NCBI GenBank assembly: GCA_018402765.1
Contig: JAGYIE010000001.1
Coordinates: 372,001 to 436,000, forward strand
DNA from: Vicingaceae bacterium
GTDB taxonomy: Bacteria; Bacteroidota; Bacteroidia; Flavobacteriales_E; Vicingaceae
Reading direction: 5' to 3'
DNA: 64,000 nucleotides
Below are positions 1 through 64,000 of this stretch, one piece after another. The notes beneath the pieces were generated by a model. It was not told the origin of the DNA and did no database searches. It saw only the letters and a program-made list of their open reading frames with translations. The stretch's first letter is position 1; every line of letters begins with the position of its first letter. The position numbers and the translations under genes are program-made.

Positions 1-1
1 T

Positions 2-1588
2 GTCTATAATACTCCGGGAATATACAGTGTTCGTTTAAAATCTACCACTCCAATAGGTTGTGAAAGAGAATGGGTGTTAACAGATTATATTACCATAGAG
101 GCCTCACCTATAGCAGACTTCACCTCTGATACTGCTATAAGTAGTTGCTATCCACTACCTGTTAATTTTACCAATACCTCTACTCCACTAAGCACCATTA
201 TATTTAATAGATGGAACTTTGGTGATAATACACCAATCTCACAGTTTCAAGATCCTTTTCACAACTATACTTCTGTTGGAATCTATGATGTTACGCTAAT
301 TGTGGGTACCAATTCAGGCTGTAAGGATACCATAACTAAACCTGCATATATTCAAACTAATGGCCCAGAAGCGGATATCAACTTTTACCCTGACTCTATT
401 TGTATTAATGAAAGCATCACCTTTGAAGCAGTTAATTCTAGTGGTGTTGGAAACTTTATTTGGGATTTTGGTGATGGTAAATCATCAACTGTAAGCCCAA
501 TAAAGCATAGATATACAGACAAGACAGGCCCAACCTACATTTCTCTTATACTATCAGATAGTTCAGGCGGCTGCGTGGTAGGTCTAAAAGATACCGTTTA
601 CATCAAAGAAATGATTGCATTAATTGGTGTAAATGATACCAATGGATGTGAACCATTGGTCGTTAACTTTAGCGATAATTCATTAAATGTCAGCAACTCT
701 CTTTGGAAGTTATATGATGGAACAAGTACTGGACAAACTTCTTTTACCAAAACATTATCATCAGGTACTTACCCGGTACAATTAATCACAGAAGGTTTGG
801 GCTGCTTTGATACTGCAGAAATTGTATTGAGTGTCTACTCAAATCCGAGTATTCAGTTATCGTCAGACAGTGCAATTTGTGAAGGAGATTCATTACAATT
901 ATTGGGCAGCGGTGCGCAATTTTATTTATGGACACCTCCAAGAGGTTTAACTAATCCAACAATTCCAAACCCAATTGCATCGCCCAATACCACTACAAAT
1001 TATCAACTAACCATAACTGATACTAACAATTGTAAAGCTGCTGATTCTTTATTATTAACTGTCTATAACCGACCATTTATAGATTTAGAAAGTGATAGTT
1101 TACTCTATTTGGGAGAAGAAATGAATTTGGTGCGAATGAATAACCAAGTTAATGTAACTTATTTTTGGACACCATCAAAAGGCTTAAGTTGTGGTGATTG
1201 CCCGTTCCCGATTGCAAGACCATTAGAAAGTACCAGGTATTATCTGACTGCAACTGATGAGAACGGTTGTTTCACTTTAAAAGACTCGATTTATATCGAT
1301 GTGTTCGATGGGTTTTCAGTAGAACTACCAACAGCATTTTCCCCGAATGGTGATGGAAATAATGACATCATATTCCTAAAAGGGTGGGGAATAAAAACGC
1401 TTTTAACTTTTCAAATATATAACCGATGGGGAGAGTTAGTATTTGAAACAACTGATTTAACTATGGGATGGGATGGCACTTATAAAGGGCAACCACAAGT
1501 AATGGATACCTATATATACATTGCTAAAGCACTGGGCTACAATGATCAAGTTATAGAGAAAAAAGGAAACATTACTTTGTTGCGTTAA
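2..1588 (+). CDS. PKD-repeat surface protein with T9SS C-terminal sorting domain (5' truncated)
   Basis: The reading frame is open from the first base of the window, and its opening residues (YNTPGIYSVRLKS) already look like the end of a PKD domain, so the true start lies outside. At least three PKD-like beta-sandwich repeats follow, seen as the WNFGD and WDFGDG motifs. The last ~85 residues (from LPTAFSPNGDGNNDIIFLKG through YNRWGELVFE and GWDGTYKGQ) match the gliding-motility-associated (CHU_C, type B) C-terminal domain, which in this phylum directs export by T9SS and surface attachment. It is probably an adhesin or structural surface protein; no catalytic domain is visible in the part present. 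An internal GTG at 74 could be mistaken for the start. Confidence 0.85.
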   Translation, partial: VYNTPGIYSVRLKSTTPIGCEREWVLTDYITIEASPIADFTSDTAISSCYPLPVNFTNTSTPLSTIIFNRWNFGDNTPISQFQDPFHNYTSVGIYDVTLIVGTNSGCKDTITKPAYIQTNGPEADINFYPDSICINESITFEAVNSSGVGNFIWDFGDGKSSTVSPIKHRYTDKTGPTYISLILSDSSGGCVVGLKDTVYIKEMIALIGVNDTNGCEPLVVNFSDNSLNVSNSLWKLYDGTSTGQTSFTKTLSSGTYPVQLITEGLGCFDTAEIVLSVYSNPSIQLSSDSAICEGDSLQLLGSGAQFYLWTPPRGLTNPTIPNPIASPNTTTNYQLTITDTNNCKAADSLLLTVYNRPFIDLESDSLLYLGEEMNLVRMNNQVNVTYFWTPSKGLSCGDCPFPIARPLESTRYYLTATDENGCFTLKDSIYIDVFDGFSVELPTAFSPNGDGNNDIIFLKGWGIKTLLTFQIYNRWGELVFETTDLTMGWDGTYKGQPQVMDTYIYIAKALGYNDQVIEKKGNITLLR

Positions 1589-1616
1589 ATAGGTATTTTC
1601 ATTAACCCATTTAATA

Positions 1617-3380
1617 TTAATCTATTAGCAGTATTTTTCTATTTTCTAGTTTTCCTGTATTTGTTAGTGCTTGAAGAATGTACATTCCTCTATCTAAATT
1701 ATTTATATTAAGGATTGACAAAGATTTTTCGAAAAGATTGTCCTCAAAATATACAACATTTCCTAATTGATCGAATAATTTAATAGCGGTTAAATTAACT
1801 GAGTGTTTAATATTAATCATTCCACGAGAAGGGATTGGATAAATTATAAGTTCATCGTTATTAAGTAAATCAACTTCCCTATCTGTCAATATGCCACAGG
1901 ATAATGTAAATAAGCTGTTATTTAAATAATTTATAAAGGCAGGAATAACATTACTAGAAGGCAAATTAGGCGTTCCTATTCCACCCCATTGAACTGAATT
2001 TGTAATGAAATTTGGCAATTGATTATAAATTAAACTTTTAAGATATAAATTAGAAGTGCCGGTTGGTATTATATTGCCTTTATCTGAATTCCCAAATAGA
2101 AAATGTCCTGTACCTTGAATCGTATAATTGACCAAACTATATGGAAATCCATTATTGGTTATTTCATTTCCAATAATATTTTGATTTGGAGAATTTGAAG
2201 CGCTAAAAAAGATCCCATAAGAGGATGCGCGATTTCTAAAAAAGGTATTAAACGGCCCATTAGGACCATGAGAATTGTCGATAATTATATTTTCCCCTTG
2301 ATTTTGTTCAAATAAATTAAGGTAGGGGTAGTTTCCATGTAATACCATATCCCCTGCAGAATTGCTAGGTGTTGATGTCCAGAACGGATTAAATGAATAG
2401 TTGTATGCAAATACATTTGCATTTGCACCTGCTTGTAGAATCATTGCATGTCTCAAATAATCAAATACATTATTTTGCACCAAACATTCATTAGAAGTGA
2501 ATTGAATCATTACTCCATATGCCCTTCCGTTTGGACCATAATCAAAAGCATGATGAAAGTAGCTATCCGTAACACTAATATTTGAACTTTTTGTAAGGTT
2601 AATGTGTGAAAATGTACAATTTTCTGACTCCACATTTTTAACCCAAGAATTAACAGAAAATTCAAATTTAATATTACTTGTTTGTTGGGGTGCAGTATTG
2701 TCTATTCGTTGAATCTTAAGGCATTCAATTCCCGAATTCTGGATGGGTGTAAACTTTTGAATATATGGATTTTCGGTTATCAAATAATCCATACGTATAG
2801 GAGAGTTGATGATAATTTGATTACCGATTACTTGTTTAATTTGAACCAATTGGCCTACTGAATTTAATGCCCAACTTGATGTGACTAGCGCGCTGTCATT
2901 TTTAAGTATTTGTATCCAATCTCCCTGACTAAATACTAATCCATTGCTTACATTAATAATCGAATCGTCCTTTAAAACTGACTGAGTTAAATTTGTAGTA
3001 ATTGAGGTAGATTTACCTTTAACTAAAATCGCATCCCCATTTCCGCCTAAATTATGCTTGAAAATGGTATTAGCAGGACCTTGTCCTCTTATTATTACAT
3101 TACTTGGTAGCAAAATTGGTTGATTAAATAAGAATTGACCTGCAGGAAACTCTAATGTAGCCCCATTACCGATCATAAAAGAAAGCGCATAATAAAGAAT
3201 AGAATCATTAGGGGTAACCCCATCGCCGACAACTCCAATACTTTGCATTTTAATTACAGGATAGTTAGATGGATAATTATTTCCTGCTAATGACCAGTCT
3301 GCTATTCTAGCGGAAGGAATTATTTGGGTGTAAACACTATTAACTGTAAAAATAGAAAGTGCAAAAAGAATTATTTTCAT
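1617..3380 (-). CDS. Secreted right-handed beta-helix (pectate-lyase-like) protein with T9SS sorting domain
   Basis: 587 residues. Residues 1-19 form a signal peptide ending at VYTQ. Around residues 45-110 there is the start of a pectate-lyase-3 type beta-helix: IGVVGDGVTPNDS, an ATLEFPAGQFLF strand, then VIIRGQGPANTIF. The middle is rich in Asn ladders and short strands (VQNNVFDYLRHAM, NIIIDNSHGPNG) expected of a parallel beta-helix. The last ~75 residues (IIYPIPSRGMINI, then a final KILLID) are a type A T9SS sorting domain. It is probably a surface or secreted polysaccharide-binding or -degrading protein; substrate unknown and catalytic residues not identified. It converges on the PKD protein with a 28-base gap. 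Confidence 0.82.
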   Translation of the reverse strand: MKIILFALSIFTVNSVYTQIIPSARIADWSLAGNNYPSNYPVIKMQSIGVVGDGVTPNDSILYYALSFMIGNGATLEFPAGQFLFNQPILLPSNVIIRGQGPANTIFKHNLGGNGDAILVKGKSTSITTNLTQSVLKDDSIINVSNGLVFSQGDWIQILKNDSALVTSSWALNSVGQLVQIKQVIGNQIIINSPIRMDYLITENPYIQKFTPIQNSGIECLKIQRIDNTAPQQTSNIKFEFSVNSWVKNVESENCTFSHINLTKSSNISVTDSYFHHAFDYGPNGRAYGVMIQFTSNECLVQNNVFDYLRHAMILQAGANANVFAYNYSFNPFWTSTPSNSAGDMVLHGNYPYLNLFEQNQGENIIIDNSHGPNGPFNTFFRNRASSYGIFFSASNSPNQNIIGNEITNNGFPYSLVNYTIQGTGHFLFGNSDKGNIIPTGTSNLYLKSLIYNQLPNFITNSVQWGGIGTPNLPSSNVIPAFINYLNNSLFTLSCGILTDREVDLLNNDELIIYPIPSRGMINIKHSVNLTAIKLFDQLGNVVYFEDNLFEKSLSILNINNLDRGMYILQALTNTGKLENRKILLID

Positions 3381-3407
3381 TTTGGGTGGGTAGGTTTAAT
3401 TTAAAAA

Positions 3408-3415
3408 CAAATATA
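3408..3415 (-). promoter_or_regulatory. -7 promoter box (TATATTTG) for the beta-helix protein
   Basis: It matches the Bacteroidota -7 consensus TAnnTTTG on the minus strand, 28 bases before the ATG. No clear -33 TTTG partner was found, so the call rests on one element and its position. Confidence 0.45.
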
Positions 3416-3510
3416 AAAATCAAATGCCTGCTATTCTAAACAATTGGTAATATTTGATAGATATAGTTTAAAACTCTCACAATAAAGTAAATTCTAAATT
3501 CTTTGATGTA

Positions 3511-3542
3511 TAAAAAAAGGCGTACATCTGTTGATGTGCGCC
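3511..3542 (-). terminator. Rho-independent terminator of the outer-membrane barrel gene
   Basis: A 10-bp stem (3519-3528 with 3533-3542, one mismatch or wobble) has a 4-base loop. On the minus strand it is followed by a run of seven T, 26 bases past the stop codon of the gene at 3568. Confidence 0.85.
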
Positions 3543-3567
3543 TAATATATTTACAGTTAATACTATT

Positions 3568-4305
3568 TTAGAAATAGTAAGAAAGAACTATTCTTGCAGT
3601 TCCATCTACATTAAAAGTATTGCTGTTCGTTTGAAGTTTACCTTTTTCCACATCAGAAGTAGAGCCACCTGAAAGGGGAGTTACTTGCGTAACTTCACTA
3701 TAATTACCTCCTTGTTTTAAATAATTATATCCAAGAGAATATTCCGCTCCAAATGCAAAATTCTTGGCTAAAAAGTAGTTAAAACCTGCAGTTCCAACTA
3801 ACCCTATAGCAAATCCACCATCTTGCTGATAAGTTACTGTTGTCCGCTCTGTTCCTGCAGTGGTTTCTTCACGCTGCTTTATATCTCTTTTGGTTTTACC
3901 AATAAATCCGATCGCTACTTGTCCTGCGATGTATGGGTCTAGTCGTTTAGTTCCTTTAAAATGCTTTTCTATACCTACAGCTAAATAAAGTGATGATTTA
4001 GATGTAGTAGAATCTATTCCTACTAAACTAGCACCTACGCTATCTTCGGTCATTGTTTTTATTGAAGATATTGATGGTCCAAAGTCTATTCGAATTGCTT
4101 TTTCTGCAGACAAGTAATATTTGCCGGTTATTAAACTCGTGTTGATAGGAGAAGTAACATTTGACAAGCGTAAATTATCAATTAACCCATTAACATTCAA
4201 CATAATTCCAAAATCACCTTCTACCGGCTTCAACGATTCTTCTTGCGCTGTAACTGTAAAAAAAGCAGTTCCTAATAGTGCTATTGCGATAAGCTGTTTT
4301 CTCAT
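3568..4305 (-). CDS. Outer-membrane beta-barrel family protein
   Basis: 245 residues. It has a clear signal peptide (MRKQLIAIALLGTAFFTVTAQ) and alternating hydrophobic strands such as KYYLSAEKAIRIDFGP, SSLYLAVGIEKHF, GFAIGLVGTAGFNYF and NFAFGAEYSLGYNYL. The C-terminus, ARIVLSYYF, ends in an aromatic residue as outer-membrane barrels usually do. This fits the small OmpW/PorT-like barrel families of the phylum; substrate and role are unknown. A 51-base gap separates it from pcm upstream, and a strong terminator follows. Confidence 0.75.
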   Translation of the reverse strand: MRKQLIAIALLGTAFFTVTAQEESLKPVEGDFGIMLNVNGLIDNLRLSNVTSPINTSLITGKYYLSAEKAIRIDFGPSISSIKTMTEDSVGASLVGIDSTTSKSSLYLAVGIEKHFKGTKRLDPYIAGQVAIGFIGKTKRDIKQREETTAGTERTTVTYQQDGGFAIGLVGTAGFNYFLAKNFAFGAEYSLGYNYLKQGGNYSEVTQVTPLSGGSTSDVEKGKLQTNSNTFNVDGTARIVLSYYF

Positions 4306-4356
4306 TGTGTCTGTATTTTTTGAATAACTAAACCTGAATAGTTGTTTTTTATTGTT

Positions 4357-5004
4357 TTAACCATTAAAAGATTTGTTCTGAAGTAATGGAACAAATTTAA
4401 AATCTCCATATTCTTCCATTTCAAATTCTGTTTCTGAACGCTTAATTAATCGTTTCATAATTTGAGAATCTCCTTCACCTACAGGAATGACCATAATACC
4501 GCCAACGTTTAGCTGACGTTTTAAATCTTCAGGAATAAATGGTGCTCCTGCTGTGATAATTATTTTATCATAAGGAGCAAAAGCAGGCTGACCAAGGTAT
4601 CCATCACCGAAAAATAATTTTGCAGAATAATTCATTTTTTCAAGCATCACTTTTGCTTTTTGATAAAGAACCTTCTGTCGCTCAATAGAAAAAACCTTTG
4701 CTTTCATTTCTAGCAAGACGCAAGTTTGATAAGCTGAGCCTGTCCCTATTTCAAGTACTTTATCACCGCGTTGTATTTTTAATAATTGTGTTTGAAAAGC
4801 CACAGTAAACGGCTGTGAAATAGTTTGTCCTGCACTAATTGGAAATGCCTTATCTTGGTAAGCAAAATTTACAAATGCATTATCTAAAAATAAGTGTCGA
4901 GGAATAGAATTGATTGCTTCCAGCACTCTTTCGTCAGTAATTCCCTTCTCTTGCAATAATCCTACAAGCTTTTTCCTCAATCCTTTATGACGATACGTAT
5001 CCAT
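4357..5004 (-). CDS. pcm: Protein-L-isoaspartate O-methyltransferase
   Basis: 215 residues, the normal length. This SAM-dependent enzyme methylates L-isoaspartyl residues in damaged proteins so that they can revert to aspartate. Recognisable motifs are IPRHLFLDNAFVNFAYQDKA, the family signature AFPISAGQTISQPFTVA, the SAM-binding loop VLEIGTGSAYQTCVLLEM and PYDKIIITAGAPFIPEDL. It is cytoplasmic. It lies upstream of the outer-membrane protein gene on the same strand and diverges from the oxidoreductase gene at 5177. Confidence 0.95.
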   Translation of the reverse strand: MDTYRHKGLRKKLVGLLQEKGITDERVLEAINSIPRHLFLDNAFVNFAYQDKAFPISAGQTISQPFTVAFQTQLLKIQRGDKVLEIGTGSAYQTCVLLEMKAKVFSIERQKVLYQKAKVMLEKMNYSAKLFFGDGYLGQPAFAPYDKIIITAGAPFIPEDLKRQLNVGGIMVIPVGEGDSQIMKRLIKRSETEFEMEEYGDFKFVPLLQNKSFNG

Positions 5005-5152
5005 TACTATTTACAAGTATAAATTTTCAATTTTGAGTCTACCAAATTACAGAAACTAAACCCAGGATATCGTCATATATCTAAGCATTATTATTAAAGA
5101 AAGATTGTTGAAAACCCACTTGAGCGTTTGAGTTTGATGTATCAGATTGGTC

Positions 5153-5160
5153 TATTTTTG
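5153..5160 (+). promoter_or_regulatory. -7 promoter box (TATTTTTG) for the Gfo/Idh/MocA oxidoreductase
   Basis: A full TAnnTTTG match, with TTTG at 5133-5136 and at 5127-5130 as possible -33 elements. Transcription would begin near 5165-5168, which fits the ATG at 5177 far better than the TTG at 5171. Confidence 0.6.
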
Positions 5161-5176
5161 TATAAAATAATTGACT

Positions 5177-6166
5177 ATGCTAAAAATTGGGGTTCTAGGA
5201 ACAGGACATTTAGGGAAAATTCACTTACGCTTATTAAAAGAAATAGATGCTTTTGAATTAATTGGTTTTTATGATCTAGATTCCGAAGTAGCAGCAAAAG
5301 TGGCCGAAGAAATTGGCATTCCTTTCTTTTCAAATTTAGATGAGTTAATTGATGCCTCCGATGCTATAGATATTGTAACCCCCACCCTTTCTCATTATGA
5401 TTGTGCAGTAAAGGCTTTAAAAAAATCAAAACATGTATTTATAGAAAAGCCAATTACATCAACTGTTGAAGAAGCTAAAGAGTTGATTGGATTAGCAGAA
5501 GAAGCTAGAGTACAAGTTCAAGTTGGTCATGTAGAACGATTTAATCCTGCTTACATGGCAGCTGCTCCTTATTGCAATCAGCCGATGTTTATTGAGTGTC
5601 ACCGATTAGCACAATTTAATCCTAGAGGAACTGATGTGTCAGTAGTTTTAGATTTGATGATTCATGATATTGACATCATTTTAAGTTTAGTAAAAAGCAA
5701 TATCAAAAAAATAAGTGCTAGCGGTGTAGCTGTTGTTAGTGATAATCCTGACATCGCTAACACACGAATAGAATTTGATAACGGATGCGTAGCCAACCTT
5801 ACAGCAAGTAGAATATCGCTTAAGAATATGCGAAAAACACGTGTTTTTCAGCGAGACGCTTACATTTCTATTGATTTCTTAGAAAAAGAAGCAGAAATAG
5901 TTCGTTTAAGTAATGTTGAAGGCGAACCCGATCCATTAGCTGTGACGATAGACTTAGGAAAAGGAAAAGGCCACAAACAGATTTATTTTGAAAAACCTGA
6001 TGTAGCTCCAAATAATGCAATTAAAGATGAGTTAACTGCATTTGCTCATGCAATCAATACCAATACCGTCCCTCCTGTAAGTATACATGACGGGTATTAC
6101 GCCTTAGATGTTGCACACAAAATAGTGGAGAAATTAAAACTTACCCACGACTCAATTTCTATCTGA
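5177..6166 (+). CDS. Gfo/Idh/MocA family NAD(P)-dependent sugar oxidoreductase
   Basis: 329 residues from the ATG at 5177; an in-frame TTG at 5171 is too close to the promoter box. The N-terminal Rossmann fold has IGVLGTGHLGKIHLRLL. The family signature EKPITSTVEEAKELI contains the conserved Lys, and the substrate domain includes VGHVERFNPAY and DLMIHDIDIILSL with the catalytic-type His/Asp. Relatives oxidise or reduce sugar substrates, often UDP-HexNAc in surface-glycan synthesis. The glycan sugar transferase two genes downstream fits that, but the substrate cannot be read from sequence. Confidence 0.88.
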   Translation: MLKIGVLGTGHLGKIHLRLLKEIDAFELIGFYDLDSEVAAKVAEEIGIPFFSNLDELIDASDAIDIVTPTLSHYDCAVKALKKSKHVFIEKPITSTVEEAKELIGLAEEARVQVQVGHVERFNPAYMAAAPYCNQPMFIECHRLAQFNPRGTDVSVVLDLMIHDIDIILSLVKSNIKKISASGVAVVSDNPDIANTRIEFDNGCVANLTASRISLKNMRKTRVFQRDAYISIDFLEKEAEIVRLSNVEGEPDPLAVTIDLGKGKGHKQIYFEKPDVAPNNAIKDELTAFAHAINTNTVPPVSIHDGYYALDVAHKIVEKLKLTHDSISI

Positions 6167-6201
6167 TACAATAAATAATTTCATATTGCGTTTGATTCAC
6201 T

Positions 6202-6209
6202 TACTTTTG
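6202..6209 (+). promoter_or_regulatory. -7 promoter box (TACTTTTG) for the lipoprotein gene
   Basis: A TAnnTTTG match 17 bases before the ATG at 6227. No convincing -33 element is at the right spacing. Confidence 0.45.
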
Positions 6210-6226
6210 CTCACTTTAGTCAAAAG

Positions 6227-7090
6227 ATGATGTCAAAAAAAGCTTACGTACTAGTTGTAGGAATTATTGGATTGCTATCCATCCCGAGCTGTAAAGACTT
6301 AGAGGCTGAAGTGCCGTCATATCTTTCAATTCCAAGTATAACCGTGGAAGTAACAGATGTTGATCAAGGTACCAACAGTAGTTCTTTCAGCGATGCATTT
6401 GTTTACGTAAATGATAAGTTAATTGGGATTTATAACTTACCCGCTGATATTCCTATTTTACAAGAAGGACAAGTTAAAGTTACTATTGGAGGTGGGGTTA
6501 AACAAAATGGTGTTTACGAATCTAGATTAGAATACCCATTTTATAGTCAATTTGATACGGTTATTAATTTAATTAAAGGTAAAACAGTAGAAATTAATCC
6601 TGTTCTTAATTATCTAAGTAATGTCAACTTTGACACCTTCTTTGAAAACTTTGAAACGGGTATCAACTTTATCAAGGGCATTACTTCTGACACTAACTTT
6701 GTTAGAACTAACGAACCGGATGAATTCTTTGAAGGTTTTTCAGGAAAATTAATTTTAGAAGATGGAAAAGATGCTTTTGAAGTGCATACTCCTGACATTA
6801 CAGATGTACCGAGGTTCAATACCTCACCGGTATACATGGAACTAGACTTCAAAGGGAACATTTTTGTCAATGTTGGCTCCTATTTTAATAATAAAAACAG
6901 CAATCAAATCTACGTAGTACTTCCACCTAAGGAAACTTGGACTAAGGTATACATTAACCTTACAGAGCTGCTTGCCACTAATGGCAGTGCAAGTAATTTC
7001 AACTTCTTTTTTGCATTCAATAAAGCAGTTACAAAATTCCAAGGAACTGCAGAGTTTTATGTTGATAATGTGAAAATTGTGACCTTTTAA
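6227..7090 (+). CDS. Hypothetical lipoprotein
   Basis: 287 residues. The N-terminus is a lipoprotein signal (hydrophobic core VLVVGIIGLLSI, then Cys22 in SIPSC), so the mature protein should be membrane-anchored and periplasm- or surface-facing. No known enzymatic domain is recognised; the body is beta-rich (VYVNDKLIGIYNLPADIPIL, and near the end EFYVDNVKIVTF), suggesting a carbohydrate-binding or jelly-roll fold. Its stop overlaps the start of the sugar transferase (TAATG), so the two are translationally coupled and it may serve in surface-glycan assembly. That role is inferred from position only. Confidence 0.75.
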   Translation: MMSKKAYVLVVGIIGLLSIPSCKDLEAEVPSYLSIPSITVEVTDVDQGTNSSSFSDAFVYVNDKLIGIYNLPADIPILQEGQVKVTIGGGVKQNGVYESRLEYPFYSQFDTVINLIKGKTVEINPVLNYLSNVNFDTFFENFETGINFIKGITSDTNFVRTNEPDEFFEGFSGKLILEDGKDAFEVHTPDITDVPRFNTSPVYMELDFKGNIFVNVGSYFNNKNSNQIYVVLPPKETWTKVYINLTELLATNGSASNFNFFFAFNKAVTKFQGTAEFYVDNVKIVTF

Positions 7091-8502
7091 TGAATAGACG
7101 TTTACAAGTTTCCAAGTATGTTATCGCCGACTTTCTTTCAGCTCTAGTAGCGTGGGGGCTGTTTTTTAGGTATAGAAAACTTTATCTAGAACCAATTAAG
7201 TTTGGTTATCAACCTTTCGACTACGATAGTAACTTCTTTTTAGGCCTCATTATTATTCCATTTTTATGGATTGGACTATATTCTGCTACCGGATATTATC
7301 ATGATGTATTTAGAAAAGCGCGTTTACGGGATTTATTTCAAACCATTCTAATCTCGATAATTGGATGTACATTCCTATTTTTTGTCTTTATTTTAGATGA
7401 CCAAATCAATACCTACAAAGATTACTACCTCTCTTTATTTTATATTTTCTCTTTACACACTTTTTTTACGGCTACGCTAAGAACAGTAATTACCACAAAT
7501 ACAGTTCATAAAATACAGAACAGAGAAATGGGCTTCAATACGATTATTGTAGGTTCTAATGAGCGGGCCCTGAAACTTTATGATGAGATGGAAGGCAATA
7601 AAAAATCCTATGGAAATAAATTTGTAGGGTTTGTTCGTGTAAAACACAACGAAAAGTATTTGTTAGAAACCCATCTTAATTTTTTAGGTAATTCAGATCA
7701 GATAAAATCAATAATAAAAGAGCACAAAATAGAGGAAGCAATTATTGCAATTGAATCGTCTGAACATCAAAGTCTTGAAAAAATAATTAGCGAACTGGAA
7801 GGTCAAGATGTACTAATCAAAGTAATTCCTGATATGTATGATATTTTATCAGGATCCGTTAAAATGACCTCTATTTTTGGAGCACCACTTATTATTATTA
7901 ATCGCGAAATCATGCCTACTTGGCAGCAAACCATTAAGCGCTTTATCGACATTTTAGTATCCTTATTTGTATTAATAGTTTTCTCACCACTATATGTGAC
8001 AATAGGAATAATCGTAAAATTAACGTCAAAAGGGCCTGCATTCTTCAAACAGGAGCGTATAGGAATTCATGGAAAGCCATTTAATATTTACAAGTTTAGG
8101 TCAATGAACATCGATGCTGAAAAGGCAGGTCCTGCCCTTTCAAGCACAAATGATCCTAGAATAACCAAATTTGGCTTGTTTATGCGTAAAACCCGTATGG
8201 ATGAAATTCCTCAATTTTATAATGTACTAATTGGCGACATGAGTTTAGTCGGACCTAGGCCTGAACGTCAATATTTTATAGACAAAATCGTAGAACAAGC
8301 CTCCCATTACAACCATTTATTAAAAGTTAGGCCTGGTATTACTTCTTGGGGGCAAGTGAAATATGGATATGCAGAGAATGTTGATCAAATGGTAGAACGC
8401 TTAAAATTCGATATTATCTATATCGAGAATATGTCGTTATTAGTTGATTTTAAGATACTCATATATACGGTTCTTATCGTTTTAAAAGGAAGCGGAAAAT
8501 AA
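7090..8502 (+). CDS. Polyprenyl-phosphate sugar-1-phosphate transferase (exopolysaccharide initiation)
   Basis: 470 residues. It begins with about four or five membrane helices, followed by a nucleotide-binding-like segment (NTIIVGSNERALKLYDEM). A further membrane helix precedes the C-terminal bacterial sugar transferase domain, with KRFIDILVSL, KQERIGIHGKPFNIYKFRSM, TRMDEIPQFYNVLIGDMSLV and GPRPER. This is the WbaP/WcaJ architecture: it moves a sugar-1-phosphate from a nucleotide sugar to undecaprenyl phosphate in the inner membrane, starting capsule, exopolysaccharide or O-antigen repeat units. The acceptor sugar is unknown. It overlaps the preceding lipoprotein gene by one base. Confidence 0.92.
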   Translation: MNRRLQVSKYVIADFLSALVAWGLFFRYRKLYLEPIKFGYQPFDYDSNFFLGLIIIPFLWIGLYSATGYYHDVFRKARLRDLFQTILISIIGCTFLFFVFILDDQINTYKDYYLSLFYIFSLHTFFTATLRTVITTNTVHKIQNREMGFNTIIVGSNERALKLYDEMEGNKKSYGNKFVGFVRVKHNEKYLLETHLNFLGNSDQIKSIIKEHKIEEAIIAIESSEHQSLEKIISELEGQDVLIKVIPDMYDILSGSVKMTSIFGAPLIIINREIMPTWQQTIKRFIDILVSLFVLIVFSPLYVTIGIIVKLTSKGPAFFKQERIGIHGKPFNIYKFRSMNIDAEKAGPALSSTNDPRITKFGLFMRKTRMDEIPQFYNVLIGDMSLVGPRPERQYFIDKIVEQASHYNHLLKVRPGITSWGQVKYGYAENVDQMVERLKFDIIYIENMSLLVDFKILIYTVLIVLKGSGK

Positions 8503-8537
8503 TTACTCCTACTCTTTTTTATACCCTCCTTACTCCT

Positions 8538-8545
8538 TATTTTTG
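8538..8545 (+). promoter_or_regulatory. -7 promoter box (TATTTTTG) for hbd
   Basis: A full TAnnTTTG match 23 bases before the hbd ATG. Confidence 0.55.
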
Positions 8546-8568
8546 CAGTCAAAATAAACTTATTATTT

Positions 8569-9459
8569 ATGAAAAAAGTAGCAGTAATAGGCGCTGGAAC
8601 AATGGGAAATGGAATTGCTCATACCTTCGCACAAAGCGGGTACCTAGTTGCACTAATTGACCTTTCTCAAGCCTCTTTAGACAGAGGAATTGCAACCATA
8701 ACGAAAAATTTAGATCGTATGGTAATGAAAGAACGAATTTCTGAAACAGATAAAAATACAACGCTTGCTAACATTTCAACATTTACAAAAATAGAGGATG
8801 GTGTTGCTGGTGTAGATTTAGTGGTAGAAGCAGCTACTGAAAATGTAGATATAAAGCTATCCATATTTAAAAACTTAAGCGATATTACTCCTGATCATGT
8901 CATCTTAGCTTCAAACACCTCTTCTATTTCAATTACCAAAATCGGAGCAGCAACCAACCGACCTGATAAAGTAATTGGTATGCACTTTATGAATCCTGTA
9001 CCAATCATGAAGTTAGTAGAGATCATTAGAGGTTATGCTACTTCAGACAAGGTAACTAACTTAATAATGGAGACCTCTAAGAAATTAGGTAAAACTCCTG
9101 TAGAAGTAAATGATTACCCCGGGTTTGTAGCCAATAGAATATTAATGCCAATGATTAATGAAGCAATCATTACCTTACATGAAGGCGTTGCAGGTGTTGA
9201 AGAAATTGACACAGTAATGAAGTTAGGTATGGCTCACCCAATGGGACCTTTGCAATTAGCTGATTTTATCGGTTTAGATGTATGCTTATCAATTATGAAC
9301 GTGCTTTATGAAGGATTTGGAAACCCCAAGTATGCCCCTTGCCCACTATTGGTGAATATGGTAACCGCAGGTAAATTAGGTGTGAAGTCAGGAGAAGGAT
9401 TTTATAATCACACACATGGCACAAAAGAATTAATTGTAGCTGATTTCTTTAAGAAATAA
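8569..9459 (+). CDS. hbd: 3-hydroxybutyryl-CoA dehydrogenase
   Basis: 296 residues, typical for the short single-function enzyme. It interconverts 3-hydroxyacyl-CoA and 3-oxoacyl-CoA with NAD(P) in short-chain fatty-acid or butyrate/PHB metabolism. The Rossmann start VIGAGTMGNGIAHTFAQSG is clear, then LVVEAATEN, the catalytic-loop SNTSSISITKIGAAT, HFMNPVPIMKLVEIIRG with the catalytic His, and the helical C-domain (GFVANRILMPMINEAI, GPLQLADFIGLD). It has its own promoter box and terminator, so it is probably monocistronic. Confidence 0.95.
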   Translation: MKKVAVIGAGTMGNGIAHTFAQSGYLVALIDLSQASLDRGIATITKNLDRMVMKERISETDKNTTLANISTFTKIEDGVAGVDLVVEAATENVDIKLSIFKNLSDITPDHVILASNTSSISITKIGAATNRPDKVIGMHFMNPVPIMKLVEIIRGYATSDKVTNLIMETSKKLGKTPVEVNDYPGFVANRILMPMINEAIITLHEGVAGVEEIDTVMKLGMAHPMGPLQLADFIGLDVCLSIMNVLYEGFGNPKYAPCPLLVNMVTAGKLGVKSGEGFYNHTHGTKELIVADFFKK

Positions 9460-9480
9460 TCAATTCATCACATAGCAATT

Positions 9481-9510
9481 AAAAGGAAGCTCCATTGCTT
9501 CCTTTTTTTT
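9481..9510 (+). terminator. Rho-independent terminator of hbd
   Basis: A perfect 10-bp stem (9481-9490 with 9497-9506), 6-base loop and eight T in a row, 21 bases past the hbd stop codon. Confidence 0.9.
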
Positions 9511-9553
9511 ATGGAACTTTGTAATCACTTCACGGCAAATAAAAACAAGCATC

Positions 9554-10726
9554 ATGGGAAAAGAGCATTTTGAGATAGTCGTTACTACACTATTAGGATT
9601 AGAGGATGTATTACAAAAGGAATTAGAAGATATTGGCGTTCGCTCACCAGAACTATTAGGTCGTGCTGTTAAGTTTTTTGGAAACCAAGAGTATCTTTAT
9701 AGATGTAATTATGAGCTGCGCACGGGTCTGAGAGTATTGCGCCCCCTTAGCACGTTTAAAGTTCATACTGAAGATGAATTATATAGAAAAATTCAGCGAA
9801 TAGATTGGTCTCAATACCTAAATAATAATAAAACGTTTGCAGTAGACGCTACTACTTACGGTACATTATTTACTCATTCTAAATATATTGCTTTAAAGAC
9901 TAAAGATGCAATAGTCGATCAATTTAGAGATAAAACAGGTGCGCGTCCTTCTATTGATGTTGCTCGCCCATCTGTAAAAATAAACGTGCATATTGCTCAT
10001 GATGAATGTACTATTTCTTTGGATAGCTCTGGTGTTCCACTTTCTAAAAGAGGTTATAAGACAGAACAAACTTTTGCACCACTCTCTGAAGTATTAGCTG
10101 CAGGAATGATTCTAAAAAGTAATTGGGATAAGAACTCTACTTTTTATGATCCAATGTGTGGTTCAGGAACTATAGCGATAGAGGCTGCATTAATTGCTAC
10201 TCAAACACCTCCTGGAGGATATAGAAACTTTGGTTTCGAAACGTGGTTTGATTTTGATGCTGAGCTATATGAATCTGTAAAGTTAAGAGCAGAATCTAGA
10301 GTGAGAAGAATCGATTTTCGAGTAAATGGCAGTGATATGGATGAAAAAGCTATAGAGATTGCCAGAAATAATGCTAGAAGAGCGCGCATCAGCAGAAATG
10401 TTCAATTCTTCAAAGCCGATTTTCTTAAAAGCAATCCTGAAATGCACGATGGTGTTATCATTATGAATCCACCCTATGGAGAGCGTATTGGTACGAATGA
10501 AGACATGATTTCTTTATACCAAGCAATTGGTGATCAACTAAAGACCCATTACAGTGGTGCTGATGCTTGGATTTTGAGCGGAAACGTTCAAGCTTTAAAG
10601 TTAATAGGATTAGCTGCAGCTAAACGTATACGCTTAAACAACGGACCTATCGAATGTAAATACCATCATTTCCCATTGTATAAAGGATCTAAAGAAGAAA
10701 AAGTTAAAATAGAAATTACTGACTAA
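9554..10726 (+). CDS. THUMP-domain class I RNA methyltransferase (RlmL N-half / YpsC type)
   Basis: 390 residues. The N-terminal third is ferredoxin-like plus THUMP (residues ~60-160). The methyltransferase domain follows, with YDPMCGSGTIAIEAALIA as the SAM loop and MNPPYGERIG as the NPPY catalytic motif for guanine N2 methylation. It matches the family of the first half of E. coli RlmL (m2G2445 in 23S rRNA) and B. subtilis YpsC, without the second RlmK half. It probably modifies 23S rRNA. Its last 11 bases overlap the convergent DUF4294 gene. Confidence 0.9.
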   Translation: MGKEHFEIVVTTLLGLEDVLQKELEDIGVRSPELLGRAVKFFGNQEYLYRCNYELRTGLRVLRPLSTFKVHTEDELYRKIQRIDWSQYLNNNKTFAVDATTYGTLFTHSKYIALKTKDAIVDQFRDKTGARPSIDVARPSVKINVHIAHDECTISLDSSGVPLSKRGYKTEQTFAPLSEVLAAGMILKSNWDKNSTFYDPMCGSGTIAIEAALIATQTPPGGYRNFGFETWFDFDAELYESVKLRAESRVRRIDFRVNGSDMDEKAIEIARNNARRARISRNVQFFKADFLKSNPEMHDGVIIMNPPYGERIGTNEDMISLYQAIGDQLKTHYSGADAWILSGNVQALKLIGLAAAKRIRLNNGPIECKYHHFPLYKGSKEEKVKIEITD

Positions 10727-11357
10727 CCGCAGTTTTTTGGCCTCTTTTATCATAAGGAATTACACCGCTTTCAAGCATCTGAACAATATGCTCAATGTCT
10801 CTATCTTCTCCTTTGGGGTCATATTTGAGTTTGAGGTTTTGGCCAAATAAGCGTGCCATTGATTGCCATAAAAATGCAGATAATGAACCTCGAAGTTGTT
10901 TTACTAAATCATAAGACGACTCTCCTGTTTCACGATCAATAAGTTTTACTAGGATAACTCCTTGCATTACAGTAAGCGTTTTTAACTCTCCTTCAAATTC
11001 TTCTTTTAGCTCCCCTTCTACTTTTTTCATATAGGCTTTTCTTCGCACTTCATTTTTTATAGTAGTCAAAGTATCGTCATAGTTCTTTAGAAGTGCACCA
11101 GCAAGTTCAGCGTATGGATAAGCTTTCGTAACATAACGCTCTAATCGATCATATCTACGACGATCTGCATTTGATTTAAATTGCCGACGTTCAACGACAT
11201 TAACACTTCCTAAATTCATGGTAGGTAAAGAATCTCCATTAATTACTGTAACCGGCAACGATTTCCTACTATCTTCCTGAGATACTATTCGCTCACTTCT
11301 GATCAATAAAAGAAGTAAGAAAGTGATAAACAAAAGATTTTGGATCATTTTGGGCAT
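10716..11357 (-). CDS. DUF4294 secreted/periplasmic protein
   Basis: 213 residues, with an N-terminal hydrophobic signal (LLFITFLLLLLI) and then a charged helical body. RRYDRLERYVTKAYPYAELA, MQGVILVKLIDRETGESSYD and LRGSLSAFLWQSMARLFGQN are characteristic of DUF4294, a Bacteroidota-specific family of unknown function. The start is uncertain: the promoter box at 11362-11369 would begin transcription almost on the ATG at 11357, so the ATG at 11348, right before the signal peptide, may be used instead. It is tail-to-tail with the RNA methyltransferase gene. Confidence 0.85.
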   Translation of the reverse strand: MPKMIQNLLFITFLLLLLIRSERIVSQEDSRKSLPVTVINGDSLPTMNLGSVNVVERRQFKSNADRRRYDRLERYVTKAYPYAELAGALLKNYDDTLTTIKNEVRRKAYMKKVEGELKEEFEGELKTLTVMQGVILVKLIDRETGESSYDLVKQLRGSLSAFLWQSMARLFGQNLKLKYDPKGEDRDIEHIVQMLESGVIPYDKRGQKTAVSQ

Positions 11358-11361
11358 AATT

Positions 11362-11369
11362 CAAAGGTA
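11362..11369 (-). promoter_or_regulatory. -7 promoter box (TACCTTTG) for the DUF4294 gene
   Basis: A TAnnTTTG match on the minus strand, only 4 bases before the first possible ATG. The transcript would be leaderless or start at the second ATG (11348). Confidence 0.5.
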
Positions 11370-11513
11370 ATATTTTGAGCATTACTAAAATCATACCTAT
11401 TTATACAAGTAATGTATAAAAACATCAATAGATTGTTTTTTAGTATCTCCAGAATGCTGTAATTTCATAGTCGGTTGATTTAAATTTTATTGATTGATTC
11501 CTACTTAAATTTA

Positions 11514-11521
11514 TAAATTTG
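11514..11521 (+). promoter_or_regulatory. -7 promoter box (TAAATTTG) for tsaC
   Basis: A full TAnnTTTG match ending only 4 bases before the tsaC ATG. The start site would be at or next to the ATG, suggesting a leaderless mRNA. Confidence 0.5.
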
Positions 11522-11525
11522 CAAA

Positions 11526-12089
11526 ATGAAAGAAGCAATTGAACAAGCAGTCGCAGCATTAAATGAAGGCAAAACAATACTCTATCCTAGTGACTCCATT
11601 TGGGGATTAGGATGTGACGCTACCAATCAGGAAGCGGTAGAGCGTATTTTTGCACTAAAAAAACGGGCTGACTCTAAAAGTTTAATTGTTTTAGTAGCTG
11701 ACGACGCGATGCTCAATAAATTTTTAAAAGACATTCCTCCAATTGCTTGGGATTTAATCGATTCAGCAGATCAACCATTAACCATCATTTATCCTGAAGG
11801 AAAAAACTTAGCGAAAGGCGTAATTGCAGATGATGGCAGTGTAGCCATACGTTTTGTAAAAGATGAATTTTGCTCACAGCTAATTAAACGATTTAGAAAA
11901 CCAATAGTTAGTACATCTGCCAATTTATCAGGCACTTACACTCCGCTTAGTTACTTAGAAATTGCTGCTGATTTTAAAGCTCAAATTGACCATGAAGTGA
12001 ACCTTTATCAACTAAAAGGGCAGAGCGGAAAACCTTCAGCCATAATAAAATTGGCTATGAATGGAGAAATTCAAGTAATAAGGAAGTAG
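11526..12089 (+). CDS. tsaC: Threonylcarbamoyl-AMP synthase (YrdC/Sua5 domain)
   Basis: 187 residues, the length of the single-domain TsaC form without the Sua5 C-terminal extension. It makes threonylcarbamoyl-adenylate from threonine, bicarbonate and ATP, the first step of t6A37 synthesis in ANN-decoding tRNAs. Motifs: TILYPSDSIWGLGCDATNQE, IFALKKRADSKSLIVLV with the KR.xxKP-like loop, and VSTSANLSGT. It heads a run of tRNA-related genes (cca and miaA downstream). Confidence 0.93.
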   Translation: MKEAIEQAVAALNEGKTILYPSDSIWGLGCDATNQEAVERIFALKKRADSKSLIVLVADDAMLNKFLKDIPPIAWDLIDSADQPLTIIYPEGKNLAKGVIADDGSVAIRFVKDEFCSQLIKRFRKPIVSTSANLSGTYTPLSYLEIAADFKAQIDHEVNLYQLKGQSGKPSAIIKLAMNGEIQVIRK

Positions 12090-12105
12090 AGTTTTCAGAA
12101 AAGAG

Positions 12106-12113
12106 TAATTTTG
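12106..12113 (+). promoter_or_regulatory. -7 promoter box (TAATTTTG) before cca
   Basis: A TAnnTTTG match 11 bases before the GTG start of cca, so cca can be transcribed separately from tsaC. Confidence 0.45.
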
Positions 12114-12124
12114 CAAAAAAAATA

Positions 12125-13543
12125 GTGCGCTTGGAAACCTCTTTCGATTTATCACATCCTATCTTCAAAATCATACAACAATCGGCTGATGAACTGGGTA
12201 TTGATGCTTACGTAATTGGTGGCTTTGTTCGTGATTTAGTATTAAATCGACCGAGTAAGGATATCGATATTGTAACCGTTGGCAGCGGTATTGAGCTAGC
12301 TAAAGCTGTAGCTAAAACGATAGGTCCTAAAACCAAAGTCAATATATTCAAGAATTTCGGTACTGCAATGCTTAACTATAAAGGTTATGAGGTTGAATTT
12401 GTGGGTGCTAGAAAGGAAAGCTATAATCGAGATAGCCGTAATCCTATAGTTGAGGATGGAACCCTAGAAGATGATCAAAACAGAAGAGACTTTACCATTA
12501 ATGCTATGGCAATAAGCTTAAAAGGTGAACACTTTGGTGCACTAATCGATCCATTTTTAGGTATAAAAGACATTGAAAACAAACGAATAGTAACACCATT
12601 GGATCCAGAAATTACTTACTCTGATGACCCTTTGCGAATGATGAGAGCCATTCGGTTTGCAAGTCAACTAAATTTTACGATCGACCCCATTTCACTTGCA
12701 GCAATAAGAGCACAAAAAGAGCGTATTAAAATTGTTTCTCAAGAAAGGATTTCAGATGAATTAAATAAAATAATTTTATCTCCAACGCCTTCAGTTGGAT
12801 TTAATTTATTGTTTGATACTGGTATTTTAGCTATAATTTTCCCACAAATGACTGCACTTTATGGGGTAGAAATAATCGACGGGAAAGGACATAAAGATAA
12901 TTTTTATCATACGCTGCAAGTCTTGGACAACATTAGCGAGCACACAACCGATTTATGGCTTAGATGGGCAGCAATACTGCATGATATTGCAAAGCCACCA
13001 ACCAAAAGATTTGAAAAACAAATAGGTTGGACTTTTCACGGACATGAAGACAGAGGAGCTCAAATGGTTCCAAAAATTTTCAAATCGTTAAAATTACCAC
13101 TAGATCATAAGATGAAATACGTGCAGAAGCTCGTAAAATTACATTTAAGGCCTATATCATTAGTAAAAGATAGCGTTACGGATTCAGCATTGCGCAGACT
13201 CCTGTATGACGCAGGTGATGATATTGATGATCTGATGACCTTGTGTAATGCAGATATTACCACCAAAAATGTGCGCAAACAAGAAAAGTATGCACAAAAC
13301 TTTCAGATTGTTAAAGAAAAGTTAGTTGCCACAGAAGAAAAAGATAGGCTTCGCAATTGGCAACCTCCAGTTAGTGGAGAACTAATTATGGAAACATTTG
13401 ATCTAGAGCCATCAAAAGCTGTTGGAGATATTAAAAATGCAATTCGAGAAGCAATTTTAGATGGAGATATTCAAAATAATTTTGAAGAAGCTCACGAATT
13501 TATGTTGAACTTAGGAAAACAAATGGGACTTACTCCCCAATAA
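12125..13543 (+). CDS. cca: CCA-adding tRNA nucleotidyltransferase with HD domain
   Basis: 472 residues from a GTG start; a TTG two codons later is an alternative. It adds or repairs the 3'-terminal CCA of tRNAs from CTP and ATP. The class II nucleotidyltransferase head shows YVIGGFVRDLVLNRPSKDID with the DxD metal pair, RRDFTINAMAI, and DPLRMMRAIRFASQL. The C-terminal half carries an HD phosphohydrolase domain (WAAILHDIAKPPT, FHGHED), as in many bacterial Cca and poly(A)-polymerase-family proteins. It may be cotranscribed with the genes downstream; the gap to the next start is 8 bases. Confidence 0.93.
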   Translation: MRLETSFDLSHPIFKIIQQSADELGIDAYVIGGFVRDLVLNRPSKDIDIVTVGSGIELAKAVAKTIGPKTKVNIFKNFGTAMLNYKGYEVEFVGARKESYNRDSRNPIVEDGTLEDDQNRRDFTINAMAISLKGEHFGALIDPFLGIKDIENKRIVTPLDPEITYSDDPLRMMRAIRFASQLNFTIDPISLAAIRAQKERIKIVSQERISDELNKIILSPTPSVGFNLLFDTGILAIIFPQMTALYGVEIIDGKGHKDNFYHTLQVLDNISEHTTDLWLRWAAILHDIAKPPTKRFEKQIGWTFHGHEDRGAQMVPKIFKSLKLPLDHKMKYVQKLVKLHLRPISLVKDSVTDSALRRLLYDAGDDIDDLMTLCNADITTKNVRKQEKYAQNFQIVKEKLVATEEKDRLRNWQPPVSGELIMETFDLEPSKAVGDIKNAIREAILDGDIQNNFEEAHEFMLNLGKQMGLTPQ

Positions 13544-13551
13544 TTATTACC

Positions 13552-14112
13552 ATGAAAACATTTACTTTACGTGTTATTCCAGAAACTGAAAATGTCGTTT
13601 ACCGTGATATAATGGCAACTAGCGAAACCAATTTTTTGGTGCTTCATCAGCTATTATTAAAGGCATTTGAGTTCACTAACGATCAAATGGCTTCATTTTA
13701 TATCAGTGATGATGATTGGAATAAAGGGCAAGAAATTACCCTCTTTGGAATGGGCGATGAAGCAGTATTGGAAATGGAAAGCACACAGATTGGCAATGTA
13801 TTTAGCCAATTAAACCAAAAGATGCTGTACACCTATGATTTTTTAGTCATGTGGAATTTCACGATTGAAGTGATGGAAATTGGCGAAGAAGAACTGAGCG
13901 GAAAATATCCTAAAATCGCGAAAAGATATGGAGATGCGCCTGATCAAAATGCCAAGAAAATTGATGGTAGCGATGCTGAAAGCATATTAGTAAACGCTAT
14001 GTTTGATGATGACAAAGGAGATTATGATGCTCTTTTTGGTGACGAAGATGAAGACGATATGTTCAATGATGATCGATTCGAAAGTCTAGATGACTATGAC
14101 GAAAACAACTAA
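13552..14112 (+). CDS. pRiA4b ORF-3-like protein
   Basis: 186 residues. The N-terminal ~130 residues match the plasmid pRiA4b ORF-3-like (IS1096 passenger-like) fold: FTLRVIPETENVVYRDIMAT, FLVLHQLLLKAFEFTNDQMA, YTYDFLVMWNFTIEVMEI. The last ~50 residues are a very acidic tail (many Asp/Glu in DEDEDDMFNDDRFESLDDYD). No catalytic function is known for this family. It overlaps the start of miaA by 23 bases, so expression is linked to miaA. Despite the family name there is no sign of a mobile element here. Confidence 0.72.
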   Translation: MKTFTLRVIPETENVVYRDIMATSETNFLVLHQLLLKAFEFTNDQMASFYISDDDWNKGQEITLFGMGDEAVLEMESTQIGNVFSQLNQKMLYTYDFLVMWNFTIEVMEIGEEELSGKYPKIAKRYGDAPDQNAKKIDGSDAESILVNAMFDDDKGDYDALFGDEDEDDMFNDDRFESLDDYDENN

Positions 14113-15010
14113 TCAAAAGAAACAATTAATTGTTATTGTTGGACCAACAGCAATTGGTAAAACTATCCTCGGTATCCAGCTTGCCAAACATTTTAACACA
14201 GAAATAATTTCTGCAGATTCTCGTCAATTTTATAAAGAATTGGCCATTGGAACAGCAAAACCTACTGCTGTTGAAATGGATGGTATTCCACATCATTTCA
14301 TCAACTCACATTCCATAAGCGATAATTACAATGTATCTGATTTCGAGAAAGATGCTCTAAGTAAATTGACAAAATTGTTTATTAAAAAAGATAAAGTAAT
14401 AGTAGTTGGCGGTTCAGGAATGTATGTTGATGCTCTTTGCTATGGAATGGATGAGGGAATTCCTGATCCTGATGAAGCTATCCGAGCGGCATTACAAGCG
14501 ATACTTGATCGAGAAGGACTGCTACCTTTACAAGAGCAACTAAAAGAATTGGATCCTGAATTTTATGAACAAATAGACTTACAAAATACCAATCGATTGA
14601 TGCGTGCAATAGAAGTTTGTTTAATAACAAGACAATCTTACTCTTCGCTTCGCAAGGGAATAGCAAAAGAGCGACCATTTAACATAATTCGAATAGGTCT
14701 ATCAATGGAACGCGCTGATTTGTACGAGCGCATTAATAAACGTGTAGACCTTATGGTTTCTGCAGGATTAATTGCTGAGGCAAATGAAGTTTTACCATAT
14801 AGAAACCACAATGCATTAAAAACTGTGGGTTATCGTGAGCTTTTTAGCTATTTTGATGGTGAAATTGGTTTAGATGATGCAATAGAAAAAATAAAAGTAA
14901 ATAGTAGACGCTATGCCAAACGCCAACTAACTTGGTTTAAAAAAGATAAGAATATACAATGGTTTATACCCGAACAACTGCAAGAAATCATTAATTTTAT
15001 AGAGACTTAA
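14090..15010 (+). CDS. miaA: tRNA dimethylallyltransferase
   Basis: 306 residues. It transfers a dimethylallyl group from DMAPP to N6 of A37 in tRNAs that read U-starting codons. Motifs: P-loop VGPTAIGKTILGIQLA, the substrate loop IISADSRQFYKELAIGTAKP, VVGGSGMYVDALCYGMD, and TVGYRELFSYFDGE, then RRYAKRQLTWFKKD. Two in-frame ATGs (14090, 14096) lie inside the 3' end of the preceding gene, so either may start it. It is part of the tRNA-modification cluster with tsaC and cca. Confidence 0.95.
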   Translation: MTMTKTTNQKKQLIVIVGPTAIGKTILGIQLAKHFNTEIISADSRQFYKELAIGTAKPTAVEMDGIPHHFINSHSISDNYNVSDFEKDALSKLTKLFIKKDKVIVVGGSGMYVDALCYGMDEGIPDPDEAIRAALQAILDREGLLPLQEQLKELDPEFYEQIDLQNTNRLMRAIEVCLITRQSYSSLRKGIAKERPFNIIRIGLSMERADLYERINKRVDLMVSAGLIAEANEVLPYRNHNALKTVGYRELFSYFDGEIGLDDAIEKIKVNSRRYAKRQLTWFKKDKNIQWFIPEQLQEIINFIET

Positions 15011-15018
15011 TAAAAGAA

Positions 15019-15339
15019 ATGGATAGAATTGACCAAATTTCTGAAATGCTTGCTAAAGATCCTACCGATGACTTTTTACACTATGCACTAGCATTAGAGT
15101 ACGAAAAGCAAGGCGACAATGACAAAGCAATTGAATTGATTACTGATTTATTAACTAAATCACCAGATTATCTTGGTGGATATTATAGATTGGGCCAATT
15201 ATTTGAAGAGAAAGGTGAGTTTAAAAAAGCCATTACTATCTATCAAAAAGGTATTTTATTAGCCGAAGAAAAGAAAGATAATAAAGCTAAAGGCGAACTC
15301 AATGAAGCACTTTGGTTGATTGAAGAAGAAGAGCAATAA
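15019..15339 (+). CDS. Small TPR protein
   Basis: 106 residues, 8 bases after miaA. Two to three tetratricopeptide helices are visible: DFLHYALALEYEKQGDNDKA, YLGGYYRLGQLFEEKGEFKK, then a third helix pair running to the end. No signal peptide, so it is presumably a cytoplasmic adaptor. Partner unknown. Confidence 0.75.
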   Translation: MDRIDQISEMLAKDPTDDFLHYALALEYEKQGDNDKAIELITDLLTKSPDYLGGYYRLGQLFEEKGEFKKAITIYQKGILLAEEKKDNKAKGELNEALWLIEEEEQ

Positions 15340-15458
15340 ACTCAATTTTTCAGTTATTTTCAATAAGAAGAAAAATGAACAAACTCTAAAGGTGATGGCT
15401 GATCAAATATCTTGGACAGCAAACACCATAACAGAGCTATATAAAGCTAGGTAAAACG

Positions 15459-15842
15459 TTGAAGCATTCTTTGGAGATATCAAGCAATAGCTACCCCATT
15501 AAGTCAATCAAAACTTTGGTTGAAATACAGTATAAAGAATGGAACAATAGGAGCGTCTATGCGGAAACCTTGTATATCAGTACTGATCATCTTAACTGTG
15601 TAGTAAAATCATTAATTGGGAAAATAACAAAAAAGTTTATTCAAAGCAGAATTACGTTATCAGCCAAGTGTTAACTGCATTCTTCCAACTTAACGACAAA
15701 AGAAATTGCGTATTATCTAAGTTTTAAAGCGCCCGCGAATTTTAGCTCCTTATTTAAACCCTGTGCAGGAATTTCTTCTGCAGCTTTAAACAAAAAAAGA
15801 AGTTATCAGCTTTGTATAAGAAGAAGCCATATTTTGGTATAG
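15459..15842 (+). pseudogene. Relic of an AraC-family transcription regulator (HTH domain)
   Basis: One frame reads through 15459-15842 with a single in-frame TAA at 15672-15674. Before it: YAETLYISTDHLNCVVKSLI and GKITKKFIQSRITLSAK, the first HTH of an AraC DNA-binding domain. After it: NLTTKEIAYYLSFKAPANFS and SLFKPCAGISS, the second HTH. No intact effector domain is found upstream, where only broken frames occur (15340-15458). It is therefore a 5'-deleted, stop-interrupted AraC regulator. It probably once controlled the pirin gene next door; that link is inferred from position. Confidence 0.8.
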
Positions 15843-15862
15843 CAAAATCTTTGAGGCTTTGC

Positions 15863-15870
15863 TAACTTTG
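15863..15870 (+). promoter_or_regulatory. -7 promoter box (TAACTTTG) for the pirin gene
   Basis: A full TAnnTTTG match, 9 bases before the first ATG at 15880. Confidence 0.5.
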
Positions 15871-15879
15871 TGCATATAA

Positions 15880-16773
15880 ATGAAAAATCAATCTACTATG
15901 AATCGAAAGGAATTTATTAAAAAGTCGGTTATAGCAGCTGCTACTGTTGGAGCTTCTCCTCTGCTCGCAAAATCAGCGAGCATAAAAAGAGAATCTACTT
16001 ATGACAAACTTATCGATCAAGTTGGATTTAATCACTTACCAAACAAAGAGGAAAGAACCATGAATACAATTCTTCATAAAGCAAATACAAGAGGACACGC
16101 AAACCATGGATGGTTAGACAGTCATCATAGCTTTAGTTTTGCAAATTACCATAACCCAGAACGCATGAATTTTGGCGTGCTACGTGTCCTAAATGATGAT
16201 CAAGTAGCTCCGGGTAATGGATTTGGAAAACATCCACATGATAATATGGAAATTATTTCTATTCCCTTAGAAGGGGATCTAGAACACCAAGATAATATGG
16301 GAAATGAAACAGTAATTCGTCAAGGTGATGTTCAAGTAATGAGTGCAGGAACAGGTGTTTTACACAGCGAATACAATAGAAATAAAGACAAGGAAGTTAA
16401 ATTTTTGCAGATTTGGCTATTTCCAAACAAACGAAATGTAACTCCACGATACGATCAAATTTCTATTCGAGAAATAGAGAAGAAAAATGAGTTGTATCAG
16501 ATTTTATCACCCAATTCAGATGACCAAGGTGTTTGGATTCATCAAGATGCATGGTTTTATATGGGTAATTTTGATAAAGGAGTAACTCCTAAATACAACC
16601 TAAAGAAGAAAGGTAATGGTGTTTATATATTTGTATTAGAAGGAGATGTTACTATTGGCAACCAAAAATTAAATAAGAGAGATGGTTTTGGTATTTGGAA
16701 TACAGATATTATAAATATCCAAGTAGAAAGTTCTACTAAACTGTTGCTAATGGAAGTTCCGATGAACATTTAA
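15880..16773 (+). CDS. Pirin family protein with N-terminal export signal
   Basis: 297 residues. From Met61 the protein is a standard pirin: LHKANTRGHANHGWLDSHHS, YHNPERMNFGVLRVLNDD, and the metal-binding HPHDNMEIISI and HSE motifs of the N-terminal cupin, then a second cupin. Pirins are non-heme metal cupins, some with quercetinase activity, and are normally cytosolic without residues 1-60. Here residues 7-30 (NRKEFIKKS then a hydrophobic AAATVGASPLLA) look like a Tat-type signal, though RK replaces the usual RR. A strong purine-rich ribosome site (16047-16055) precedes the internal ATG at 16060, so a second, cytosolic product is possible. Confidence 0.88.
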   Translation: MKNQSTMNRKEFIKKSVIAAATVGASPLLAKSASIKRESTYDKLIDQVGFNHLPNKEERTMNTILHKANTRGHANHGWLDSHHSFSFANYHNPERMNFGVLRVLNDDQVAPGNGFGKHPHDNMEIISIPLEGDLEHQDNMGNETVIRQGDVQVMSAGTGVLHSEYNRNKDKEVKFLQIWLFPNKRNVTPRYDQISIREIEKKNELYQILSPNSDDQGVWIHQDAWFYMGNFDKGVTPKYNLKKKGNGVYIFVLEGDVTIGNQKLNKRDGFGIWNTDIINIQVESSTKLLLMEVPMNI

Positions 16774-17127
16774 AACAGTAATGCTTAGTTATTCATAAAA
16801 AGAAGTTTTGTGTATTTCACTTCCTCATTTATTGATTGCATAAATACTGAATAATAAACTTAATTCGAAAACTTCGATAGAAATTACATTAAAGTTGACT
16901 AACTTTTAAGAAAGTTATGTAATGTTTTTAAGGTACCTTAATACGCTTTTCGAGTTGAACTAAAAATTATCCTTTTAACCAATAGATAGTTATCAGCATA
17001 AGAAAATAGCTAAGCCCCCACTTTTTATGAGTATATAAATAAGTAATTTAAGCTATTAATTCTAAAACCATACTAAACCGATAGGATTTAAATACTTTTA
17101 TTAAATTTACAACTTAAATTAACCATA
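16774..17127 (+). other. Gene-free gap of ~350 bases
   Basis: AT-rich, with no coding frame on either strand that I can recognise. The only structure I see is a 7-bp inverted repeat (TAACTTT at 16900-16906, AAAGTTA at 16911-16917). A weak TAAATTTA box at 17102-17109 sits near the transporter start. Confidence 0.4.
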
Positions 17128-18153
17128 TTGAACACTTTCGAAGAGATATCCGTTATTGGAATCCCACTAATATTAGCGGTTTTCTTGGCTATTAATATGG
17201 GTGCAAGTGGAACTTCCACTTCATTTGCCTCGGCTTATGGAGCTGATGTAATCAAGAAAAGGTGGATACCTATTTTATTTACCGTAATGGTTATTCTTGG
17301 CGCTTTACTTGGCGGTAAGGAAGTATCGCTTACCTTGGGAAATGGAATATTGCCAGATGAGCTATTCACTCCAAAAAACACCTCTATTATTCTGTTTTCC
17401 ATTACCATTTCTCTATTTGGCGCTAACTTAATGGGAGTTCCTCAGTCAACCAGCCAAACTACAGTGCTTGCAATTGCAGGAGGTGCAGCAGCATTGGGGA
17501 AGTTAAACACAGATAAACTCTTTTATGAAATTATGCCGGTTTGGTTTTTTCTGCCTTTTATTGGGTTTGTAATCACTTATATAATTTCTAAATGGATTTT
17601 TCCGCACATTAAAACCAAATCATTAGAGGGTGATTTTGATCACATTCGAGAGTACAAAGGGTTAAAAACTGCACTAATTGTATCTTCTTTATACGTCGCT
17701 TTCTCAGTTGGTGCCAACAATGTAGCCAATGCAGCCGGGCCTATTGCATCACTTCTTAGTAATAAATTTGGAATAGTGGATTATAATGGTTGGTCTATAT
17801 CGATGATATGTTTGTTGATAGCTGCTCCACTTTTTGGGTTTGGTAGCTATCTATTGGGGTTTAAAATTACCCGATCTGCAGGAAAAGAAATTGTAAAAAT
17901 AACTCCTTTTTATGCAACTTTAATTGGAGTTATTGTTGCCTCACTCCTATTTTATGCCTCAATAACAAAAGGGATTCCAAGTTCACTTGTACAACTAAAT
18001 GGCGCTTGTTTCATTGCTTTAAGCATGACCAAATCAGGCAGAAAATTGACTTTTTCAAATAAGACCGTTCGAAAATTTCTGAGTGTTTGGATGGTCGCTC
18101 CTGCGTTTGCATTTACCGTTACTTACTCACTGACACTTCTCGTAATTGGTTAA
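17128..18153 (+). CDS. PiT-family inorganic phosphate transporter
   Basis: 341 residues with about ten membrane helices, in the inner membrane. The second-half signature VGANNVANAAGPIASLL is the PiT GANDxANA motif; the first-half copy has diverged to INMGASGTSTSFASAYGA, as in an anion-permease-like branch. PQSTSQTTVLAIAGGAAAL is also typical. It likely takes up phosphate with H+ or Na+. The start is a TTG at 17128; the next Met is at codon 24, inside the first helix and motif, so TTG is preferred. No Pho-box or PhoU-like partner gene is adjacent. Confidence 0.85.
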   Translation: MNTFEEISVIGIPLILAVFLAINMGASGTSTSFASAYGADVIKKRWIPILFTVMVILGALLGGKEVSLTLGNGILPDELFTPKNTSIILFSITISLFGANLMGVPQSTSQTTVLAIAGGAAALGKLNTDKLFYEIMPVWFFLPFIGFVITYIISKWIFPHIKTKSLEGDFDHIREYKGLKTALIVSSLYVAFSVGANNVANAAGPIASLLSNKFGIVDYNGWSISMICLLIAAPLFGFGSYLLGFKITRSAGKEIVKITPFYATLIGVIVASLLFYASITKGIPSSLVQLNGACFIALSMTKSGRKLTFSNKTVRKFLSVWMVAPAFAFTVTYSLTLLVIG

Positions 18154-18195
18154 TTGTTATCTAATAGACCTGCTATAAATCGTTAATTTTAGGCA

Positions 18196-18909
18196 ATGAG
18201 AAATAGCAGCTATATTCAAATCCCCTCTCCATGTCATGAAAATTGGTCAGAAATGACTGCAACAGAGAAAGGTAAGTTTTGTAGCAGTTGCCGAAAAGAG
18301 GTGATCGATTTCACTACAAAATCTCCAACTGAAATAAGCAGACTTGTAAGCGCTTCACGTCAGCCAATTTGTGGAAGATTTACATACAAACAAATTCACT
18401 TTCCTTTAGTACAAAAAGATCCAATAAATAAATTCAGTAGTTTAATATCTCTTGCTGCAAGCACCCTATTAACTTTATCAATTAGCAATAAAATAGCAGC
18501 TACTCCTACTGCTAATCAAACGACAATTAAAAGTAGTTATTCCATAAACGACACATCAGAAAATAACACTCAAATACATAATGGAGATTCCTTAATAACA
18601 ATAGAAGGTGCTGTTATTGATATGGATACAGAAGAACCTTTATCTTTCTGCTCGCTTTTTATTGAAGAATACGCAATAGGAACTTCTACAGACTTTGATG
18701 GTAATTTTAAAATGGACGTACCGTATAAAAAAGAAGTTGAATATTTCCACATAAAGTTAAGTTATGTGGGATATATAACTATGCTTCAAAAATTTACGAA
18801 TTCATCTTCGAATACTGTTGTCAAGATGACTACATCAACTGATTTAATGGGAGAAGTGGTAATTGTAAAGAATACACCATGGTGGCGGAGCTTACTAAAG
18901 TCAAATTAG
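18196..18909 (+). CDS. Cys-motif protein with carboxypeptidase-like regulatory domain
   Basis: 237 residues. The N-terminus carries a conserved-looking Cys cluster: PSPCHENWSEMT, then KFCSSCRKEVIDFT, then PICGRF, perhaps a metal site. One hydrophobic segment follows (~residues 75-98, SSLISLAASTLLTLSISNKI). Residues ~135-220 form a carboxypeptidase-D-regulatory-like beta-sandwich (VIDMDTEEPLSFCSLFIEEY, GTSTDFDGNFKMDVP, LSYVGYITM). This layout puts a cytoplasmic Cys domain before a membrane anchor and an external beta domain. Function unknown. Confidence 0.75.
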   Translation: MRNSSYIQIPSPCHENWSEMTATEKGKFCSSCRKEVIDFTTKSPTEISRLVSASRQPICGRFTYKQIHFPLVQKDPINKFSSLISLAASTLLTLSISNKIAATPTANQTTIKSSYSINDTSENNTQIHNGDSLITIEGAVIDMDTEEPLSFCSLFIEEYAIGTSTDFDGNFKMDVPYKKEVEYFHIKLSYVGYITMLQKFTNSSSNTVVKMTTSTDLMGEVVIVKNTPWWRSLLKSN

Positions 18910-18921
18910 CTTCACCAATAC

Positions 18922-20133
18922 CTAAATTGAGTTCAAGGACTTTCGGGATAGTAATAAACTAACCAAAACCAAAACAGCACCTAGAGCAAATGGAGCTCCT
19001 GCAAACTGAAATGGAGCATCATCTTGCGTGAATTGGTAAAATAGGTTGGTCATAACCAAAGGGCCAATTATAGAAGATAAACTGATTAAAGCAGTCACCG
19101 CACCCTGAAGCTCGCCTTGTTCATTATCAGCAACTTGATTAGACACGATACCTTGTAAAGTAGGTGAAGCTATTCCACCTAAGCAATAAGGCAACAAAAA
19201 AGCAAATAGCATCCACCCTTGTGTGGCAGAAGCAAACAAGATTAGCCCAACAATCCAAAAGATATAACCAATGTATATTGTTTTCTTTTCTCCCCAAAGT
19301 TTAACAGCATACTTAACTAATCCTCCTTGCACAATTGCAACAATCAAACCCACTACACCTAATGAATATCCAACCATAGCTTCATCCCACTCAAACTTAA
19401 ACATGGTAAAATAAGTCCACGTTGTCTGCACCGCCTGACTAGCCATATACACTAAAAAGAAACTGACCATTAAGCCAGCCACTATTGGATATTTTCGAAT
19501 CAGTTTCAAAGAGCCGATTGGATTCGCTCGCTTAAAATCTATTTCTCTTCTTTTATCAGGAGCTAATGATTCAGGTAAAACAAAGAAACCATAAACAACA
19601 TTTAATAGCGTTAATCCTGCGGCAATTAAAAATGGTAATTGAACACTTACTTTAGCTGCAATACCTCCAATTACAGGTCCAATAATGAAGCCCAAACCAA
19701 ATGCCGCTCCGATCATTCCAAAATTCTGGGCCTTCTTTTCAGGTGTGCTAATATCAGCAATATAAGCCGTTGCTACAGTAATGCTTGCACCCGTAATTCC
19801 AGCGAATACGCGCCCTAAAAATAACCATCCAATAGATGGAGCAAAAGCATGAAATATATAATCGATACCTAAACCTAACAATGCTAGCAACAATATCGGT
19901 CTGCGACCAAACTTATCACTAAGTATTCCCATTAATGGCGCAAATAGGAACTGCATAATTGCAAATGCGAAAATAAGCCAACCCCCTATCCTAGAAGCTT
20001 CACTTAGACCACCGTCACTTAACTTTTCGATTAATGATGGGATTACCGGAATGATAATTCCAATACCAATTACATCAACCAAAATCGTGATGAAAATAAA
20101 GATCATTGATGCACTCCTATTCTTTAAAGTCAT
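18922..20133 (-). CDS. MFS efflux transporter, Tet-like (TCR) family
   Basis: 403 residues with twelve predicted membrane helices. Residues 10-35 (FIFITILVDVIGIGIIIPVI) and the loop 2-3 motif GILSDKFGRRPILLLALLGL are typical of TetA-type drug/H+ antiporters. The substrate is not deducible; the family also includes general drug and metabolite pumps. It is the last gene of the glmM-desulfurase-hydrolase-MFS run, 11 bases after the hydrolase. It converges on the gene ending at 18909 with a 12-base gap. Confidence 0.88.
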   Translation of the reverse strand: MTLKNRSASMIFIFITILVDVIGIGIIIPVIPSLIEKLSDGGLSEASRIGGWLIFAFAIMQFLFAPLMGILSDKFGRRPILLLALLGLGIDYIFHAFAPSIGWLFLGRVFAGITGASITVATAYIADISTPEKKAQNFGMIGAAFGLGFIIGPVIGGIAAKVSVQLPFLIAAGLTLLNVVYGFFVLPESLAPDKRREIDFKRANPIGSLKLIRKYPIVAGLMVSFFLVYMASQAVQTTWTYFTMFKFEWDEAMVGYSLGVVGLIVAIVQGGLVKYAVKLWGEKKTIYIGYIFWIVGLILFASATQGWMLFAFLLPYCLGGIASPTLQGIVSNQVADNEQGELQGAVTALISLSSIIGPLVMTNLFYQFTQDDAPFQFAGAPFALGAVLVLVSLLLSRKSLNSI

Positions 20134-20144
20134 CAGTATTTGTT

Positions 20145-20921
20145 CTAAATTGTTATTTTTAAGCCATCATAGGCCATTTCAATACCTTTAGGCAACTCAG
20201 CCATTTCATCCTTGTATTTTCCAAATAGATGGCTGATATGTATTAAATAAGCTTGTTCTATTTCCAGCTGTTTAACCAATTCAATTGCTTCATCTAAGTT
20301 GTAATGTGAAATGTGCTTTTCCTTTCGTAATGCATCTATTACTAACACCTTACTACCTTTAATCTTCTCTTTTTCTTCTTCTGCTATAAAGTTAGCATCT
20401 GTAATGTAGGTAAAGTCTTTAATACGAAATCCTAAAACGGGTAACTTATAATGCATTACTTGAATAGGAATTACCTCTAAACCATTCACCATAAATGGAT
20501 TTAATTCAATAGTATTTAAATTAACCTGAGGGATACCAGGGTATCTATGCTCGGCAAAAATATAGGAATACTCACGTTTTAATGCCTCTTGAACCTGGAG
20601 TGTAGCAAAGACCTCCATATCCTTTCTTTGCTTAAAATTAAAGGCTCTTATATCATCCAACCCCGCTACATGATCTTTATGCTCATGGGTAAATACAACA
20701 GCATCTAGCCGTTGAACTTTTTCACGTAGCATTTGCTGTCGGAAATCTGGCCCTGTATCAAAAACAATATTTTGCTCAGGTGTTGAGATCATTATTGATG
20801 TTCTAAGACGGTCATCTTTTGGATCATTTGAAATACAAACAGCACATTCACAACCAATAACAGGAACTCCTTGTGAAGTTCCTGTTCCTAAAAATGTGAC
20901 GGTAATTTTGTCTGATTTCAT
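20145..20921 (-). CDS. MBL-fold metal-dependent hydrolase, PhnP-like
   Basis: 258 residues. FLGTGTSQGVPVIGCECAVC is the PhnP/cyclic-phosphodiesterase-type start, with a Cys pair that can bind a structural zinc. The core metal site is VVFTHEHKDHVAGLDDIRAF (HxHxDH) and later YITDANFI and HISHLFG. Relatives hydrolyse cyclic phosphodiesters or act in lipoate and phosphonate metabolism; the substrate here is unknown. Its ATG overlaps the stop of the cysteine desulfurase by one base (TAATG type), indicating translational coupling. Confidence 0.88.
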   Translation of the reverse strand: MKSDKITVTFLGTGTSQGVPVIGCECAVCISNDPKDDRLRTSIMISTPEQNIVFDTGPDFRQQMLREKVQRLDAVVFTHEHKDHVAGLDDIRAFNFKQRKDMEVFATLQVQEALKREYSYIFAEHRYPGIPQVNLNTIELNPFMVNGLEVIPIQVMHYKLPVLGFRIKDFTYITDANFIAEEEKEKIKGSKVLVIDALRKEKHISHYNLDEAIELVKQLEIEQAYLIHISHLFGKYKDEMAELPKGIEMAYDGLKITI

Positions 20922-22060
20922 TAAGCAGGAATGGCATATAATTCTTTTAATACGTTAACAACATGATCAACATCTTGTTTGGTATTAAATCTTGAAAATG
21001 AAAAACGAATAGAAGGACGCTCCATTACTGCCCCAATAGCTCTAAGTACATGTGAGCCAACATTACTTCCTGATGAGCAAGCACTTCCACCACTTGCGCA
21101 AATTCCTTCTATGTCTAAATTATACAAGAACATTTCCCCCATATCATTCGGTGGAAAACAAACACTTAAAACTGTATATAAAGAATCTTTTGTTGCTGAC
21201 AAACCATTAAAGGTAACATCCGGAATAGTATTTTTCAATTGCGTTGCCATGTATAACTTTAAACCTGCTACATACTCTTGATGGTCTTCCATGTCTTCAT
21301 GAGCTATTTCAATTGCTTTAGCAAGACCTACTATACCATGTATATTTTCAGTACCTGCGCGCACATTTCGTTCTTGCGCACCCCCTGTAATCATCGGTTT
21401 AAACTTGAAATCCGAATCAACGTACATAAATCCTATACCTTTAGGGCCATGAAATTTATGTGCAGCACAAGTTGCAAAATGGACGTTCAATTTTTTAAAA
21501 TCCAAACGGTAATGACACATGGTTTGAACGGTATCGCTGTGAAAAAGCGCATTGTATTCCTTGCACATCGCACCAACTTTTTCTAGAGGCAAGAGATTGG
21601 CAATTTCATTATTTCCATGCATTAAAGAAACAAGTGTTTTATGAGATGAATCTTTCAACAACACTTCTAAGTGATTTATATCAACAGACCCGTCCTTATC
21701 TAAATTAACTAGTGTTAAATTGATTCCTCGCTGATTTGCTAGTTCCTCTGCTGTATGCAATACTGCATGGTGTTCAATTGCAGAAGTAATAATTCTAGTA
21801 ACCCCTAAATCGTGAATGGCACAACGCAAAATAATGTTATCCGCCTCTGTTCCGCCTGAAGTAAAGAAAAATTCAGCAGGAGAAGCATTAAAATACTTCG
21901 CAATCTTCTTTCGTGAAGTTTCTATTAGTGCTCTAGCTTCTCTTCCCTTTGCGTGGATAGAAGAAGGATTACCGTAGGTGTTTGCCAATACAGGCATCAT
22001 CGCTTCTACTACTTTTGGATCTACAGGCGTTGTAGCCGCATTATCAAGATACACTCTCAT
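20921..22060 (-). CDS. Cysteine desulfurase (NifS/IscS class)
   Basis: 379 residues. This PLP enzyme removes sulfur from cysteine for Fe-S clusters or tRNA thiolation. It starts VYLDNAATTPVDPKVVEAMM; the PLP lysine is Lys202 in CAAHKFHGPKGIGF; the mobile catalytic Cys lies in GGSACSSGSNVGSHVL, the class I (NifS/IscS) loop signature. No IscU or SUF genes are next to it. It sits 2 bases from glmM and is coupled to the hydrolase downstream. Confidence 0.93.
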   Translation of the reverse strand: MRVYLDNAATTPVDPKVVEAMMPVLANTYGNPSSIHAKGREARALIETSRKKIAKYFNASPAEFFFTSGGTEADNIILRCAIHDLGVTRIITSAIEHHAVLHTAEELANQRGINLTLVNLDKDGSVDINHLEVLLKDSSHKTLVSLMHGNNEIANLLPLEKVGAMCKEYNALFHSDTVQTMCHYRLDFKKLNVHFATCAAHKFHGPKGIGFMYVDSDFKFKPMITGGAQERNVRAGTENIHGIVGLAKAIEIAHEDMEDHQEYVAGLKLYMATQLKNTIPDVTFNGLSATKDSLYTVLSVCFPPNDMGEMFLYNLDIEGICASGGSACSSGSNVGSHVLRAIGAVMERPSIRFSFSRFNTKQDVDHVVNVLKELYAIPA

Positions 22061-22062
22061 GC

Positions 22063-23478
22063 TTAATTTTCTTTAATAATTTCTTTAATATCTGATATAA
22101 TCTTACCTGCTAAATGATCTGCTGTAGAAGCAGATTCACTTTCAGCGTATATTCGAATAATAGGTTCTGTATTTGATTTTCGTAAATGTACCCACTCTTT
22201 GTCAAATTCAATTTTTACTCCATCAATCGTTGTTATTGGTTGCTTTTTGTATTTATCGTGTATACGACTTAATATTCGATCAACATCAATATCAGGAGTT
22301 AACTCAATTTTATTTTTGGAGATATAATAGTTGGTGTAACTCGCTCGTAAAGTAGAAGTACATTTTGTACAGTTCTTATCCTTGTAATTTGCCAATTGAG
22401 ATAAAAACAAAGCAATCCCAACTAAGGCATCACGTCCGTAGTGCAACTCAGGATAGATTACTCCTCCATTACCTTCACCACCAATTACAGCGCCGACTTC
22501 TTTCATTTTCTCAACTACATTCACTTCACCCACTGCTGATGCACTGTATGTACAACCATACTTTTCGGTAACGTCTCTAAGTGCTCTCGTGCTCGATAGA
22601 TTAGAAACCGTATTCCCTTTCGTTTTACTCAGCACATAATCGGCTACTGTCACTAGTGTATACTCTTCTCCAAACATTTCACCATCTTCAGAAACAATAG
22701 CCAAACGATCTACATCCGGATCGACTACGAAACCTAAATCTGCATTATGCTTCAATACAGCAGCAGCTATTTCGGTTAAATTTTCAGGTAGTGGCTCAGG
22801 ATTATGGGGAAAATGACCTGTCGGCTCACAATACAGTTCAATAATATCAGTTACACCAAGAGCACGAAGTAAAGCAGGCACAAAAATACCCCCTGTACTA
22901 TTAACACAATCGATTACAATTTTAAAATTTTTCTCTGCGATAGCATCTTTATCTACTAATGGCAATGCCAGTATTAAGTCGATATGCTTCTGCAGATAGG
23001 TATCATTCTGCGCAATTGTTCCAATGTGACCAGTGGACGCATATCTCATCTGCCCTGCTTCTGCAATGGATAAAATTTCTTCACCATCGGTTGCAGAGAT
23101 AAATTCTCCCCTTTCATTCAATAGTTTTAGTGCATTCCACTCTTTTGGATTATGGCTTGCAGTAATAATTATTCCACCATTAGCGTTTTCTTCGGTAACT
23201 GCTACCTCCACAGTTGGAGTTGTCGACAATCCTAAATCAATAACATCAATACCTAATCCAATTAAGGTTCCGGATACTAAATTGGTTACCATCTCACCTG
23301 AAATACGCGCATCTCTACCAATTACAACAACCACCTTACTATTTGATTTTGTGTTTCTTGATAAAATCCAAGTACCGTAAGCCGATGAAAATTTTACAAT
23401 ATCTAAAGGACTTAAGCCATCACCTGCATTACCTCCAATAGTTCCTCTTATTCCTGAAATTGATTTAATTAATGTCAT
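22063..23478 (-). CDS. glmM: Phosphoglucosamine mutase
   Basis: 471 residues. It converts glucosamine-6-phosphate to glucosamine-1-phosphate, feeding UDP-GlcNAc for peptidoglycan and LPS. It has the phosphohexomutase four-domain layout: SISGIRGTIGG at the start, the phosphoserine loop GGIIITASHNPKEWNALK (Ser108), the metal loop VDPDVDRLAI, the sugar loop VGGEGNGGVIYPELHYGRDA, and the phosphate-binding RKSNTEPIIRIYAE near the C-terminus. It heads the minus-strand operon and has its own promoter box. Confidence 0.93.
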   Translation of the reverse strand: MTLIKSISGIRGTIGGNAGDGLSPLDIVKFSSAYGTWILSRNTKSNSKVVVVIGRDARISGEMVTNLVSGTLIGLGIDVIDLGLSTTPTVEVAVTEENANGGIIITASHNPKEWNALKLLNERGEFISATDGEEILSIAEAGQMRYASTGHIGTIAQNDTYLQKHIDLILALPLVDKDAIAEKNFKIVIDCVNSTGGIFVPALLRALGVTDIIELYCEPTGHFPHNPEPLPENLTEIAAAVLKHNADLGFVVDPDVDRLAIVSEDGEMFGEEYTLVTVADYVLSKTKGNTVSNLSSTRALRDVTEKYGCTYSASAVGEVNVVEKMKEVGAVIGGEGNGGVIYPELHYGRDALVGIALFLSQLANYKDKNCTKCTSTLRASYTNYYISKNKIELTPDIDVDRILSRIHDKYKKQPITTIDGVKIEFDKEWVHLRKSNTEPIIRIYAESESASTADHLAGKIISDIKEIIKEN

Positions 23479-23500
23479 ATATGCTTAATCATTTGAGCCA

Positions 23501-23508
23501 CAAAAGTA
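23501..23508 (-). promoter_or_regulatory. -7 promoter box (TACTTTTG) for glmM
   Basis: A TAnnTTTG match on the minus strand, 22 bases before the glmM ATG. It is divergent from the box at 23589. Confidence 0.5.
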
Positions 23509-23588
23509 GCAAAATTCTCCTCTTATAGCTTGTTTAAATCTTTGTGTAAAAGAATATCGGTTTATCTATATTCTTTGCGGTTTATTGA

Positions 23589-23596
23589 TAACTTTG
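23589..23596 (+). promoter_or_regulatory. -7 promoter box (TAACTTTG) for the TPR-comA operon
   Basis: A full TAnnTTTG match 17 bases before the ATG at 23614. Confidence 0.5.
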
Positions 23597-23613
23597 TAAC
23601 TAAGTAAAAGCCT

Positions 23614-25026
23614 ATGGAAGAAAGTAACAGTCGCTACAATGATGATGACTCTGAATTGTACTCAGTTAAGCGATTCGAGGAAATGATTTCAAACGATACT
23701 TCAGCTTATTTCGATGTAGATGAGTTAGAGGAATTGGTTGAGTACTATTTAGATAACAACAATACAAAGCATGCCTTAAAAGTAGTTGATTATGGACTTA
23801 TTCAACATCCTGGCTCTACCACTTTATTAATCAATAAAGCGCAGGTATATGTATCGATGCATAAACCAAATCAAGCGTTGAAATACCTCACACAAGCGGA
23901 AACCATAGAGCCGTTTAATATTGACTTATTTCAATTAAAAGCAACAACTTACAGTCAATTACGACAAGCTGAAAAAGCGATTGAAAATTATAAAAAAGCA
24001 TTGGAATACGCTGATGAGTACGAGCGTGAAGAAATGCTTATGAGCATTTCATTTGAGTATGAAAACTTAAATAAATATGATGAAGCGATTGAATATTTAA
24101 GCCAAATTTTAAAAGAATTTCCTGAAAACGAGATCGCTTTGTATGAATTGTACTTCTGTTTTGAGGTAAGCAATCAATTAGATCGAGCAATTGCCTTTTT
24201 TCAAAAGTACATCGATCAAGACCCATACTCTCACTTAGGCTGGTACAATTTAGGTGCTGCTTACATGAAAGAAGAGTTATTTGAAAAGGCAATTGATTGC
24301 TTTGATTTTTGTATTGCTATTCGGGAAGACTTCGCCTCGGCATATTACAGTAAAGCAATTAGTTTAGAAAACCTTGACCAATATCATGAGGCAATTGCAT
24401 GTTTCAAAGAAACCTTTGAGCATGAGTCTCCGGAATCAATGACCTATTACTACATTGGTGAGTGTTATGAAAAGCTAGAAGAAAATGAACTAGCACTTCA
24501 TTTTTATAAAAAAGCAACACAGTTAGATGCATTTTGTGCAGAAGCTTGGGTTGGTATGGGTGCTGTTTATAATGAACTTGGACATTTATATGAAGCTATT
24601 CATTACATTAAAAAAGGAATAGAGCTAGATGAATTTAATCCTGAGTTTTACTATGTTTATGGTGATGTGCAAGCTAAAATGGGATTTTTAGAAGAAGCCT
24701 TGATTGCCTATGAAAAGGTAAAAGAGCTTGATCCGGATAACCAAGAAATATGGTTCGATACCGCTTGGATGTATGATCAATTAGAAAACAAAACGTCTGC
24801 AATGCTATGCTTTCAGGAAGGCATAGAGCTACAAGACAAGAACGATAAATTAATTTATAATTTCGTGGCTTTTTTATTAAAGCACGGAAGAAAAGAAGAT
24901 GCCTTATTTAACTTAGATAAGGCACTGGCCATGAATTTTGAGGGATATGAAATCCTTTTTGAATTACAACCAGAAGCAAAACAAAATCTAAGTGTTTTAG
25001 AATTAATAGATTATTACAGAGCGTAG
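23614..25026 (+). CDS. Large TPR protein
   Basis: 470 residues made almost entirely of tetratricopeptide repeats, roughly ten to twelve copies from residue ~45 on. Clear examples are YYKAISLENLDQYHEAIACF-like and WVGMGAVYNELGHLYEAIHY, WYNLGAAYMKEELFEKAIDC. No signal peptide. It is a scaffold or adaptor of unknown partner. The next gene, comA, starts at the base after its stop codon, so they are cotranscribed; the same TPR-comA-aroE neighbourhood is, from memory, common in flavobacteria. Confidence 0.88.
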   Translation: MEESNSRYNDDDSELYSVKRFEEMISNDTSAYFDVDELEELVEYYLDNNNTKHALKVVDYGLIQHPGSTTLLINKAQVYVSMHKPNQALKYLTQAETIEPFNIDLFQLKATTYSQLRQAEKAIENYKKALEYADEYEREEMLMSISFEYENLNKYDEAIEYLSQILKEFPENEIALYELYFCFEVSNQLDRAIAFFQKYIDQDPYSHLGWYNLGAAYMKEELFEKAIDCFDFCIAIREDFASAYYSKAISLENLDQYHEAIACFKETFEHESPESMTYYYIGECYEKLEENELALHFYKKATQLDAFCAEAWVGMGAVYNELGHLYEAIHYIKKGIELDEFNPEFYYVYGDVQAKMGFLEEALIAYEKVKELDPDNQEIWFDTAWMYDQLENKTSAMLCFQEGIELQDKNDKLIYNFVAFLLKHGRKEDALFNLDKALAMNFEGYEILFELQPEAKQNLSVLELIDYYRA

Positions 25027-25812
25027 ATGAAGAATTTTGATCTGCCGTTTATACCAGAAAGAGCGGCAAAACCAAGAGAGAGTGGGGTTACAATGATGAT
25101 GGATAAAGGATTAAGTATCCGTCAAGCCGAGGATTTTTTAGATGCTTCTGGCCATCTTGTAGATATTATAAAGTTAGGGTTCGGAACTTCTTTTGTTTCC
25201 AACAATTTACAAGAAAAAATTGACCTTTATCATAAAGCAGATCTTAAGGTATATCTTGGGGGAACATTGTTCGAAGCTTTTATAGCTCGTGGCATGTTCG
25301 ATGACTACCGAAAACTAATGGATAAGCTAAAACTTAAAACTACAGAAGTTTCTGATGGTTCAATAGTTATGCCTCATGATGTAAAGTGTAACTACATATC
25401 GACTTTAGCCAAAGATTTTACTGTATTATCAGAAGTAGGTTCTAAAGAAGAAGGTATTTTAATTAGTCCAGGAAAGTGGATCAGTATGATGAATACTGAA
25501 TTAGAAGCAGGTTCATGGAAAGTAATTGCTGAGGCAAGAGAAAGCGGAACTGTTGGAATTTACCGTCCAAATGGTACGGCTCACAGTGCTTTGGTCAATA
25601 AGATTTTGAAAAAAGTACCTATGGACAGAATTCTATGGGAAGCGCCTATAAAAGGTCAACAAGTGTGGTTTATTAAGCTTTTAGGAGCAAATGTAAATCT
25701 TGGAAATATTGGGCATGATGAAGTTATTCCATTAGAAACACTTCGAATTGGTTTAAGAGGTGATACCTTCTTTCACTATTTACCTGAAGACATGATTACG
25801 CAATTTAAATAA
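25027..25812 (+). CDS. comA: Phosphosulfolactate synthase (ComA)
   Basis: 261 residues, TIM-barrel. It adds sulfite to phosphoenolpyruvate to give (R)-2-phospho-3-sulfolactate, the first step of coenzyme M synthesis in methanogens. Recognisable stretches: RAAKPRESGVTMMMDKGLSI, HLVDIIKLGFGTSFV, VYLGGTLFEAFIARG, GSIVMPHDVK, VIAEARESGTVGIYRPNG and the C-terminal LGANVNLGNIGHDEVIPLET. The organism is not a methanogen, so the product must serve something else, such as sulfolactate or a sulfonolipid precursor. ComB lies at 54100-54846. Confidence 0.9.
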   Translation: MKNFDLPFIPERAAKPRESGVTMMMDKGLSIRQAEDFLDASGHLVDIIKLGFGTSFVSNNLQEKIDLYHKADLKVYLGGTLFEAFIARGMFDDYRKLMDKLKLKTTEVSDGSIVMPHDVKCNYISTLAKDFTVLSEVGSKEEGILISPGKWISMMNTELEAGSWKVIAEARESGTVGIYRPNGTAHSALVNKILKKVPMDRILWEAPIKGQQVWFIKLLGANVNLGNIGHDEVIPLETLRIGLRGDTFFHYLPEDMITQFK

Positions 25813-25819
25813 GACAGCT

Positions 25820-26122
25820 ATGCAAATTATTAGCCCTCAAGATCTAAAAAATGCATTAGAGAACGAAAATTATCAGATAATTGACGTTAGAGAACCTTAT
25901 GAATTTGAAGATGATAGCATTGGTGGTATTAACATTCCGCTGGATACGGTTTTAAACTCTGTAGAGCATTTCGATACATCGAAGAATTTGGTTTTTTGCT
26001 GTCAAAGTGGAAAACGATCTGCGGCCATAGTCATGACTTTAGAACGAAAGTTTCATTTGAACAATTTATGGACGCTAGATGGTGGAGTTAACGCTTATAA
26101 GGAGTTAGCTTCAGAAACATGA
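25820..26122 (+). CDS. Single-domain rhodanese
   Basis: 100 residues. It has DVREPYEFEDDSIGGINIPL and the active-site loop VFCCQSGKRSA with the catalytic Cys. It can carry persulfide sulfur. It lies between comA and popT (overlapping the latter by 4 bases, ATGA). A sulfur-handling role related to ComA is possible but is only suggested by position. Confidence 0.88.
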   Translation: MQIISPQDLKNALENENYQIIDVREPYEFEDDSIGGINIPLDTVLNSVEHFDTSKNLVFCCQSGKRSAAIVMTLERKFHLNNLWTLDGGVNAYKELASET

Positions 26123-27045
26123 AAAGATCACTAAAAGACTACGCCCTAATCTCTTTAAAAGGCATGGGAATGGGTGCAGCAGATATTGTTCCCGGTGTTT
26201 CCGGTGGTACAATTGCACTCATCGCAGGAATTTATGAAGAATTTATTGATACCTTAAAATCGTTTAATATAAGTGCCATAAAAGCACTCAAGGATAATGG
26301 ATTAAGTGGTCTTTGGTCGCACATCAATGGAAACTTTTTAGTTGCATTAGTACTAGGAATTGGAATCAGTTTAATCAGTATGGTTAACTTGATTAAATTC
26401 CTTTTGGTAGAGCACCCTGTATTGATTTGGTCATTCTTCTTTGGATTAATTGTCGCTTCTTCAATTTTTGTTGCCAAAACCATTACCAAATGGAATGTGG
26501 CCAACATCATTGGATTAATTGGCGGAACGATTTTAATTTATTGGATAACATCTGTTGTTCCTGCTGCTACACCAAACTCGTGGTGGGCAGTTTTAATTAG
26601 CGGAGCCATTGCCATTTGCGCTATGATATTGCCTGGAATATCTGGATCCTTTATTTTGGTTTTACTCGGAAAATACGCCTATATTATTGATTCATTAAGC
26701 CAATTTAAATTGGATGTGATTGCTTTGTTTGGTGTTGGATGTGTGACTGGTTTGTTGAGCTTTTCACATCTACTTTCTTGGTTATTGAAAAGCTACCACA
26801 ACCTAACAATGGCTATCTTGACGGGGTTTATGATTGGTTCGTTGAACAAAATATGGCCTTGGAAAGAAACGTTGAGTTTCACCACAGATCGACATGGGGA
26901 GCAAGTTCCATTAGAACAAATCAATTTATTGCCGCAAAACTTTGAAGGTGAAAATCAATTGGCTTTTGCAGTTGTTCTATCGGTTATAGGGTTTGCATTG
27001 ATTTTTGTTTTGGAAGGATTGGGCAAACAATTTACTAAAGCCTAA
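26119..27045 (+). CDS. DUF368 polyprenyl-phosphate transporter (PopT type)
   Basis: 308 residues, about eight to ten membrane helices. The family's two internal repeats are visible: GAADIVPGVSGGTIALIAGI near residue 20-40 and AMILPGISGSFILVLLGKY near residue 170-190. DUF368 proteins (PopT) have been shown to return undecaprenyl phosphate across the inner membrane for reuse in cell-wall and surface-glycan synthesis. Assignment is by family; the gene is coupled to the rhodanese and precedes aroE by 3 bases. Confidence 0.88.
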   Translation: MKRSLKDYALISLKGMGMGAADIVPGVSGGTIALIAGIYEEFIDTLKSFNISAIKALKDNGLSGLWSHINGNFLVALVLGIGISLISMVNLIKFLLVEHPVLIWSFFFGLIVASSIFVAKTITKWNVANIIGLIGGTILIYWITSVVPAATPNSWWAVLISGAIAICAMILPGISGSFILVLLGKYAYIIDSLSQFKLDVIALFGVGCVTGLLSFSHLLSWLLKSYHNLTMAILTGFMIGSLNKIWPWKETLSFTTDRHGEQVPLEQINLLPQNFEGENQLAFAVVLSVIGFALIFVLEGLGKQFTKA

Positions 27046-27048
27046 TCC

Positions 27049-27783
27049 ATGAGACAATTTGGTTTAATCGGGAAAACACTTTCCCACTCATTCTCTAAGA
27101 ATTATTTTGAACAAAAGTTTGAAAAAGAAGGAATTTCCGACGCATCCTATTCTTTGTTCGAGTTAACAGAGATTGCCGAATTTACAGCTTTGGTACAGGA
27201 GCACCAACTATCCGGATTAAACGTTACGATTCCTTATAAAGAGGCTATTCTCCCCTATTTGGACGAAATAGATGAAGAAGCAAAAGCCATTGGAGCAGTC
27301 AATACCATTCAGTTTACAAAAAGTGGTTTAAAAGGCTACAATACAGATGTAATTGGTTTCAGAAACAGCATTAAACCTTTCTTGGAAAACATACACACCA
27401 GAGCATTGATTTTGGGTACTGGAGGCGCTGCAAAAGCGGTAGCTTATGTCCTTGAAAATTTAGGAATCAAAATAACTTACGTTAGCCGAAACCCTAAAGC
27501 CGATAACGAATTGAGCTATGCCGACATCAATGGCTTTGTGATGAAGCACCATTTATTGATTGTTAACACTACGCCGATTGGCACTTTCCCGAATATTAAG
27601 GAAGCTCCAGAGCTTCCTTACGAATACCTGACCGAAAAACATTTCTTATACGATTTGGTCTATAACCCTTCTGAAACACCATTTCTAAAACATGCCAAAG
27701 CAGCTGGAGCTATTGCCATTAATGGGGAGCAAATGCTGAAAATTCAAGCGGAAGAAGCTTGGAAGATTTGGGAGAAGGGATGA
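27049..27783 (+). CDS. aroE: Shikimate dehydrogenase
   Basis: 244 residues, slightly shorter than E. coli AroE (272). It reduces 3-dehydroshikimate to shikimate with NADPH in aromatic amino-acid synthesis. Motifs: FGLIGKTLSHSFSKNYFEQK (shikimate-binding SxS), GLNVTIPYKEAILPYLDEID with the catalytic Lys, GAVNTIQ, the Rossmann loop ALILGTGGAAKAVAYVL, and VNTTPIGTFP. It is the last gene of the TPR-comA-rhodanese-popT-aroE run. Confidence 0.94.
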   Translation: MRQFGLIGKTLSHSFSKNYFEQKFEKEGISDASYSLFELTEIAEFTALVQEHQLSGLNVTIPYKEAILPYLDEIDEEAKAIGAVNTIQFTKSGLKGYNTDVIGFRNSIKPFLENIHTRALILGTGGAAKAVAYVLENLGIKITYVSRNPKADNELSYADINGFVMKHHLLIVNTTPIGTFPNIKEAPELPYEYLTEKHFLYDLVYNPSETPFLKHAKAAGAIAINGEQMLKIQAEEAWKIWEKG

Positions 27784-27835
27784 AAAACATACTTAAAATA
27801 TTTTTTTGTAAATTTTTTACAAATCATTTCAAGTC

Positions 27836-28054
27836 ATGGATATTTAAACAAAAAAATAGAATTACTTAGAACCATTTTGGAGAAGGAGAATGCCGAATTT
27901 ATCCAACCAGTAGCTAACTTTGTCAAAAAAAGAAAAATCAGATTTTTGGGATGAATTGTCACATAATGACTAAGAAGACATTAAAAAAGGAATTGAAGAT
28001 TTAGATAATGACAAAAGAATCTCTTATGATTCATTTTTAAAGAAGATCTCATAA
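27836..28054 (+). pseudogene. Decayed antitoxin of a type II toxin-antitoxin pair
   Basis: The reading is MDI-stop-TKK, then (shifted frame) KIELLRTILEKENAEFIQPV, then (shifted back within an A run at ~27925-27935) KEKSDFWDELSHND-stop, EDIKKGIEDLDNDKRISYDS and FLKKIS with a final TAA. The pattern FWDELS...IKKGIEDLD..ISYD is typical of addiction-module antitoxins of Bacteroidota. Two compensating one-base shifts and two premature TAA codons (27845-27847, 27971-27973) show it is dead. The end overlaps the toxin ATG by one base, as in intact pairs. Confidence 0.75.
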
Positions 28055-28359
28055 TGAAGGTGTTCTTATCTTAACATGCTGAATTAAAACTTTTTTAATT
28101 AAACAGCTACCTATTAGAAAAATGGAATTAGAAAACTCGTAATAGGTTTATCTCGAAACTGACTGAAAAGTTTAATCAAATTTCCTCTTTACCATACAGC
28201 TGCCCTAAATTAAGCAAATTTCAAGGTTTGTATAAATGCGCGGTTACAAAACAAATTACTTTTTATTATCGCGTTTTGATTAGCTCAAATGAAATCGAAG
28301 GAATCACTATTTTGGATACAAGACAAAATCCCAAAAAATTAAAAGACATTCTTAAGTAA
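28054..28359 (+). pseudogene. Decayed RelE/ParE-family toxin
   Basis: A single 101-codon frame with three premature stops (TAA 28072-28074, TAA 28096-28098, TAG 28129-28131). Residues read MKVFLS..HAELKLF..LNSYLLEKWN..KTRNRFISKLTEKFNQISSL, then PYSCPKLSKFQGLYKCAVTK, QITFYYRVLISSNEIEGITI and LDTRQNPKKLKDILK. This is the RelE/ParE fold end to end with no frameshift. All three stops are one substitution from Gln or Glu codons. Confidence 0.8.
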
Positions 28360-28387
28360 TTTTCAATTCTATCGTGATCTGCGGTGA

Positions 28388-28506
28388 GCAATTGCTAACC
28401 GCAGCCCTGGTAAAGTAGGATTTTATGAAAAAATTGGATGGCTGAACCAAAAATCGGCGTACCTTTTACCGAAGGATGAAAAACAAATTAAAGAACATTG
28501 TGAATA
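28388..28506 (+). pseudogene. Possible C-terminal fragment of a GNAT acetyltransferase
   Basis: A short frame without a start reads NRSPGKVGFYEKIGWLNQKS then AYLLPKDEKQIKEHCE and a stop. The PGKVGFYEKIGW segment resembles the last strand and helix of GNAT acetyltransferases (..N..FYEKxGF..). An upstream TGA at 28385 cuts it off. Identification is tentative because only ~40 residues remain. Confidence 0.35.
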
Positions 28507-28524
28507 AAGAAAATAACAATTGAA

Positions 28525-29385
28525 ATGAGTCATCAAATTAATCCCATCACTCCCATCATCAATTCTGATGAATTAATGGAAATACCTGCTAATAATAATC
28601 TTGTCATAGTTGACGCTAGAAGCGGAAAAAATGCTAAATCAGACTATGCTGAAAAACATTTGGATGGAGCCATTCACGTAGATTTAAATAGTCAGTTGTC
28701 CAACATAAAAGAAAATGCTGCCGATGGTGGCCGACATCCATTACCTTCGGTCAATCAATTTACGAAAACACTAGCTGAACTTGGTATTTCTGAAGAAAGT
28801 CATGTGGTTGTTTACGACGATACTAATGGAATGAATGCAGCAGCACGATTCTGGTGGATGCTCCGATCTTTAGGACATGATAAAGTACAAGTTTTGAATG
28901 GTGGTTTTCAAAATGCAATCAAGAATGGTTTTCCGACAAATGATAAAGCAGTTACGCCAAATAAAGCAGAATTTTATCCAGCTGATAAATGGCTGCTTCC
29001 TTTGGTAACCATGGACGAAGTAGCAACTGTTTCCAAAATGGAAGACTGTGCCCTAATTGATGTCAGAGAATCATACCGATTTCGAGGAGAATCAGAACCA
29101 ATAGATCCTGTTGCGGGTCATATTCCCGGAGCGATTAATATCCCTTTAGCCAATAATTTAGATGATAATGGGTTGTTCCGATCACCTGAAGATTTAAAAG
29201 AGTATTATCAAGCTATGCTTCAGAATAAAAATGCTAATCAAACGATCATACATTGCGGCTCAGGTGTTACAGCTTGTCACACTATCTTAGCGATGGAGTA
29301 TGCAGGATTGGAGATCCCTAAGCTGTATGTAGGTTCATGGAGTGAATGGTGCCGAAATGAAAAAAAAATTGCAGTAGAGAAATAA
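28525..29385 (+). CDS. sseA: Tandem-rhodanese 3-mercaptopyruvate/thiosulfate sulfurtransferase
   Basis: 286 residues with two rhodanese domains. The first (1-140) is inactive-type (VIVDARSG, HLDGAIHVDL). The second carries the catalytic loop IHCGSGVTACHTILAM with Cys244; CGSGVTA is the loop typical of mercaptopyruvate sulfurtransferases rather than thiosulfate enzymes. It transfers sulfane sulfur to cyanide or thiols such as thioredoxin. The gene stands alone and converges on bshA with a 24-base gap. Confidence 0.9.
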   Translation: MSHQINPITPIINSDELMEIPANNNLVIVDARSGKNAKSDYAEKHLDGAIHVDLNSQLSNIKENAADGGRHPLPSVNQFTKTLAELGISEESHVVVYDDTNGMNAAARFWWMLRSLGHDKVQVLNGGFQNAIKNGFPTNDKAVTPNKAEFYPADKWLLPLVTMDEVATVSKMEDCALIDVRESYRFRGESEPIDPVAGHIPGAINIPLANNLDDNGLFRSPEDLKEYYQAMLQNKNANQTIIHCGSGVTACHTILAMEYAGLEIPKLYVGSWSEWCRNEKKIAVEK

Positions 29386-29409
29386 ATATCATTTCCTCAT
29401 TTATTCCTA

Positions 29410-30543
29410 CTACAAATGTTTATGCAAAACACGCTCATAAAGAGAAATATACTGCGGTAGAATTTTTCCCAAATCAAACTTTTTGGCTTGCTCAAAGGAA
29501 TTCAACTTAAACCGATTTAACGTCTCGTCGTCTTTTAAAATTTTCAAGGCGTTTGTAGACATATCATCCACGTCACCGATGTTACTCATATAACCGGTAA
29601 CTCCATCAATATTTACTTCAGGAATTCCACCTGTATTGGTAGAAATAACCGGTGTTTTTGCTGCCATTGCCTCTAATGCAGCTAAACCAAAACTTTCTGA
29701 TTCTGAAGGAAGAACAAATAAATCTGCAATAGAAAGTATACGAATGGTATCATTTACTTTCCCCATCATTTGTAAGTCGCCGCATAATCCTAGTGTCCTG
29801 CACATTTGTTCAATCTTATTCCGCTCTGGTCCATCTCCAACCATCACAAGTTTAGCAGGCATTTTCGCTCTGATTTGCGCAAACACTTTCACTACATCAG
29901 TTACCCGTTTTACTTTTCTAAAATTTGAAATGTGAATTATCAGCCGCTCACCATTAGGGGCTATTGATTCTCTTAAATGTTTATCAATTTTTACGTCTTC
30001 ATAATGTTTCATGCAAATGAAGTTAGGGATGACATCTATGCCATTTATAACCTTGAAGTGCTCGTAGGTTTCTCTTTTTAGACTTTCCGAAACAGCGGTT
30101 ACACCATTAGACTGGTTGATTGCAAAGGTAATTACAGGCTCAAAAGAAGTATCCTTACCCACTAACGTAATGTCGGTTCCATGTAATGTGGTGATAAATG
30201 GAATATCAATTCCTTCCGTTTTTAAAATTTGCTGGGCCATATAAGCGGCAGAAGCATGTGGTATAGCGTAATGAACATGAAGTAAATCAAGCTTTTCATA
30301 TTTCACTACATCTACCAATTTACTAGCTAAAACAAGTTCATAAGGAGGATAATCAAATAATGGATAATCTGACACACGAACCTCATGATAAGAGATATTC
30401 GCCGTAAATTCCTCTAATTTAACAGGCTGACGATACGTTATAAAATGAACTTTATGTCCTTGATCTGCTAAAGCTTTTCCTAATTCTGTTCCTACTACTC
30501 CGCTACCTCCGTAAGTTGGATAAAGTACAATTCCAATGTTCAT
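29410..30543 (-). CDS. bshA: N-acetyl-alpha-D-glucosaminyl L-malate synthase (bacillithiol pathway)
   Basis: 377 residues, GT4 GT-B fold. It joins GlcNAc from UDP-GlcNAc to L-malate, the first step of bacillithiol synthesis. The start NIGIVLYPTYGGSGVVGTEL, then LHVHYAIPHASAAYMAQQI, FITTLHGTDITLVGKD, HISNFRKVKRV and ESFGLAALEAMA are all BshA-specific. The organism should therefore use bacillithiol as its low-molecular-weight thiol; bshB and bshC are not in this window. It begins 10 bases after the GH3 fusion gene ends, so they are likely cotranscribed. Confidence 0.94.
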   Translation of the reverse strand: MNIGIVLYPTYGGSGVVGTELGKALADQGHKVHFITYRQPVKLEEFTANISYHEVRVSDYPLFDYPPYELVLASKLVDVVKYEKLDLLHVHYAIPHASAAYMAQQILKTEGIDIPFITTLHGTDITLVGKDTSFEPVITFAINQSNGVTAVSESLKRETYEHFKVINGIDVIPNFICMKHYEDVKIDKHLRESIAPNGERLIIHISNFRKVKRVTDVVKVFAQIRAKMPAKLVMVGDGPERNKIEQMCRTLGLCGDLQMMGKVNDTIRILSIADLFVLPSESESFGLAALEAMAAKTPVISTNTGGIPEVNIDGVTGYMSNIGDVDDMSTNALKILKDDETLNRFKLNSFEQAKKFDLGKILPQYISLYERVLHKHL

Positions 30544-30553
30544 TTTTCTTCAT

Positions 30554-33550
30554 TTAGTTAATCGATTGCGGAGCTTTCGATTTGATCGCTTGGTATATTC
30601 GTTCTTGAATATCTGTGCGGATATTCAGTTGTAATAATTTTTTATTGTTCGCATCAGGGTAAACACGATTTGACAAAAATATGTAAACTATTTGAGCATC
30701 TGGGTCAGCCCAAGCATAAGTTCCTGTAAAACCCGAATGACCAAAACTAGCATAGCTAATACAGTCGCATGTTGGCCCTGGGTTGCCATGAAAAGCAGGT
30801 TTGTCAAACCCTGCTGCTCTCCTATTCTCTTTGCCATTCATCGGTTCATTTCTTTTACAAAATTGACATTTTACAAACTCATCGATAACAGATTTTTTAA
30901 GATACTCTTTTCCGCCATAAGATCCACCATTCAAATACATTTGCATCAGCTTTGCTAAATCATTTGCGGTAGAAAATAAACCTGCGTGACCTCCTACACC
31001 ACCAAGCATAGCAGCACCCGGATCGTGAACATCTCCCCATATCAATTGGTTTCTGAATAAATGGTCATCTTCAGTGGGTATAATTTGGGCTAAAGGAAAC
31101 TTATCACGCGGATTATAAGTGGTATGAGCCATACCCATAGGTTGATAAAAATTTGTTTGTAAATACATTTCTATTGGCTCTTCAGTAATTCGCTCTACAA
31201 TCTCTTTCATAAAATAATAGCCAACATCAGAGTATTTATATTCCTTATTTGAATTAACTTTTGCTCTATGAATAATACGATAAAAAATAGTGTCCTCATA
31301 AGATTCAGAAATGTATAAGCTATCGGCTACGCGCACAGTAAACTCTTCAATTGGATATTTTCTGTAGAATTTTTGACTTGGCACGCCCTTTTCCATAGTC
31401 TTAATATAGAATGGTATCCAAGCAGCAAGTCCTGCTTGATGCGCCAATATCTCTCTTAGCGTTAAATCAGCATAATCGGTATTCTTCACTAATTTACCTA
31501 AGTGCTTACCGAGTTGATCATCTAAACTTAACTTCTCTTGAGAGACTAAATCCATCATTGCCAGTAAAGTCGCTGATATTTTAGTTACTGAAGCGATATC
31601 GTACAAATCATTTTCATTAATTGATCTGTCAGACTCATAGGTTGGCTTTCCAAATTGTTTGTCGTAAATAATCTTACCATCTTTTGCAACCAAAATTTGG
31701 CAGCCCGGATAAGCCCCTTTATCAATACCATCTTGGGCAATAATATCAATTTGATTGAATGCGTCAGAAGTATATCCTAATTCTTCAGGTATTTCTCGGT
31801 AAAGAATACCAGTGGTAGATGCAGACAAACCGAAACCTGCAGGATAAACCCTAGATACACCAACAGGTAGTTTTCCATTGGCTGAACGTCCTCCAAAAAT
31901 AAGTTCAGCTGACATTTCTTGGGCAGCTGCAGAATTTTGATATGACATAATTAATCCATCCACATATTCTGTAGCTAAGAAATTACGTAATGAATAAGCA
32001 TTCGCAAAAACGTCTAAAATTACCTTCTTCTTTAATCTCAATACATTTACAAAAGCCTTTAAATCATCTGATATCGCATATTTAACCCATGGATTTTTAT
32101 CGCTTCTATGAATTCCAATGATAATGGTTTCATATGCTTGAAGTTGATCCATTAAAGCCTTTTGATCACTTACAGGTAAATCGTCTTCTACATTAAAGAA
32201 ATCTGCGTTTGCATAGCTTCCAATACGGTTTTGAAAAGGAGTTACATCCTTTTCTCCAATAGATAAAACAGCAATTTTAGCACTACTCACAGAAAGCGGA
32301 AGTGTATTTTTATGATTCCTTAAAATTGTTAATGAAGCTGCTGTTAGCTTTCTGTTGAGAGACGTATACTTATACTGATTTAAATCTGCATACAAACCTT
32401 TTAGTGGTTGTTCCTTAAATTCATCTAATCCCATCCATTGCTTTGCTCTTAAAATTTTCAGCACCTTTTGATCAATGAATACCTCAGTCAAAATACTATC
32501 TGCAATCGCTTGCTTGATCGCTGATACACCTTTTGCTACATCTCTTGAGAGCAATAAAATATCATTTCCTGCTTTTATTGCTTCTACATCTACCTGCTCA
32601 GAACTCATACGATCTGCTACTCCATTCATATTTAAACCATCGGTAAATGTTAGCCCTTTATAGTTTAATTTATCTCGAAGTAAGTTCGTAACTACATCAG
32701 CTGTTAATGAAGACGGCATGCCAGATGACATAGTATAGGTAGGAATGTTTAAGTGAGCAATCATAATGCTTCCTACACCCTTTTTAATTAATTGCTTAAA
32801 TGGATATAACTCTATTGAATCCAATTGAGCTTTTGTTTTATCTATTAGTGGAAGTGTTTTGTGAGAATCCATATCGGTATCTCCATGACCTGGAAAATGC
32901 TTTGCGGATGCCAATACTTTTCCATCCTGCAGGCCTTGCATATAAGCAACTCCTTTTCGAGCTACGTTTTCTTTGTCCTCTCCAAATGAACGGGCATTAA
33001 TTATTGGATTATCAGGATTATTATTCACATCGATTACAGGAGAAAAGCTAACATTTACGCCAATTCTGCGCATTTGTTGAGCAATATCTCTTCCCATTTT
33101 ATAAATCAATTGTTCATCCTGAATTGCTCCTAGGGTCATCTGCCATGGATACTTCATTACGCTGTCAATCCGCATAGCCATTCCCCACTCTGCATCCATT
33201 GCTACCATTAAAGGAATCTTAGACAATGTTTGGTATTGATTGGTTAATTCTGCTTGCTTGGTGATATCTCCCTGAAAAAAAGTTATCCCACCAATATGGA
33301 ATTCGTTAATCAAACGTTTAACCTCTTCTATATTTATTTTCTCATTACTGTATGCCGGAATATTAAATAATTGCCCAATCTTTTCATCAAGCGTCATTTG
33401 CGAAAGCACAGAATCAGCCCAGGAATGGGACCCTTTTAGGTAGGGTATTTTCTTAGGCTCTGCAGATGGTTCATGTAAAGAATCAACTGGATAAAATGAA
33501 CTGAGAACAATAAAGGAAAGTAGAAAAAATGGAAGGAGCCGAAGCTTCAT
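30554..33550 (-). CDS. GH3 (NagZ-type) glycosidase fused to a serine beta-lactamase-fold hydrolase
   Basis: 998 residues from the ATG at 33550, chosen because a signal peptide (MKLRLLPFFLLSFIVLSS) starts there; an upstream ATG at 33634 adds 28 residues with no signal. The N-terminal half is GH3: KHFPGHGDTDMDSHKTLP (217-234, NagZ Asp-His catalytic loop) and nucleophile Asp304 in FTDGLNMNGV. A C-terminal GH3 sandwich-like part follows. From ~600 there is a class C beta-lactamase fold: SVTK (Ser654-Lys657), YSD and HSG motifs. It probably trims peptidoglycan muropeptides outside the cytoplasm, splitting both sugar and peptide or ester bonds. Confidence 0.88.
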   Translation of the reverse strand: MKLRLLPFFLLSFIVLSSFYPVDSLHEPSAEPKKIPYLKGSHSWADSVLSQMTLDEKIGQLFNIPAYSNEKINIEEVKRLINEFHIGGITFFQGDITKQAELTNQYQTLSKIPLMVAMDAEWGMAMRIDSVMKYPWQMTLGAIQDEQLIYKMGRDIAQQMRRIGVNVSFSPVIDVNNNPDNPIINARSFGEDKENVARKGVAYMQGLQDGKVLASAKHFPGHGDTDMDSHKTLPLIDKTKAQLDSIELYPFKQLIKKGVGSIMIAHLNIPTYTMSSGMPSSLTADVVTNLLRDKLNYKGLTFTDGLNMNGVADRMSSEQVDVEAIKAGNDILLLSRDVAKGVSAIKQAIADSILTEVFIDQKVLKILRAKQWMGLDEFKEQPLKGLYADLNQYKYTSLNRKLTAASLTILRNHKNTLPLSVSSAKIAVLSIGEKDVTPFQNRIGSYANADFFNVEDDLPVSDQKALMDQLQAYETIIIGIHRSDKNPWVKYAISDDLKAFVNVLRLKKKVILDVFANAYSLRNFLATEYVDGLIMSYQNSAAAQEMSAELIFGGRSANGKLPVGVSRVYPAGFGLSASTTGILYREIPEELGYTSDAFNQIDIIAQDGIDKGAYPGCQILVAKDGKIIYDKQFGKPTYESDRSINENDLYDIASVTKISATLLAMMDLVSQEKLSLDDQLGKHLGKLVKNTDYADLTLREILAHQAGLAAWIPFYIKTMEKGVPSQKFYRKYPIEEFTVRVADSLYISESYEDTIFYRIIHRAKVNSNKEYKYSDVGYYFMKEIVERITEEPIEMYLQTNFYQPMGMAHTTYNPRDKFPLAQIIPTEDDHLFRNQLIWGDVHDPGAAMLGGVGGHAGLFSTANDLAKLMQMYLNGGSYGGKEYLKKSVIDEFVKCQFCKRNEPMNGKENRRAAGFDKPAFHGNPGPTCDCISYASFGHSGFTGTYAWADPDAQIVYIFLSNRVYPDANNKKLLQLNIRTDIQERIYQAIKSKAPQSIN

Positions 33551-33679
33551 ATGATAGCGTTTAAAAGTAAAATCAATAGTATAACGAACCTCTAAATTAA
33601 AGATTATGGAAGGCGATGATTTTATTGCTTTCAATACTTTTAAACAGCGATACGTGTATTAATCATTCTCTTTATTTGT

Positions 33680-33687
33680 CAAATTTA
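33680..33687 (-). promoter_or_regulatory. -7 promoter box (TAAATTTG) for the GH3 fusion-bshA operon
   Basis: A TAnnTTTG match on the minus strand, upstream of both possible starts of the GH3 gene. It gives a leader of ~120 bases to the ATG at 33550. Confidence 0.45.
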
Positions 33688-33728
33688 AAGCCATAATGAT
33701 TTAGACTTTTTACAGAATAAATTTTAGC

Positions 33729-33763
33729 AAAAAACGCCGCTAATCAAATGATTAGCGGCGTTT
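33729..33763 (-). terminator. Rho-independent terminator of rpsA
   Basis: A perfect 15-bp stem (33732-33746 with 33749-33763) with a very tight loop. On the minus strand it is followed by six T, 25 bases past the rpsA stop codon. It is the strongest hairpin in the window. Confidence 0.92.
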
Positions 33764-33788
33764 AATTTTATAAAAGTTGAAAAGATGA

Positions 33789-35774
33789 TTACTTCTTCTC
33801 GCCTTTTTCCATTTCAGATTTCAATTTAGATAATGCATCTAAATCACCAAGAGTTGTTCTTTCTTGTGAATCTTGCATTGTCTTAATTTTTTTCGCCGTA
33901 TTAGCTTGTTCTGCTTTCGCAGATGCTCTTTTCTCTTTTACTTCTTCGAACTCAGCGTCTCTAAAGATTTGAGTGTGACTTACAGCAATTTTACGTGCAT
34001 TTTTGTTAAAGTCAACAATTTTAAAATCTAATACTTCATCAACTGTAGCAGTAGTGTTGTCTTCTTTTACGATGTTTTTCTTCGTAGCTAAAGCCTCAAC
34101 TCCATAAGGTAATACTATAGTAGCACCTTTTGCAGAAATTTCAGTGATTGTCCCTTGATGAACTGAACCTACTTCAAAAACAGTTTCGAATGTCTCCCAT
34201 GGGTTTTCTTCTAATTGTTTGTGGCCTAAACTCAATCGTCTATTTTCTCTATCAACTTCTAAGATAACAACTTCTAATTCATCACCTACGGTGGTGATTT
34301 CTTTAGGGTGGTTAATTTTCTTCGACCAAGAAAGATCAGAAATGTGAACTAAACCGTCAACACCTTCTTCCAATTCAACAAATACACCGAAATCAGAGAT
34401 ATTAGTTACTTTGCCTTTATGCTTCGCATTAGCAATAAACTTCACTTCGATACCTTCCCATGGATCAGGAGTTAATTGCTTAACGCCTAAACTCATTTTT
34501 CTTTCTTCTCTATCAAGTGTTAAGATTTGAGCTTCTACTTCGTCAGAAACTGCAAAGAATTCTTGTGCAGGCTTTAAGTGGTTAGACCAAGTAATTTCAG
34601 AAACGTGGATTAAACCTTCAACGCCTGGCTGAATTTCAACGAAAGCACCATAATCAGCAACAACCACAACTTTACCTTTCACTTTATCACCAACCGCTAA
34701 CTTCTCGTCCAATTCATCCCATGGATGTTTCTCTAATTGCTTTATACCTAAAGCAATTCTCTTTTTATCATCATCAAAATCAAGGATAACAACGTTAACT
34801 TTTTGATCTAATTCTACGATTTCTTCTGGGTGATTTACTCTACCCCAAGAAAGATCTGTAATGTGAACTAAACCATCAACACCACCAAGATCAATAAATA
34901 CCCCATAAGAAGTAATGTTCTTAACAGTACCTTCAAGCACTTGTCCTTTTTCTAGCTGAGCAATAATTTCTTTCTTTTGAACTTCTAGTTCAGCCTCGAT
35001 TAATGCTTTATGAGAAACTACAACGTTTTTGAACTCTTTATTGATTTTCACAACTTTGAATTCCATTGTTTTATCTACATAAATATCGTAATCACGTATA
35101 GGTTTCACGTCAATTTGAGAACCAGGTAAGAATGCTTCAATACCAAATACATCAACAATCAAACCACCCTTGGTTCTACATTTAACATAACCTTTGATTA
35201 CTTCTTGACTTTCCAATGCATCATTTACTCTATCCCATGCTCTGAGTGCTCTGGCTTTTTTATGGGAAAGTAATAATTGACCATTTTTGTCTTCTTGACT
35301 TTCAATGAAAACTTCAACTGAATCACCTATGTTTACTTCTTCTTTGTATCTCAATTCAGACATTGGGATTACACCATCAGATTTGTAACCGATGTTTACA
35401 ACAGCTTCACGTAAGTTTTTAGAAACGATAATACCGTCTAAAACTTCTTGCTCATTGATAGAAGTTAATGTATCACCATACATTTCTTCCATTTTTTCTC
35501 TTTCTGTTTTTGAATACAATTCATCGTATTTACCGATTGAATCCCAATCAAATTCGTTAGAGTCAGCATCGATAGACGCATTAATACTGTTATCTGCAGT
35601 TGGCTCGTTAGTTACTGCCTCATTAGAAGTCGTATCCTCTATTAATTCTTCTACTGCTTCTTCTACTGCTTCAACAGCATCTTTTACAGCTTCTACTGCA
35701 TCAGTTGCTATTTCTTTTGCTTTGTTTACGATTTCCTCTGCAGGATTCGTATCTTTTTCTTTCTTTTCAGACAT
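33789..35774 (-). CDS. rpsA: 30S ribosomal protein S1
   Basis: 661 residues. Six S1 RNA-binding domains run from ~100 to ~590, e.g. LEGTVKNITSYGVFIDLGGV, DGLVHITDLSWGRVNHPEEI, GKVVVVADYGAFVEIQPGVE, GKVTNISDFGVFVELEEGV. The first ~90 residues are a long acidic Glu/Ala/Val helix with Asn/Asp tail, an extension longer than in E. coli S1 (557). The last ~50 are a charged helix. It brings mRNA to the 30S subunit; in a phylum with weak Shine-Dalgarno use it is particularly important. Confidence 0.96.
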   Translation of the reverse strand: MSEKKEKDTNPAEEIVNKAKEIATDAVEAVKDAVEAVEEAVEELIEDTTSNEAVTNEPTADNSINASIDADSNEFDWDSIGKYDELYSKTEREKMEEMYGDTLTSINEQEVLDGIIVSKNLREAVVNIGYKSDGVIPMSELRYKEEVNIGDSVEVFIESQEDKNGQLLLSHKKARALRAWDRVNDALESQEVIKGYVKCRTKGGLIVDVFGIEAFLPGSQIDVKPIRDYDIYVDKTMEFKVVKINKEFKNVVVSHKALIEAELEVQKKEIIAQLEKGQVLEGTVKNITSYGVFIDLGGVDGLVHITDLSWGRVNHPEEIVELDQKVNVVILDFDDDKKRIALGIKQLEKHPWDELDEKLAVGDKVKGKVVVVADYGAFVEIQPGVEGLIHVSEITWSNHLKPAQEFFAVSDEVEAQILTLDREERKMSLGVKQLTPDPWEGIEVKFIANAKHKGKVTNISDFGVFVELEEGVDGLVHISDLSWSKKINHPKEITTVGDELEVVILEVDRENRRLSLGHKQLEENPWETFETVFEVGSVHQGTITEISAKGATIVLPYGVEALATKKNIVKEDNTTATVDEVLDFKIVDFNKNARKIAVSHTQIFRDAEFEEVKEKRASAKAEQANTAKKIKTMQDSQERTTLGDLDALSKLKSEMEKGEKK

Positions 35775-36360
35775 TCTGAATAATTACTTGTATTCCACTT
35801 ACGAGTTGGCATTTAAATGGAAGAAATTAATAATTAACCGACTACGCCAATACGTCGATTTTTTGGACTGCAAATGTAATGCTTTTTTTTTATATAAATT
35901 ATATTTAGTTAGCTAATAATCAAGCGAACTCCTTTTTTTAAATACCTTTAAATGTTCGTACAGTAAGCCGCTTAGCATCAACCCGACTTTAAAACTTCTA
36001 TTAGAGGTAGTTAACCTTATAAAAATTTACTTAACTATTCCTAATATTAACTTACTCTAATTAGTACAAGGAAAACCTACATCCTATCAATAGATAATCA
36101 CTATTTTTATCAATCATTCAAATAGTCGAACCCAAACCAATCTATTTTTTCTATTTTATATATGCCAAATAAAATTAAATTGATTTTAACGCTTATTTAT
36201 CTGATTTAACTGATTGATAGAAAATAATTCAGTCAACTTTTCAATGTACTATTCAATCCTCTAAAATCATCCTTATTTAAGATACTTCTGTTCCCTTATG
36301 TCTTATCATCGCTAAGTTAATGACCTATTCAGTTAAGTATGCTTAAAATCCATTTGTTTA
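35775..36360. other. rpsA leader and gene-free stretch
   Basis: 35775-35880 is the likely rpsA leader and promoter. From ~35880 to 36360 the sequence is AT-rich with stops in every frame, and I recognise no gene. It may include the eroded upstream part of the histidine kinase relic that follows. Confidence 0.4.
35871..35878 (-). promoter_or_regulatory. -7 promoter box (TACATTTG) for rpsA
   Basis: A TAnnTTTG match on the minus strand, ~96 bases before the rpsA ATG. The leader of ~90 bases is much longer than at other genes here and leaves room for autoregulation by S1. Confidence 0.5.
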
Positions 36361-36573
36361 ACAAAAATTGAAATTAACATTAAAAAAAGCGATAAACAGT
36401 ATGCATTGGTTTATAAATATAATGAAGTTAGATTACCAAACGACTTTAAATTAAATCAACCGGGGTCTTTAGGTATGGAAATTATCCGTGCACTTACTGA
36501 GCAAATAGAGGCTGAAATTTTCTATTCTAATAATGGTGGTGCAGTGTTTAACATCAGCTTTCAGTTAAACTAA
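36361..36573 (+). pseudogene. C-terminal relic of a sensor histidine kinase (ATPase domain)
   Basis: An open frame without a start reads IEINIKKSDKQYALVYKYNE, VRLPNDFKLNQPGSLGMEII, RALTEQIEAEIFYSNNGGAV, FNISFQLN and a stop. This is the end of a HisKA_2-type HATPase domain: the D/N-NGVGLP box has become YNEVRLP, followed by the SLGMxIIRALTEQ helix and final strands. An upstream stop at 36334-36336 and the loss of everything before it mark it as a remnant. Confidence 0.72.
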
Positions 36574-36602
36574 AAAAACGACCCTCCTTTCGGAGAGTCG
36601 TT
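36572..36602 (-). terminator. Rho-independent terminator of the E1 dehydrogenase gene
   Basis: An 11-bp stem (36577-36587 with 36592-36602, one wobble), TTTC/GAAA loop, then seven T on the minus strand, 25 bases past the stop codon. Confidence 0.9.
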
Positions 36603-36627
36603 ATGATATTTTCAACGGAATTGTAGC

Positions 36628-38610
36628 TTAAAAAGCTAACAACGCCTTTAAATCATCCTCAAACTGATGAGAAGCTAAGAAATTTTTCTCCAAAATTGGA
36701 TTAAATGGTATAGCCGTATCTATACTTGCACATCTTTTTACAGGTGCATCTAATGCTATAAAGCAATTTTCCATAATTAGTGCAGATATATCAGAAGCGA
36801 TTCCACCACTGATTACATCTTCTTGTAATACAATTGCTCTTCCTGTTTTATTTACAGAAGTATAGATAGTTTCTGTATCTAACGGGCTTAACGTTCTTAA
36901 ATCAATCAAATCAGCTGAAATTTCAGGGTGCTTTTCCAATATTGCTAATGCCCAATGAACGCCCATGCCATAAGTAATAATAGAAACTTGCGTTCCTTCT
37001 TTTACTGTTCTCGCTTTTCCAAAAGGAATGGTATAATACCCTTCAGGTACTTTTCCACTTAGGCTTCTGTATAACGCTTTATGTTCGAAAAATAATACCG
37101 GATTCGGATCTTCAAAAGCAGTCAATAATAACCCTTTTGCATCTTCAGGAAAAGCAGGGTAAACCACTTTTAAACCAGGTGTATGTGTAAACCATGCTTC
37201 ATTACTTTGGGAATGGTAAGGCCCTGCTGCTACACCCGCACCTGTTGGCATCCTCACGACTACGTCTGCATTTTGTCCCCAACGGTAATGAATCTTAGCT
37301 AAATTGTTAACGATTTGATTGAATCCTTCGGTCACGAAATCGGCGAATTGCATTTCCATCATGGCTTTCTTTCCCTTAATCGACAATCCTAATGAAGTTC
37401 CAATAATCGCTGACTCACATAACGGTGTATTGCGCACTCTTTCTTTTCCAAATTGCTCTAGAAAACCATCGGTAATTTTGAAAACTCCACCGTATTCTGC
37501 AATATCTTGACCCATCAGCACCAAATCATCGTGCTTTACCATAGCTTCTCTTAACCCATCAGAAATGGCATCAATCATTCGCTTATCTTCTAATTGATCA
37601 GAAGCAGGTGTTTCTGTGAATTCAAATGGAGCATACATATCGCTCATCTCTTTTGCCGTATTTGCCACAACATCAGGCTCAGCATAAGCCAATTCTAATC
37701 CTTTTTCAATTTCACTTTTTATGCTCAATCGAAGTAAGGCTTCTTGATCTGCATCCCATGCGCCTATCGATTCTAAATATTCTCTGTAGCGATCTACCGG
37801 ATTACGCGTTTCCCATTCTTCAAATAATTCGTTAGGAACATATTTGGTTCCGGATGCTTCTTCGTGGCCACGCATTCTAAATGTCATACATTCAACTAAT
37901 ACAGGTCTAGGATTTTCTCGCATAGAAGCTGCTAAATCTTTTATAGTAGAATAAACATCCAACACATTATTGCCTTCAACTTTTACAGCCTCCATACCAT
38001 AACCAATCCCTTTATCAATAAACTGAGCACATTTAAACTGCTCAGATGATGGGGTTGATAAGCCATATCCATTGTTTTCAACGATGAACAAAACAGGCAA
38101 GTTCCAAACGGCCGCTACATTTAGTGACTCATGAAAATCGCCTTGACTTGCTCCGCCATCGCCGGTAAAAACTGCTGTAACTTCTTTTTTTTTATCTAAC
38201 AAACTAGCCAATCCTATTCCATCTGCTACACCTAACTGTGGCCCTAAATGTGAAATCATACCAACTATATTATAGTCGTTAGTACCAAAGTGAAACGATC
38301 GATCTCTACCTTTAGTAAAACCACTCATTTTACCTTGAAATTGAGCAAACAACCGATTTAATGGAATTCCTCTGGAAGTAAATACACCTAAATTTCGATG
38401 CATGGGCAAAATGTACTCGTCTGAATTTAAAGCTAGTGCCGTCCCAACAGAAATTGCTTCTTGTCCTATACCTGAAAACCATTTTGAAATTTTTCCTTGA
38501 CGCAATAAAACGAGCATCTTCTCCTCTATCATCCTAGGCTTTAGAAGATTCTTGTATAAGTCTTTTAAGGTATTTTGGTCGATATTTTTATGATCGAAAT
38601 GTAAACTCAT
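36628..38610 (-). CDS. Fused 2-oxoacid dehydrogenase E1 alpha/beta (branched-chain type)
   Basis: 660 residues. The first ~330 are E1 alpha: RMIEEKMLVLLRQGKISKWF, HRNLGVFTSRG, and the thiamine diphosphate loop VFTGDGGASQGDFHESLNVA, then VENNGYGLSTPSSEQF. The rest is E1 beta: VLMGQDIAEYGGVFKITDGF, TPLCESAIIGTSLGLSIKG, MEMQFADFVTEGFNQIVNNL. In other organisms these are two polypeptides of an alpha2beta2 enzyme. It decarboxylates branched-chain 2-oxoacids or pyruvate in the cytoplasmic multienzyme complex, needing E2 and E3 from elsewhere. The fused form is usual in Bacteroidota. Confidence 0.93.
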   Translation of the reverse strand: MSLHFDHKNIDQNTLKDLYKNLLKPRMIEEKMLVLLRQGKISKWFSGIGQEAISVGTALALNSDEYILPMHRNLGVFTSRGIPLNRLFAQFQGKMSGFTKGRDRSFHFGTNDYNIVGMISHLGPQLGVADGIGLASLLDKKKEVTAVFTGDGGASQGDFHESLNVAAVWNLPVLFIVENNGYGLSTPSSEQFKCAQFIDKGIGYGMEAVKVEGNNVLDVYSTIKDLAASMRENPRPVLVECMTFRMRGHEEASGTKYVPNELFEEWETRNPVDRYREYLESIGAWDADQEALLRLSIKSEIEKGLELAYAEPDVVANTAKEMSDMYAPFEFTETPASDQLEDKRMIDAISDGLREAMVKHDDLVLMGQDIAEYGGVFKITDGFLEQFGKERVRNTPLCESAIIGTSLGLSIKGKKAMMEMQFADFVTEGFNQIVNNLAKIHYRWGQNADVVVRMPTGAGVAAGPYHSQSNEAWFTHTPGLKVVYPAFPEDAKGLLLTAFEDPNPVLFFEHKALYRSLSGKVPEGYYTIPFGKARTVKEGTQVSIITYGMGVHWALAILEKHPEISADLIDLRTLSPLDTETIYTSVNKTGRAIVLQEDVISGGIASDISALIMENCFIALDAPVKRCASIDTAIPFNPILEKNFLASHQFEDDLKALLAF

Positions 38611-38639
38611 TGCTAGATTATTGAAGTATTTTAAGTATT

Positions 38640-38647
38640 CAAAGTTA
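38640..38647 (-). promoter_or_regulatory. -7 promoter box (TAACTTTG) for the E1 dehydrogenase
   Basis: A TAnnTTTG match on the minus strand, 29 bases before the ATG, within the left arm of the inverted repeat. Confidence 0.55.
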
Positions 38648-38659
38648 TGCGATTTTAGC

Positions 38660-38667
38660 TAACTTTG
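38660..38667 (+). promoter_or_regulatory. -7 promoter box (TAACTTTG) for the small Cys protein and histidine kinase
   Basis: A TAnnTTTG match 34 bases before the GTG at 38702, within the right arm of the inverted repeat. Confidence 0.55.
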
Positions 38668-38701
38668 AATTAATCTTAATGGTCTTTTTAACAAAGTTAC
38701 A

Positions 38702-38851
38702 GTGGAAACTATTTTTATCATTTTACTATTAGCTGCCTCTCTTTTGTATCTGATTTATGCATTGCGCAAACAAGTAAAATCCCATAATTGTGCCGATTGT
38801 GGCCTTATGGATATGAAAAAACAGTATGACGCAAAAAATAAGGGTGAATAG
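38702..38851 (+). CDS. Small Cys-pair membrane protein (resembles FeoB-associated type)
   Basis: 49 residues from a GTG start. Residues 3-20 form one hydrophobic helix (IFIILLLAASLLYLIYAL), then a basic stretch and a Cys pair in NCADCGLMDMKKQ. This layout, one helix then CxxC, resembles FeoB-associated Cys-rich membrane proteins, but no feo gene is nearby, so a metal role is only a guess. It lies just after a good promoter box and its stop is 6 bases before the histidine kinase ATG, so the two are cotranscribed. A function tied to the kinase is equally possible. Confidence 0.65.
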   Translation: METIFIILLLAASLLYLIYALRKQVKSHNCADCGLMDMKKQYDAKNKGE

Positions 38852-38857
38852 CTATTC

Positions 38858-40282
38858 ATGACTAACACAAAAAAAAGCAATAAAATAGAAAATAGATTAC
38901 GCATAATTCTTAGTGTGGCAGTAATACTGTTAATTATACTTTCTACTATATCTTATCGCAGTCTAAACTCATTTAAGTCAAAAAATGAAAGAGTAGCAAA
39001 TTCTACAGAGGTTTTGTATAATCTTCAAGGAATGGTGGTAGAGTTAAAAGATGCTGCAAACAATAATCTAGCCTATTTAATAACGCAAGATGATAATTTT
39101 CGAAAGCCTTCCATCAACTCAAAGATTAGCGTGATGGAATATTTTGAGGAATCAAAGCAGTTAACTACAGACAATCCAAAACAGCAAAAAAGGTTTGACC
39201 AACTTGAAAAGCTAATTAGTAAATCTTACACGATAGTAGAAAATATACAAAAGCAAAGTGCACAAAGCAGACTGACGGATGCAGAAATTCGACAGGTTCT
39301 TCAGCGAAAATTTGAGGTGATGGAAAGTATACAGTCCGTAGTTAGTCTCATTGAAGAAACTGAAAAAAAACGACTTAGCGATCGAAATATTGAGGTTGAA
39401 ATTGCATTGGAGGGAAATTATATCATGATTTCTATTTTTGCAGCACTTACACTGATTATTATTATTCTAGCTTACCTTAATTTTATGAATGACATAAAAT
39501 TAAGAAAATCATTAGAACTAAAGCTTCAAGATTCTGTTCACCTGCTGAGTCAGTCTAATAAAGAGCTAGAACAATTTGCCTATGTGGCTTCACATGACCT
39601 ACAAGAACCACTAAGAAAAGTTGTTTCCTTTTCAGATATAATACTCAGAAAACATGCAGATGGACTAGATGATAAAGGAAAAGCCTACTTTGACCGCATG
39701 GTTGCCTCGACTGAACGCATGCAAACCCTTATACACGATTTATTAAATTTTTCACGAACGACAAGAAACATAGGAGACAAAAAGTCAATTGAAATTAATG
39801 AAGTTATAAAAGACGTTCTAGAAGATCTTAGCCAAGCAATTAAAGATGCCAATGGAAAAGTAAAAATGAAACTTCAGGATGATATCCTAATTAAAGGTAC
39901 TCCTATTCAAATTCGACAATTAATTCAGAATATAATTTCTAATGCAATCAAATACAAAAAGAAAGATGTTAGTCCTGTTATTCGAATAAAATCAAAAATA
40001 ATTAATGCGGATAAGCTTTTAACTAAACTACCAATCGTTATTAGTTATACCTTTTTAGAAATTTCGATCAACGATAATGGTATTGGGTTTGATGAACAAT
40101 ACCTAGATAAAATATTCACCATATTTCAACGGCTACATGGACGCTCAGAATACAGTGGAACTGGCATTGGATTAGCACTGTGCAAGCGAGTAATTGATAA
40201 TCATAATGGATATATTACGGCTAAAAGTGAAAAGGAAAAAGGGAGTACTTTTTTCATTTATTTACCTATTGAAAATCACTAA
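38858..40282 (+). CDS. Membrane sensor histidine kinase
   Basis: 474 residues. TM1 (~16-31) and TM2 (~189-208) frame a ~155-residue helical extracytoplasmic domain (ELKDAANNNLAYLITQDDNF) of the CHASE3/four-helix type. HisKA follows with the phosphoacceptor His246 in YVASHDLQEPLRKVVSFSD, then HATPase with the N box IQNIISNAIKYKKKD, G1 ISINDNGIGFDEQYLDKIF and G2 GTGIGLALCKRVIDNHNG. This HisKA subtype is related to phytochrome-like kinases. No response regulator is adjacent, so its partner is elsewhere. Confidence 0.9.
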   Translation: MTNTKKSNKIENRLRIILSVAVILLIILSTISYRSLNSFKSKNERVANSTEVLYNLQGMVVELKDAANNNLAYLITQDDNFRKPSINSKISVMEYFEESKQLTTDNPKQQKRFDQLEKLISKSYTIVENIQKQSAQSRLTDAEIRQVLQRKFEVMESIQSVVSLIEETEKKRLSDRNIEVEIALEGNYIMISIFAALTLIIIILAYLNFMNDIKLRKSLELKLQDSVHLLSQSNKELEQFAYVASHDLQEPLRKVVSFSDIILRKHADGLDDKGKAYFDRMVASTERMQTLIHDLLNFSRTTRNIGDKKSIEINEVIKDVLEDLSQAIKDANGKVKMKLQDDILIKGTPIQIRQLIQNIISNAIKYKKKDVSPVIRIKSKIINADKLLTKLPIVISYTFLEISINDNGIGFDEQYLDKIFTIFQRLHGRSEYSGTGIGLALCKRVIDNHNGYITAKSEKEKGSTFFIYLPIENH

Positions 40283-40285
40283 TCG

Positions 40286-42157
40286 TTGAAAGCAAAGCCA
40301 ACTTATCATTCCATTCTTTTTATTCAGCGTATCGCAATTGCATTAATACTATATGGTTTACTAAGAGTTGCATTTGTACTTCTAAATAAAAGTTTCTTCC
40401 CTCCTGCTGACGTAATGGTTTTTGTTGGTGGCCTATTGTTCGATTTATCTGCTGTAGCCTATGTTTACTTACCCTTCATTTTGGCTTCAACTATACCATT
40501 TTCGTTTAGGAGTAAATCGGGTTATCAATTATTTCTAAAGATCTTATTTTATATATCAACCATAATTTCTATTGTAGTTTCGCTAAGTGATCTAATCTAC
40601 TATAGGTTTACCTTAAAACGGTCAACAGCTGATTTGCTTCATTTTATAACAACAGGAAATGATACATTTCGATTAATTCCTCAGTTTCTCAAAGATTACT
40701 ACTATATGGTTATTGTTGCGATTATATTGATCGTCATTGTTGAATTTTTGTATAGAAAAACTGAGAAAAGACCGATTACCCGCACATCTTGGTGGAAATC
40801 ATCAATTATGTTTATCGTGTTGATAGGATTGGCTGTTATTGCTAGCAGAGGAGGAATACAACTTAGGCCAATTACTGCCATGGAAGCTAGCAAGTACACA
40901 ACTATTGACCGATTACCAATGGTGCTCAATACACCATTTACCATCAGTAGATCTCTTTTTAAAGAAGGTTTGAGCCCTGTTCATTACTTTGAAGAGGACG
41001 AACTTGATTCGATCTACACACCTAAGCATACCATTAATAATAGACCGGTTAGTTCTCCACCAAACATTGTACTGGTTATTCTAGAAAGTTTTTCTGCTGA
41101 ATATATTGGATTTTATAACGATGGTAAAGGTTACACACCTTTTTTGGATTCGTTGATGAAGGAAAGTATCGTGTTTGAAAACGCTTACGCAAATGGAAAA
41201 AAATCGATTGAAGCGCTACCGTCTTTATTAGCAGGGATACCTAGTTTAATGGAGTCTCCTTATGCTACATCTATTTACAACAACAATTCAATAAACGGAA
41301 TAGGCACACTGCTTAAAACTAAAGGATACAATAGCAGTTTTTATCATGGGGGTACAAACGGTACCATGAACTTTGATATTTTCTCCCAAATAGCAGGAAT
41401 TGATAGCTATTACGGTTTGAATGAATATCCAAATCAAGTTGATTATGATGGAAATTGGGGAATATTTGACGAACTCTATTTACAGTATTTTGCAGATGAA
41501 TTATCCAAAAAATCGACTCCATTTTTTACTTCCATATTTACCTTATCATCGCACCACCCCTACACCATTCCCACACAACATCAAGGAAAGTTTCCAAAAG
41601 GAGAGCTAGAAATTCATGAAAGTATAGGGTATGTAGATTATGCATTAAAACGTTTTTTTGAAAAGGCTCAACAACAACCATGGTATGCCAATACAGTCTT
41701 TATTCTTACTGCAGATCATACTGCCCAAACAGCCAATCCAGCATATAAAAATAGAACAGGTATTTTTAAGGTTCCTTTTATTATTTCCAATTATTCTGAT
41801 TCAGCAGGAGTTATCTCCTCAGCTGTTCAACAAACTGATTTTATTCCACTTGCCTTAGATCTATCAGGTTTCTCTGGAGATGCTATCTTTTTTGGCAATA
41901 ACCCGTTAAAAGAAAGTGAGCATTTTGCAGTAAATTATATCAATGGGATTTATCAACTTATCACAGATGACTATAGCTATCTTTTTGATGGTGAAAAAGC
42001 TATGGGTTTATACAATTTAAAAACAGATCCAACCCAACAAAAAAACCTGATGGACACTACACGAATGGAACAGCAAAAATTGGATCAAAAACTAAAAGCG
42101 ATTCTTCAACAGTATACAAATAGAATGATTAATAATGACCTTAAACTAAATAAATAG
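40286..42157 (+). CDS. LTA-synthase-like sulfatase-family membrane phosphotransferase
   Basis: 623 residues from a TTG 3 bases after the kinase; the next Met is inside the membrane region, so TTG is favoured. About five N-terminal helices (to ~190) precede an extracytoplasmic alkaline-phosphatase/sulfatase domain: PNIVLVILESFSAEYIGFYN (metal Glu), ENAYANGKKSIEALPSLLAG with the Ser/Thr nucleophile position, SFYHGGTNGTMNF, TLSSHHPYTIP and FILTADHTAQT (DH metal site). The family transfers phosphoglycerol from phosphatidylglycerol (LtaS, OpgB) or similar groups. In a Gram-negative it probably decorates surface glycans or lipids. Confidence 0.87.
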   Translation: MKAKPTYHSILFIQRIAIALILYGLLRVAFVLLNKSFFPPADVMVFVGGLLFDLSAVAYVYLPFILASTIPFSFRSKSGYQLFLKILFYISTIISIVVSLSDLIYYRFTLKRSTADLLHFITTGNDTFRLIPQFLKDYYYMVIVAIILIVIVEFLYRKTEKRPITRTSWWKSSIMFIVLIGLAVIASRGGIQLRPITAMEASKYTTIDRLPMVLNTPFTISRSLFKEGLSPVHYFEEDELDSIYTPKHTINNRPVSSPPNIVLVILESFSAEYIGFYNDGKGYTPFLDSLMKESIVFENAYANGKKSIEALPSLLAGIPSLMESPYATSIYNNNSINGIGTLLKTKGYNSSFYHGGTNGTMNFDIFSQIAGIDSYYGLNEYPNQVDYDGNWGIFDELYLQYFADELSKKSTPFFTSIFTLSSHHPYTIPTQHQGKFPKGELEIHESIGYVDYALKRFFEKAQQQPWYANTVFILTADHTAQTANPAYKNRTGIFKVPFIISNYSDSAGVISSAVQQTDFIPLALDLSGFSGDAIFFGNNPLKESEHFAVNYINGIYQLITDDYSYLFDGEKAMGLYNLKTDPTQQKNLMDTTRMEQQKLDQKLKAILQQYTNRMINNDLKLNK

Positions 42158-42189
42158 TGATTAATTTTACTATTCTAAAAATTTAAGTA

Positions 42190-43074
42190 TTGTCAATTTA
42201 CGCTAAAAAATATCAACTCCTTTTTATAATCAATCCCCATTCAGGAGTACAGTCAAAAGATAGTGTCATTCAGTTAATTGACAAGCACTTAAATAAAGAT
42301 AAATTCGATTATCAAGTCATCTATACAGAAGGCCCAAAACATGCAATAGCATTAAGTAAAAATGGTGTTTTGAATCAATTAGATGCTGTGATAGCTGTTG
42401 GTGGAGATGGCTCTGTAAATGAAGTAGGCCAAGCCTTAATTCATAGTTCTACTGCACTTGGAATTTTACCAATGGGTTCGGGAAATGGGTTAGCGCGGCA
42501 TCTTAAAATACCATTAAATACAGCTGAGGCCTTAGAACGAATCAATCGATTTGAATACAAACGAATTGATACTGCAACCATCAACGAGGAGCCGTTCTTA
42601 GGCACTGCAGGTTTAGGCTTTGATGCACACGTTGGTTGGAAATTTGCAGAATTTGGTAAGCGTGGTTTCTTTTCATACATGCAAGTTACTGCAAATGAAT
42701 TTTTTAAGTTTACACCTGATCTGTACACGGTAGAAGTTGATGGTACAAGTATAGAATCCAATGCCTTTCTGGTCAGTTTTGCTAACTCGTCTCAATTTGG
42801 AAATAATGCGTGGATTGCTCCCTCTGCTGAAATTGACAATGGACTAATTTCCGTTTGTGTACTTGAAAAATTTCCAACTTTGATGGTACCTGATATGATT
42901 TTTAAATTATTTAGCAAACAATTAGAGAAATCAAAGTATTACAAGGTTTATAAGGGCAAAGAAATTAAAATCAAACACCATAGAGATATTGCCCATATAG
43001 ATGGAGAACCAATACATGTAAAAGAAGAATTAATTATCAAAGTTATTCCGGCTTCTCTGGATGTGATTTGCTAA
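42190..43074 (+). CDS. Diacylglycerol kinase-family lipid kinase (YegS/DgkB type)
   Basis: 294 residues from a TTG start. LFIINPHSGVQSKD is the first family motif; the ATP-binding loop is AVIAVGGDGSVNEVGQALI, followed by LGILPMGSGNGLARHLKIPL. The C-terminal beta-sandwich ends with IAHIDGEPIHVKEELIIKVI. It phosphorylates a lipid alcohol such as diacylglycerol, giving phosphatidic acid, at the inner membrane's cytoplasmic face. It follows the LtaS-like gene by 32 bases; LtaS-type reactions release diacylglycerol, which this kinase could recycle. Confidence 0.9.
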   Translation: MSIYAKKYQLLFIINPHSGVQSKDSVIQLIDKHLNKDKFDYQVIYTEGPKHAIALSKNGVLNQLDAVIAVGGDGSVNEVGQALIHSSTALGILPMGSGNGLARHLKIPLNTAEALERINRFEYKRIDTATINEEPFLGTAGLGFDAHVGWKFAEFGKRGFFSYMQVTANEFFKFTPDLYTVEVDGTSIESNAFLVSFANSSQFGNNAWIAPSAEIDNGLISVCVLEKFPTLMVPDMIFKLFSKQLEKSKYYKVYKGKEIKIKHHRDIAHIDGEPIHVKEELIIKVIPASLDVIC

Positions 43075-43179
43075 GCTTCTCTCAGCTCAACTAAAATGAG
43101 AGTAAAATAGTTTTTCAAGTCAGTAATAATCTTATAAACAATTTGTTATTCGCATTATGAAAGTAGTTATTGGTCGAGA

Positions 43180-43297
43180 AAGAGATGATTAGGGACAAGA
43201 TCTTATCAGTAATGACAATAACTATTGCATCATTGGACACACCAATTCATTTAACAATAATGCGAACGATGTGTATATCGTAAAATACAAAAGATAA
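43180..43297 (+). pseudogene. Fragment of a repeat-type surface protein
   Basis: A frame with one internal stop (TAG after ERDD) reads GQDLISNDNNYCIIGHTNSF then NNNANDVYIVKYKR and a stop. It matches the repeat found in secreted Bacteroidota beta-propeller-like proteins (G-x-T-N-S-F-...-D-V-Y-I-V-K). Only about one repeat survives and there is no start or signal, so it is a relic. Confidence 0.5.
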
Positions 43298-43314
43298 CCC
43301 TTATGTGATTCGAA

Positions 43315-43725
43315 TTAAAGCAATTGATATATTGATATGATAAAAAGAACTGTCCACAATGCAGTTCTTTTTTTATTGATTCGAACCAAAGCTTCACCAG
43401 CTTCTTTATTTTTTTCTTCAAAGTCAATTTTATGATGAAGTGGTACTGCTTCGAAAAAAGTCAATCCCCATAACAATAAACAAATAATAGCCGATAGAGC
43501 GTTCAACCATGTAAATGCCAAAAAGAACTGAAAAGCAATTATCCCGGTTTGCAAAAACATAATGGGAGCCACGATATACGAAACGTGTTTAGTGTAGACA
43601 AGATGCCATTTTCGCAAATCTTCTTCAGCAAAGTAGACAAAACTAGGATACACGACTAATTGTACCATCCAAATCAAGACAACTGCTCCAAAATCTATAA
43701 TTGCTCTAGCTATTTCAATGTTCAT
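43315..43725 (-). CDS. Hypothetical four-helix integral membrane protein
   Basis: 136 residues from the ATG at 43725; this ATG overlaps the DoxX frame's stop (ATGA), which supports it over a start 33 bases upstream. Four hydrophobic helices are separated by short polar loops (LVVYPSFVYFAEEDLRKWHL, TKHVSYIVAPIMFLQTGIIA, FFEAVPLHHKIDFEEK). I do not recognise a family with a known reaction. It is the last of three membrane-protein genes read in the same direction. Confidence 0.7.
   Translation of the reverse strand: MNIEIARAIIDFGAVVLIWMVQLVVYPSFVYFAEEDLRKWHLVYTKHVSYIVAPIMFLQTGIIAFQFFLAFTWLNALSAIICLLLWGLTFFEAVPLHHKIDFEEKNKEAGEALVRINKKRTALWTVLFIISIYQLL
43342..43372. terminator. Terminator-like hairpin inside the 3' end of the membrane-protein gene
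   Basis: An 11-bp stem (43342-43352 with 43362-43372), 9-base loop, with T runs on both strands. It could stop transcripts from the plus-strand side (42190 gene) or the minus-strand side. It lies within the last codons of the 43315-43725 gene, which is unusual. Confidence 0.45.
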
Positions 43726-44126
43726 TTTAAGGAATAATTGCGATAAGTAAAGGCCCAATACATCAAAAATGGGTGCACTACGATTAATCTAACCCATGCC
43801 ACCCAAGGATCAAAACAAATGGACTCAGAGATGCAACTTCCCATTTGGATAAAATAAATGTGAGCAGGTAAAAAAGCAATCAGCAACAGCACAATACCGT
43901 ACACAGACCATTTTCGGGTTAATGAAAATCATAAACCAACGGCTAAAAGAACTTCAAATAAGCCACTTAAAAGGTTCAATTCTATTATGTAGAATAAATA
44001 TGGTGGTATGAGCGGCCAATACACTTCAGGCGAAACAAAATGATTAATTCCACCGGCGAAGTAAACCAAAAACAAGCCTATGAAACCTATTTTTTTAAGC
44101 AGTGAGCTTCCAATTTGTTTTTTCAT
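43722..44126 (-). pseudogene. DoxX-like membrane protein, interrupted by one in-frame TGA
   Basis: One frame of 134 codons is broken only by TGA at 43929-43931. Before it: LVYFAGGINHFVSPEVYWPL, IPPYLFYIIELNLLSGLFEV. After it: KWSVYGIVLLLIAFLPAHIY, FIQMGSCISESICF, then a last helix. This is a normal four-helix DoxX-type protein when read through. It overlaps the gene before it by 32 bases and the gene after it by ATGA, so the operon structure is intact and the stop is probably recent, or a sequencing error. Its function in intact form is unknown (quinone-oxidoreductase-like membrane subunit family). Confidence 0.72.
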
Positions 44127-44502
44127 GCACTGTTTTTAAAATCAAAAAGAATGGAATCCACCAAATTAAATCATTGGTATATAGCGTATAGCTAAATTCA
44201 AATGGAACAGTTTCTAAGATAAAGTAATTCATTAAAAAGCCCAATGGACCAAAGATTTTCCCAAGAAATCCGACCATTACTATCGGCCAATGCCTAATGG
44301 CATCATAACTTGCTAGCCAATACCCTATTCCATAAACGCCTACAATCATACCCATTCCTTGCCAAATGGTCAAATTTTCAGGAGCTTGCATATTGGTAAT
44401 GGTAAAAAAATGTGTGGGAAAAAGTACTACCCAGGCACCCCAAATAATGTTATAAACAGCAGCTAATTGTAGTGTTATTTTCATCCATTTTTTCTGATTC
44501 AT
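44095..44502 (-). CDS. Hypothetical four-helix membrane protein
   Basis: 135 residues with four hydrophobic segments (LAAVYNIIWGAWVVLFPTHF, GMGMIVGVYGIGYWLASYDA, IVMVGFLGKIFGPLGFLMNY, LIWWIPFFLIL). I do not recognise a characterised family. It is the first gene of the three-gene membrane cluster and overlaps the DoxX frame. The 280 bases upstream (44503-44782) hold no gene I can see. Confidence 0.7.
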   Translation of the reverse strand: MNQKKWMKITLQLAAVYNIIWGAWVVLFPTHFFTITNMQAPENLTIWQGMGMIVGVYGIGYWLASYDAIRHWPIVMVGFLGKIFGPLGFLMNYFILETVPFEFSYTLYTNDLIWWIPFFLILKTVHEKTNWKLTA

Positions 44503-44750
44503 GCAATCGAAACAACTGCTTAATTCAAAAGTTTATGCAATAGAATAATTGTTAATCCTTGAATTTCAAAGCAATTCATTTTGAGATGAATACTCTAATA
44601 TTTAAAACAGAGAAAAAGGTTGTTAGTTTGAGCAGAGTCGAATATAAAAGATTATTTGAAGGATATTAAAACATCGAAATGCAAAGAATAAAATTAATGA
44701 ATTCATTATTTAAAACTACCAAAAGCAATTAATCAAACATAAACCTTGGT

Positions 44751-44758
44751 TACCTTTG
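44751..44758 (+). promoter_or_regulatory. -7 promoter box (TACCTTTG) for lplA
   Basis: A full TAnnTTTG match 24 bases before the lplA ATG. Confidence 0.5.
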
Positions 44759-44782
44759 TGTTCTTAAATCAATAAAGAGACT

Positions 44783-45763
44783 ATGCTTTGTATAAAACAC
44801 CATTCTACTGACCCTTATTTTAATATTGCAACAGACGAGTATATTTTTAAAACCATCAAAGAAGATTGTTTTATGCTTTGGAGAAATGATAACGCAATAA
44901 TTGTGGGAAAACACCAAAATACCCTAGCGGAAATCAATACAGATTATGTAGAAAAACAAGGTATTAAAGTTGTAAGAAGATTATCAGGTGGAGGAGCTGT
45001 ATACCATGATTTAGGAAACTTAAACTTCTCATTTACAAGAACAGGTGAAGAGTCAAATCTAGTAGACTTTAAGCGATACACTTTACCGATCATAGAAGTA
45101 CTCCAAAACTTAGGTGTAGATGCTAAGTTTGAAGGTAGAAATGACCTAACTATTGATGGAAAGAAATTTTCAGGTAATGCCGAACATGTGTTTAAAAATA
45201 AGGTTTTACATCACGGTACGTTGCTTTTTTCTTCTGAAATGAAAAATGTAAGTGGCGGCCTAAAAGTAAGCCCATTAAAGTATAAAGATCGGGCAATAAA
45301 ATCCATTCCAAAGCGTGTAACCAATATTACTGAACACTTAAAAGAACTGCTTTCTTTAGATGCGTTTACGGATAAAATTATGGATCATATTTTAGCCACT
45401 TTTGACGATGCAAAATTGTATGAATTTACCGCAGAAGACAATGCTGCTATCCAAAAATTAAGAGACGAGAAGTATGCAACATGGGAATGGAATTTTGGAC
45501 ATTCGCCTAGTTATAACTTTAAGCAAGGGGTAAAAACATCTGGCGGCGTAATAGAAATGAATTTGGATGTAAAAAAAGGTTTTATAGAAGCGGCTAAAAT
45601 AGAGGGTGACTTTTTTCATATCAACGATATTGACACAGTAGAAAAAGCGCTTGTAGGTTGCGCACATGATAAAAAAGCGATAGATGCCAAATTAAGCGAA
45701 CTCAACTTAGCCGAATACTTTAACAATATCTCTAAAGAAGACTTATTGGCGTCTATGTTTTAA
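44783..45763 (+). CDS. lplA: Lipoate-protein ligase
   Basis: 326 residues. It activates free lipoate with ATP and attaches it to the E2 and GcvH lysines. Motifs: DPYFNIATDEYIFKTI, WRNDNAIIVGKHQNTLAEIN, the signature VVRRLSGGGAVYHDLGNLNF, and GRNDLTIDGKKFSGNAE with the catalytic Lys. It has the C-terminal accessory domain. Targets would include the complexes served by the fused E1 (36628) and GcvT (54870) in this window. A pterin dehydratase gene follows 38 bases later. Confidence 0.93.
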   Translation: MLCIKHHSTDPYFNIATDEYIFKTIKEDCFMLWRNDNAIIVGKHQNTLAEINTDYVEKQGIKVVRRLSGGGAVYHDLGNLNFSFTRTGEESNLVDFKRYTLPIIEVLQNLGVDAKFEGRNDLTIDGKKFSGNAEHVFKNKVLHHGTLLFSSEMKNVSGGLKVSPLKYKDRAIKSIPKRVTNITEHLKELLSLDAFTDKIMDHILATFDDAKLYEFTAEDNAAIQKLRDEKYATWEWNFGHSPSYNFKQGVKTSGGVIEMNLDVKKGFIEAAKIEGDFFHINDIDTVEKALVGCAHDKKAIDAKLSELNLAEYFNNISKEDLLASMF

Positions 45764-45801
45764 AGTTTGCCTAACTTATCTGCAAATTAAAAATAACGGA
45801 G

Positions 45802-46035
45802 ATGAATTGGATAGAAGAAAATAACACGTTAAAAAGAAGCTTTACCTTCAAAAACTTTATAGAAGCTTGGTCGTTTATGACTAAAGTAGCCATGGTAGCT
45901 GAAAAGATGAACCATCATCCGGAATGGAGTAATGTATACAATAAAGTGTCGATAACCCTAACCACTCATGATGAAGGGAATACAATTACAGAAAAAGACA
46001 GGGAGTTGGCTAAAAGGATTGACAAATTAACTTGA
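45802..46035 (+). CDS. phhB: 4a-hydroxytetrahydrobiopterin dehydratase (PCD/DCoH)
   Basis: 77 residues, shorter than the usual 95-105 because it lacks the N-terminal strand segment. The active-site motif is complete: [20 protein letters not shown] then [20 protein letters not shown], with the His-His-Pro and second His. It regenerates tetrahydropterin after aromatic amino-acid hydroxylation; no hydroxylase gene is in the window. Confidence 0.9.
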
Positions 46036-46060
46036 AGAAAAAGCAATAATAAATAGAAAA

Positions 46061-47488
46061 GTGATTTTTGCCATTACAGATATAGAAACTACAGGTGGAA
46101 GTATTGCCCTTGGTAGAATTACTGAAATTGCCATAGTACTTACGGATGGAAAACAGATTCTTGATCGATTTTCTACGCTTGTAAATCCGCAGCAACTAAT
46201 CCCACCAAACATTACCAACTTAACAGGAATTACCAATGAAATGGTCGCCAATGCACCTCTATTTCATGAGGTGGCTGCGCAGATTGATAAATTTACAAAA
46301 GATGCTGTATTTGTGGCACATAATGTAAATTTTGATTATGGTTTTATACGGGAATCTTTTAATCGTGCAGGTGAGCGATTTCAGCGTAAAAAGTTGTGCA
46401 CTGTTAGATTGAGTAGAAAAATAATCCCCGGATATCCTACCTATAGTTTGGGCAAATTGTGCCAACAACTTGGAATTCCGTTAAAAGATCGACACCGAGC
46501 TATGGGCGATGCTGATGCCTCTGCCCTACTATTTCATCTATTAGTAGAGCAAGATACAAATGGTTTTATTCAAGAATCATTACACCCCAGATCGAAAGAA
46601 GCACTATTGCCGCCTCACTTAGAAAAGGAAAAGTTTGACAGTATACCTAATAAAATGGGCGTCTATTACTTCTACAATCAAAAAGGAAAAGTTATCTATG
46701 TAGGCAGGGCAGTCGATTTAAAAAAACGCGTGCACTCCCACTTTTCAGGAAATACCAATACCAAAAATAAAAATAATTTCGCTGAACATATTTATGATGT
46801 AACAATAGAAATATGCAGTAATGAGCTAATCATGACACTGACCGAAGCTCATGCAATTAAAAAACATTGGCCCATACACAATAGAGCGATGAAAAAAGTA
46901 ACCTTGAATTATGGCCTCTACTCTTACTTCGACCAAAACGGTTATGGCAGGTTTACTATTGGAAGATCAGGTAAGCACGATCGCCCATTGATTAGTTTCC
47001 GTTCGGCTCATGAATCCAGAAAGTATTTAGAAGATCTCTGTGAAAAATTTGATCTTTGCCCTAAACTGTGCAGTTTACAAACGCCAGGAGATGCTAGCTG
47101 CTATGATTATGAGCACAATTTATGCAAGGGAGCTTGTATAGAAGCGGAGACAACTACTGCTTACAACCAACGTTTTGAAACAACTTTAGCTCAAATTTAC
47201 AAAGAAAATAATTCATTTATCATTAGAGGGAAAGGACGAGACACGAGTGTAAATTCTATAGTCGTATTGCAAAAAGGACGCTACAAAGGCTACGGAGAAG
47301 CTCCTGCAGATGCGGAGATAACCTCACTAGAAGAAGCATTAAATTATATCCAATATGGATATGACGATCAGGATATACAGGTACTCATTAACAGTTATGT
47401 AAGAAAATGTGATGAGACTGAATTAGTACCATTGATTAATTCTGCAACGAATAATGTTAGTTATGGAGGCCAATTGTTTGACTTATAA
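46061..47488 (+). CDS. DnaQ-type 3'-5' exonuclease fused to a UvrC/Cho-like GIY-YIG domain
   Basis: 475 residues from a GTG. Residues 1-165 form a DEDDh exonuclease: FAITDIETTGGSIALGRITE, VFVAHNVNFDYGFI, DRHRAMGDADASAL. Residues ~195-280 form a GIY-YIG nuclease: NKMGVYYFYNQKGKVIYVGR, AVDLKKRVHSHFSG. The remaining ~190 residues match the extension seen after GIY-YIG in this fusion family, with a Cys-rich part (KLCSLQTPGDASCYDYEHNL). Similar exonuclease/UvrC-N fusions occur in Actinobacteria and Bacteroidota. Likely DNA repair or processing; the exact substrate is unknown. Confidence 0.88.
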   Translation: MIFAITDIETTGGSIALGRITEIAIVLTDGKQILDRFSTLVNPQQLIPPNITNLTGITNEMVANAPLFHEVAAQIDKFTKDAVFVAHNVNFDYGFIRESFNRAGERFQRKKLCTVRLSRKIIPGYPTYSLGKLCQQLGIPLKDRHRAMGDADASALLFHLLVEQDTNGFIQESLHPRSKEALLPPHLEKEKFDSIPNKMGVYYFYNQKGKVIYVGRAVDLKKRVHSHFSGNTNTKNKNNFAEHIYDVTIEICSNELIMTLTEAHAIKKHWPIHNRAMKKVTLNYGLYSYFDQNGYGRFTIGRSGKHDRPLISFRSAHESRKYLEDLCEKFDLCPKLCSLQTPGDASCYDYEHNLCKGACIEAETTTAYNQRFETTLAQIYKENNSFIIRGKGRDTSVNSIVVLQKGRYKGYGEAPADAEITSLEEALNYIQYGYDDQDIQVLINSYVRKCDETELVPLINSATNNVSYGGQLFDL

Positions 47489-47888
47489 AGCAGATTTAAA
47501 CTTATTCATATAGCCTTCCCTTTTAACAATTAAGTATTTGTCTTTTTGATTTTCTCTTAGTGCCAAAAATGTATAAACATAAACAAATAGATAGAAATCT
47601 CCTTTGGCAATTTTCCAATAATTTGTAAAATAGTTGGGCTCAAATCTAATTGTACAAATAAGAACGTCAACTGTAATTTAATTAACTTTTTATAATTATT
47701 ACTGTTTATTTTCTAATAAGGAGCTGTCTAAAATTTTTAATTTTTAGCATTTAGGTAAAGTTGGTTAAACAATAAAGTGAATCTCGATACTATTTTAATA
47801 AAGCTATTCAAACGCAGGATGCCTTTTAATAAATATGGTTTGATTTTACTCAATTGTGTTGTTTTCACTAAAAGTAAGCCCCTCTTTT

Positions 47889-49096
47889 TTAGGCTGAGCT
47901 GAATTTCATCTGGAGTTGTGGGTTAATTTCTTTCAACCAGTCTTTCTCAGGATTTTCCAGGAACTTCATCAAATGAATATAATTGAATAAATGAAGGCGA
48001 CAAAAGTTAGCAAGGTTTGAGAACGCCCATTTTCTCTTAATTTTTTTACGAATTACAGTCAATAATAAGTTTACAATTAAGGTACACCATATTTGGATTT
48101 TAATTGCGTTTTCATTGTCACCTAAAAAGTATTTTAACGGAAAGTTCTGTTTTAGCTGCTTAAATAAAAGTTCTATTGACCATCGCTTTTTATAGATCAA
48201 TGCAATATGTCCTGCATTCATTCCGATAAGGTTAGTGATAAATTCAAAACAGCGCTTGTTTTCACTATCCCAGTAAGCTATTCTTCTTAATTGAGTCTTT
48301 TTTAGAAACTTTCCTTTTTCTTTTACATTGACCTCTATGATTTCGTCTTTTAGTACTCCGTCATCTAAATAATCAGGGATTTCATTTTCAGTCACAGACT
48401 CAAAAGAGGCATTCGATTTTAGCCTTGTAACAAAGAATATTCCGTCTTTAGTGAACTCATCAAAAGTTTTATAATCGTTATAACCTTTGTCAAAAACAGC
48501 AATTTTACCAGGTTCAATTTTTATGTGCTTTAAAAAGCGTTTATCATGAACAGTTGCCGCTGATAACCAAATAAAATGGGGCAGATTTTCCTGCAAGCTT
48601 ATTTGTGTGTGAACTTTTATTCCACCTTTTTTTTGTCCGTTTGATGGATTTCTACCAACACAACTAAGAATGGATTTAAACAATGAAATTGTACTAGAAT
48701 CAATAATTTCTAGTCTATTTTCCCAAGCATACTGTTGGCGGCTGTCCGAGATAATAGGACGATATAAGTTAAGTAATGAATAGTAAATTTCTTGGAAGAC
48801 AAGATTGTTTCTTCTTGCATTTGCATCGCTCAAAGTGCTTCGATGAGGAATATTTTTGAGTTGAAAATGATTGGTTTTGCCTTTTAAACCAAGCATTCCG
48901 GCAGCACTTCTCTTAACGAACTGCAGTTAGAAAACGTTGAAAAAAGCATACTAATCAAGTGGTCGGAGGTGGTGAATTTCTTTGTATAGTAATCTGAATT
49001 GTGTTTTTTAACAGCAGATTTTATCAAATTTGAGTCAATCAAAGAAATCAGCTGTCCGAAAACGGATTGGCCAAAAAAGTAGCTACTTTTATTCAT
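47889..49096 (-). pseudogene. IS4-family transposase with a frameshift
   Basis: The N-terminal part (48884-49096) is a DUF4372 domain: FFGQSVFGQLISLIDSNLIK, NCSSLREV. The rest (47889-48896) is DDE_Tnp_1: LKNIPHRSTLSDANARRNNL, IKVHTQISLQENLPHFIWLS, FDKGYNDYKTFDEF (DDE Asp), YKKRWSIELLFKQLKQNFP with the YxxRWxIE Glu motif. The two meet in an overlap at 48884-48896 where one base appears missing (EV then AAGMLGLKGK). No A-type slippery run is there, so inactivation or a sequencing error is likelier than programmed frameshifting. Confidence 0.85.
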
Positions 49097-49130
49097 GTAA
49101 TTTGTGTTTCGTCAAAACCTAAATTACAAT

Positions 49131-49165
49131 AAAGCGGGAAATTCTAAATAGGAAATCCCGCTTTT
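49131..49165. terminator. Hairpin at the promoter-side end of the IS
   Basis: A 9-bp stem (49131-49139 with 49156-49164) with a 16-base loop, just inside the right end of the insertion sequence, upstream of the transposase. Such hairpins commonly limit read-through into transposase genes. Confidence 0.45.
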
Positions 49166-49297
49166 AAAAAAGTTTAATCGGACACTAATGAAATAAAAGA
49201 TATTTTGGTGGAAAAATTTGTGGTAGGCTTGTTATCGCTAACATCACAGGTTTATAACTAATTAAGAAGATACATTTTCTTTAAAACCCATATATAC

Positions 49298-51310
49298 TTA
49301 CTTTGAGGCAGAAAGCCTATAAAAGTGATGCATACTCAACACATGAGGCAAACTTAAACAGGAAAGAATAATGAAAAATAGACCTATATAATTTTCATTA
49401 GCATAAAATAGAAAATAGAAAATAATACCTGCTCCACCAATTGTAAATGGCAAGGCATTTTTCAACATTACTGATGAATCTTTATCTAAACCAACAGAAA
49501 GGTGTTTCCATCCATTGATGCTGTGCTGCAAGATAAAATAGATGCCAAATGTCATCAATAAAGACAATTGACTTGCCATTAATAGATAAATTAATGTGAT
49601 TAGTAGATAATAAGATTTGTTTACTCGTGCCAAAATAATTCCAAAAGTAACGGTCAATACCTGTATAAACAATATCGCATTCTGAGGTAGTTCATAAAGT
49701 AGACTCACCATAGATAGATTTGGAATTTGGCTAAGAACCTCGCTTAATTCTTTTGTATGAAAAAAGAGTATCATTGTTAACACAATAACTCCCCAAAATA
49801 AGGATTGACCTCCTTGCTTTAAGTTCCATTCTTTAAAATCTGCTTGTCCAAAGTGCCAAGCAGAATAAAGTATAAAAAGCACCAGAGCAATATCGGAAGA
49901 GATCCACCAAACAAGACCAAAAAGTGCCCCCTTAACTAGATAGTTTAGAACAAAATAAATAAGTTGTTTGCCTGATGTAATTTTTTGAGCAGTAAGATGA
50001 TCTAAAGCTCCATGCGCTAATCCTATTGATAAAAATCCTAGAGCTAGAATACCCCAAGCAATAAAATCAACTTGTAAGAAAGAAAGCAGGATAGCAAAAG
50101 CTGTAAATATAAAAGGCAATGCAACGGTTGGTAGTCGATTTATTTGCTGAGCAATATCCCTTAAAGCTGCTGTTATAAATAGCTTTTTGGGCAATTTAGA
50201 GAAGATAACTACTTCTTCCGAAAGTGTGGTTTGTTCTCTTAAAAACCTCAATACGTTTATAGCAGGGACATTTTTAAATAACGATTCAAAGACTTTTTTT
50301 CCTTGTAAAGGAGTATTGCTTAATATTTTCAATAGCAATCGGTCGTAAAACGAAAACCTTTTTTTCTTTTCCTCTCGTTTCAGTTTCTGATTGTTTTTTA
50401 TTGCTTCTGTTTGCAAAATCGCATCTGCAGCCATGGAATGAAAAGCATAACCTGTTGAGCATTTTAATAGGTTGGCGCGAACTCCCATAGGGATCCAATT
50501 TTCGCCATAATCAGCTGCATCAATTTTTCCTGAAGACATAGGAATGACGCCGACTTCATCTGCTAACTTTTCATAGGTAGTACCCAATTGATTCACATAA
50601 TCTTGAAGAATAGAATTGGCCTCATCTTCGGTTAACTTATCTTTGCCAAATCGGGTTAATTCTATGAGTGCTGTATCACGCTCAAATGGCAAAACATAAA
50701 CAAATTGTGTAACATCAGTTTGAGGAACTTTAAAATCCATCATAACCATAGAGGTGGTATCAAATACTTGTTTATCCGTTTTGATTTTCCATCCGTAAAA
50801 TGATTGGTATAAATGACTTTGGTTCTTTTGTAGTTTAGAAAATGTAGGCGGTCTACTATCAAAAACTTTGTGGCAATACAACACAGATTCTCCAACAGTT
50901 ACTGCTATATAATCAACATTGATGGTCGGAATACACTCTAAGGTACTTCGAAAATAAGTAACCTCGTTAAGGTTTAAAATTTCTTTTGTTTTTTGGGTAA
51001 AATCAGTGCCTTTAATATGATAATAGCTTAACGGCTGTATGCTTTGTTTGGTGATACCTGTAATCTCAATTTGTTGCCAACTGTAGCTAACCAACCCTTC
51101 CAGATTCAAGGCAAAAAGCTCTTCTTTTGTGGACCAAAAACAGAATGTTTTATCATCTGTTAATTTACTGCTTGGATCGATTATAGCAATCGATTTTCCT
51201 TCGAGAAGCCCGTTTTTATAAAGACTTAAAATCTGCAAACTATTAGCGGCACCAAGTCCTATAAATAGGAAATCATATACTGAAGATGTTTTGGCTAAAA
51301 CAGAATGCAT
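49298..51310 (-). CDS. CrtY-Blh fusion: lycopene beta-cyclase joined to beta-carotene 15,15'-dioxygenase
   Basis: 670 residues. Residues ~10-385 are a CrtY-type flavoprotein cyclase: YDFLFIGLGAANSL (dinucleotide fold), FCFWS, DSRPP (151-155), SFYGWKIKTDKQVFDTTSMV and MDFKVPQ, then RFLREQTTLSEEVVIFSKLP near its end. Residues ~395-670 are a multi-helix Brp/Blh dioxygenase with iron-ligand His: LAHGALDHLT (His433, His438), YSAWHFGQAD (His486), QHSINGWKHL (His596, His603), LPHVLSMHHFYRL (His656, His661, His662). One chain would thus convert lycopene to beta-carotene and cleave it to retinal. It lies 84 bases after the rhodopsin gene; crtE/B/I are not in this window. Confidence 0.92.
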   Translation of the reverse strand: MHSVLAKTSSVYDFLFIGLGAANSLQILSLYKNGLLEGKSIAIIDPSSKLTDDKTFCFWSTKEELFALNLEGLVSYSWQQIEITGITKQSIQPLSYYHIKGTDFTQKTKEILNLNEVTYFRSTLECIPTINVDYIAVTVGESVLYCHKVFDSRPPTFSKLQKNQSHLYQSFYGWKIKTDKQVFDTTSMVMMDFKVPQTDVTQFVYVLPFERDTALIELTRFGKDKLTEDEANSILQDYVNQLGTTYEKLADEVGVIPMSSGKIDAADYGENWIPMGVRANLLKCSTGYAFHSMAADAILQTEAIKNNQKLKREEKKKRFSFYDRLLLKILSNTPLQGKKVFESLFKNVPAINVLRFLREQTTLSEEVVIFSKLPKKLFITAALRDIAQQINRLPTVALPFIFTAFAILLSFLQVDFIAWGILALGFLSIGLAHGALDHLTAQKITSGKQLIYFVLNYLVKGALFGLVWWISSDIALVLFILYSAWHFGQADFKEWNLKQGGQSLFWGVIVLTMILFFHTKELSEVLSQIPNLSMVSLLYELPQNAILFIQVLTVTFGIILARVNKSYYLLITLIYLLMASQLSLLMTFGIYFILQHSINGWKHLSVGLDKDSSVMLKNALPFTIGGAGIIFYFLFYANENYIGLFFIILSCLSLPHVLSMHHFYRLSASK

Positions 51311-51340
51311 AATTTGTCCTGTAAAGAATTGTGTTGCATA

Positions 51341-51377
51341 AAAAAGGGATGATAATTATTCAACTATCACCCCTTTT
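51341..51377 (-). terminator. Terminator/attenuator between rhodopsin and crtY-blh
   Basis: A 13-bp stem (51342-51354 with 51365-51377, one G-U wobble), 10-base loop, then six T on the minus strand. It begins 17 bases past the rhodopsin stop codon and ends 30 bases before the crtY-blh ATG. I found no separate TAnnTTTG box for crtY-blh, so read-through is likely to supply it. Confidence 0.8.
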
Positions 51378-51394
51378 CTTTTATTTATATGTTA

Positions 51395-52126
51395 TTATGC
51401 TTTAACGGTAGATTCATCTGTTCTGCTCAATGCATAGATCACTAAACCGAAACCGATTTTGTTTATCGCATCTGCAATATTGTAAACAATATCCATAGCG
51501 TTAAGCGCTGCAGCAGTGTCAGAAACTAACTGAATGCCAAACAAACCACCTGGAGTTCCTAGTATGTAACCTAAAGGGTAAATAGCCCAACCAACTAACA
51601 CGAACCAACCAAGAACTTTTGTCGCTTTTGCCACTTGAGCACCTGCTGATTGAGCAAGTTTTGAAACTTCTCCAAACCAAACTAAGTATACGATGTAAAA
51701 ATAAGCGATACCTGATATCACACCCCAAAGTACACTGCTATCTCTATCGAGAACTTCACCTACGTACCCTGTTACTAACATCACTAATGATGCAAAGATT
51801 AATTTCCAAAGCAAACCTATTTTTGCACCTGCTTTTTTGGTAATCAAGTAAAATTCCACGCACATTAACGGCACAGTCAAGATCCAATCAACATACCGGA
51901 AAAATGTAGGAGAATCACCAGTCTCTAGGTTGTAACTTCTCATGTAGTAGTAATGCACTGCTGCAATAAAAGTGATTAAGCCTGAAACAAGCACTGAGGT
52001 TCTCCACTGTTTAGAGGTGTTGTTCAACTCTAAAAAGAAAAATACTGATGCGGCCATCATAGCCATCGTTCCGATAAAGAACGTAAACGCAACATAATTG
52101 TCGCTTGCAATTTTTAAGTGTTCCAT
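51395..52126 (-). CDS. Green-type proton-pumping proteorhodopsin
   Basis: 243 residues, seven helices. Helix C reads RYVDWILTVPLMCVEFYLIT: Asp80 (Schiff-base proton acceptor), Thr84 and Glu91 (proton donor) give the DTE triad of outward proton pumps. Met88 is at the colour-tuning site (PR 105), the residue usual in green-absorbing flavobacterial rhodopsins. His58 matches PR His75. The retinal Lys is Lys223 in NIADAINKIGFGL, with Asp219 as the second counter-ion. No cleavable signal is evident. It pumps H+ in light at the inner membrane; retinal would come from the adjacent CrtY-Blh fusion. Confidence 0.96.
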   Translation of the reverse strand: MEHLKIASDNYVAFTFFIGTMAMMAASVFFFLELNNTSKQWRTSVLVSGLITFIAAVHYYYMRSYNLETGDSPTFFRYVDWILTVPLMCVEFYLITKKAGAKIGLLWKLIFASLVMLVTGYVGEVLDRDSSVLWGVISGIAYFYIVYLVWFGEVSKLAQSAGAQVAKATKVLGWFVLVGWAIYPLGYILGTPGGLFGIQLVSDTAAALNAMDIVYNIADAINKIGFGLVIYALSRTDESTVKA

Positions 52127-52260
52127 TGTTATAAGATTTAGTTATTTTTCAAATAAACAACATTTTTTTAATTAATGTTTAATTAGTGACCAATAAAAAT
52201 TAAACAAGATTTAATTTATGTAGATGATTTTTAATTTAAACAATTTAATTTCAGAAATTT

Positions 52261-52293
52261 AGCCTAAAAAAATTTTTTTATTTTTTTTAGGCT
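52261..52293. repeat. 12-bp perfect inverted repeat upstream of proteorhodopsin
   Basis: AGCCTAAAAAAA (52261-52272) and TTTTTTTAGGCT (52282-52293) with a 9-base T/A loop, 135 bases before the rhodopsin ATG. It is not followed by a T run after a GC stem on either strand, so it is not a standard terminator. It may be an operator or leader hairpin. Confidence 0.6.
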
Positions 52294-52431
52294 TGTTCGT
52301 CCCCAAAAAACTCAATAGTTTAAAAAGTTATAATCTTAAACTATAAATATGAAAAAGTCAAAATTAGAAGTGAGTATTATAAGATTTTCGTTTAACTAAC
52401 ATTAATAAGATTAAGAGTCAATCGGGCTTTG

Positions 52432-52617
52432 ATGTGTAAAAGCCAAAAAGTACTGATGATTGTAAGGGTTGCGGTATGTAAAAGAAATGAACAATATTCT
52501 TTAGGAGGAATAATAGAAATACATAAAAGCTATTTTACCGTTAAATATTTTGATTTTGAGAAGAATAAAAAAATAGAAAGATGCGGTGTGTCGAGTAGCA
52601 AAAATTCGAAGCATTGA
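52432..52617 (+). CDS. Short unidentified ORF
   Basis: 61 residues (with RVAVCKRNEQYSLGGIIEIH and KSYFTVKYFDFEKNKK). It lacks a recognised domain, signal peptide or membrane helix. It is divergent from the rhodopsin gene and sits among degraded frames. It could be a small gene, a relic or chance. Confidence 0.25.
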   Translation: MCKSQKVLMIVRVAVCKRNEQYSLGGIIEIHKSYFTVKYFDFEKNKKIERCGVSSSKNSKH

Positions 52618-52862
52618 TGATGTTTTTAAAGCAATCGTTTTATGTACCGCCATAAGATTATATTAATAAAACATTTTTCAATTCATAAAAATAGTATTGT
52701 GTTTAATAATTCGTGTGAATCTTATGCTAATAAAGCTAACCCTAATGATTTGCTTAGTACAATAGGAGAAACGTTAAAATAGGTTTATATAATCATTAGC
52801 AATACTAAAATAATCCTTCTTTGTAATTAATCTATAATCAAGATGAATGCTTTCAATTATAG

Positions 52863-53072
52863 TTAGATGAACTTAGAACATATTTTGGAGAAAAACTATT
52901 CAATCCTCTTGTAATTGATGACATTATCGGTTTATTAGTAAATACAGAAAAACATAATAATTTTGATTTAATTCTTCATTACGTTTTCGAATTAGAAAGA
53001 CAGAAAGCTTTATTCGATTATGAATTACTCAGAAAAAATAACAAAGTAAGAATGATTTTTGACCTAAGTTAA
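52863..53072 (+). pseudogene. Start-less 69-codon frame, likely gene relic
   Basis: It reads LDELRTYFGEKLFNPLVIDD, IIGLLVNTEKHNNFDLILHY, VFELERQKALFDYELLRKNN, KVRMIFDLS and a stop. A TAG immediately upstream (52860-52862) and no ATG point to a truncated or stop-interrupted gene (the frame before the stop, NQDECFQL, continues the same style). Family unknown. Confidence 0.4.
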
Positions 53073-53084
53073 GAACCAAATAAA

Positions 53085-53107
53085 ATTAAAAGGTATTTAC
53101 TTTTAAT
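53085..53107 (-). terminator. AT-rich terminator of the phospholipase C-like gene
   Basis: A perfect 8-bp stem (53085-53092 with 53100-53107), 7-base loop, followed on the minus strand by TTTTATTT, just past the stop codon at 53112. Confidence 0.5.
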
Positions 53108-53111
53108 CTTA

Positions 53112-54107
53112 TCAATGATCGTGTTGTCTGCCGTTAATTGGATTAGCTTGATATTGTTCTTCCAACTCTTTTGCCTCTTTTTCTAGTCGAGCCAATTCTT
53201 TTGGGCTAAGTAAGAGTTGATTTAAATCCGGCTCACCTCCATTGACCCATGCTGTATACCACATACTGCCAACAGTTGTAACTGCTTCTCGCATTCTTCG
53301 CTCTACCATACCATCCATCAATGTAGTATATGCCATAGTATAATCTAATGAGTATTGTTTCATTATAGAGGCGCCTCTGTTCTCAAAAGTATATTTTTGA
53401 TCTTTGGGAAATGTGCTATTTAAATTACGTTCGAAATCAAGTACTGAATCCACTGCTGCATGACTTGCTTTTATTGTTTTCCATGCCTCACCTAAAGGAG
53501 AATTTAAATAACTCGCTCTGCCAACGAAATAATCATATTCATCTGCAGTTAGTTCAGGTATTCTAGATTCCCAAAATCCGTGAATCCCTCGCTGTCCTGT
53601 AAGCTGACCATTATAATTTTCAGTAGTGTGTAAAGGCACATGTGCATCGGCAACATAGTGACCTAAATCTGCTGATAGATAAAGTATTTTTTCTACATTT
53701 TTTGATTTAAACGCATCAGTCAATCGATACATCATCGTATTGATATGCCATGGAACTATCCCATAAGCTTGTAAAGTATCTTCTGAATACTTGGTCACTG
53801 CATCTAGCCATCTTTGAGGAACTACTTCAAAAGGATCGATTGTATCATTACCATAGTGGTCTATATCGATGTAATGTCTTGGTGCTTCAACTTTAGAGGC
53901 ATATCGGCGTTTATCAGGATCTACAGCATGTTCAGATAAGTAATCAATGTAACGCTTATAAAAGCCTATCATTTCTGGTGGTAATGTAAACACCGCCATT
54001 TTGTTAATCCGAATATGCCCAAAAAAACCCCATGAGTTTAGCTGTTTATTTGGAAGCAAAAAGAATACTACCAAAATAAGTAACCCTATGCCCTTTCGTT
54101 TATTCAT
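53112..54107 (-). CDS. Zinc-dependent phospholipase C / S1-P1 nuclease-fold secreted protein
   Basis: 331 residues. After a signal peptide (LLILVVFFLLPNKQLNS) the mature chain starts at or near Trp26 in WGFFGHIRIN. In this fold the N-terminal Trp backbone and the nearby His bind zinc. Further zinc-type motifs: PRHYIDIDHYG, LSADLGHYVADAHVPLHTTE and GFWESRIPEL. It probably hydrolyses phosphodiesters (lipids or nucleic acids) outside the cytoplasm. Its start overlaps the end of comB by 8 bases, and it is last in the six-gene run. Confidence 0.85.
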   Translation of the reverse strand: MNKRKGIGLLILVVFFLLPNKQLNSWGFFGHIRINKMAVFTLPPEMIGFYKRYIDYLSEHAVDPDKRRYASKVEAPRHYIDIDHYGNDTIDPFEVVPQRWLDAVTKYSEDTLQAYGIVPWHINTMMYRLTDAFKSKNVEKILYLSADLGHYVADAHVPLHTTENYNGQLTGQRGIHGFWESRIPELTADEYDYFVGRASYLNSPLGEAWKTIKASHAAVDSVLDFERNLNSTFPKDQKYTFENRGASIMKQYSLDYTMAYTTLMDGMVERRMREAVTTVGSMWYTAWVNGGEPDLNQLLLSPKELARLEKEAKELEEQYQANPINGRQHDH

Positions 54108-54846
54108 CTTGCTTCACCACTAAAGCATTGCCTTCTAGAATGGGCACATTGGAACTGATATCTCTTTGAAGACAATAGGCAATATCTTTTTCCAAATTTA
54201 ATCGAGCTAGGCGTCTTCTATGCGAAGAATCTTTTAAATATTCGTTAAGATCTCCTTTTGCAGTTTGGTATAAATACATGCTTGCTTTAGCACTATCTGA
54301 TAAATTTCCAAATAAAGGATCTTCAATTAAACCTTCAACAACTGCTCCGGCAAATAGGGTATCTTCCATATTGAAACGATCTCTCCAACCTGCGCATAAA
54401 AGTAATACATCTTTCTTTTGTTTTCTAAGAAAGTCAATTACAGCAGTTAGATTTAAAAACGATCCAACAATAACTCGGTCAGCCGCCTTTGCTCTATTTA
54501 GTGCTTTTGTTCCATTGGTGGTTGTTAATACCACTGTTTGACCTCTTAATTTTTCCTGCATGTAGCTAAATGGAGAATTTCCAAAATCAAACCCTTCAAT
54601 AATTTCTCCTTTTCGCTCTGCTCCAACAAAGTAGCCTTTTTCTTTGTATTCTTTTGCTTCTTCTAATGAACTTACGGGAATAATTTCTTTAATTCCGTTA
54701 TCGAAGGCTGTTACAATAGCAGAAGTAGCTCGAAAAACGTCTATTACTACTACCACACAATTCTTATTATTGTAATAAACCGGAAAAAGTGCAGGTGATA
54801 CGCACACCTCTACTTTTAACAAATTTGCTGCATCTGGATTTTCCAA
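54100..54846 (-). CDS. comB: 2-phosphosulfolactate phosphatase (ComB)
   Basis: 248 residues. It removes phosphate from 2-phospho-3-sulfolactate to give 3-sulfolactate, with Mg2+. Family motifs: VVVIDVFRATSAIVTAFDNG, FVGAERKGEIIEGFDFGNSP, TVVLTTTNGTKALNRAKAAD and LLLCAGWRDRFNMEDTLFAG. Together with ComA (25027) it gives a route from PEP and sulfite to sulfolactate. It lies 23 bases after gcvT and overlaps the phospholipase-like gene. Confidence 0.9.
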   Translation of the reverse strand: MENPDAANLLKVEVCVSPALFPVYYNNKNCVVVVIDVFRATSAIVTAFDNGIKEIIPVSSLEEAKEYKEKGYFVGAERKGEIIEGFDFGNSPFSYMQEKLRGQTVVLTTTNGTKALNRAKAADRVIVGSFLNLTAVIDFLRKQKKDVLLLCAGWRDRFNMEDTLFAGAVVEGLIEDPLFGNLSDSAKASMYLYQTAKGDLNEYLKDSSHRRRLARLNLEKDIAYCLQRDISSNVPILEGNALVVKQDE

Positions 54847-54869
54847 TCGCTAAATATTTTATGATTTAC

Positions 54870-55946
54870 TTATAAAAAAGGAGTCTTTGATACGACTGCT
54901 TTAGCTGCTTTATTTCTTATATCAATAAAGATTTCTGTGTCGGCTTTAGCAAATTCAGTTTTTACATAAGCTAACCCTAAACCTACTTTTAACGATGGAG
55001 AACTAGTTCCTGAAGTTACTTCTCCAATCTTATTTCCATCAGCATCCATTACCCTATAATGCTGACGAGGTATACCTCTATCTTCCATTCTAAAGCCAAC
55101 CAACTTCTTGTTAACTCCTTCTTCTTTTTGCTTTTTAAATAAATCTGAGTCGATAAAGTCTTTTGTAAATTTAGTTACCCATCCTAGACCGGCTTCTATT
55201 GGTGATGTTGTATCGTCAATATCGTTTCCGTATAAACAGAAACCTTTCTCTAATCTTAATGTATCTCTACAACCTAAACCTGCAGGCATAATTCCATCAC
55301 CTGCTCCTGCTTTGAAAATTGAATCCCATACCTTATCGGCATGTTCATTGTCAAAATACAACTCAAAACCTCCTGAACCAGTATAGCCTGTTGCTGAAAC
55401 GATTACATTATCACAACCTGCAAAAGTTCCTCTTTCAAAGGTATAATAAACCATTTCAGATAAATTAATTTCCGTCAATGATTGCAATATCGCAGCAGCT
55501 TTTGGCCCTTGCACAGCTAATAAAGTAGTTTTATCAGAAATGTCTAACATCTCAGCGCCAAATGAATTGTGTGAAGAAATCCATTGCCAATCTTTTTCTA
55601 TGTTTGATGCATTTACGACTAATAAGTAACTATCTACTCCCAACATGTAAACCAATAAATCGTCTATAATTCCTCCTTTACCGTTAGGCATGCAAGAGTA
55701 CTGAACTTTACCAGGAACTAATTTGACTGCATCGTTGGTCGTTACTTTTTGGATTAAATCCAAAGCACCACTTCCTCTCACGATAAATTCTCCCATGTGC
55801 GATACATCAAATACCCCAACATTATTTCTTACAGCCAAATGTTCTTCAGTAAGTCCTGTATATTGCAACGGCATATTATACCCTGCAAATGGAACCATTC
55901 TAGCTCCCAATTCTATATGTTTTTGTGTTAATGCTGTTGTCTTCAT
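54870..55946 (-). CDS. gcvT: Aminomethyltransferase (glycine cleavage T protein)
   Basis: 358 residues. It takes the aminomethyl group from lipoyl-GcvH and passes it to tetrahydrofolate, releasing ammonia. Motifs: [86 protein letters not shown]. No gcvH or gcvP lies here, so the system is split. It is 7 bases after a glycosyltransferase gene and upstream of comB. Confidence 0.95.
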
Positions 55947-55953
55947 TGATTAT

Positions 55954-57039
55954 TTATTGTTCAGTTAGTTCGTTAAAATAATTTAAATATCTCTTTTTTT
56001 GTGAATCTGTTGAATATCTTTCTATCACTGTTCTTCTTGCAGCCTTACCGATGCGTATTCTCAGATTTTGGTCTTCGATGAGCAAAGATAATGTTCTCAA
56101 CCATTCTTCTGTAGTTTCTGCTAAAAAGCCATTCTTTTCATGATTGATTATTTCTTTATTTACTCCAACAGGAGATAAAATAGCTACTGACTCCATGGCC
56201 ATGTATTGCAATCCTTTAAAACCGCACTTCCCAAGGCTCCATGCATCTTCCGTTAAAGGCATTACACCAATATCAATTGCACTTAATTGTTCAATTTCTA
56301 TTTCTTTGTTCCACGTTTCATTTACTAAATCTATTCCTTGTAGTTCCCATGGCTGATCGCAAATGATTTTAAAATAAATGCGATCTCCATACTTTTTCTG
56401 TATTTCAACAAACACTTCTTTTAATGGTTCTAAGTATTTCATTGTTGTTTGTGTTCCTGTCCAACCGATACAAATTTTATCCGAGTTAGGTTCTTTATTT
56501 CTTTTATGATATTCCGTATCAATTGTAGTAGGAATGATCTTAATATTATCACAAAACTTCATTGCAAAATTTGCTAGATAGGTATTGCCTGCAAAAACCA
56601 TGTTTGCATTTTGAATAATGATATCTGTTTTTGAAGGTTTCTTTAATACTTGAAGTACTTTATTTCCCTCAGAAACATTAGGTAACCAGACTGCATCATC
56701 AAAATCAAAGATAACCTTAGCTCGAGAGCTACCAAACCTTTTTTCAAAGACGGTATTGCCTGTTAATAGTGCTTCCCTATAAATAAAAATGATGTCAAAA
56801 TCATCAGCTTTTCTTGCATCCTTCCATCTTTTAAACCACGACTTAAGTTCAATTATTCCCTTCTGAATAAATTTCCCTTTTTCATATAATACTTGATCAT
56901 CTTTCTCTGAAATGATATTAGATAATTCCCAATCATACCCGTTTTGTTCTAAAAAGTCTAAATATTGCTCAAAGCGAAATCGTTGACCTGGAGAGCGATC
57001 TAAACGATGATTAGCTATAAACAATACTTTTTTTCTCAT
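55954..57039 (-). CDS. Glycosyltransferase, GT-B fold
   Basis: 361 residues from the ATG at 57039; an upstream start at 57081 would add 14 residues that overlap the methyltransferase gene and is less likely. N-terminal LFIANHRLDRSPGQRFRFEQ; the middle has RAKVIFDFDDAVWLPNVSEG; the C-terminal nucleotide-sugar domain has ICIGWTGTQTTMKYLEPL and GLQYMAMESVAILSPVGVN. It transfers a sugar to a surface glycan. It is flanked by a methyltransferase and another glycosyltransferase in the same run. Confidence 0.85.
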   Translation of the reverse strand: MRKKVLFIANHRLDRSPGQRFRFEQYLDFLEQNGYDWELSNIISEKDDQVLYEKGKFIQKGIIELKSWFKRWKDARKADDFDIIFIYREALLTGNTVFEKRFGSSRAKVIFDFDDAVWLPNVSEGNKVLQVLKKPSKTDIIIQNANMVFAGNTYLANFAMKFCDNIKIIPTTIDTEYHKRNKEPNSDKICIGWTGTQTTMKYLEPLKEVFVEIQKKYGDRIYFKIICDQPWELQGIDLVNETWNKEIEIEQLSAIDIGVMPLTEDAWSLGKCGFKGLQYMAMESVAILSPVGVNKEIINHEKNGFLAETTEEWLRTLSLLIEDQNLRIRIGKAARRTVIERYSTDSQKKRYLNYFNELTEQ

Positions 57040-57053
57040 GGTTAAATCTACAA

Positions 57054-57953
57054 TTACTTTTTCTGAGCGACCACATGCCAAAATGGTTCTCCTTCTGAAA
57101 AGACGATATTATGCATTCCTGCTTGTATTAACATTTCAGTAATTTCTTGTTTTGAAAATCGCTGTTCTAAAGGAGTTCCAAATCGATCTAATGCATCATT
57201 TCTTATGATGTTCCAACTTTTATCACGATAGTAAGCCAATGGAATTTTCAAATACAACTTACCAGAAATTAACACTTTCACCAACTTGGTAAGGCCAATA
57301 AATGGCAAATAAATAAACACGGCAAATAAATCACATACAAAATGCTTTATGCCTTTGGGTAAGGCTGAAACTACTCTTCTAAAAAGGGTACTCAAGTTAA
57401 ATGTCAATCGATACAGAAGGCCTCTGTTATCCAATGCATAATACAAGTAAATCAATGCAAATCCGCTTGGTTTAACTTTTTTCATGAGCGCGATTAGCGC
57501 TTTAGGAGTATCGGGAATGTGGTGCAATACACCTAATGAAATCACGAAATCAAAACTGCCATCGGCAAACGGTATTGTATCAATTCCGGCCTGAGAGAAA
57601 CGAACATTCGGTAAGTTACCATAAACAGAAGCTGCATTAAAAACTGCCTCACTAGGATCAACTGCTTCTATAAAACCGGCTTTATCAGCCATGTATTTTG
57701 TCCATCTTCCAGATCCACAGCCCAAATCCAAAACCGTAGAATGAGGGTTAAGCATTTTATTCGTGACAATATCAAAATATTGGTCACCAGCATTTTTAAT
57801 TTCTTGAGCAGAAAAAGCATCAAATTTTAACCATTCATCACCGAAAGATTCTACGGTTACAGTATCTATATTCTCTGTTCCTGCACCGAAACAAGCAATG
57901 GATACTCCATTAACATCTTGGGTACTCTCAGCTTGGCGGTTATAAGGATTCAT
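57054..57953 (-). CDS. Class I SAM-dependent methyltransferase
   Basis: 299 residues. The SAM loop is VLDLGCGSGRWTKYMADKAG, with VDPSEAVF and SFDFVISLGVLHHIPDTPKA. The C-terminal part has a hydrophobic stretch (FVCDLFAVFIYLPFIGLTKL) that suggests membrane association. Being between two glycosyltransferases, it probably methylates a sugar or lipid-linked glycan. The exact substrate is unknown. Confidence 0.87.
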   Translation of the reverse strand: MNPYNRQAESTQDVNGVSIACFGAGTENIDTVTVESFGDEWLKFDAFSAQEIKNAGDQYFDIVTNKMLNPHSTVLDLGCGSGRWTKYMADKAGFIEAVDPSEAVFNAASVYGNLPNVRFSQAGIDTIPFADGSFDFVISLGVLHHIPDTPKALIALMKKVKPSGFALIYLYYALDNRGLLYRLTFNLSTLFRRVVSALPKGIKHFVCDLFAVFIYLPFIGLTKLVKVLISGKLYLKIPLAYYRDKSWNIIRNDALDRFGTPLEQRFSKQEITEMLIQAGMHNIVFSEGEPFWHVVAQKK

Positions 57954-57976
57954 AACTGTAAATTAAGTGCAAAAAA

Positions 57977-59194
57977 CTAAATATTTTTATAAACTGTGTG
58001 ATACTTCTCTACTGCTTTTGCTAATGAAAAGTAGTCATTTGCTACTGCCCTGATTTTTTCGGCAGTATTCGAAAAATTTAGCAACTCTTCCGCACTCTTT
58101 ATTAACGAAAGCTCAGAATAATCAACAGGGACAATCCCAGTTTTGGTTTCTTTTAAAATTATATCCGAATCGCCCAAATCTGCATTGCATACAATCGGCA
58201 ACCCCAAACTCATTATTTCTCCTTGTTTAGTTGGGCTAACTGCCTTACCTGAAAAAGAAGTCACGATAAAAAAAATAGAAGCTTGACTTACGGCAATATA
58301 ATTTGGAATGTCCTGATACGTGCATTGATCAGTGATAATAGAATTAAAATCAATATCAAATGCATGACAGAATTCTTGTATCTGTGAAGTATCACTTTTC
58401 GTAATGAAAAGAAACTTTGATTGTGGTTTCAGCAATTGCAATTGCTTGAAAAACTGCATCATTTCTTTCAACCGATATCGGGTCCCTAATGAGCCTATAT
58501 AACTCAACACAAAATCAGCGTCTTTAATCCCCCATTTTAATTTTAATTGAGCAATTAAATTTTGATCCAAATTCTTTCTGCCAAAATGTTCTAAATCCAC
58601 AGCACAAGGAATAACTTCAAAGTTCTGTTTGGTCTCAAAATTCGCCAACACATACCTCTTTGCATTTTCCGTTAAAGTAATCACTGCATCAGCCGTCTTA
58701 AAGTATTCCTTTTCCTTCTTTTTGAAGTAATTATATATTACCTTGTATAGCTTATTTTCCAAATTCCATAAACCTCCTTCTACTCGCTCATCAGCCCAAA
58801 AACCTCGAATATCAAAAATTAGCTTTCCTCCAAACTTTTTACGAACACTGTCCCCAATCATGGTCGATAATATGGAACGACAGTGAAGAATATCAAACGT
58901 ATTTTCCTTTGCTAAATGGTACGCTAATTTTCGCATTCTTCTTACAACAAATGCGGTAGAAACTACAGGCGGTTTATTGCTATAAAAAGTAAATTTCCAC
59001 TCTATATTCGCAGCTTGTAATTTAGTCATAACAACACTTCTATTCACTCGATAATTATCGAGCTTCTCATTGCTCAATACTGTTATATGACATCCCTTTT
59101 TAGAAAGACCTTGCAAATAAGGAATAATCTGGGATTGTCCTAAAGGATCAGTTAATCCATCGTAGGAAATATACAAAACACGTTTTTGAGTCAA
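57977..59194 (-). CDS. Glycosyltransferase family 4-type
   Basis: 405 residues from a TTG start, supported by a promoter box at 59216-59223 and no better ATG. It begins RVLYISYDGLTDPLGQSQII, with YLQGLSKKGCHITVLS, then FDILHCRSILSTMIGD, and in the C-domain FVLSYIGSLGTRYRLKEMMQ and QGEIMSLGLPIVCNADLGDS. It probably adds a sugar to a capsule or LPS-type glycan. It is the first gene of the glycosyltransferase-methyltransferase-glycosyltransferase-gcvT-comB run. Confidence 0.87.
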   Translation of the reverse strand: MTQKRVLYISYDGLTDPLGQSQIIPYLQGLSKKGCHITVLSNEKLDNYRVNRSVVMTKLQAANIEWKFTFYSNKPPVVSTAFVVRRMRKLAYHLAKENTFDILHCRSILSTMIGDSVRKKFGGKLIFDIRGFWADERVEGGLWNLENKLYKVIYNYFKKKEKEYFKTADAVITLTENAKRYVLANFETKQNFEVIPCAVDLEHFGRKNLDQNLIAQLKLKWGIKDADFVLSYIGSLGTRYRLKEMMQFFKQLQLLKPQSKFLFITKSDTSQIQEFCHAFDIDFNSIITDQCTYQDIPNYIAVSQASIFFIVTSFSGKAVSPTKQGEIMSLGLPIVCNADLGDSDIILKETKTGIVPVDYSELSLIKSAEELLNFSNTAEKIRAVANDYFSLAKAVEKYHTVYKNI

Positions 59195-59215
59195 TGATAT
59201 AGGTTTTAAAGTCTA

Positions 59216-59223
59216 CAAAGATA
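59216..59223 (-). promoter_or_regulatory. -7 promoter box (TATCTTTG) for the 59194-53112 gene run
   Basis: A TAnnTTTG match on the minus strand, 21 bases before the TTG start. It is the only strong box seen for the six-gene run. Confidence 0.5.
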
Positions 59224-59337
59224 AAATTATAGAAGGAATCTGAAAGAAAAAATAGTAGAAGAAACGCAGTTAACTTAATTGAAAAAAAGCATCTTATTTA
59301 TTTAACTTTAGAATTAGCGAATCTCTATTGGTTTATC

Positions 59338-59345
59338 TAATTTTG
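59338..59345 (+). promoter_or_regulatory. -7 promoter box (TAATTTTG) for ndk
   Basis: A full TAnnTTTG match 36 bases before the ndk ATG. Confidence 0.55.
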
Positions 59346-59381
59346 CATTCTTAATAAAAAATCAAAAAATAGAACAATAAA

Positions 59382-59801
59382 ATGGCTACTAACAGAACAT
59401 TTACAATGATTAAGCCTGATGCAGTTGAGAAGAACTACATTGGTGGAATTTTAGACAAAATTAATGCAGCAGGTTTTAGAATCGTTGCAATGAAATATAC
59501 CAAACTTTCAAAAGTAGAAGCTGGTGCATTTTACGAAGTTCACAGTGAGCGTCCTTTTTACAGAGAATTAGTTGATTACATGAGTAATGGCCCTATCGTT
59601 GCAGCAATTCTTGAAAAAGAAAATGCAGTAGAAGATTTTAGAACATTAATTGGTGCTACTAACCCTGCTGAAGCTGCTGAAGGCACGATTCGTAAATTAT
59701 ATGCCGAGTCTATCTCTGCAAATGCTGTTCATGGTTCTGATAGTGATGATAACGCTGCTATCGAAGGAAATTTCTTCTTCTCAAGTTTAGAGCGTTTCTA
59801 G
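59382..59801 (+). CDS. ndk: Nucleoside-diphosphate kinase
   Basis: 139 residues, standard size. It transfers the terminal phosphate of NTPs to NDPs by a phospho-His intermediate. Motifs: [40 protein letters not shown], and the active-site His117 in [15 protein letters not shown]. It has its own promoter and terminator, so it is monocistronic. Confidence 0.97.
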
Positions 59802-59822
59802 TCAGTAGATATAATAAATTTT

Positions 59823-59856
59823 AAAGCTCTTTCTCTATTGAGAAAGGGCTTTTTTT
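59823..59856 (+). terminator. Rho-independent terminator of ndk
   Basis: A 13-bp stem (59823-59835 with 59840-59852, one mismatch or wobble), 4-base loop, then seven T. It starts 21 bases past the ndk stop. Confidence 0.9.
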
Positions 59857-60118
59857 GTGCATTTATTATAAAGTTGAAAATAACACTATAATATCGTGAA
59901 AAATGTTAAGATAGTTTTAGTAACGTTAACTTTTTGGATTAAGCGCTATTGACTCTAGATGACAAAAGCTTTAGGTTAAATTAGTCGCCGGTATTAATAT
60001 AAAAATGTATATCAATAAATTTCATCTCTAAGACCTAACAGAGAAGCAGTCTTATCTCAAATTTAGAATACACTATTTATTTTTAAATTCGATGCCCCAC
60101 CATTCCTTTCTGTTTAGG
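59857..60118. other. Gene-free gap before rlmI
   Basis: About 260 AT-rich bases with stops in all frames; I see no gene, RNA or clear repeat. Confidence 0.4.
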
Positions 60119-60126
60119 TAAATTTG
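60119..60126 (+). promoter_or_regulatory. -7 promoter box (TAAATTTG) for rlmI
   Basis: A full TAnnTTTG match 20 bases before the rlmI ATG. Confidence 0.5.
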
Positions 60127-60146
60127 TCACTCATAAATTATTTAGT

Positions 60147-61349
60147 ATGACCTTACCAATCATTACGCTTAAACAAAAAAAAGAAGCATCAATATTCCGT
60201 AAGCATCCCTGGATTTTTTCCGGAGCTATTGAGCGTATTCTCATCGACGAAGATCAAGATGATTTGGCAGATGGTGAGATTGTAAGAGTGGTCGCTAATA
60301 ATGGAGATTTTCTAGCCTTAGGCCATTTCCATAATGGGTCTATAGCGGTTCGAATTTTTAGTTTTGAAGATGAATCAATTACGGCTAAATTTTGGGAGAG
60401 TAAGGTAATGAATGCCATAAATTATCGTAAAGCAATCGGATTATTTGATTCTAACGAAACTACTACTTACCGTTTAATCCATGGTGAAGGCGATGCTTTT
60501 AGTGGATTGATTATAGATGTATATGGAGATGTAGCCGTTTATCAAGCGCATTCTATCGGTATGCACAAATTTCGGAATGAAATTGCCAAAGCGATTATAA
60601 AAGTATCTAAAGGAAAATTAAAAGCCATTTATGATAAAAGTGCAGAAACATTGCCACCTGAATATGCTTCATCAATTGAAAATGGCTATTTAATTGGTGG
60701 GCATGAAGGGAAACAGTTTGTAAAAGAAAACGGACTAACCTTTGAAATTGATTGGGTTAGCGGACAAAAAACAGGATTCTTTATCGATCAGCGCGAAAAT
60801 AGGAGATTGTTACAAAAATATGTTGGAGGTAAAAAACTATTGAATACTTTCTGTTATTCCGGAGGTTTCTCTGTATATGCATTAGAAGCAGGAGCCAAAG
60901 AAGTACATTCATTAGACAGTTCTGAAAAAGCAATTTTGCTTACCGATAGAAATGTAGAAATCAATTTTAATAAAAAGTTTAAACATAAAAGCATCATAGC
61001 GGATACCATTACTTTTCTGAATAAATGCGAAGAAGATTACGATGTTATCATTTTAGATCCACCTGCTTATGCGAAAAATAAAAAGTCGCTTCACAATGCC
61101 ATACAAGGTTATAAGCGGTTAAATATACGTGCATTTAAAATGATGAAAAAAGGTGGAGTTCTATTTACTTTTTCTTGTTCTCAAGTAGTTGATAGGCAAA
61201 TATTTTACAATACCATCATGGCTGCAGCTATAGAATCGGGTAGAAATGTGCGGGTAATGGAGCATCTATCGCAACCTGCAGATCATCCTGTAAGCATTTA
61301 CCACCCTGAAGGTGCTTATTTAAAAGGGTTGGTTGTTTATGTCGATTAA
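60147..61349 (+). CDS. rlmI: 23S rRNA m5C1962 methyltransferase-like (RlmI, PUA domain)
   Basis: 400 residues. The N-terminal PUA domain (FRKHPWIFSGAIERI, DGEIVRVVANNGDFLALGHF) is followed by the EEHEE-like linker and the methyltransferase: GFFIDQRENRRLLQKYV, LLNTFCYSGGFSVYALEAGA, VIILDPPAYAKNKKSLHNAI and LFTFSCSQVVDRQIF with the catalytic Cys. E. coli RlmI makes m5C1962 in 23S rRNA. It overlaps the MATE gene by 11 bases. Confidence 0.92.
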   Translation: MTLPIITLKQKKEASIFRKHPWIFSGAIERILIDEDQDDLADGEIVRVVANNGDFLALGHFHNGSIAVRIFSFEDESITAKFWESKVMNAINYRKAIGLFDSNETTTYRLIHGEGDAFSGLIIDVYGDVAVYQAHSIGMHKFRNEIAKAIIKVSKGKLKAIYDKSAETLPPEYASSIENGYLIGGHEGKQFVKENGLTFEIDWVSGQKTGFFIDQRENRRLLQKYVGGKKLLNTFCYSGGFSVYALEAGAKEVHSLDSSEKAILLTDRNVEINFNKKFKHKSIIADTITFLNKCEEDYDVIILDPPAYAKNKKSLHNAIQGYKRLNIRAFKMMKKGGVLFTFSCSQVVDRQIFYNTIMAAAIESGRNVRVMEHLSQPADHPVSIYHPEGAYLKGLVVYVD

Positions 61350-62682
61350 AGCGCTTAATACCATATCATTTAAGAATATTTGGCTCGTTAGTTTTCCTAT
61401 TATTTTAAGCAATGTCGCCCAGAATGTTGTTAACGTAACGGATACTGCTTTCTTGGGTCACGTTGGTGAAATAGAATTGGGTGCGGCTGGCAATGCAGGG
61501 ATATTCTATTTTGTAATGGTAATGCTAGGATTTGGCTTCTCTGTAGGTTGTCAGATTTTGATTGGCCGCCGCAATGGAGAAGAAAATTATACAGCAATTG
61601 GAAAACTATTTAACGTAAGTCTATTCGCTTCTGTAGGTATGGGAATCGTAATGTTTCTATTGCTTCGGTTTGGCTCAAGTGCTTTTTTATCGAGCTTTAC
61701 GGCCTCTCCTAGAATTCTTGAAAATGCAATTGCTTATCTAGATTATCGATCGGTCGGTATTATTTTCGTTTATATCAATGTATTGTTTATGGCTTTCTTT
61801 ACCGGAATTACCAAAACCAAAATATTGATTTTTATAACACTCATTCAATCTAGCGTGAATGTATTTCTAGACTATGGGTTGATCTTCGGAAACTTTGGAT
61901 TGCCTGAATTAGGTATTGAAGGAGCTGCAATAGCATCGGTAATATCTGAAGCATCGGCATCACTTCTATTTGTTTTCTACACCGTTAAATTTGTTGATTT
62001 AAAGAAATACGAACTATTTCAATTCAAGCAATTAGAATTCGCTGCACTCAAAAGAGCCTACAAAATTGCAAGTCCAATAATGTTGCAGAATACAATATCA
62101 CTAAGTTCTTGGTTTATTTTCTTCTTGATTATTGAGCAAATTGGTGAACGAGAATTGGCAATTTCACATATTGTGAGAAGTATTTACATGGTTATGATGA
62201 TTCCTTTATTTGGATTTAGTTCAGCCACCAGCTCGCTCGTTTCTAATGTAATTGGAGAAGGTGGGGTAAACTATGTCTTTAAGTTGGTAAAAAATATCAT
62301 TGTGCTTAGTGTTAGCGCTACAATACTTATGATGATCATCAACCTTAGTTTTCCGATTCAAATTTTATCAGTATATACTCAAGATCTTGACTTAATAAAT
62401 GCTTGCATACCTGTCTTACAAGTTATTACAGCTACTATGTTCATATTTAGTATAGCTTTCATTCTTTTCAGCGCAGTTACAGGAACGGGAAATACCATTC
62501 ACTCGTTAATGATAGAAGTAATTACACTAATTGCTTATTTGTATGGAGCTTATCTAATTGGAGTTAAATATGACTTTTCCATTGCAACTGTATGGTGCTC
62601 TGAGTTTATCTATTTCGGTGGTATGGGTATTTTCTCTTTTATTTACCTATGGAAGTATAATTGGCAACAAAAAACGATTTGA
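61339..62682 (+). CDS. MATE family efflux transporter
   Basis: 447 residues from the ATG at 61339 (a TTG at 61333 is possible). Twelve helices. VSFPIILSNVAQNVVNVTDT and FLGHVGEIELGAAGNAG are the MATE N-lobe signature; the C-lobe has ASPIMLQNTISLSSWFIFF and FGFSSATSSLVSNVIGEG. It probably exports cationic drugs or metabolites with H+ or Na+. It sits between rlmI (overlap) and fmt (2-base gap). Confidence 0.92.
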   Translation: MSIKALNTISFKNIWLVSFPIILSNVAQNVVNVTDTAFLGHVGEIELGAAGNAGIFYFVMVMLGFGFSVGCQILIGRRNGEENYTAIGKLFNVSLFASVGMGIVMFLLLRFGSSAFLSSFTASPRILENAIAYLDYRSVGIIFVYINVLFMAFFTGITKTKILIFITLIQSSVNVFLDYGLIFGNFGLPELGIEGAAIASVISEASASLLFVFYTVKFVDLKKYELFQFKQLEFAALKRAYKIASPIMLQNTISLSSWFIFFLIIEQIGERELAISHIVRSIYMVMMIPLFGFSSATSSLVSNVIGEGGVNYVFKLVKNIIVLSVSATILMMIINLSFPIQILSVYTQDLDLINACIPVLQVITATMFIFSIAFILFSAVTGTGNTIHSLMIEVITLIAYLYGAYLIGVKYDFSIATVWCSEFIYFGGMGIFSFIYLWKYNWQQKTI

Positions 62683-62684
62683 TT

Positions 62685-63644
62685 ATGACAACAGACTTAC
62701 GAATTGTATATATGGGAACTCCGGATTTTGCGGTGGCTCCTCTAAAAGCGTTGATTGATAACGGATTTAATATTGTGGGTGTAATCACCGCTCCTGATAA
62801 GCCTGCTGGTAGAGGCCAAAAAATCATGCAGTCAGCAGTTAAGCTGTTTGCTGATGAGCAAGGAATAAACACATTGCAACCAACTAACCTCAAAAATCCT
62901 GAATTTATTGAGGAGCTAAAGGCGCTAAACGCAAACTTTCAAATTGTAGTAGCGTTTAGAATGCTTCCAGAAATGGTTTGGAATATGCCAGAGCATGGCA
63001 CCATGAATTTGCATGCATCTCTCCTTCCTCAATATAGAGGTGCTGCTCCAATTAATTGGGCCATAATAAATGGAGAAAAAGAAACAGGTGTTTCTACATT
63101 TCTATTAAACCATGAAATTGATACCGGGAACCTATTGGAACAAGAGAAGACTGAAATTACGCCAAACATGACCGCAGGAGAGCTGCACGATATCCTTATG
63201 GAAGTCGGTGCTCGATTAGTAGTAAAGTCAACGACTGCAATAGCAAATGGAACCACTAAACCACAGCCGCAAAGTAACTTAGAATTAAAGGCAGCTCCTA
63301 AGATTTTCAAACCAGACTGCAAAGTTGATTGGGATCAACCAATCGATCAAATTCACGACTTAATAAGAGGTTTAAGTCCTTACCCAGCAGCTTGGAGCGT
63401 AATTCAAGATAAAGAAAGTAGTAAAAAACTCAACTTTAAGATTCAAGAAGCAAATAAAATAGTAGGGACACATAAATTTACCTCAGGAAGTATCCTTTCA
63501 GATGATAAAACAACGCTAAAAATTGCAGTTAATGGTGGATTTATTAAGTTAAATAAAATACAACTGGAAGGAAAAAAGGCAATGGAAATTAAAACCTTAT
63601 TAAATGGATTTAGTTTCTCCAACTATCGAATAGAAAATAATTAA
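62685..63644 (+). CDS. fmt: Methionyl-tRNA formyltransferase
   Basis: 319 residues from the ATG at 62685, where the family start RIVYMGTPDFAVAPLKALID follows; a TTG at 62661 lies inside the MATE gene. It formylates Met-tRNAi with 10-formyl-THF. Catalytic part: NLHASLLPQYRGAAPINWAI with the His, and NHEIDTGNLLEQE with Asp. The C-terminal OB-like domain has FKPDCKVDWDQPIDQIHDLI and RGLSPYPAAW. It is followed by a terminator. Confidence 0.95.
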   Translation: MTTDLRIVYMGTPDFAVAPLKALIDNGFNIVGVITAPDKPAGRGQKIMQSAVKLFADEQGINTLQPTNLKNPEFIEELKALNANFQIVVAFRMLPEMVWNMPEHGTMNLHASLLPQYRGAAPINWAIINGEKETGVSTFLLNHEIDTGNLLEQEKTEITPNMTAGELHDILMEVGARLVVKSTTAIANGTTKPQPQSNLELKAAPKIFKPDCKVDWDQPIDQIHDLIRGLSPYPAAWSVIQDKESSKKLNFKIQEANKIVGTHKFTSGSILSDDKTTLKIAVNGGFIKLNKIQLEGKKAMEIKTLLNGFSFSNYRIENN

Positions 63645-63652
63645 AACTAAAG

Positions 63653-63677
63653 AAGGCTGCTCAAATGCAGCCTTTTT
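63653..63677 (+). terminator. Rho-independent terminator of fmt
   Basis: A perfect 8-bp stem (63653-63660 with 63667-63674), 6-base loop, then T5, 8 bases past the fmt stop. It lies between fmt and the convergent gene at the window edge. Confidence 0.85.
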
Positions 63678-63696
63678 AGGTTCTATACTACCAACT

Positions 63697-63999
63697 TTAT
63701 TTCGTTTTATACTTCACATCTACTTTATAGACATACTTTGGCATACCTCCTAGTGGTGTTGCAAACAGTGGTACAGGAATATTGTATTCGTTGGTGATAT
63801 ACAAGGTCATGTCATTCTGGAAAGTAGCTCGTTTAATTAGTCGAATATTCATTGACTTTCCTTGTTCTTCTTTCTCTATACTATGAACTCCTTTACTCCA
63901 TTTGCCATCACTTGAAAAATTAGAGTAATGTCCATTTTTAAGTGAAGAATATACTTTAATTGCACCATCATTATCAAAATCAAAATTGTGCTGCGTAAT
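63697..63999 (-). CDS. Hypothetical protein, N-terminus outside the window
   Basis: The frame is open from the window edge to a TAA at 63697-63699, about 100 residues. It reads DFDNDGAIKVYSSLKNGHYS, MNIRLIKRATFQNDMTLYIT, NEYNIPVPLFATPLGGMPKY and ends KVDVKYKTK. It is beta-rich, resembling the end of a secreted or periplasmic protein of unknown family. Convergent with fmt. Confidence 0.65.
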   Translation of the reverse strand: MTQHNFDFDNDGAIKVYSSLKNGHYSNFSSDGKWSKGVHSIEKEEQGKSMNIRLIKRATFQNDMTLYITNEYNIPVPLFATPLGGMPKYVYKVDVKYKTK

Positions 64000-64000
64000 C

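Follow-up and report, generated by a model that had tools for sequence, protein, structure and literature searches.

One gene in the window, as we call the whole 64,000-nucleotide stretch of DNA analysed, joins a CrtY-type lycopene cyclase and a Brp/Blh-type dioxygenase in a single polypeptide. It is highly probable that this fusion acts as a bifunctional enzyme that converts lycopene into retinal for the adjoining rhodopsin, that it arose from an overlapping crtY-blh pair and that it works in parallel to a second lycopene cyclase. The fusion is a new combination of known parts, real, widespread and apparently undescribed. Sequence comparison documents the fusion itself, the intactness of its conserved residues, the selection acting on it, its linkage to rhodopsin and the near-universal presence of a second cyclase in the genomes that carry it.

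A cyclase and a dioxygenase in one open frame

From 49298 to 51310 the minus strand is one uninterrupted frame of 670 codons, and the plus strand of the same region is full of stops. The original prediction had given this continuous frame with exact coordinates and length, to which the strand can now be added. The calculated mass of the fusion protein is 76.0 kDa. The gene, its parts and its upstream neighbours are the following:

49298..51310, minus strand: CrtY-Blh fusion gene, 670 codons with a 76 kDa product, recognised by its single open frame, domain matches and mass
50186..51274, minus strand: CrtY-type lycopene cyclase domain, residues 13-375, recognised by Pfam, the G18/G20 FAD-fold motif, E217 and a fold match
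50036..50185, minus strand: inter-domain linker, residues 376-425, with no in-frame ATG, GTG or stop and under purifying selection
49328..50035, minus strand: Brp/Blh dioxygenase domain, residues 426-661, recognised by Pfam BCD, TIGR03753, conserved residues and a model with pLDDT 93
51342..51377, minus strand: terminator-like hairpin with a T-run, -18.3 kcal/mol, within the 84 bp that separate rhodopsin and fusion
51395..52126, minus strand: proteorhodopsin-type proton pump with D80/T84/E91, retinal lysine K223, M88 and fenestration glycine G135

The claim that a full cyclase is followed by a full dioxygenase is borne out by both Pfam profiles, which are matched across their whole length. Lycopene_cycl (PF05834) aligns to residues 13-375 with 176.5 bits against a cut-off of 23.4, covering profile positions 1-372 of 380, and BCD aligns to residues 426-661 with 109.3 bits against a cut-off of 28. 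At the level of NCBIfam, the blh model TIGR03753 scores 125.4, above its cut-off of 95.25. The lycopene cyclase model TIGR01790 is matched at 103.4 bits, under its curated cut-off of 209.5, and the standalone cyclase of the same genome likewise falls under it with 98.4.

Since the linker holds no in-frame ATG or GTG and a single in-frame TTG, at residue 398, there is no obvious separate start from which a free Blh could be made. Between the gene of the window and its nearest homologues, dN/dS is about 0.1-0.2 for each half and rises somewhat in the linker, where a dN of 0.13 and a dS of 0.91 against the homologue of genome G026 still indicate purifying selection. Directly downstream of the fusion lies a DDE transposase gene (PF01609; 47889-48896, minus strand).

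Conserved residues and structure models

E217, within the LIE.T motif, is present in all 76 fused and unfused cyclases compared, and G18 and G20 are conserved as well. We take E217 to be the position of the catalytic glutamate in CrtY enzymes. In the dioxygenase half, 76 Blh domains, both fused and unfused, were compared: H433, H486, H596, H656 and D437 never vary in any sequence that covers the column, and H438 occurs in 47 of the 48 fused sequences but is often absent from standalone Blh proteins. The histidines originally proposed therefore hold in part: 433, 486 and 656 are invariant, 438 is partially kept, 661 and 662 are unconserved, and H596 had been missed. Four further residues distributed over both halves (Q202, R220, Q595 and W601) are common to the fused sequences and mostly missing in the unfused ones. 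Both halves look catalytically intact, and the two activities are predicted from family membership together with the conserved residues.

The AlphaFold model of the whole fusion (pLDDT 82) shows a FAD-type fold first and a helix bundle after it; its pTM of 0.64 is modest, so that structural support for a channel between the two is absent. The best structural relatives of the cyclase half are geranylgeranyl reductases, with a Z score of 21.6. Modelled alone (49301-50113), the Blh half gives an all-helical structure with a pLDDT of 93 and a pTM of 0.89, for which a Foldseek search found no solved relative in the PDB (best E 1.2). A phmmer search of the fusion against PDB sequences gave no match.

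Distribution of the fusion

The GTDB species collection, about 85,000 genomes, was scanned with an alignment of ten fusions. Among the best 80 of the 172 relatives both domains lie in one frame in every case, a few of these frames running off the contig end, and the loci come nearly all from metagenome-assembled genomes of Bacteroidota, many of them from lake, pond and sea. When 100 relatives were compared, the full-length fusion was found uninterrupted in nine genomes besides that of the window, at 37-79% identity. Of 396 genomes sampled evenly from the class to which the window belongs (Bacteroidia), 77 have a Blh match, and in 35 of these 77 Blh and cyclase are fused in an open frame of at least 650 codons. 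The original remark that this is not a standard arrangement is thus valid for the open-access literature and does not extend to the genomes. The 40 fusion genomes examined represent 11 families, and the fusion has been retained across deep divergence, down to about 35% identity. It was absent from the viral contigs, phages and plasmids searched.

Two loci depart from the continuous frame. Locus L144 (3556-5666, genome G308) has its cyclase and its Blh in separate frames with an overlap of 184 bases, although its close relatives are fused; this two-frame state is a frameshift, either real or derived from assembly. Genome G013, which has a rhodopsin and a standalone blh, contains on contig C12 (32950-33174) a fragment interrupted by many stops that shares 42% identity with residues 582-653 of the fusion, possibly a decayed fusion.

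Origin from an overlapping gene pair

In nine unfused crtY-blh pairs (L040, L136-L143) the two genes share 4-65 bases in different frames, and four of the pairs lie behind a rhodopsin. A branch with support 97 divides the cyclase tree into the Blh-linked cyclases, whether fused to Blh or encoded next to it, and 17 standalone ones; the fused set stands alone on one side of a weakly supported branch (69). The Blh tree unites all fused domains in one clade with support 100. This clade also holds the Blh of L172 (2239-3087, genome G253), a gene without an upstream cyclase nested among the fused forms, which has probably lost its cyclase half secondarily. The trees thus support one origin of the fusion and a cyclase lineage of its own for the Blh-linked forms. 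What fits best is that an overlapping pair fused once and then spread widely, with full support from the Blh tree and weaker support from the cyclase tree. The fused sequences do not sort by family: the families are mixed, and in the cyclase tree the gene of the window groups with that of G058, a genome of another family. This mixing suggests that the fusion may have been transferred horizontally.

A second lycopene cyclase in fusion genomes

It had been proposed that the fusion could commit all carotene to retinal in a cell lacking a free cyclase. This does not hold, since the genome of the window encodes a standalone CrtY (contig C12, 93190-94332; 29% identical to the fusion, PF05834 158 bits) and a second lycopene cyclase is found in 38 of the 40 fusion genomes. 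In 29 of them it is of the CrtYcd type (PF18916), a family unrelated to CrtY, in nine it is a standalone CrtY, and the two never occur together. No second cyclase was found in G033 (87% complete) or G358 (92% complete), both incomplete assemblies.

This number of cyclases goes with the linkage of blh. Exactly one cyclase was found in 27 of 28 genomes whose blh is unlinked to a cyclase gene, a count in which a second CrtY could be missed as CrtY was counted there from a protein search scoring top candidates only, and two cyclases were found in all nine genomes with an adjacent crtY-blh pair. The contrast between fused and unlinked genomes has a Fisher p of about 1e-15, a value that ignores kinship, and it persists within families f1, f53 (with one exception, G376) and f11.

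A search of the rest of the genome for carotenoid genes, as suggested with the original prediction, returned crtB and crtI besides the standalone crtY. The latter lies away from the idi-crtB-crtI cluster, which occupies positions 8800-13250 of locus L049 (contig C9) and has a MerR/B12-binding regulator nearby; the CrtI of this cluster scores above the cut-off of NF058655 (bifunctional phytoene desaturase/3,4-desaturase). In 12 fusion genomes (for instance at L203-L205 and L210-L213) CrtYcd is directly beside a small protein of about 150 amino acids that Pfam places only in FA_hydroxylase and to which NCBIfam gave no name. This protein resembles CrtZ, an identity that we infer, and together with CrtYcd it likely forms a branch towards hydroxylated carotenoids. 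In the genome of the window a PF04116 search detected no CrtZ-like hydroxylase. This search replaced a CrtZ motif pattern that had no positive control and gave three matches, none of them CrtZ on inspection.

The rhodopsin partner and the intervening hairpin

As originally noted, the fusion adjoins a rhodopsin; it lies downstream of it, at a distance of 84 bp. This proteorhodopsin is the sole rhodopsin of the genome and carries the D-T-E motif of proton pumps (D80, T84, E91) and the retinal-binding lysine K223. A rhodopsin is found in the examined flank at 44 of 80 fusion loci, in 40 cases immediately before the fusion and in the same orientation, and there is one rhodopsin in 39 of the 40 fusion genomes and in 34 of 34 good-quality ones. 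The rhodopsins linked to the fusion share the D-T-E triad and a methionine at the tuning site, and all 45 have the fenestration glycine (G135 in the window), a site assigned by alignment to W138 of bacteriorhodopsin. In xanthorhodopsins this glycine, Gly156 in SrXR and Gly153 in Kin4B8, admits a carotenoid antenna (PMC13093654). By this residue the rhodopsin of the window is perhaps a candidate for the carotenoid-antenna type, with putative carotenoid binding. When the window (49298-52126) is compared with locus L007 of genome G002, the rhodopsins are 96% identical with a dS of 0.87, whereas identity between the fusions is only about 49% and their dS is saturated. This difference points to separate histories of rhodopsin and fusion, with one of the two apparently replaced.

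Hairpins comparable to that at 51342-51377, whatever their sequence, occur in 38 of 43 gaps between rhodopsin and fusion and in none of the shuffles. They are also found in 12 of 13 gaps between rhodopsin and a standalone blh and in three of four between rhodopsin and crtY, compared with seven of 32 other co-directional gaps used as controls. These counts come from our own fold search with its shuffles and controls. The hairpin of the window is unlisted by a standard terminator scan, probably owing to the pairing of the T-run into the stem. The next start codon often follows the hairpin by only some 10-40 bases. The element is probably a leaky terminator, an attenuator or a 3'-end stabiliser; with such short spacing, the economical reading is a leaky terminator that would keep expression of the enzyme below that of rhodopsin. 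In agreement with this reading, transcription of the retinal genes has been reported to lie far below that of rhodopsin (PMC8386455) or to be only weak (PMC3587595). A Bacteroidota-type promoter pattern had no match upstream of rhodopsin or fusion, and Rfam gave no match.

Proposed function and alternative explanations

In the mechanism that we favour, the FAD-fold N-terminal half would cyclise lycopene to beta-carotene, the membrane-embedded C-terminal half would cleave beta-carotene into two retinals, and these would go to the neighbouring proteorhodopsin. The gene would have originated when an overlapping crtY-blh pair, probably coupled in translation, became joined in frame, and it would have spread among aquatic Bacteroidota, often together with rhodopsin. 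The separate second cyclase would supply the remainder of the carotenoid pathway, with pigments and perhaps an antenna carotenoid. A hand-over of beta-carotene within the protein is plausible, the fusion being the reason to propose it. These elements can be assembled into a more elaborate scheme for aquatic Bacteroidota, which we put forward tentatively and judge somewhat less probable than its opposite: lycopene would be split between a channelled, retinal-only fusion and a second cyclase (CrtYcd with the CrtZ-like hydroxylase, or a standalone CrtY) serving pigment and antenna carotenoid, and the leaky hairpin would set the ratio of rhodopsin to enzyme.

A non-channelling enzyme comes close to an even chance. 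Both steps would be active, beta-carotene would leave the enzyme for the membrane and be bound again, and the fusion would merely ensure equal amounts of the two enzymes. Unfused overlapping crtY-blh pairs serve the same niche, which may mean that selection favours co-expression, and L172 shows a Blh of the fused clade that does without a cyclase half; however, the residues peculiar to fused forms (Q202, R220, Q595, W601) hint at specialisation, and the fusion has persisted through a divergence down to about 35% identity. That the cyclase half is inactive, a membrane or substrate-binding module beside a dioxygenase fed with beta-carotene from the other cyclase, we consider unlikely. A second cyclase almost always present would make this half dispensable, and it was lost in L172, yet its motifs, E217 included, are invariant and selection on it is as strong as on the Blh half.

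The other two explanations fare worse. If the fusion were the only lycopene cyclase of the cell, all cyclic carotene would end as retinal, and in 31 of the 40 fusion genomes it is indeed the only full-length CrtY-type (PF05834) protein; but CrtYcd is present in 29 of those 31 and a standalone CrtY in the other nine genomes, that of the window among them, which refutes this reading as a general rule and leaves it very little room. A joining of two genes by sequencing or assembly error can be considered refuted, with a probability close to nil: a single indel error could fuse any of the nine overlapping pairs, but about 100 sequences drawn from many assemblies show the same open fusion, their domain envelopes being separated by a median of 11 residues.

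If active as proposed, the fusion would offer a ready-made two-step catalyst for retinal production. Retinal and the antenna and membrane carotenoids share precursors, and a fusion accompanied by a second cyclase would be a simple genetic answer to the problem of dividing them; the near-constant presence of this second cyclase adds interest to the fusion. At a practical level, surveys that count crtY and blh separately (PF05834 and PF15461, as in PMC8386455) score one fusion gene twice.

Comparison with known systems

No bacterial CrtY-Blh fusion was found in the open-access literature, subscription journals and preprints lying outside the search, and a list of known natural fusions names none (PMC10284914); the fusion is likely undescribed in print. 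The unfused crtY-blh pairs described above have the same gene order, belong to the same cyclase clade and are also accompanied by a second cyclase, and they differ in consisting of two overlapping frames. The proteorhodopsin-bearing flavobacteria of the Dokdonia type (PMC3587595) carry out the same two reactions for proteorhodopsin and have blh beside the rhodopsin gene, but their crtY and blh are two genes and crtY lies outside the rhodopsin region. Other fusions also join consecutive carotenoid enzymes, namely CrtIB of Verrucomicrobiota and the CrtBY and CrtIBY proteins (PMC10284914, PMC10016063), one of them within a rhodopsin cluster; unlike the fusion of the window, they cover earlier steps of the pathway and lack Blh. 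A four-domain eukaryotic protein (PMC10016063) likewise combines a lycopene cyclase with a C-terminal Blh and has been proposed to make retinal directly, but its cyclase is a membrane CrtYc/d, from an unrelated family, and it includes a desaturase and a phytoene synthase in addition.
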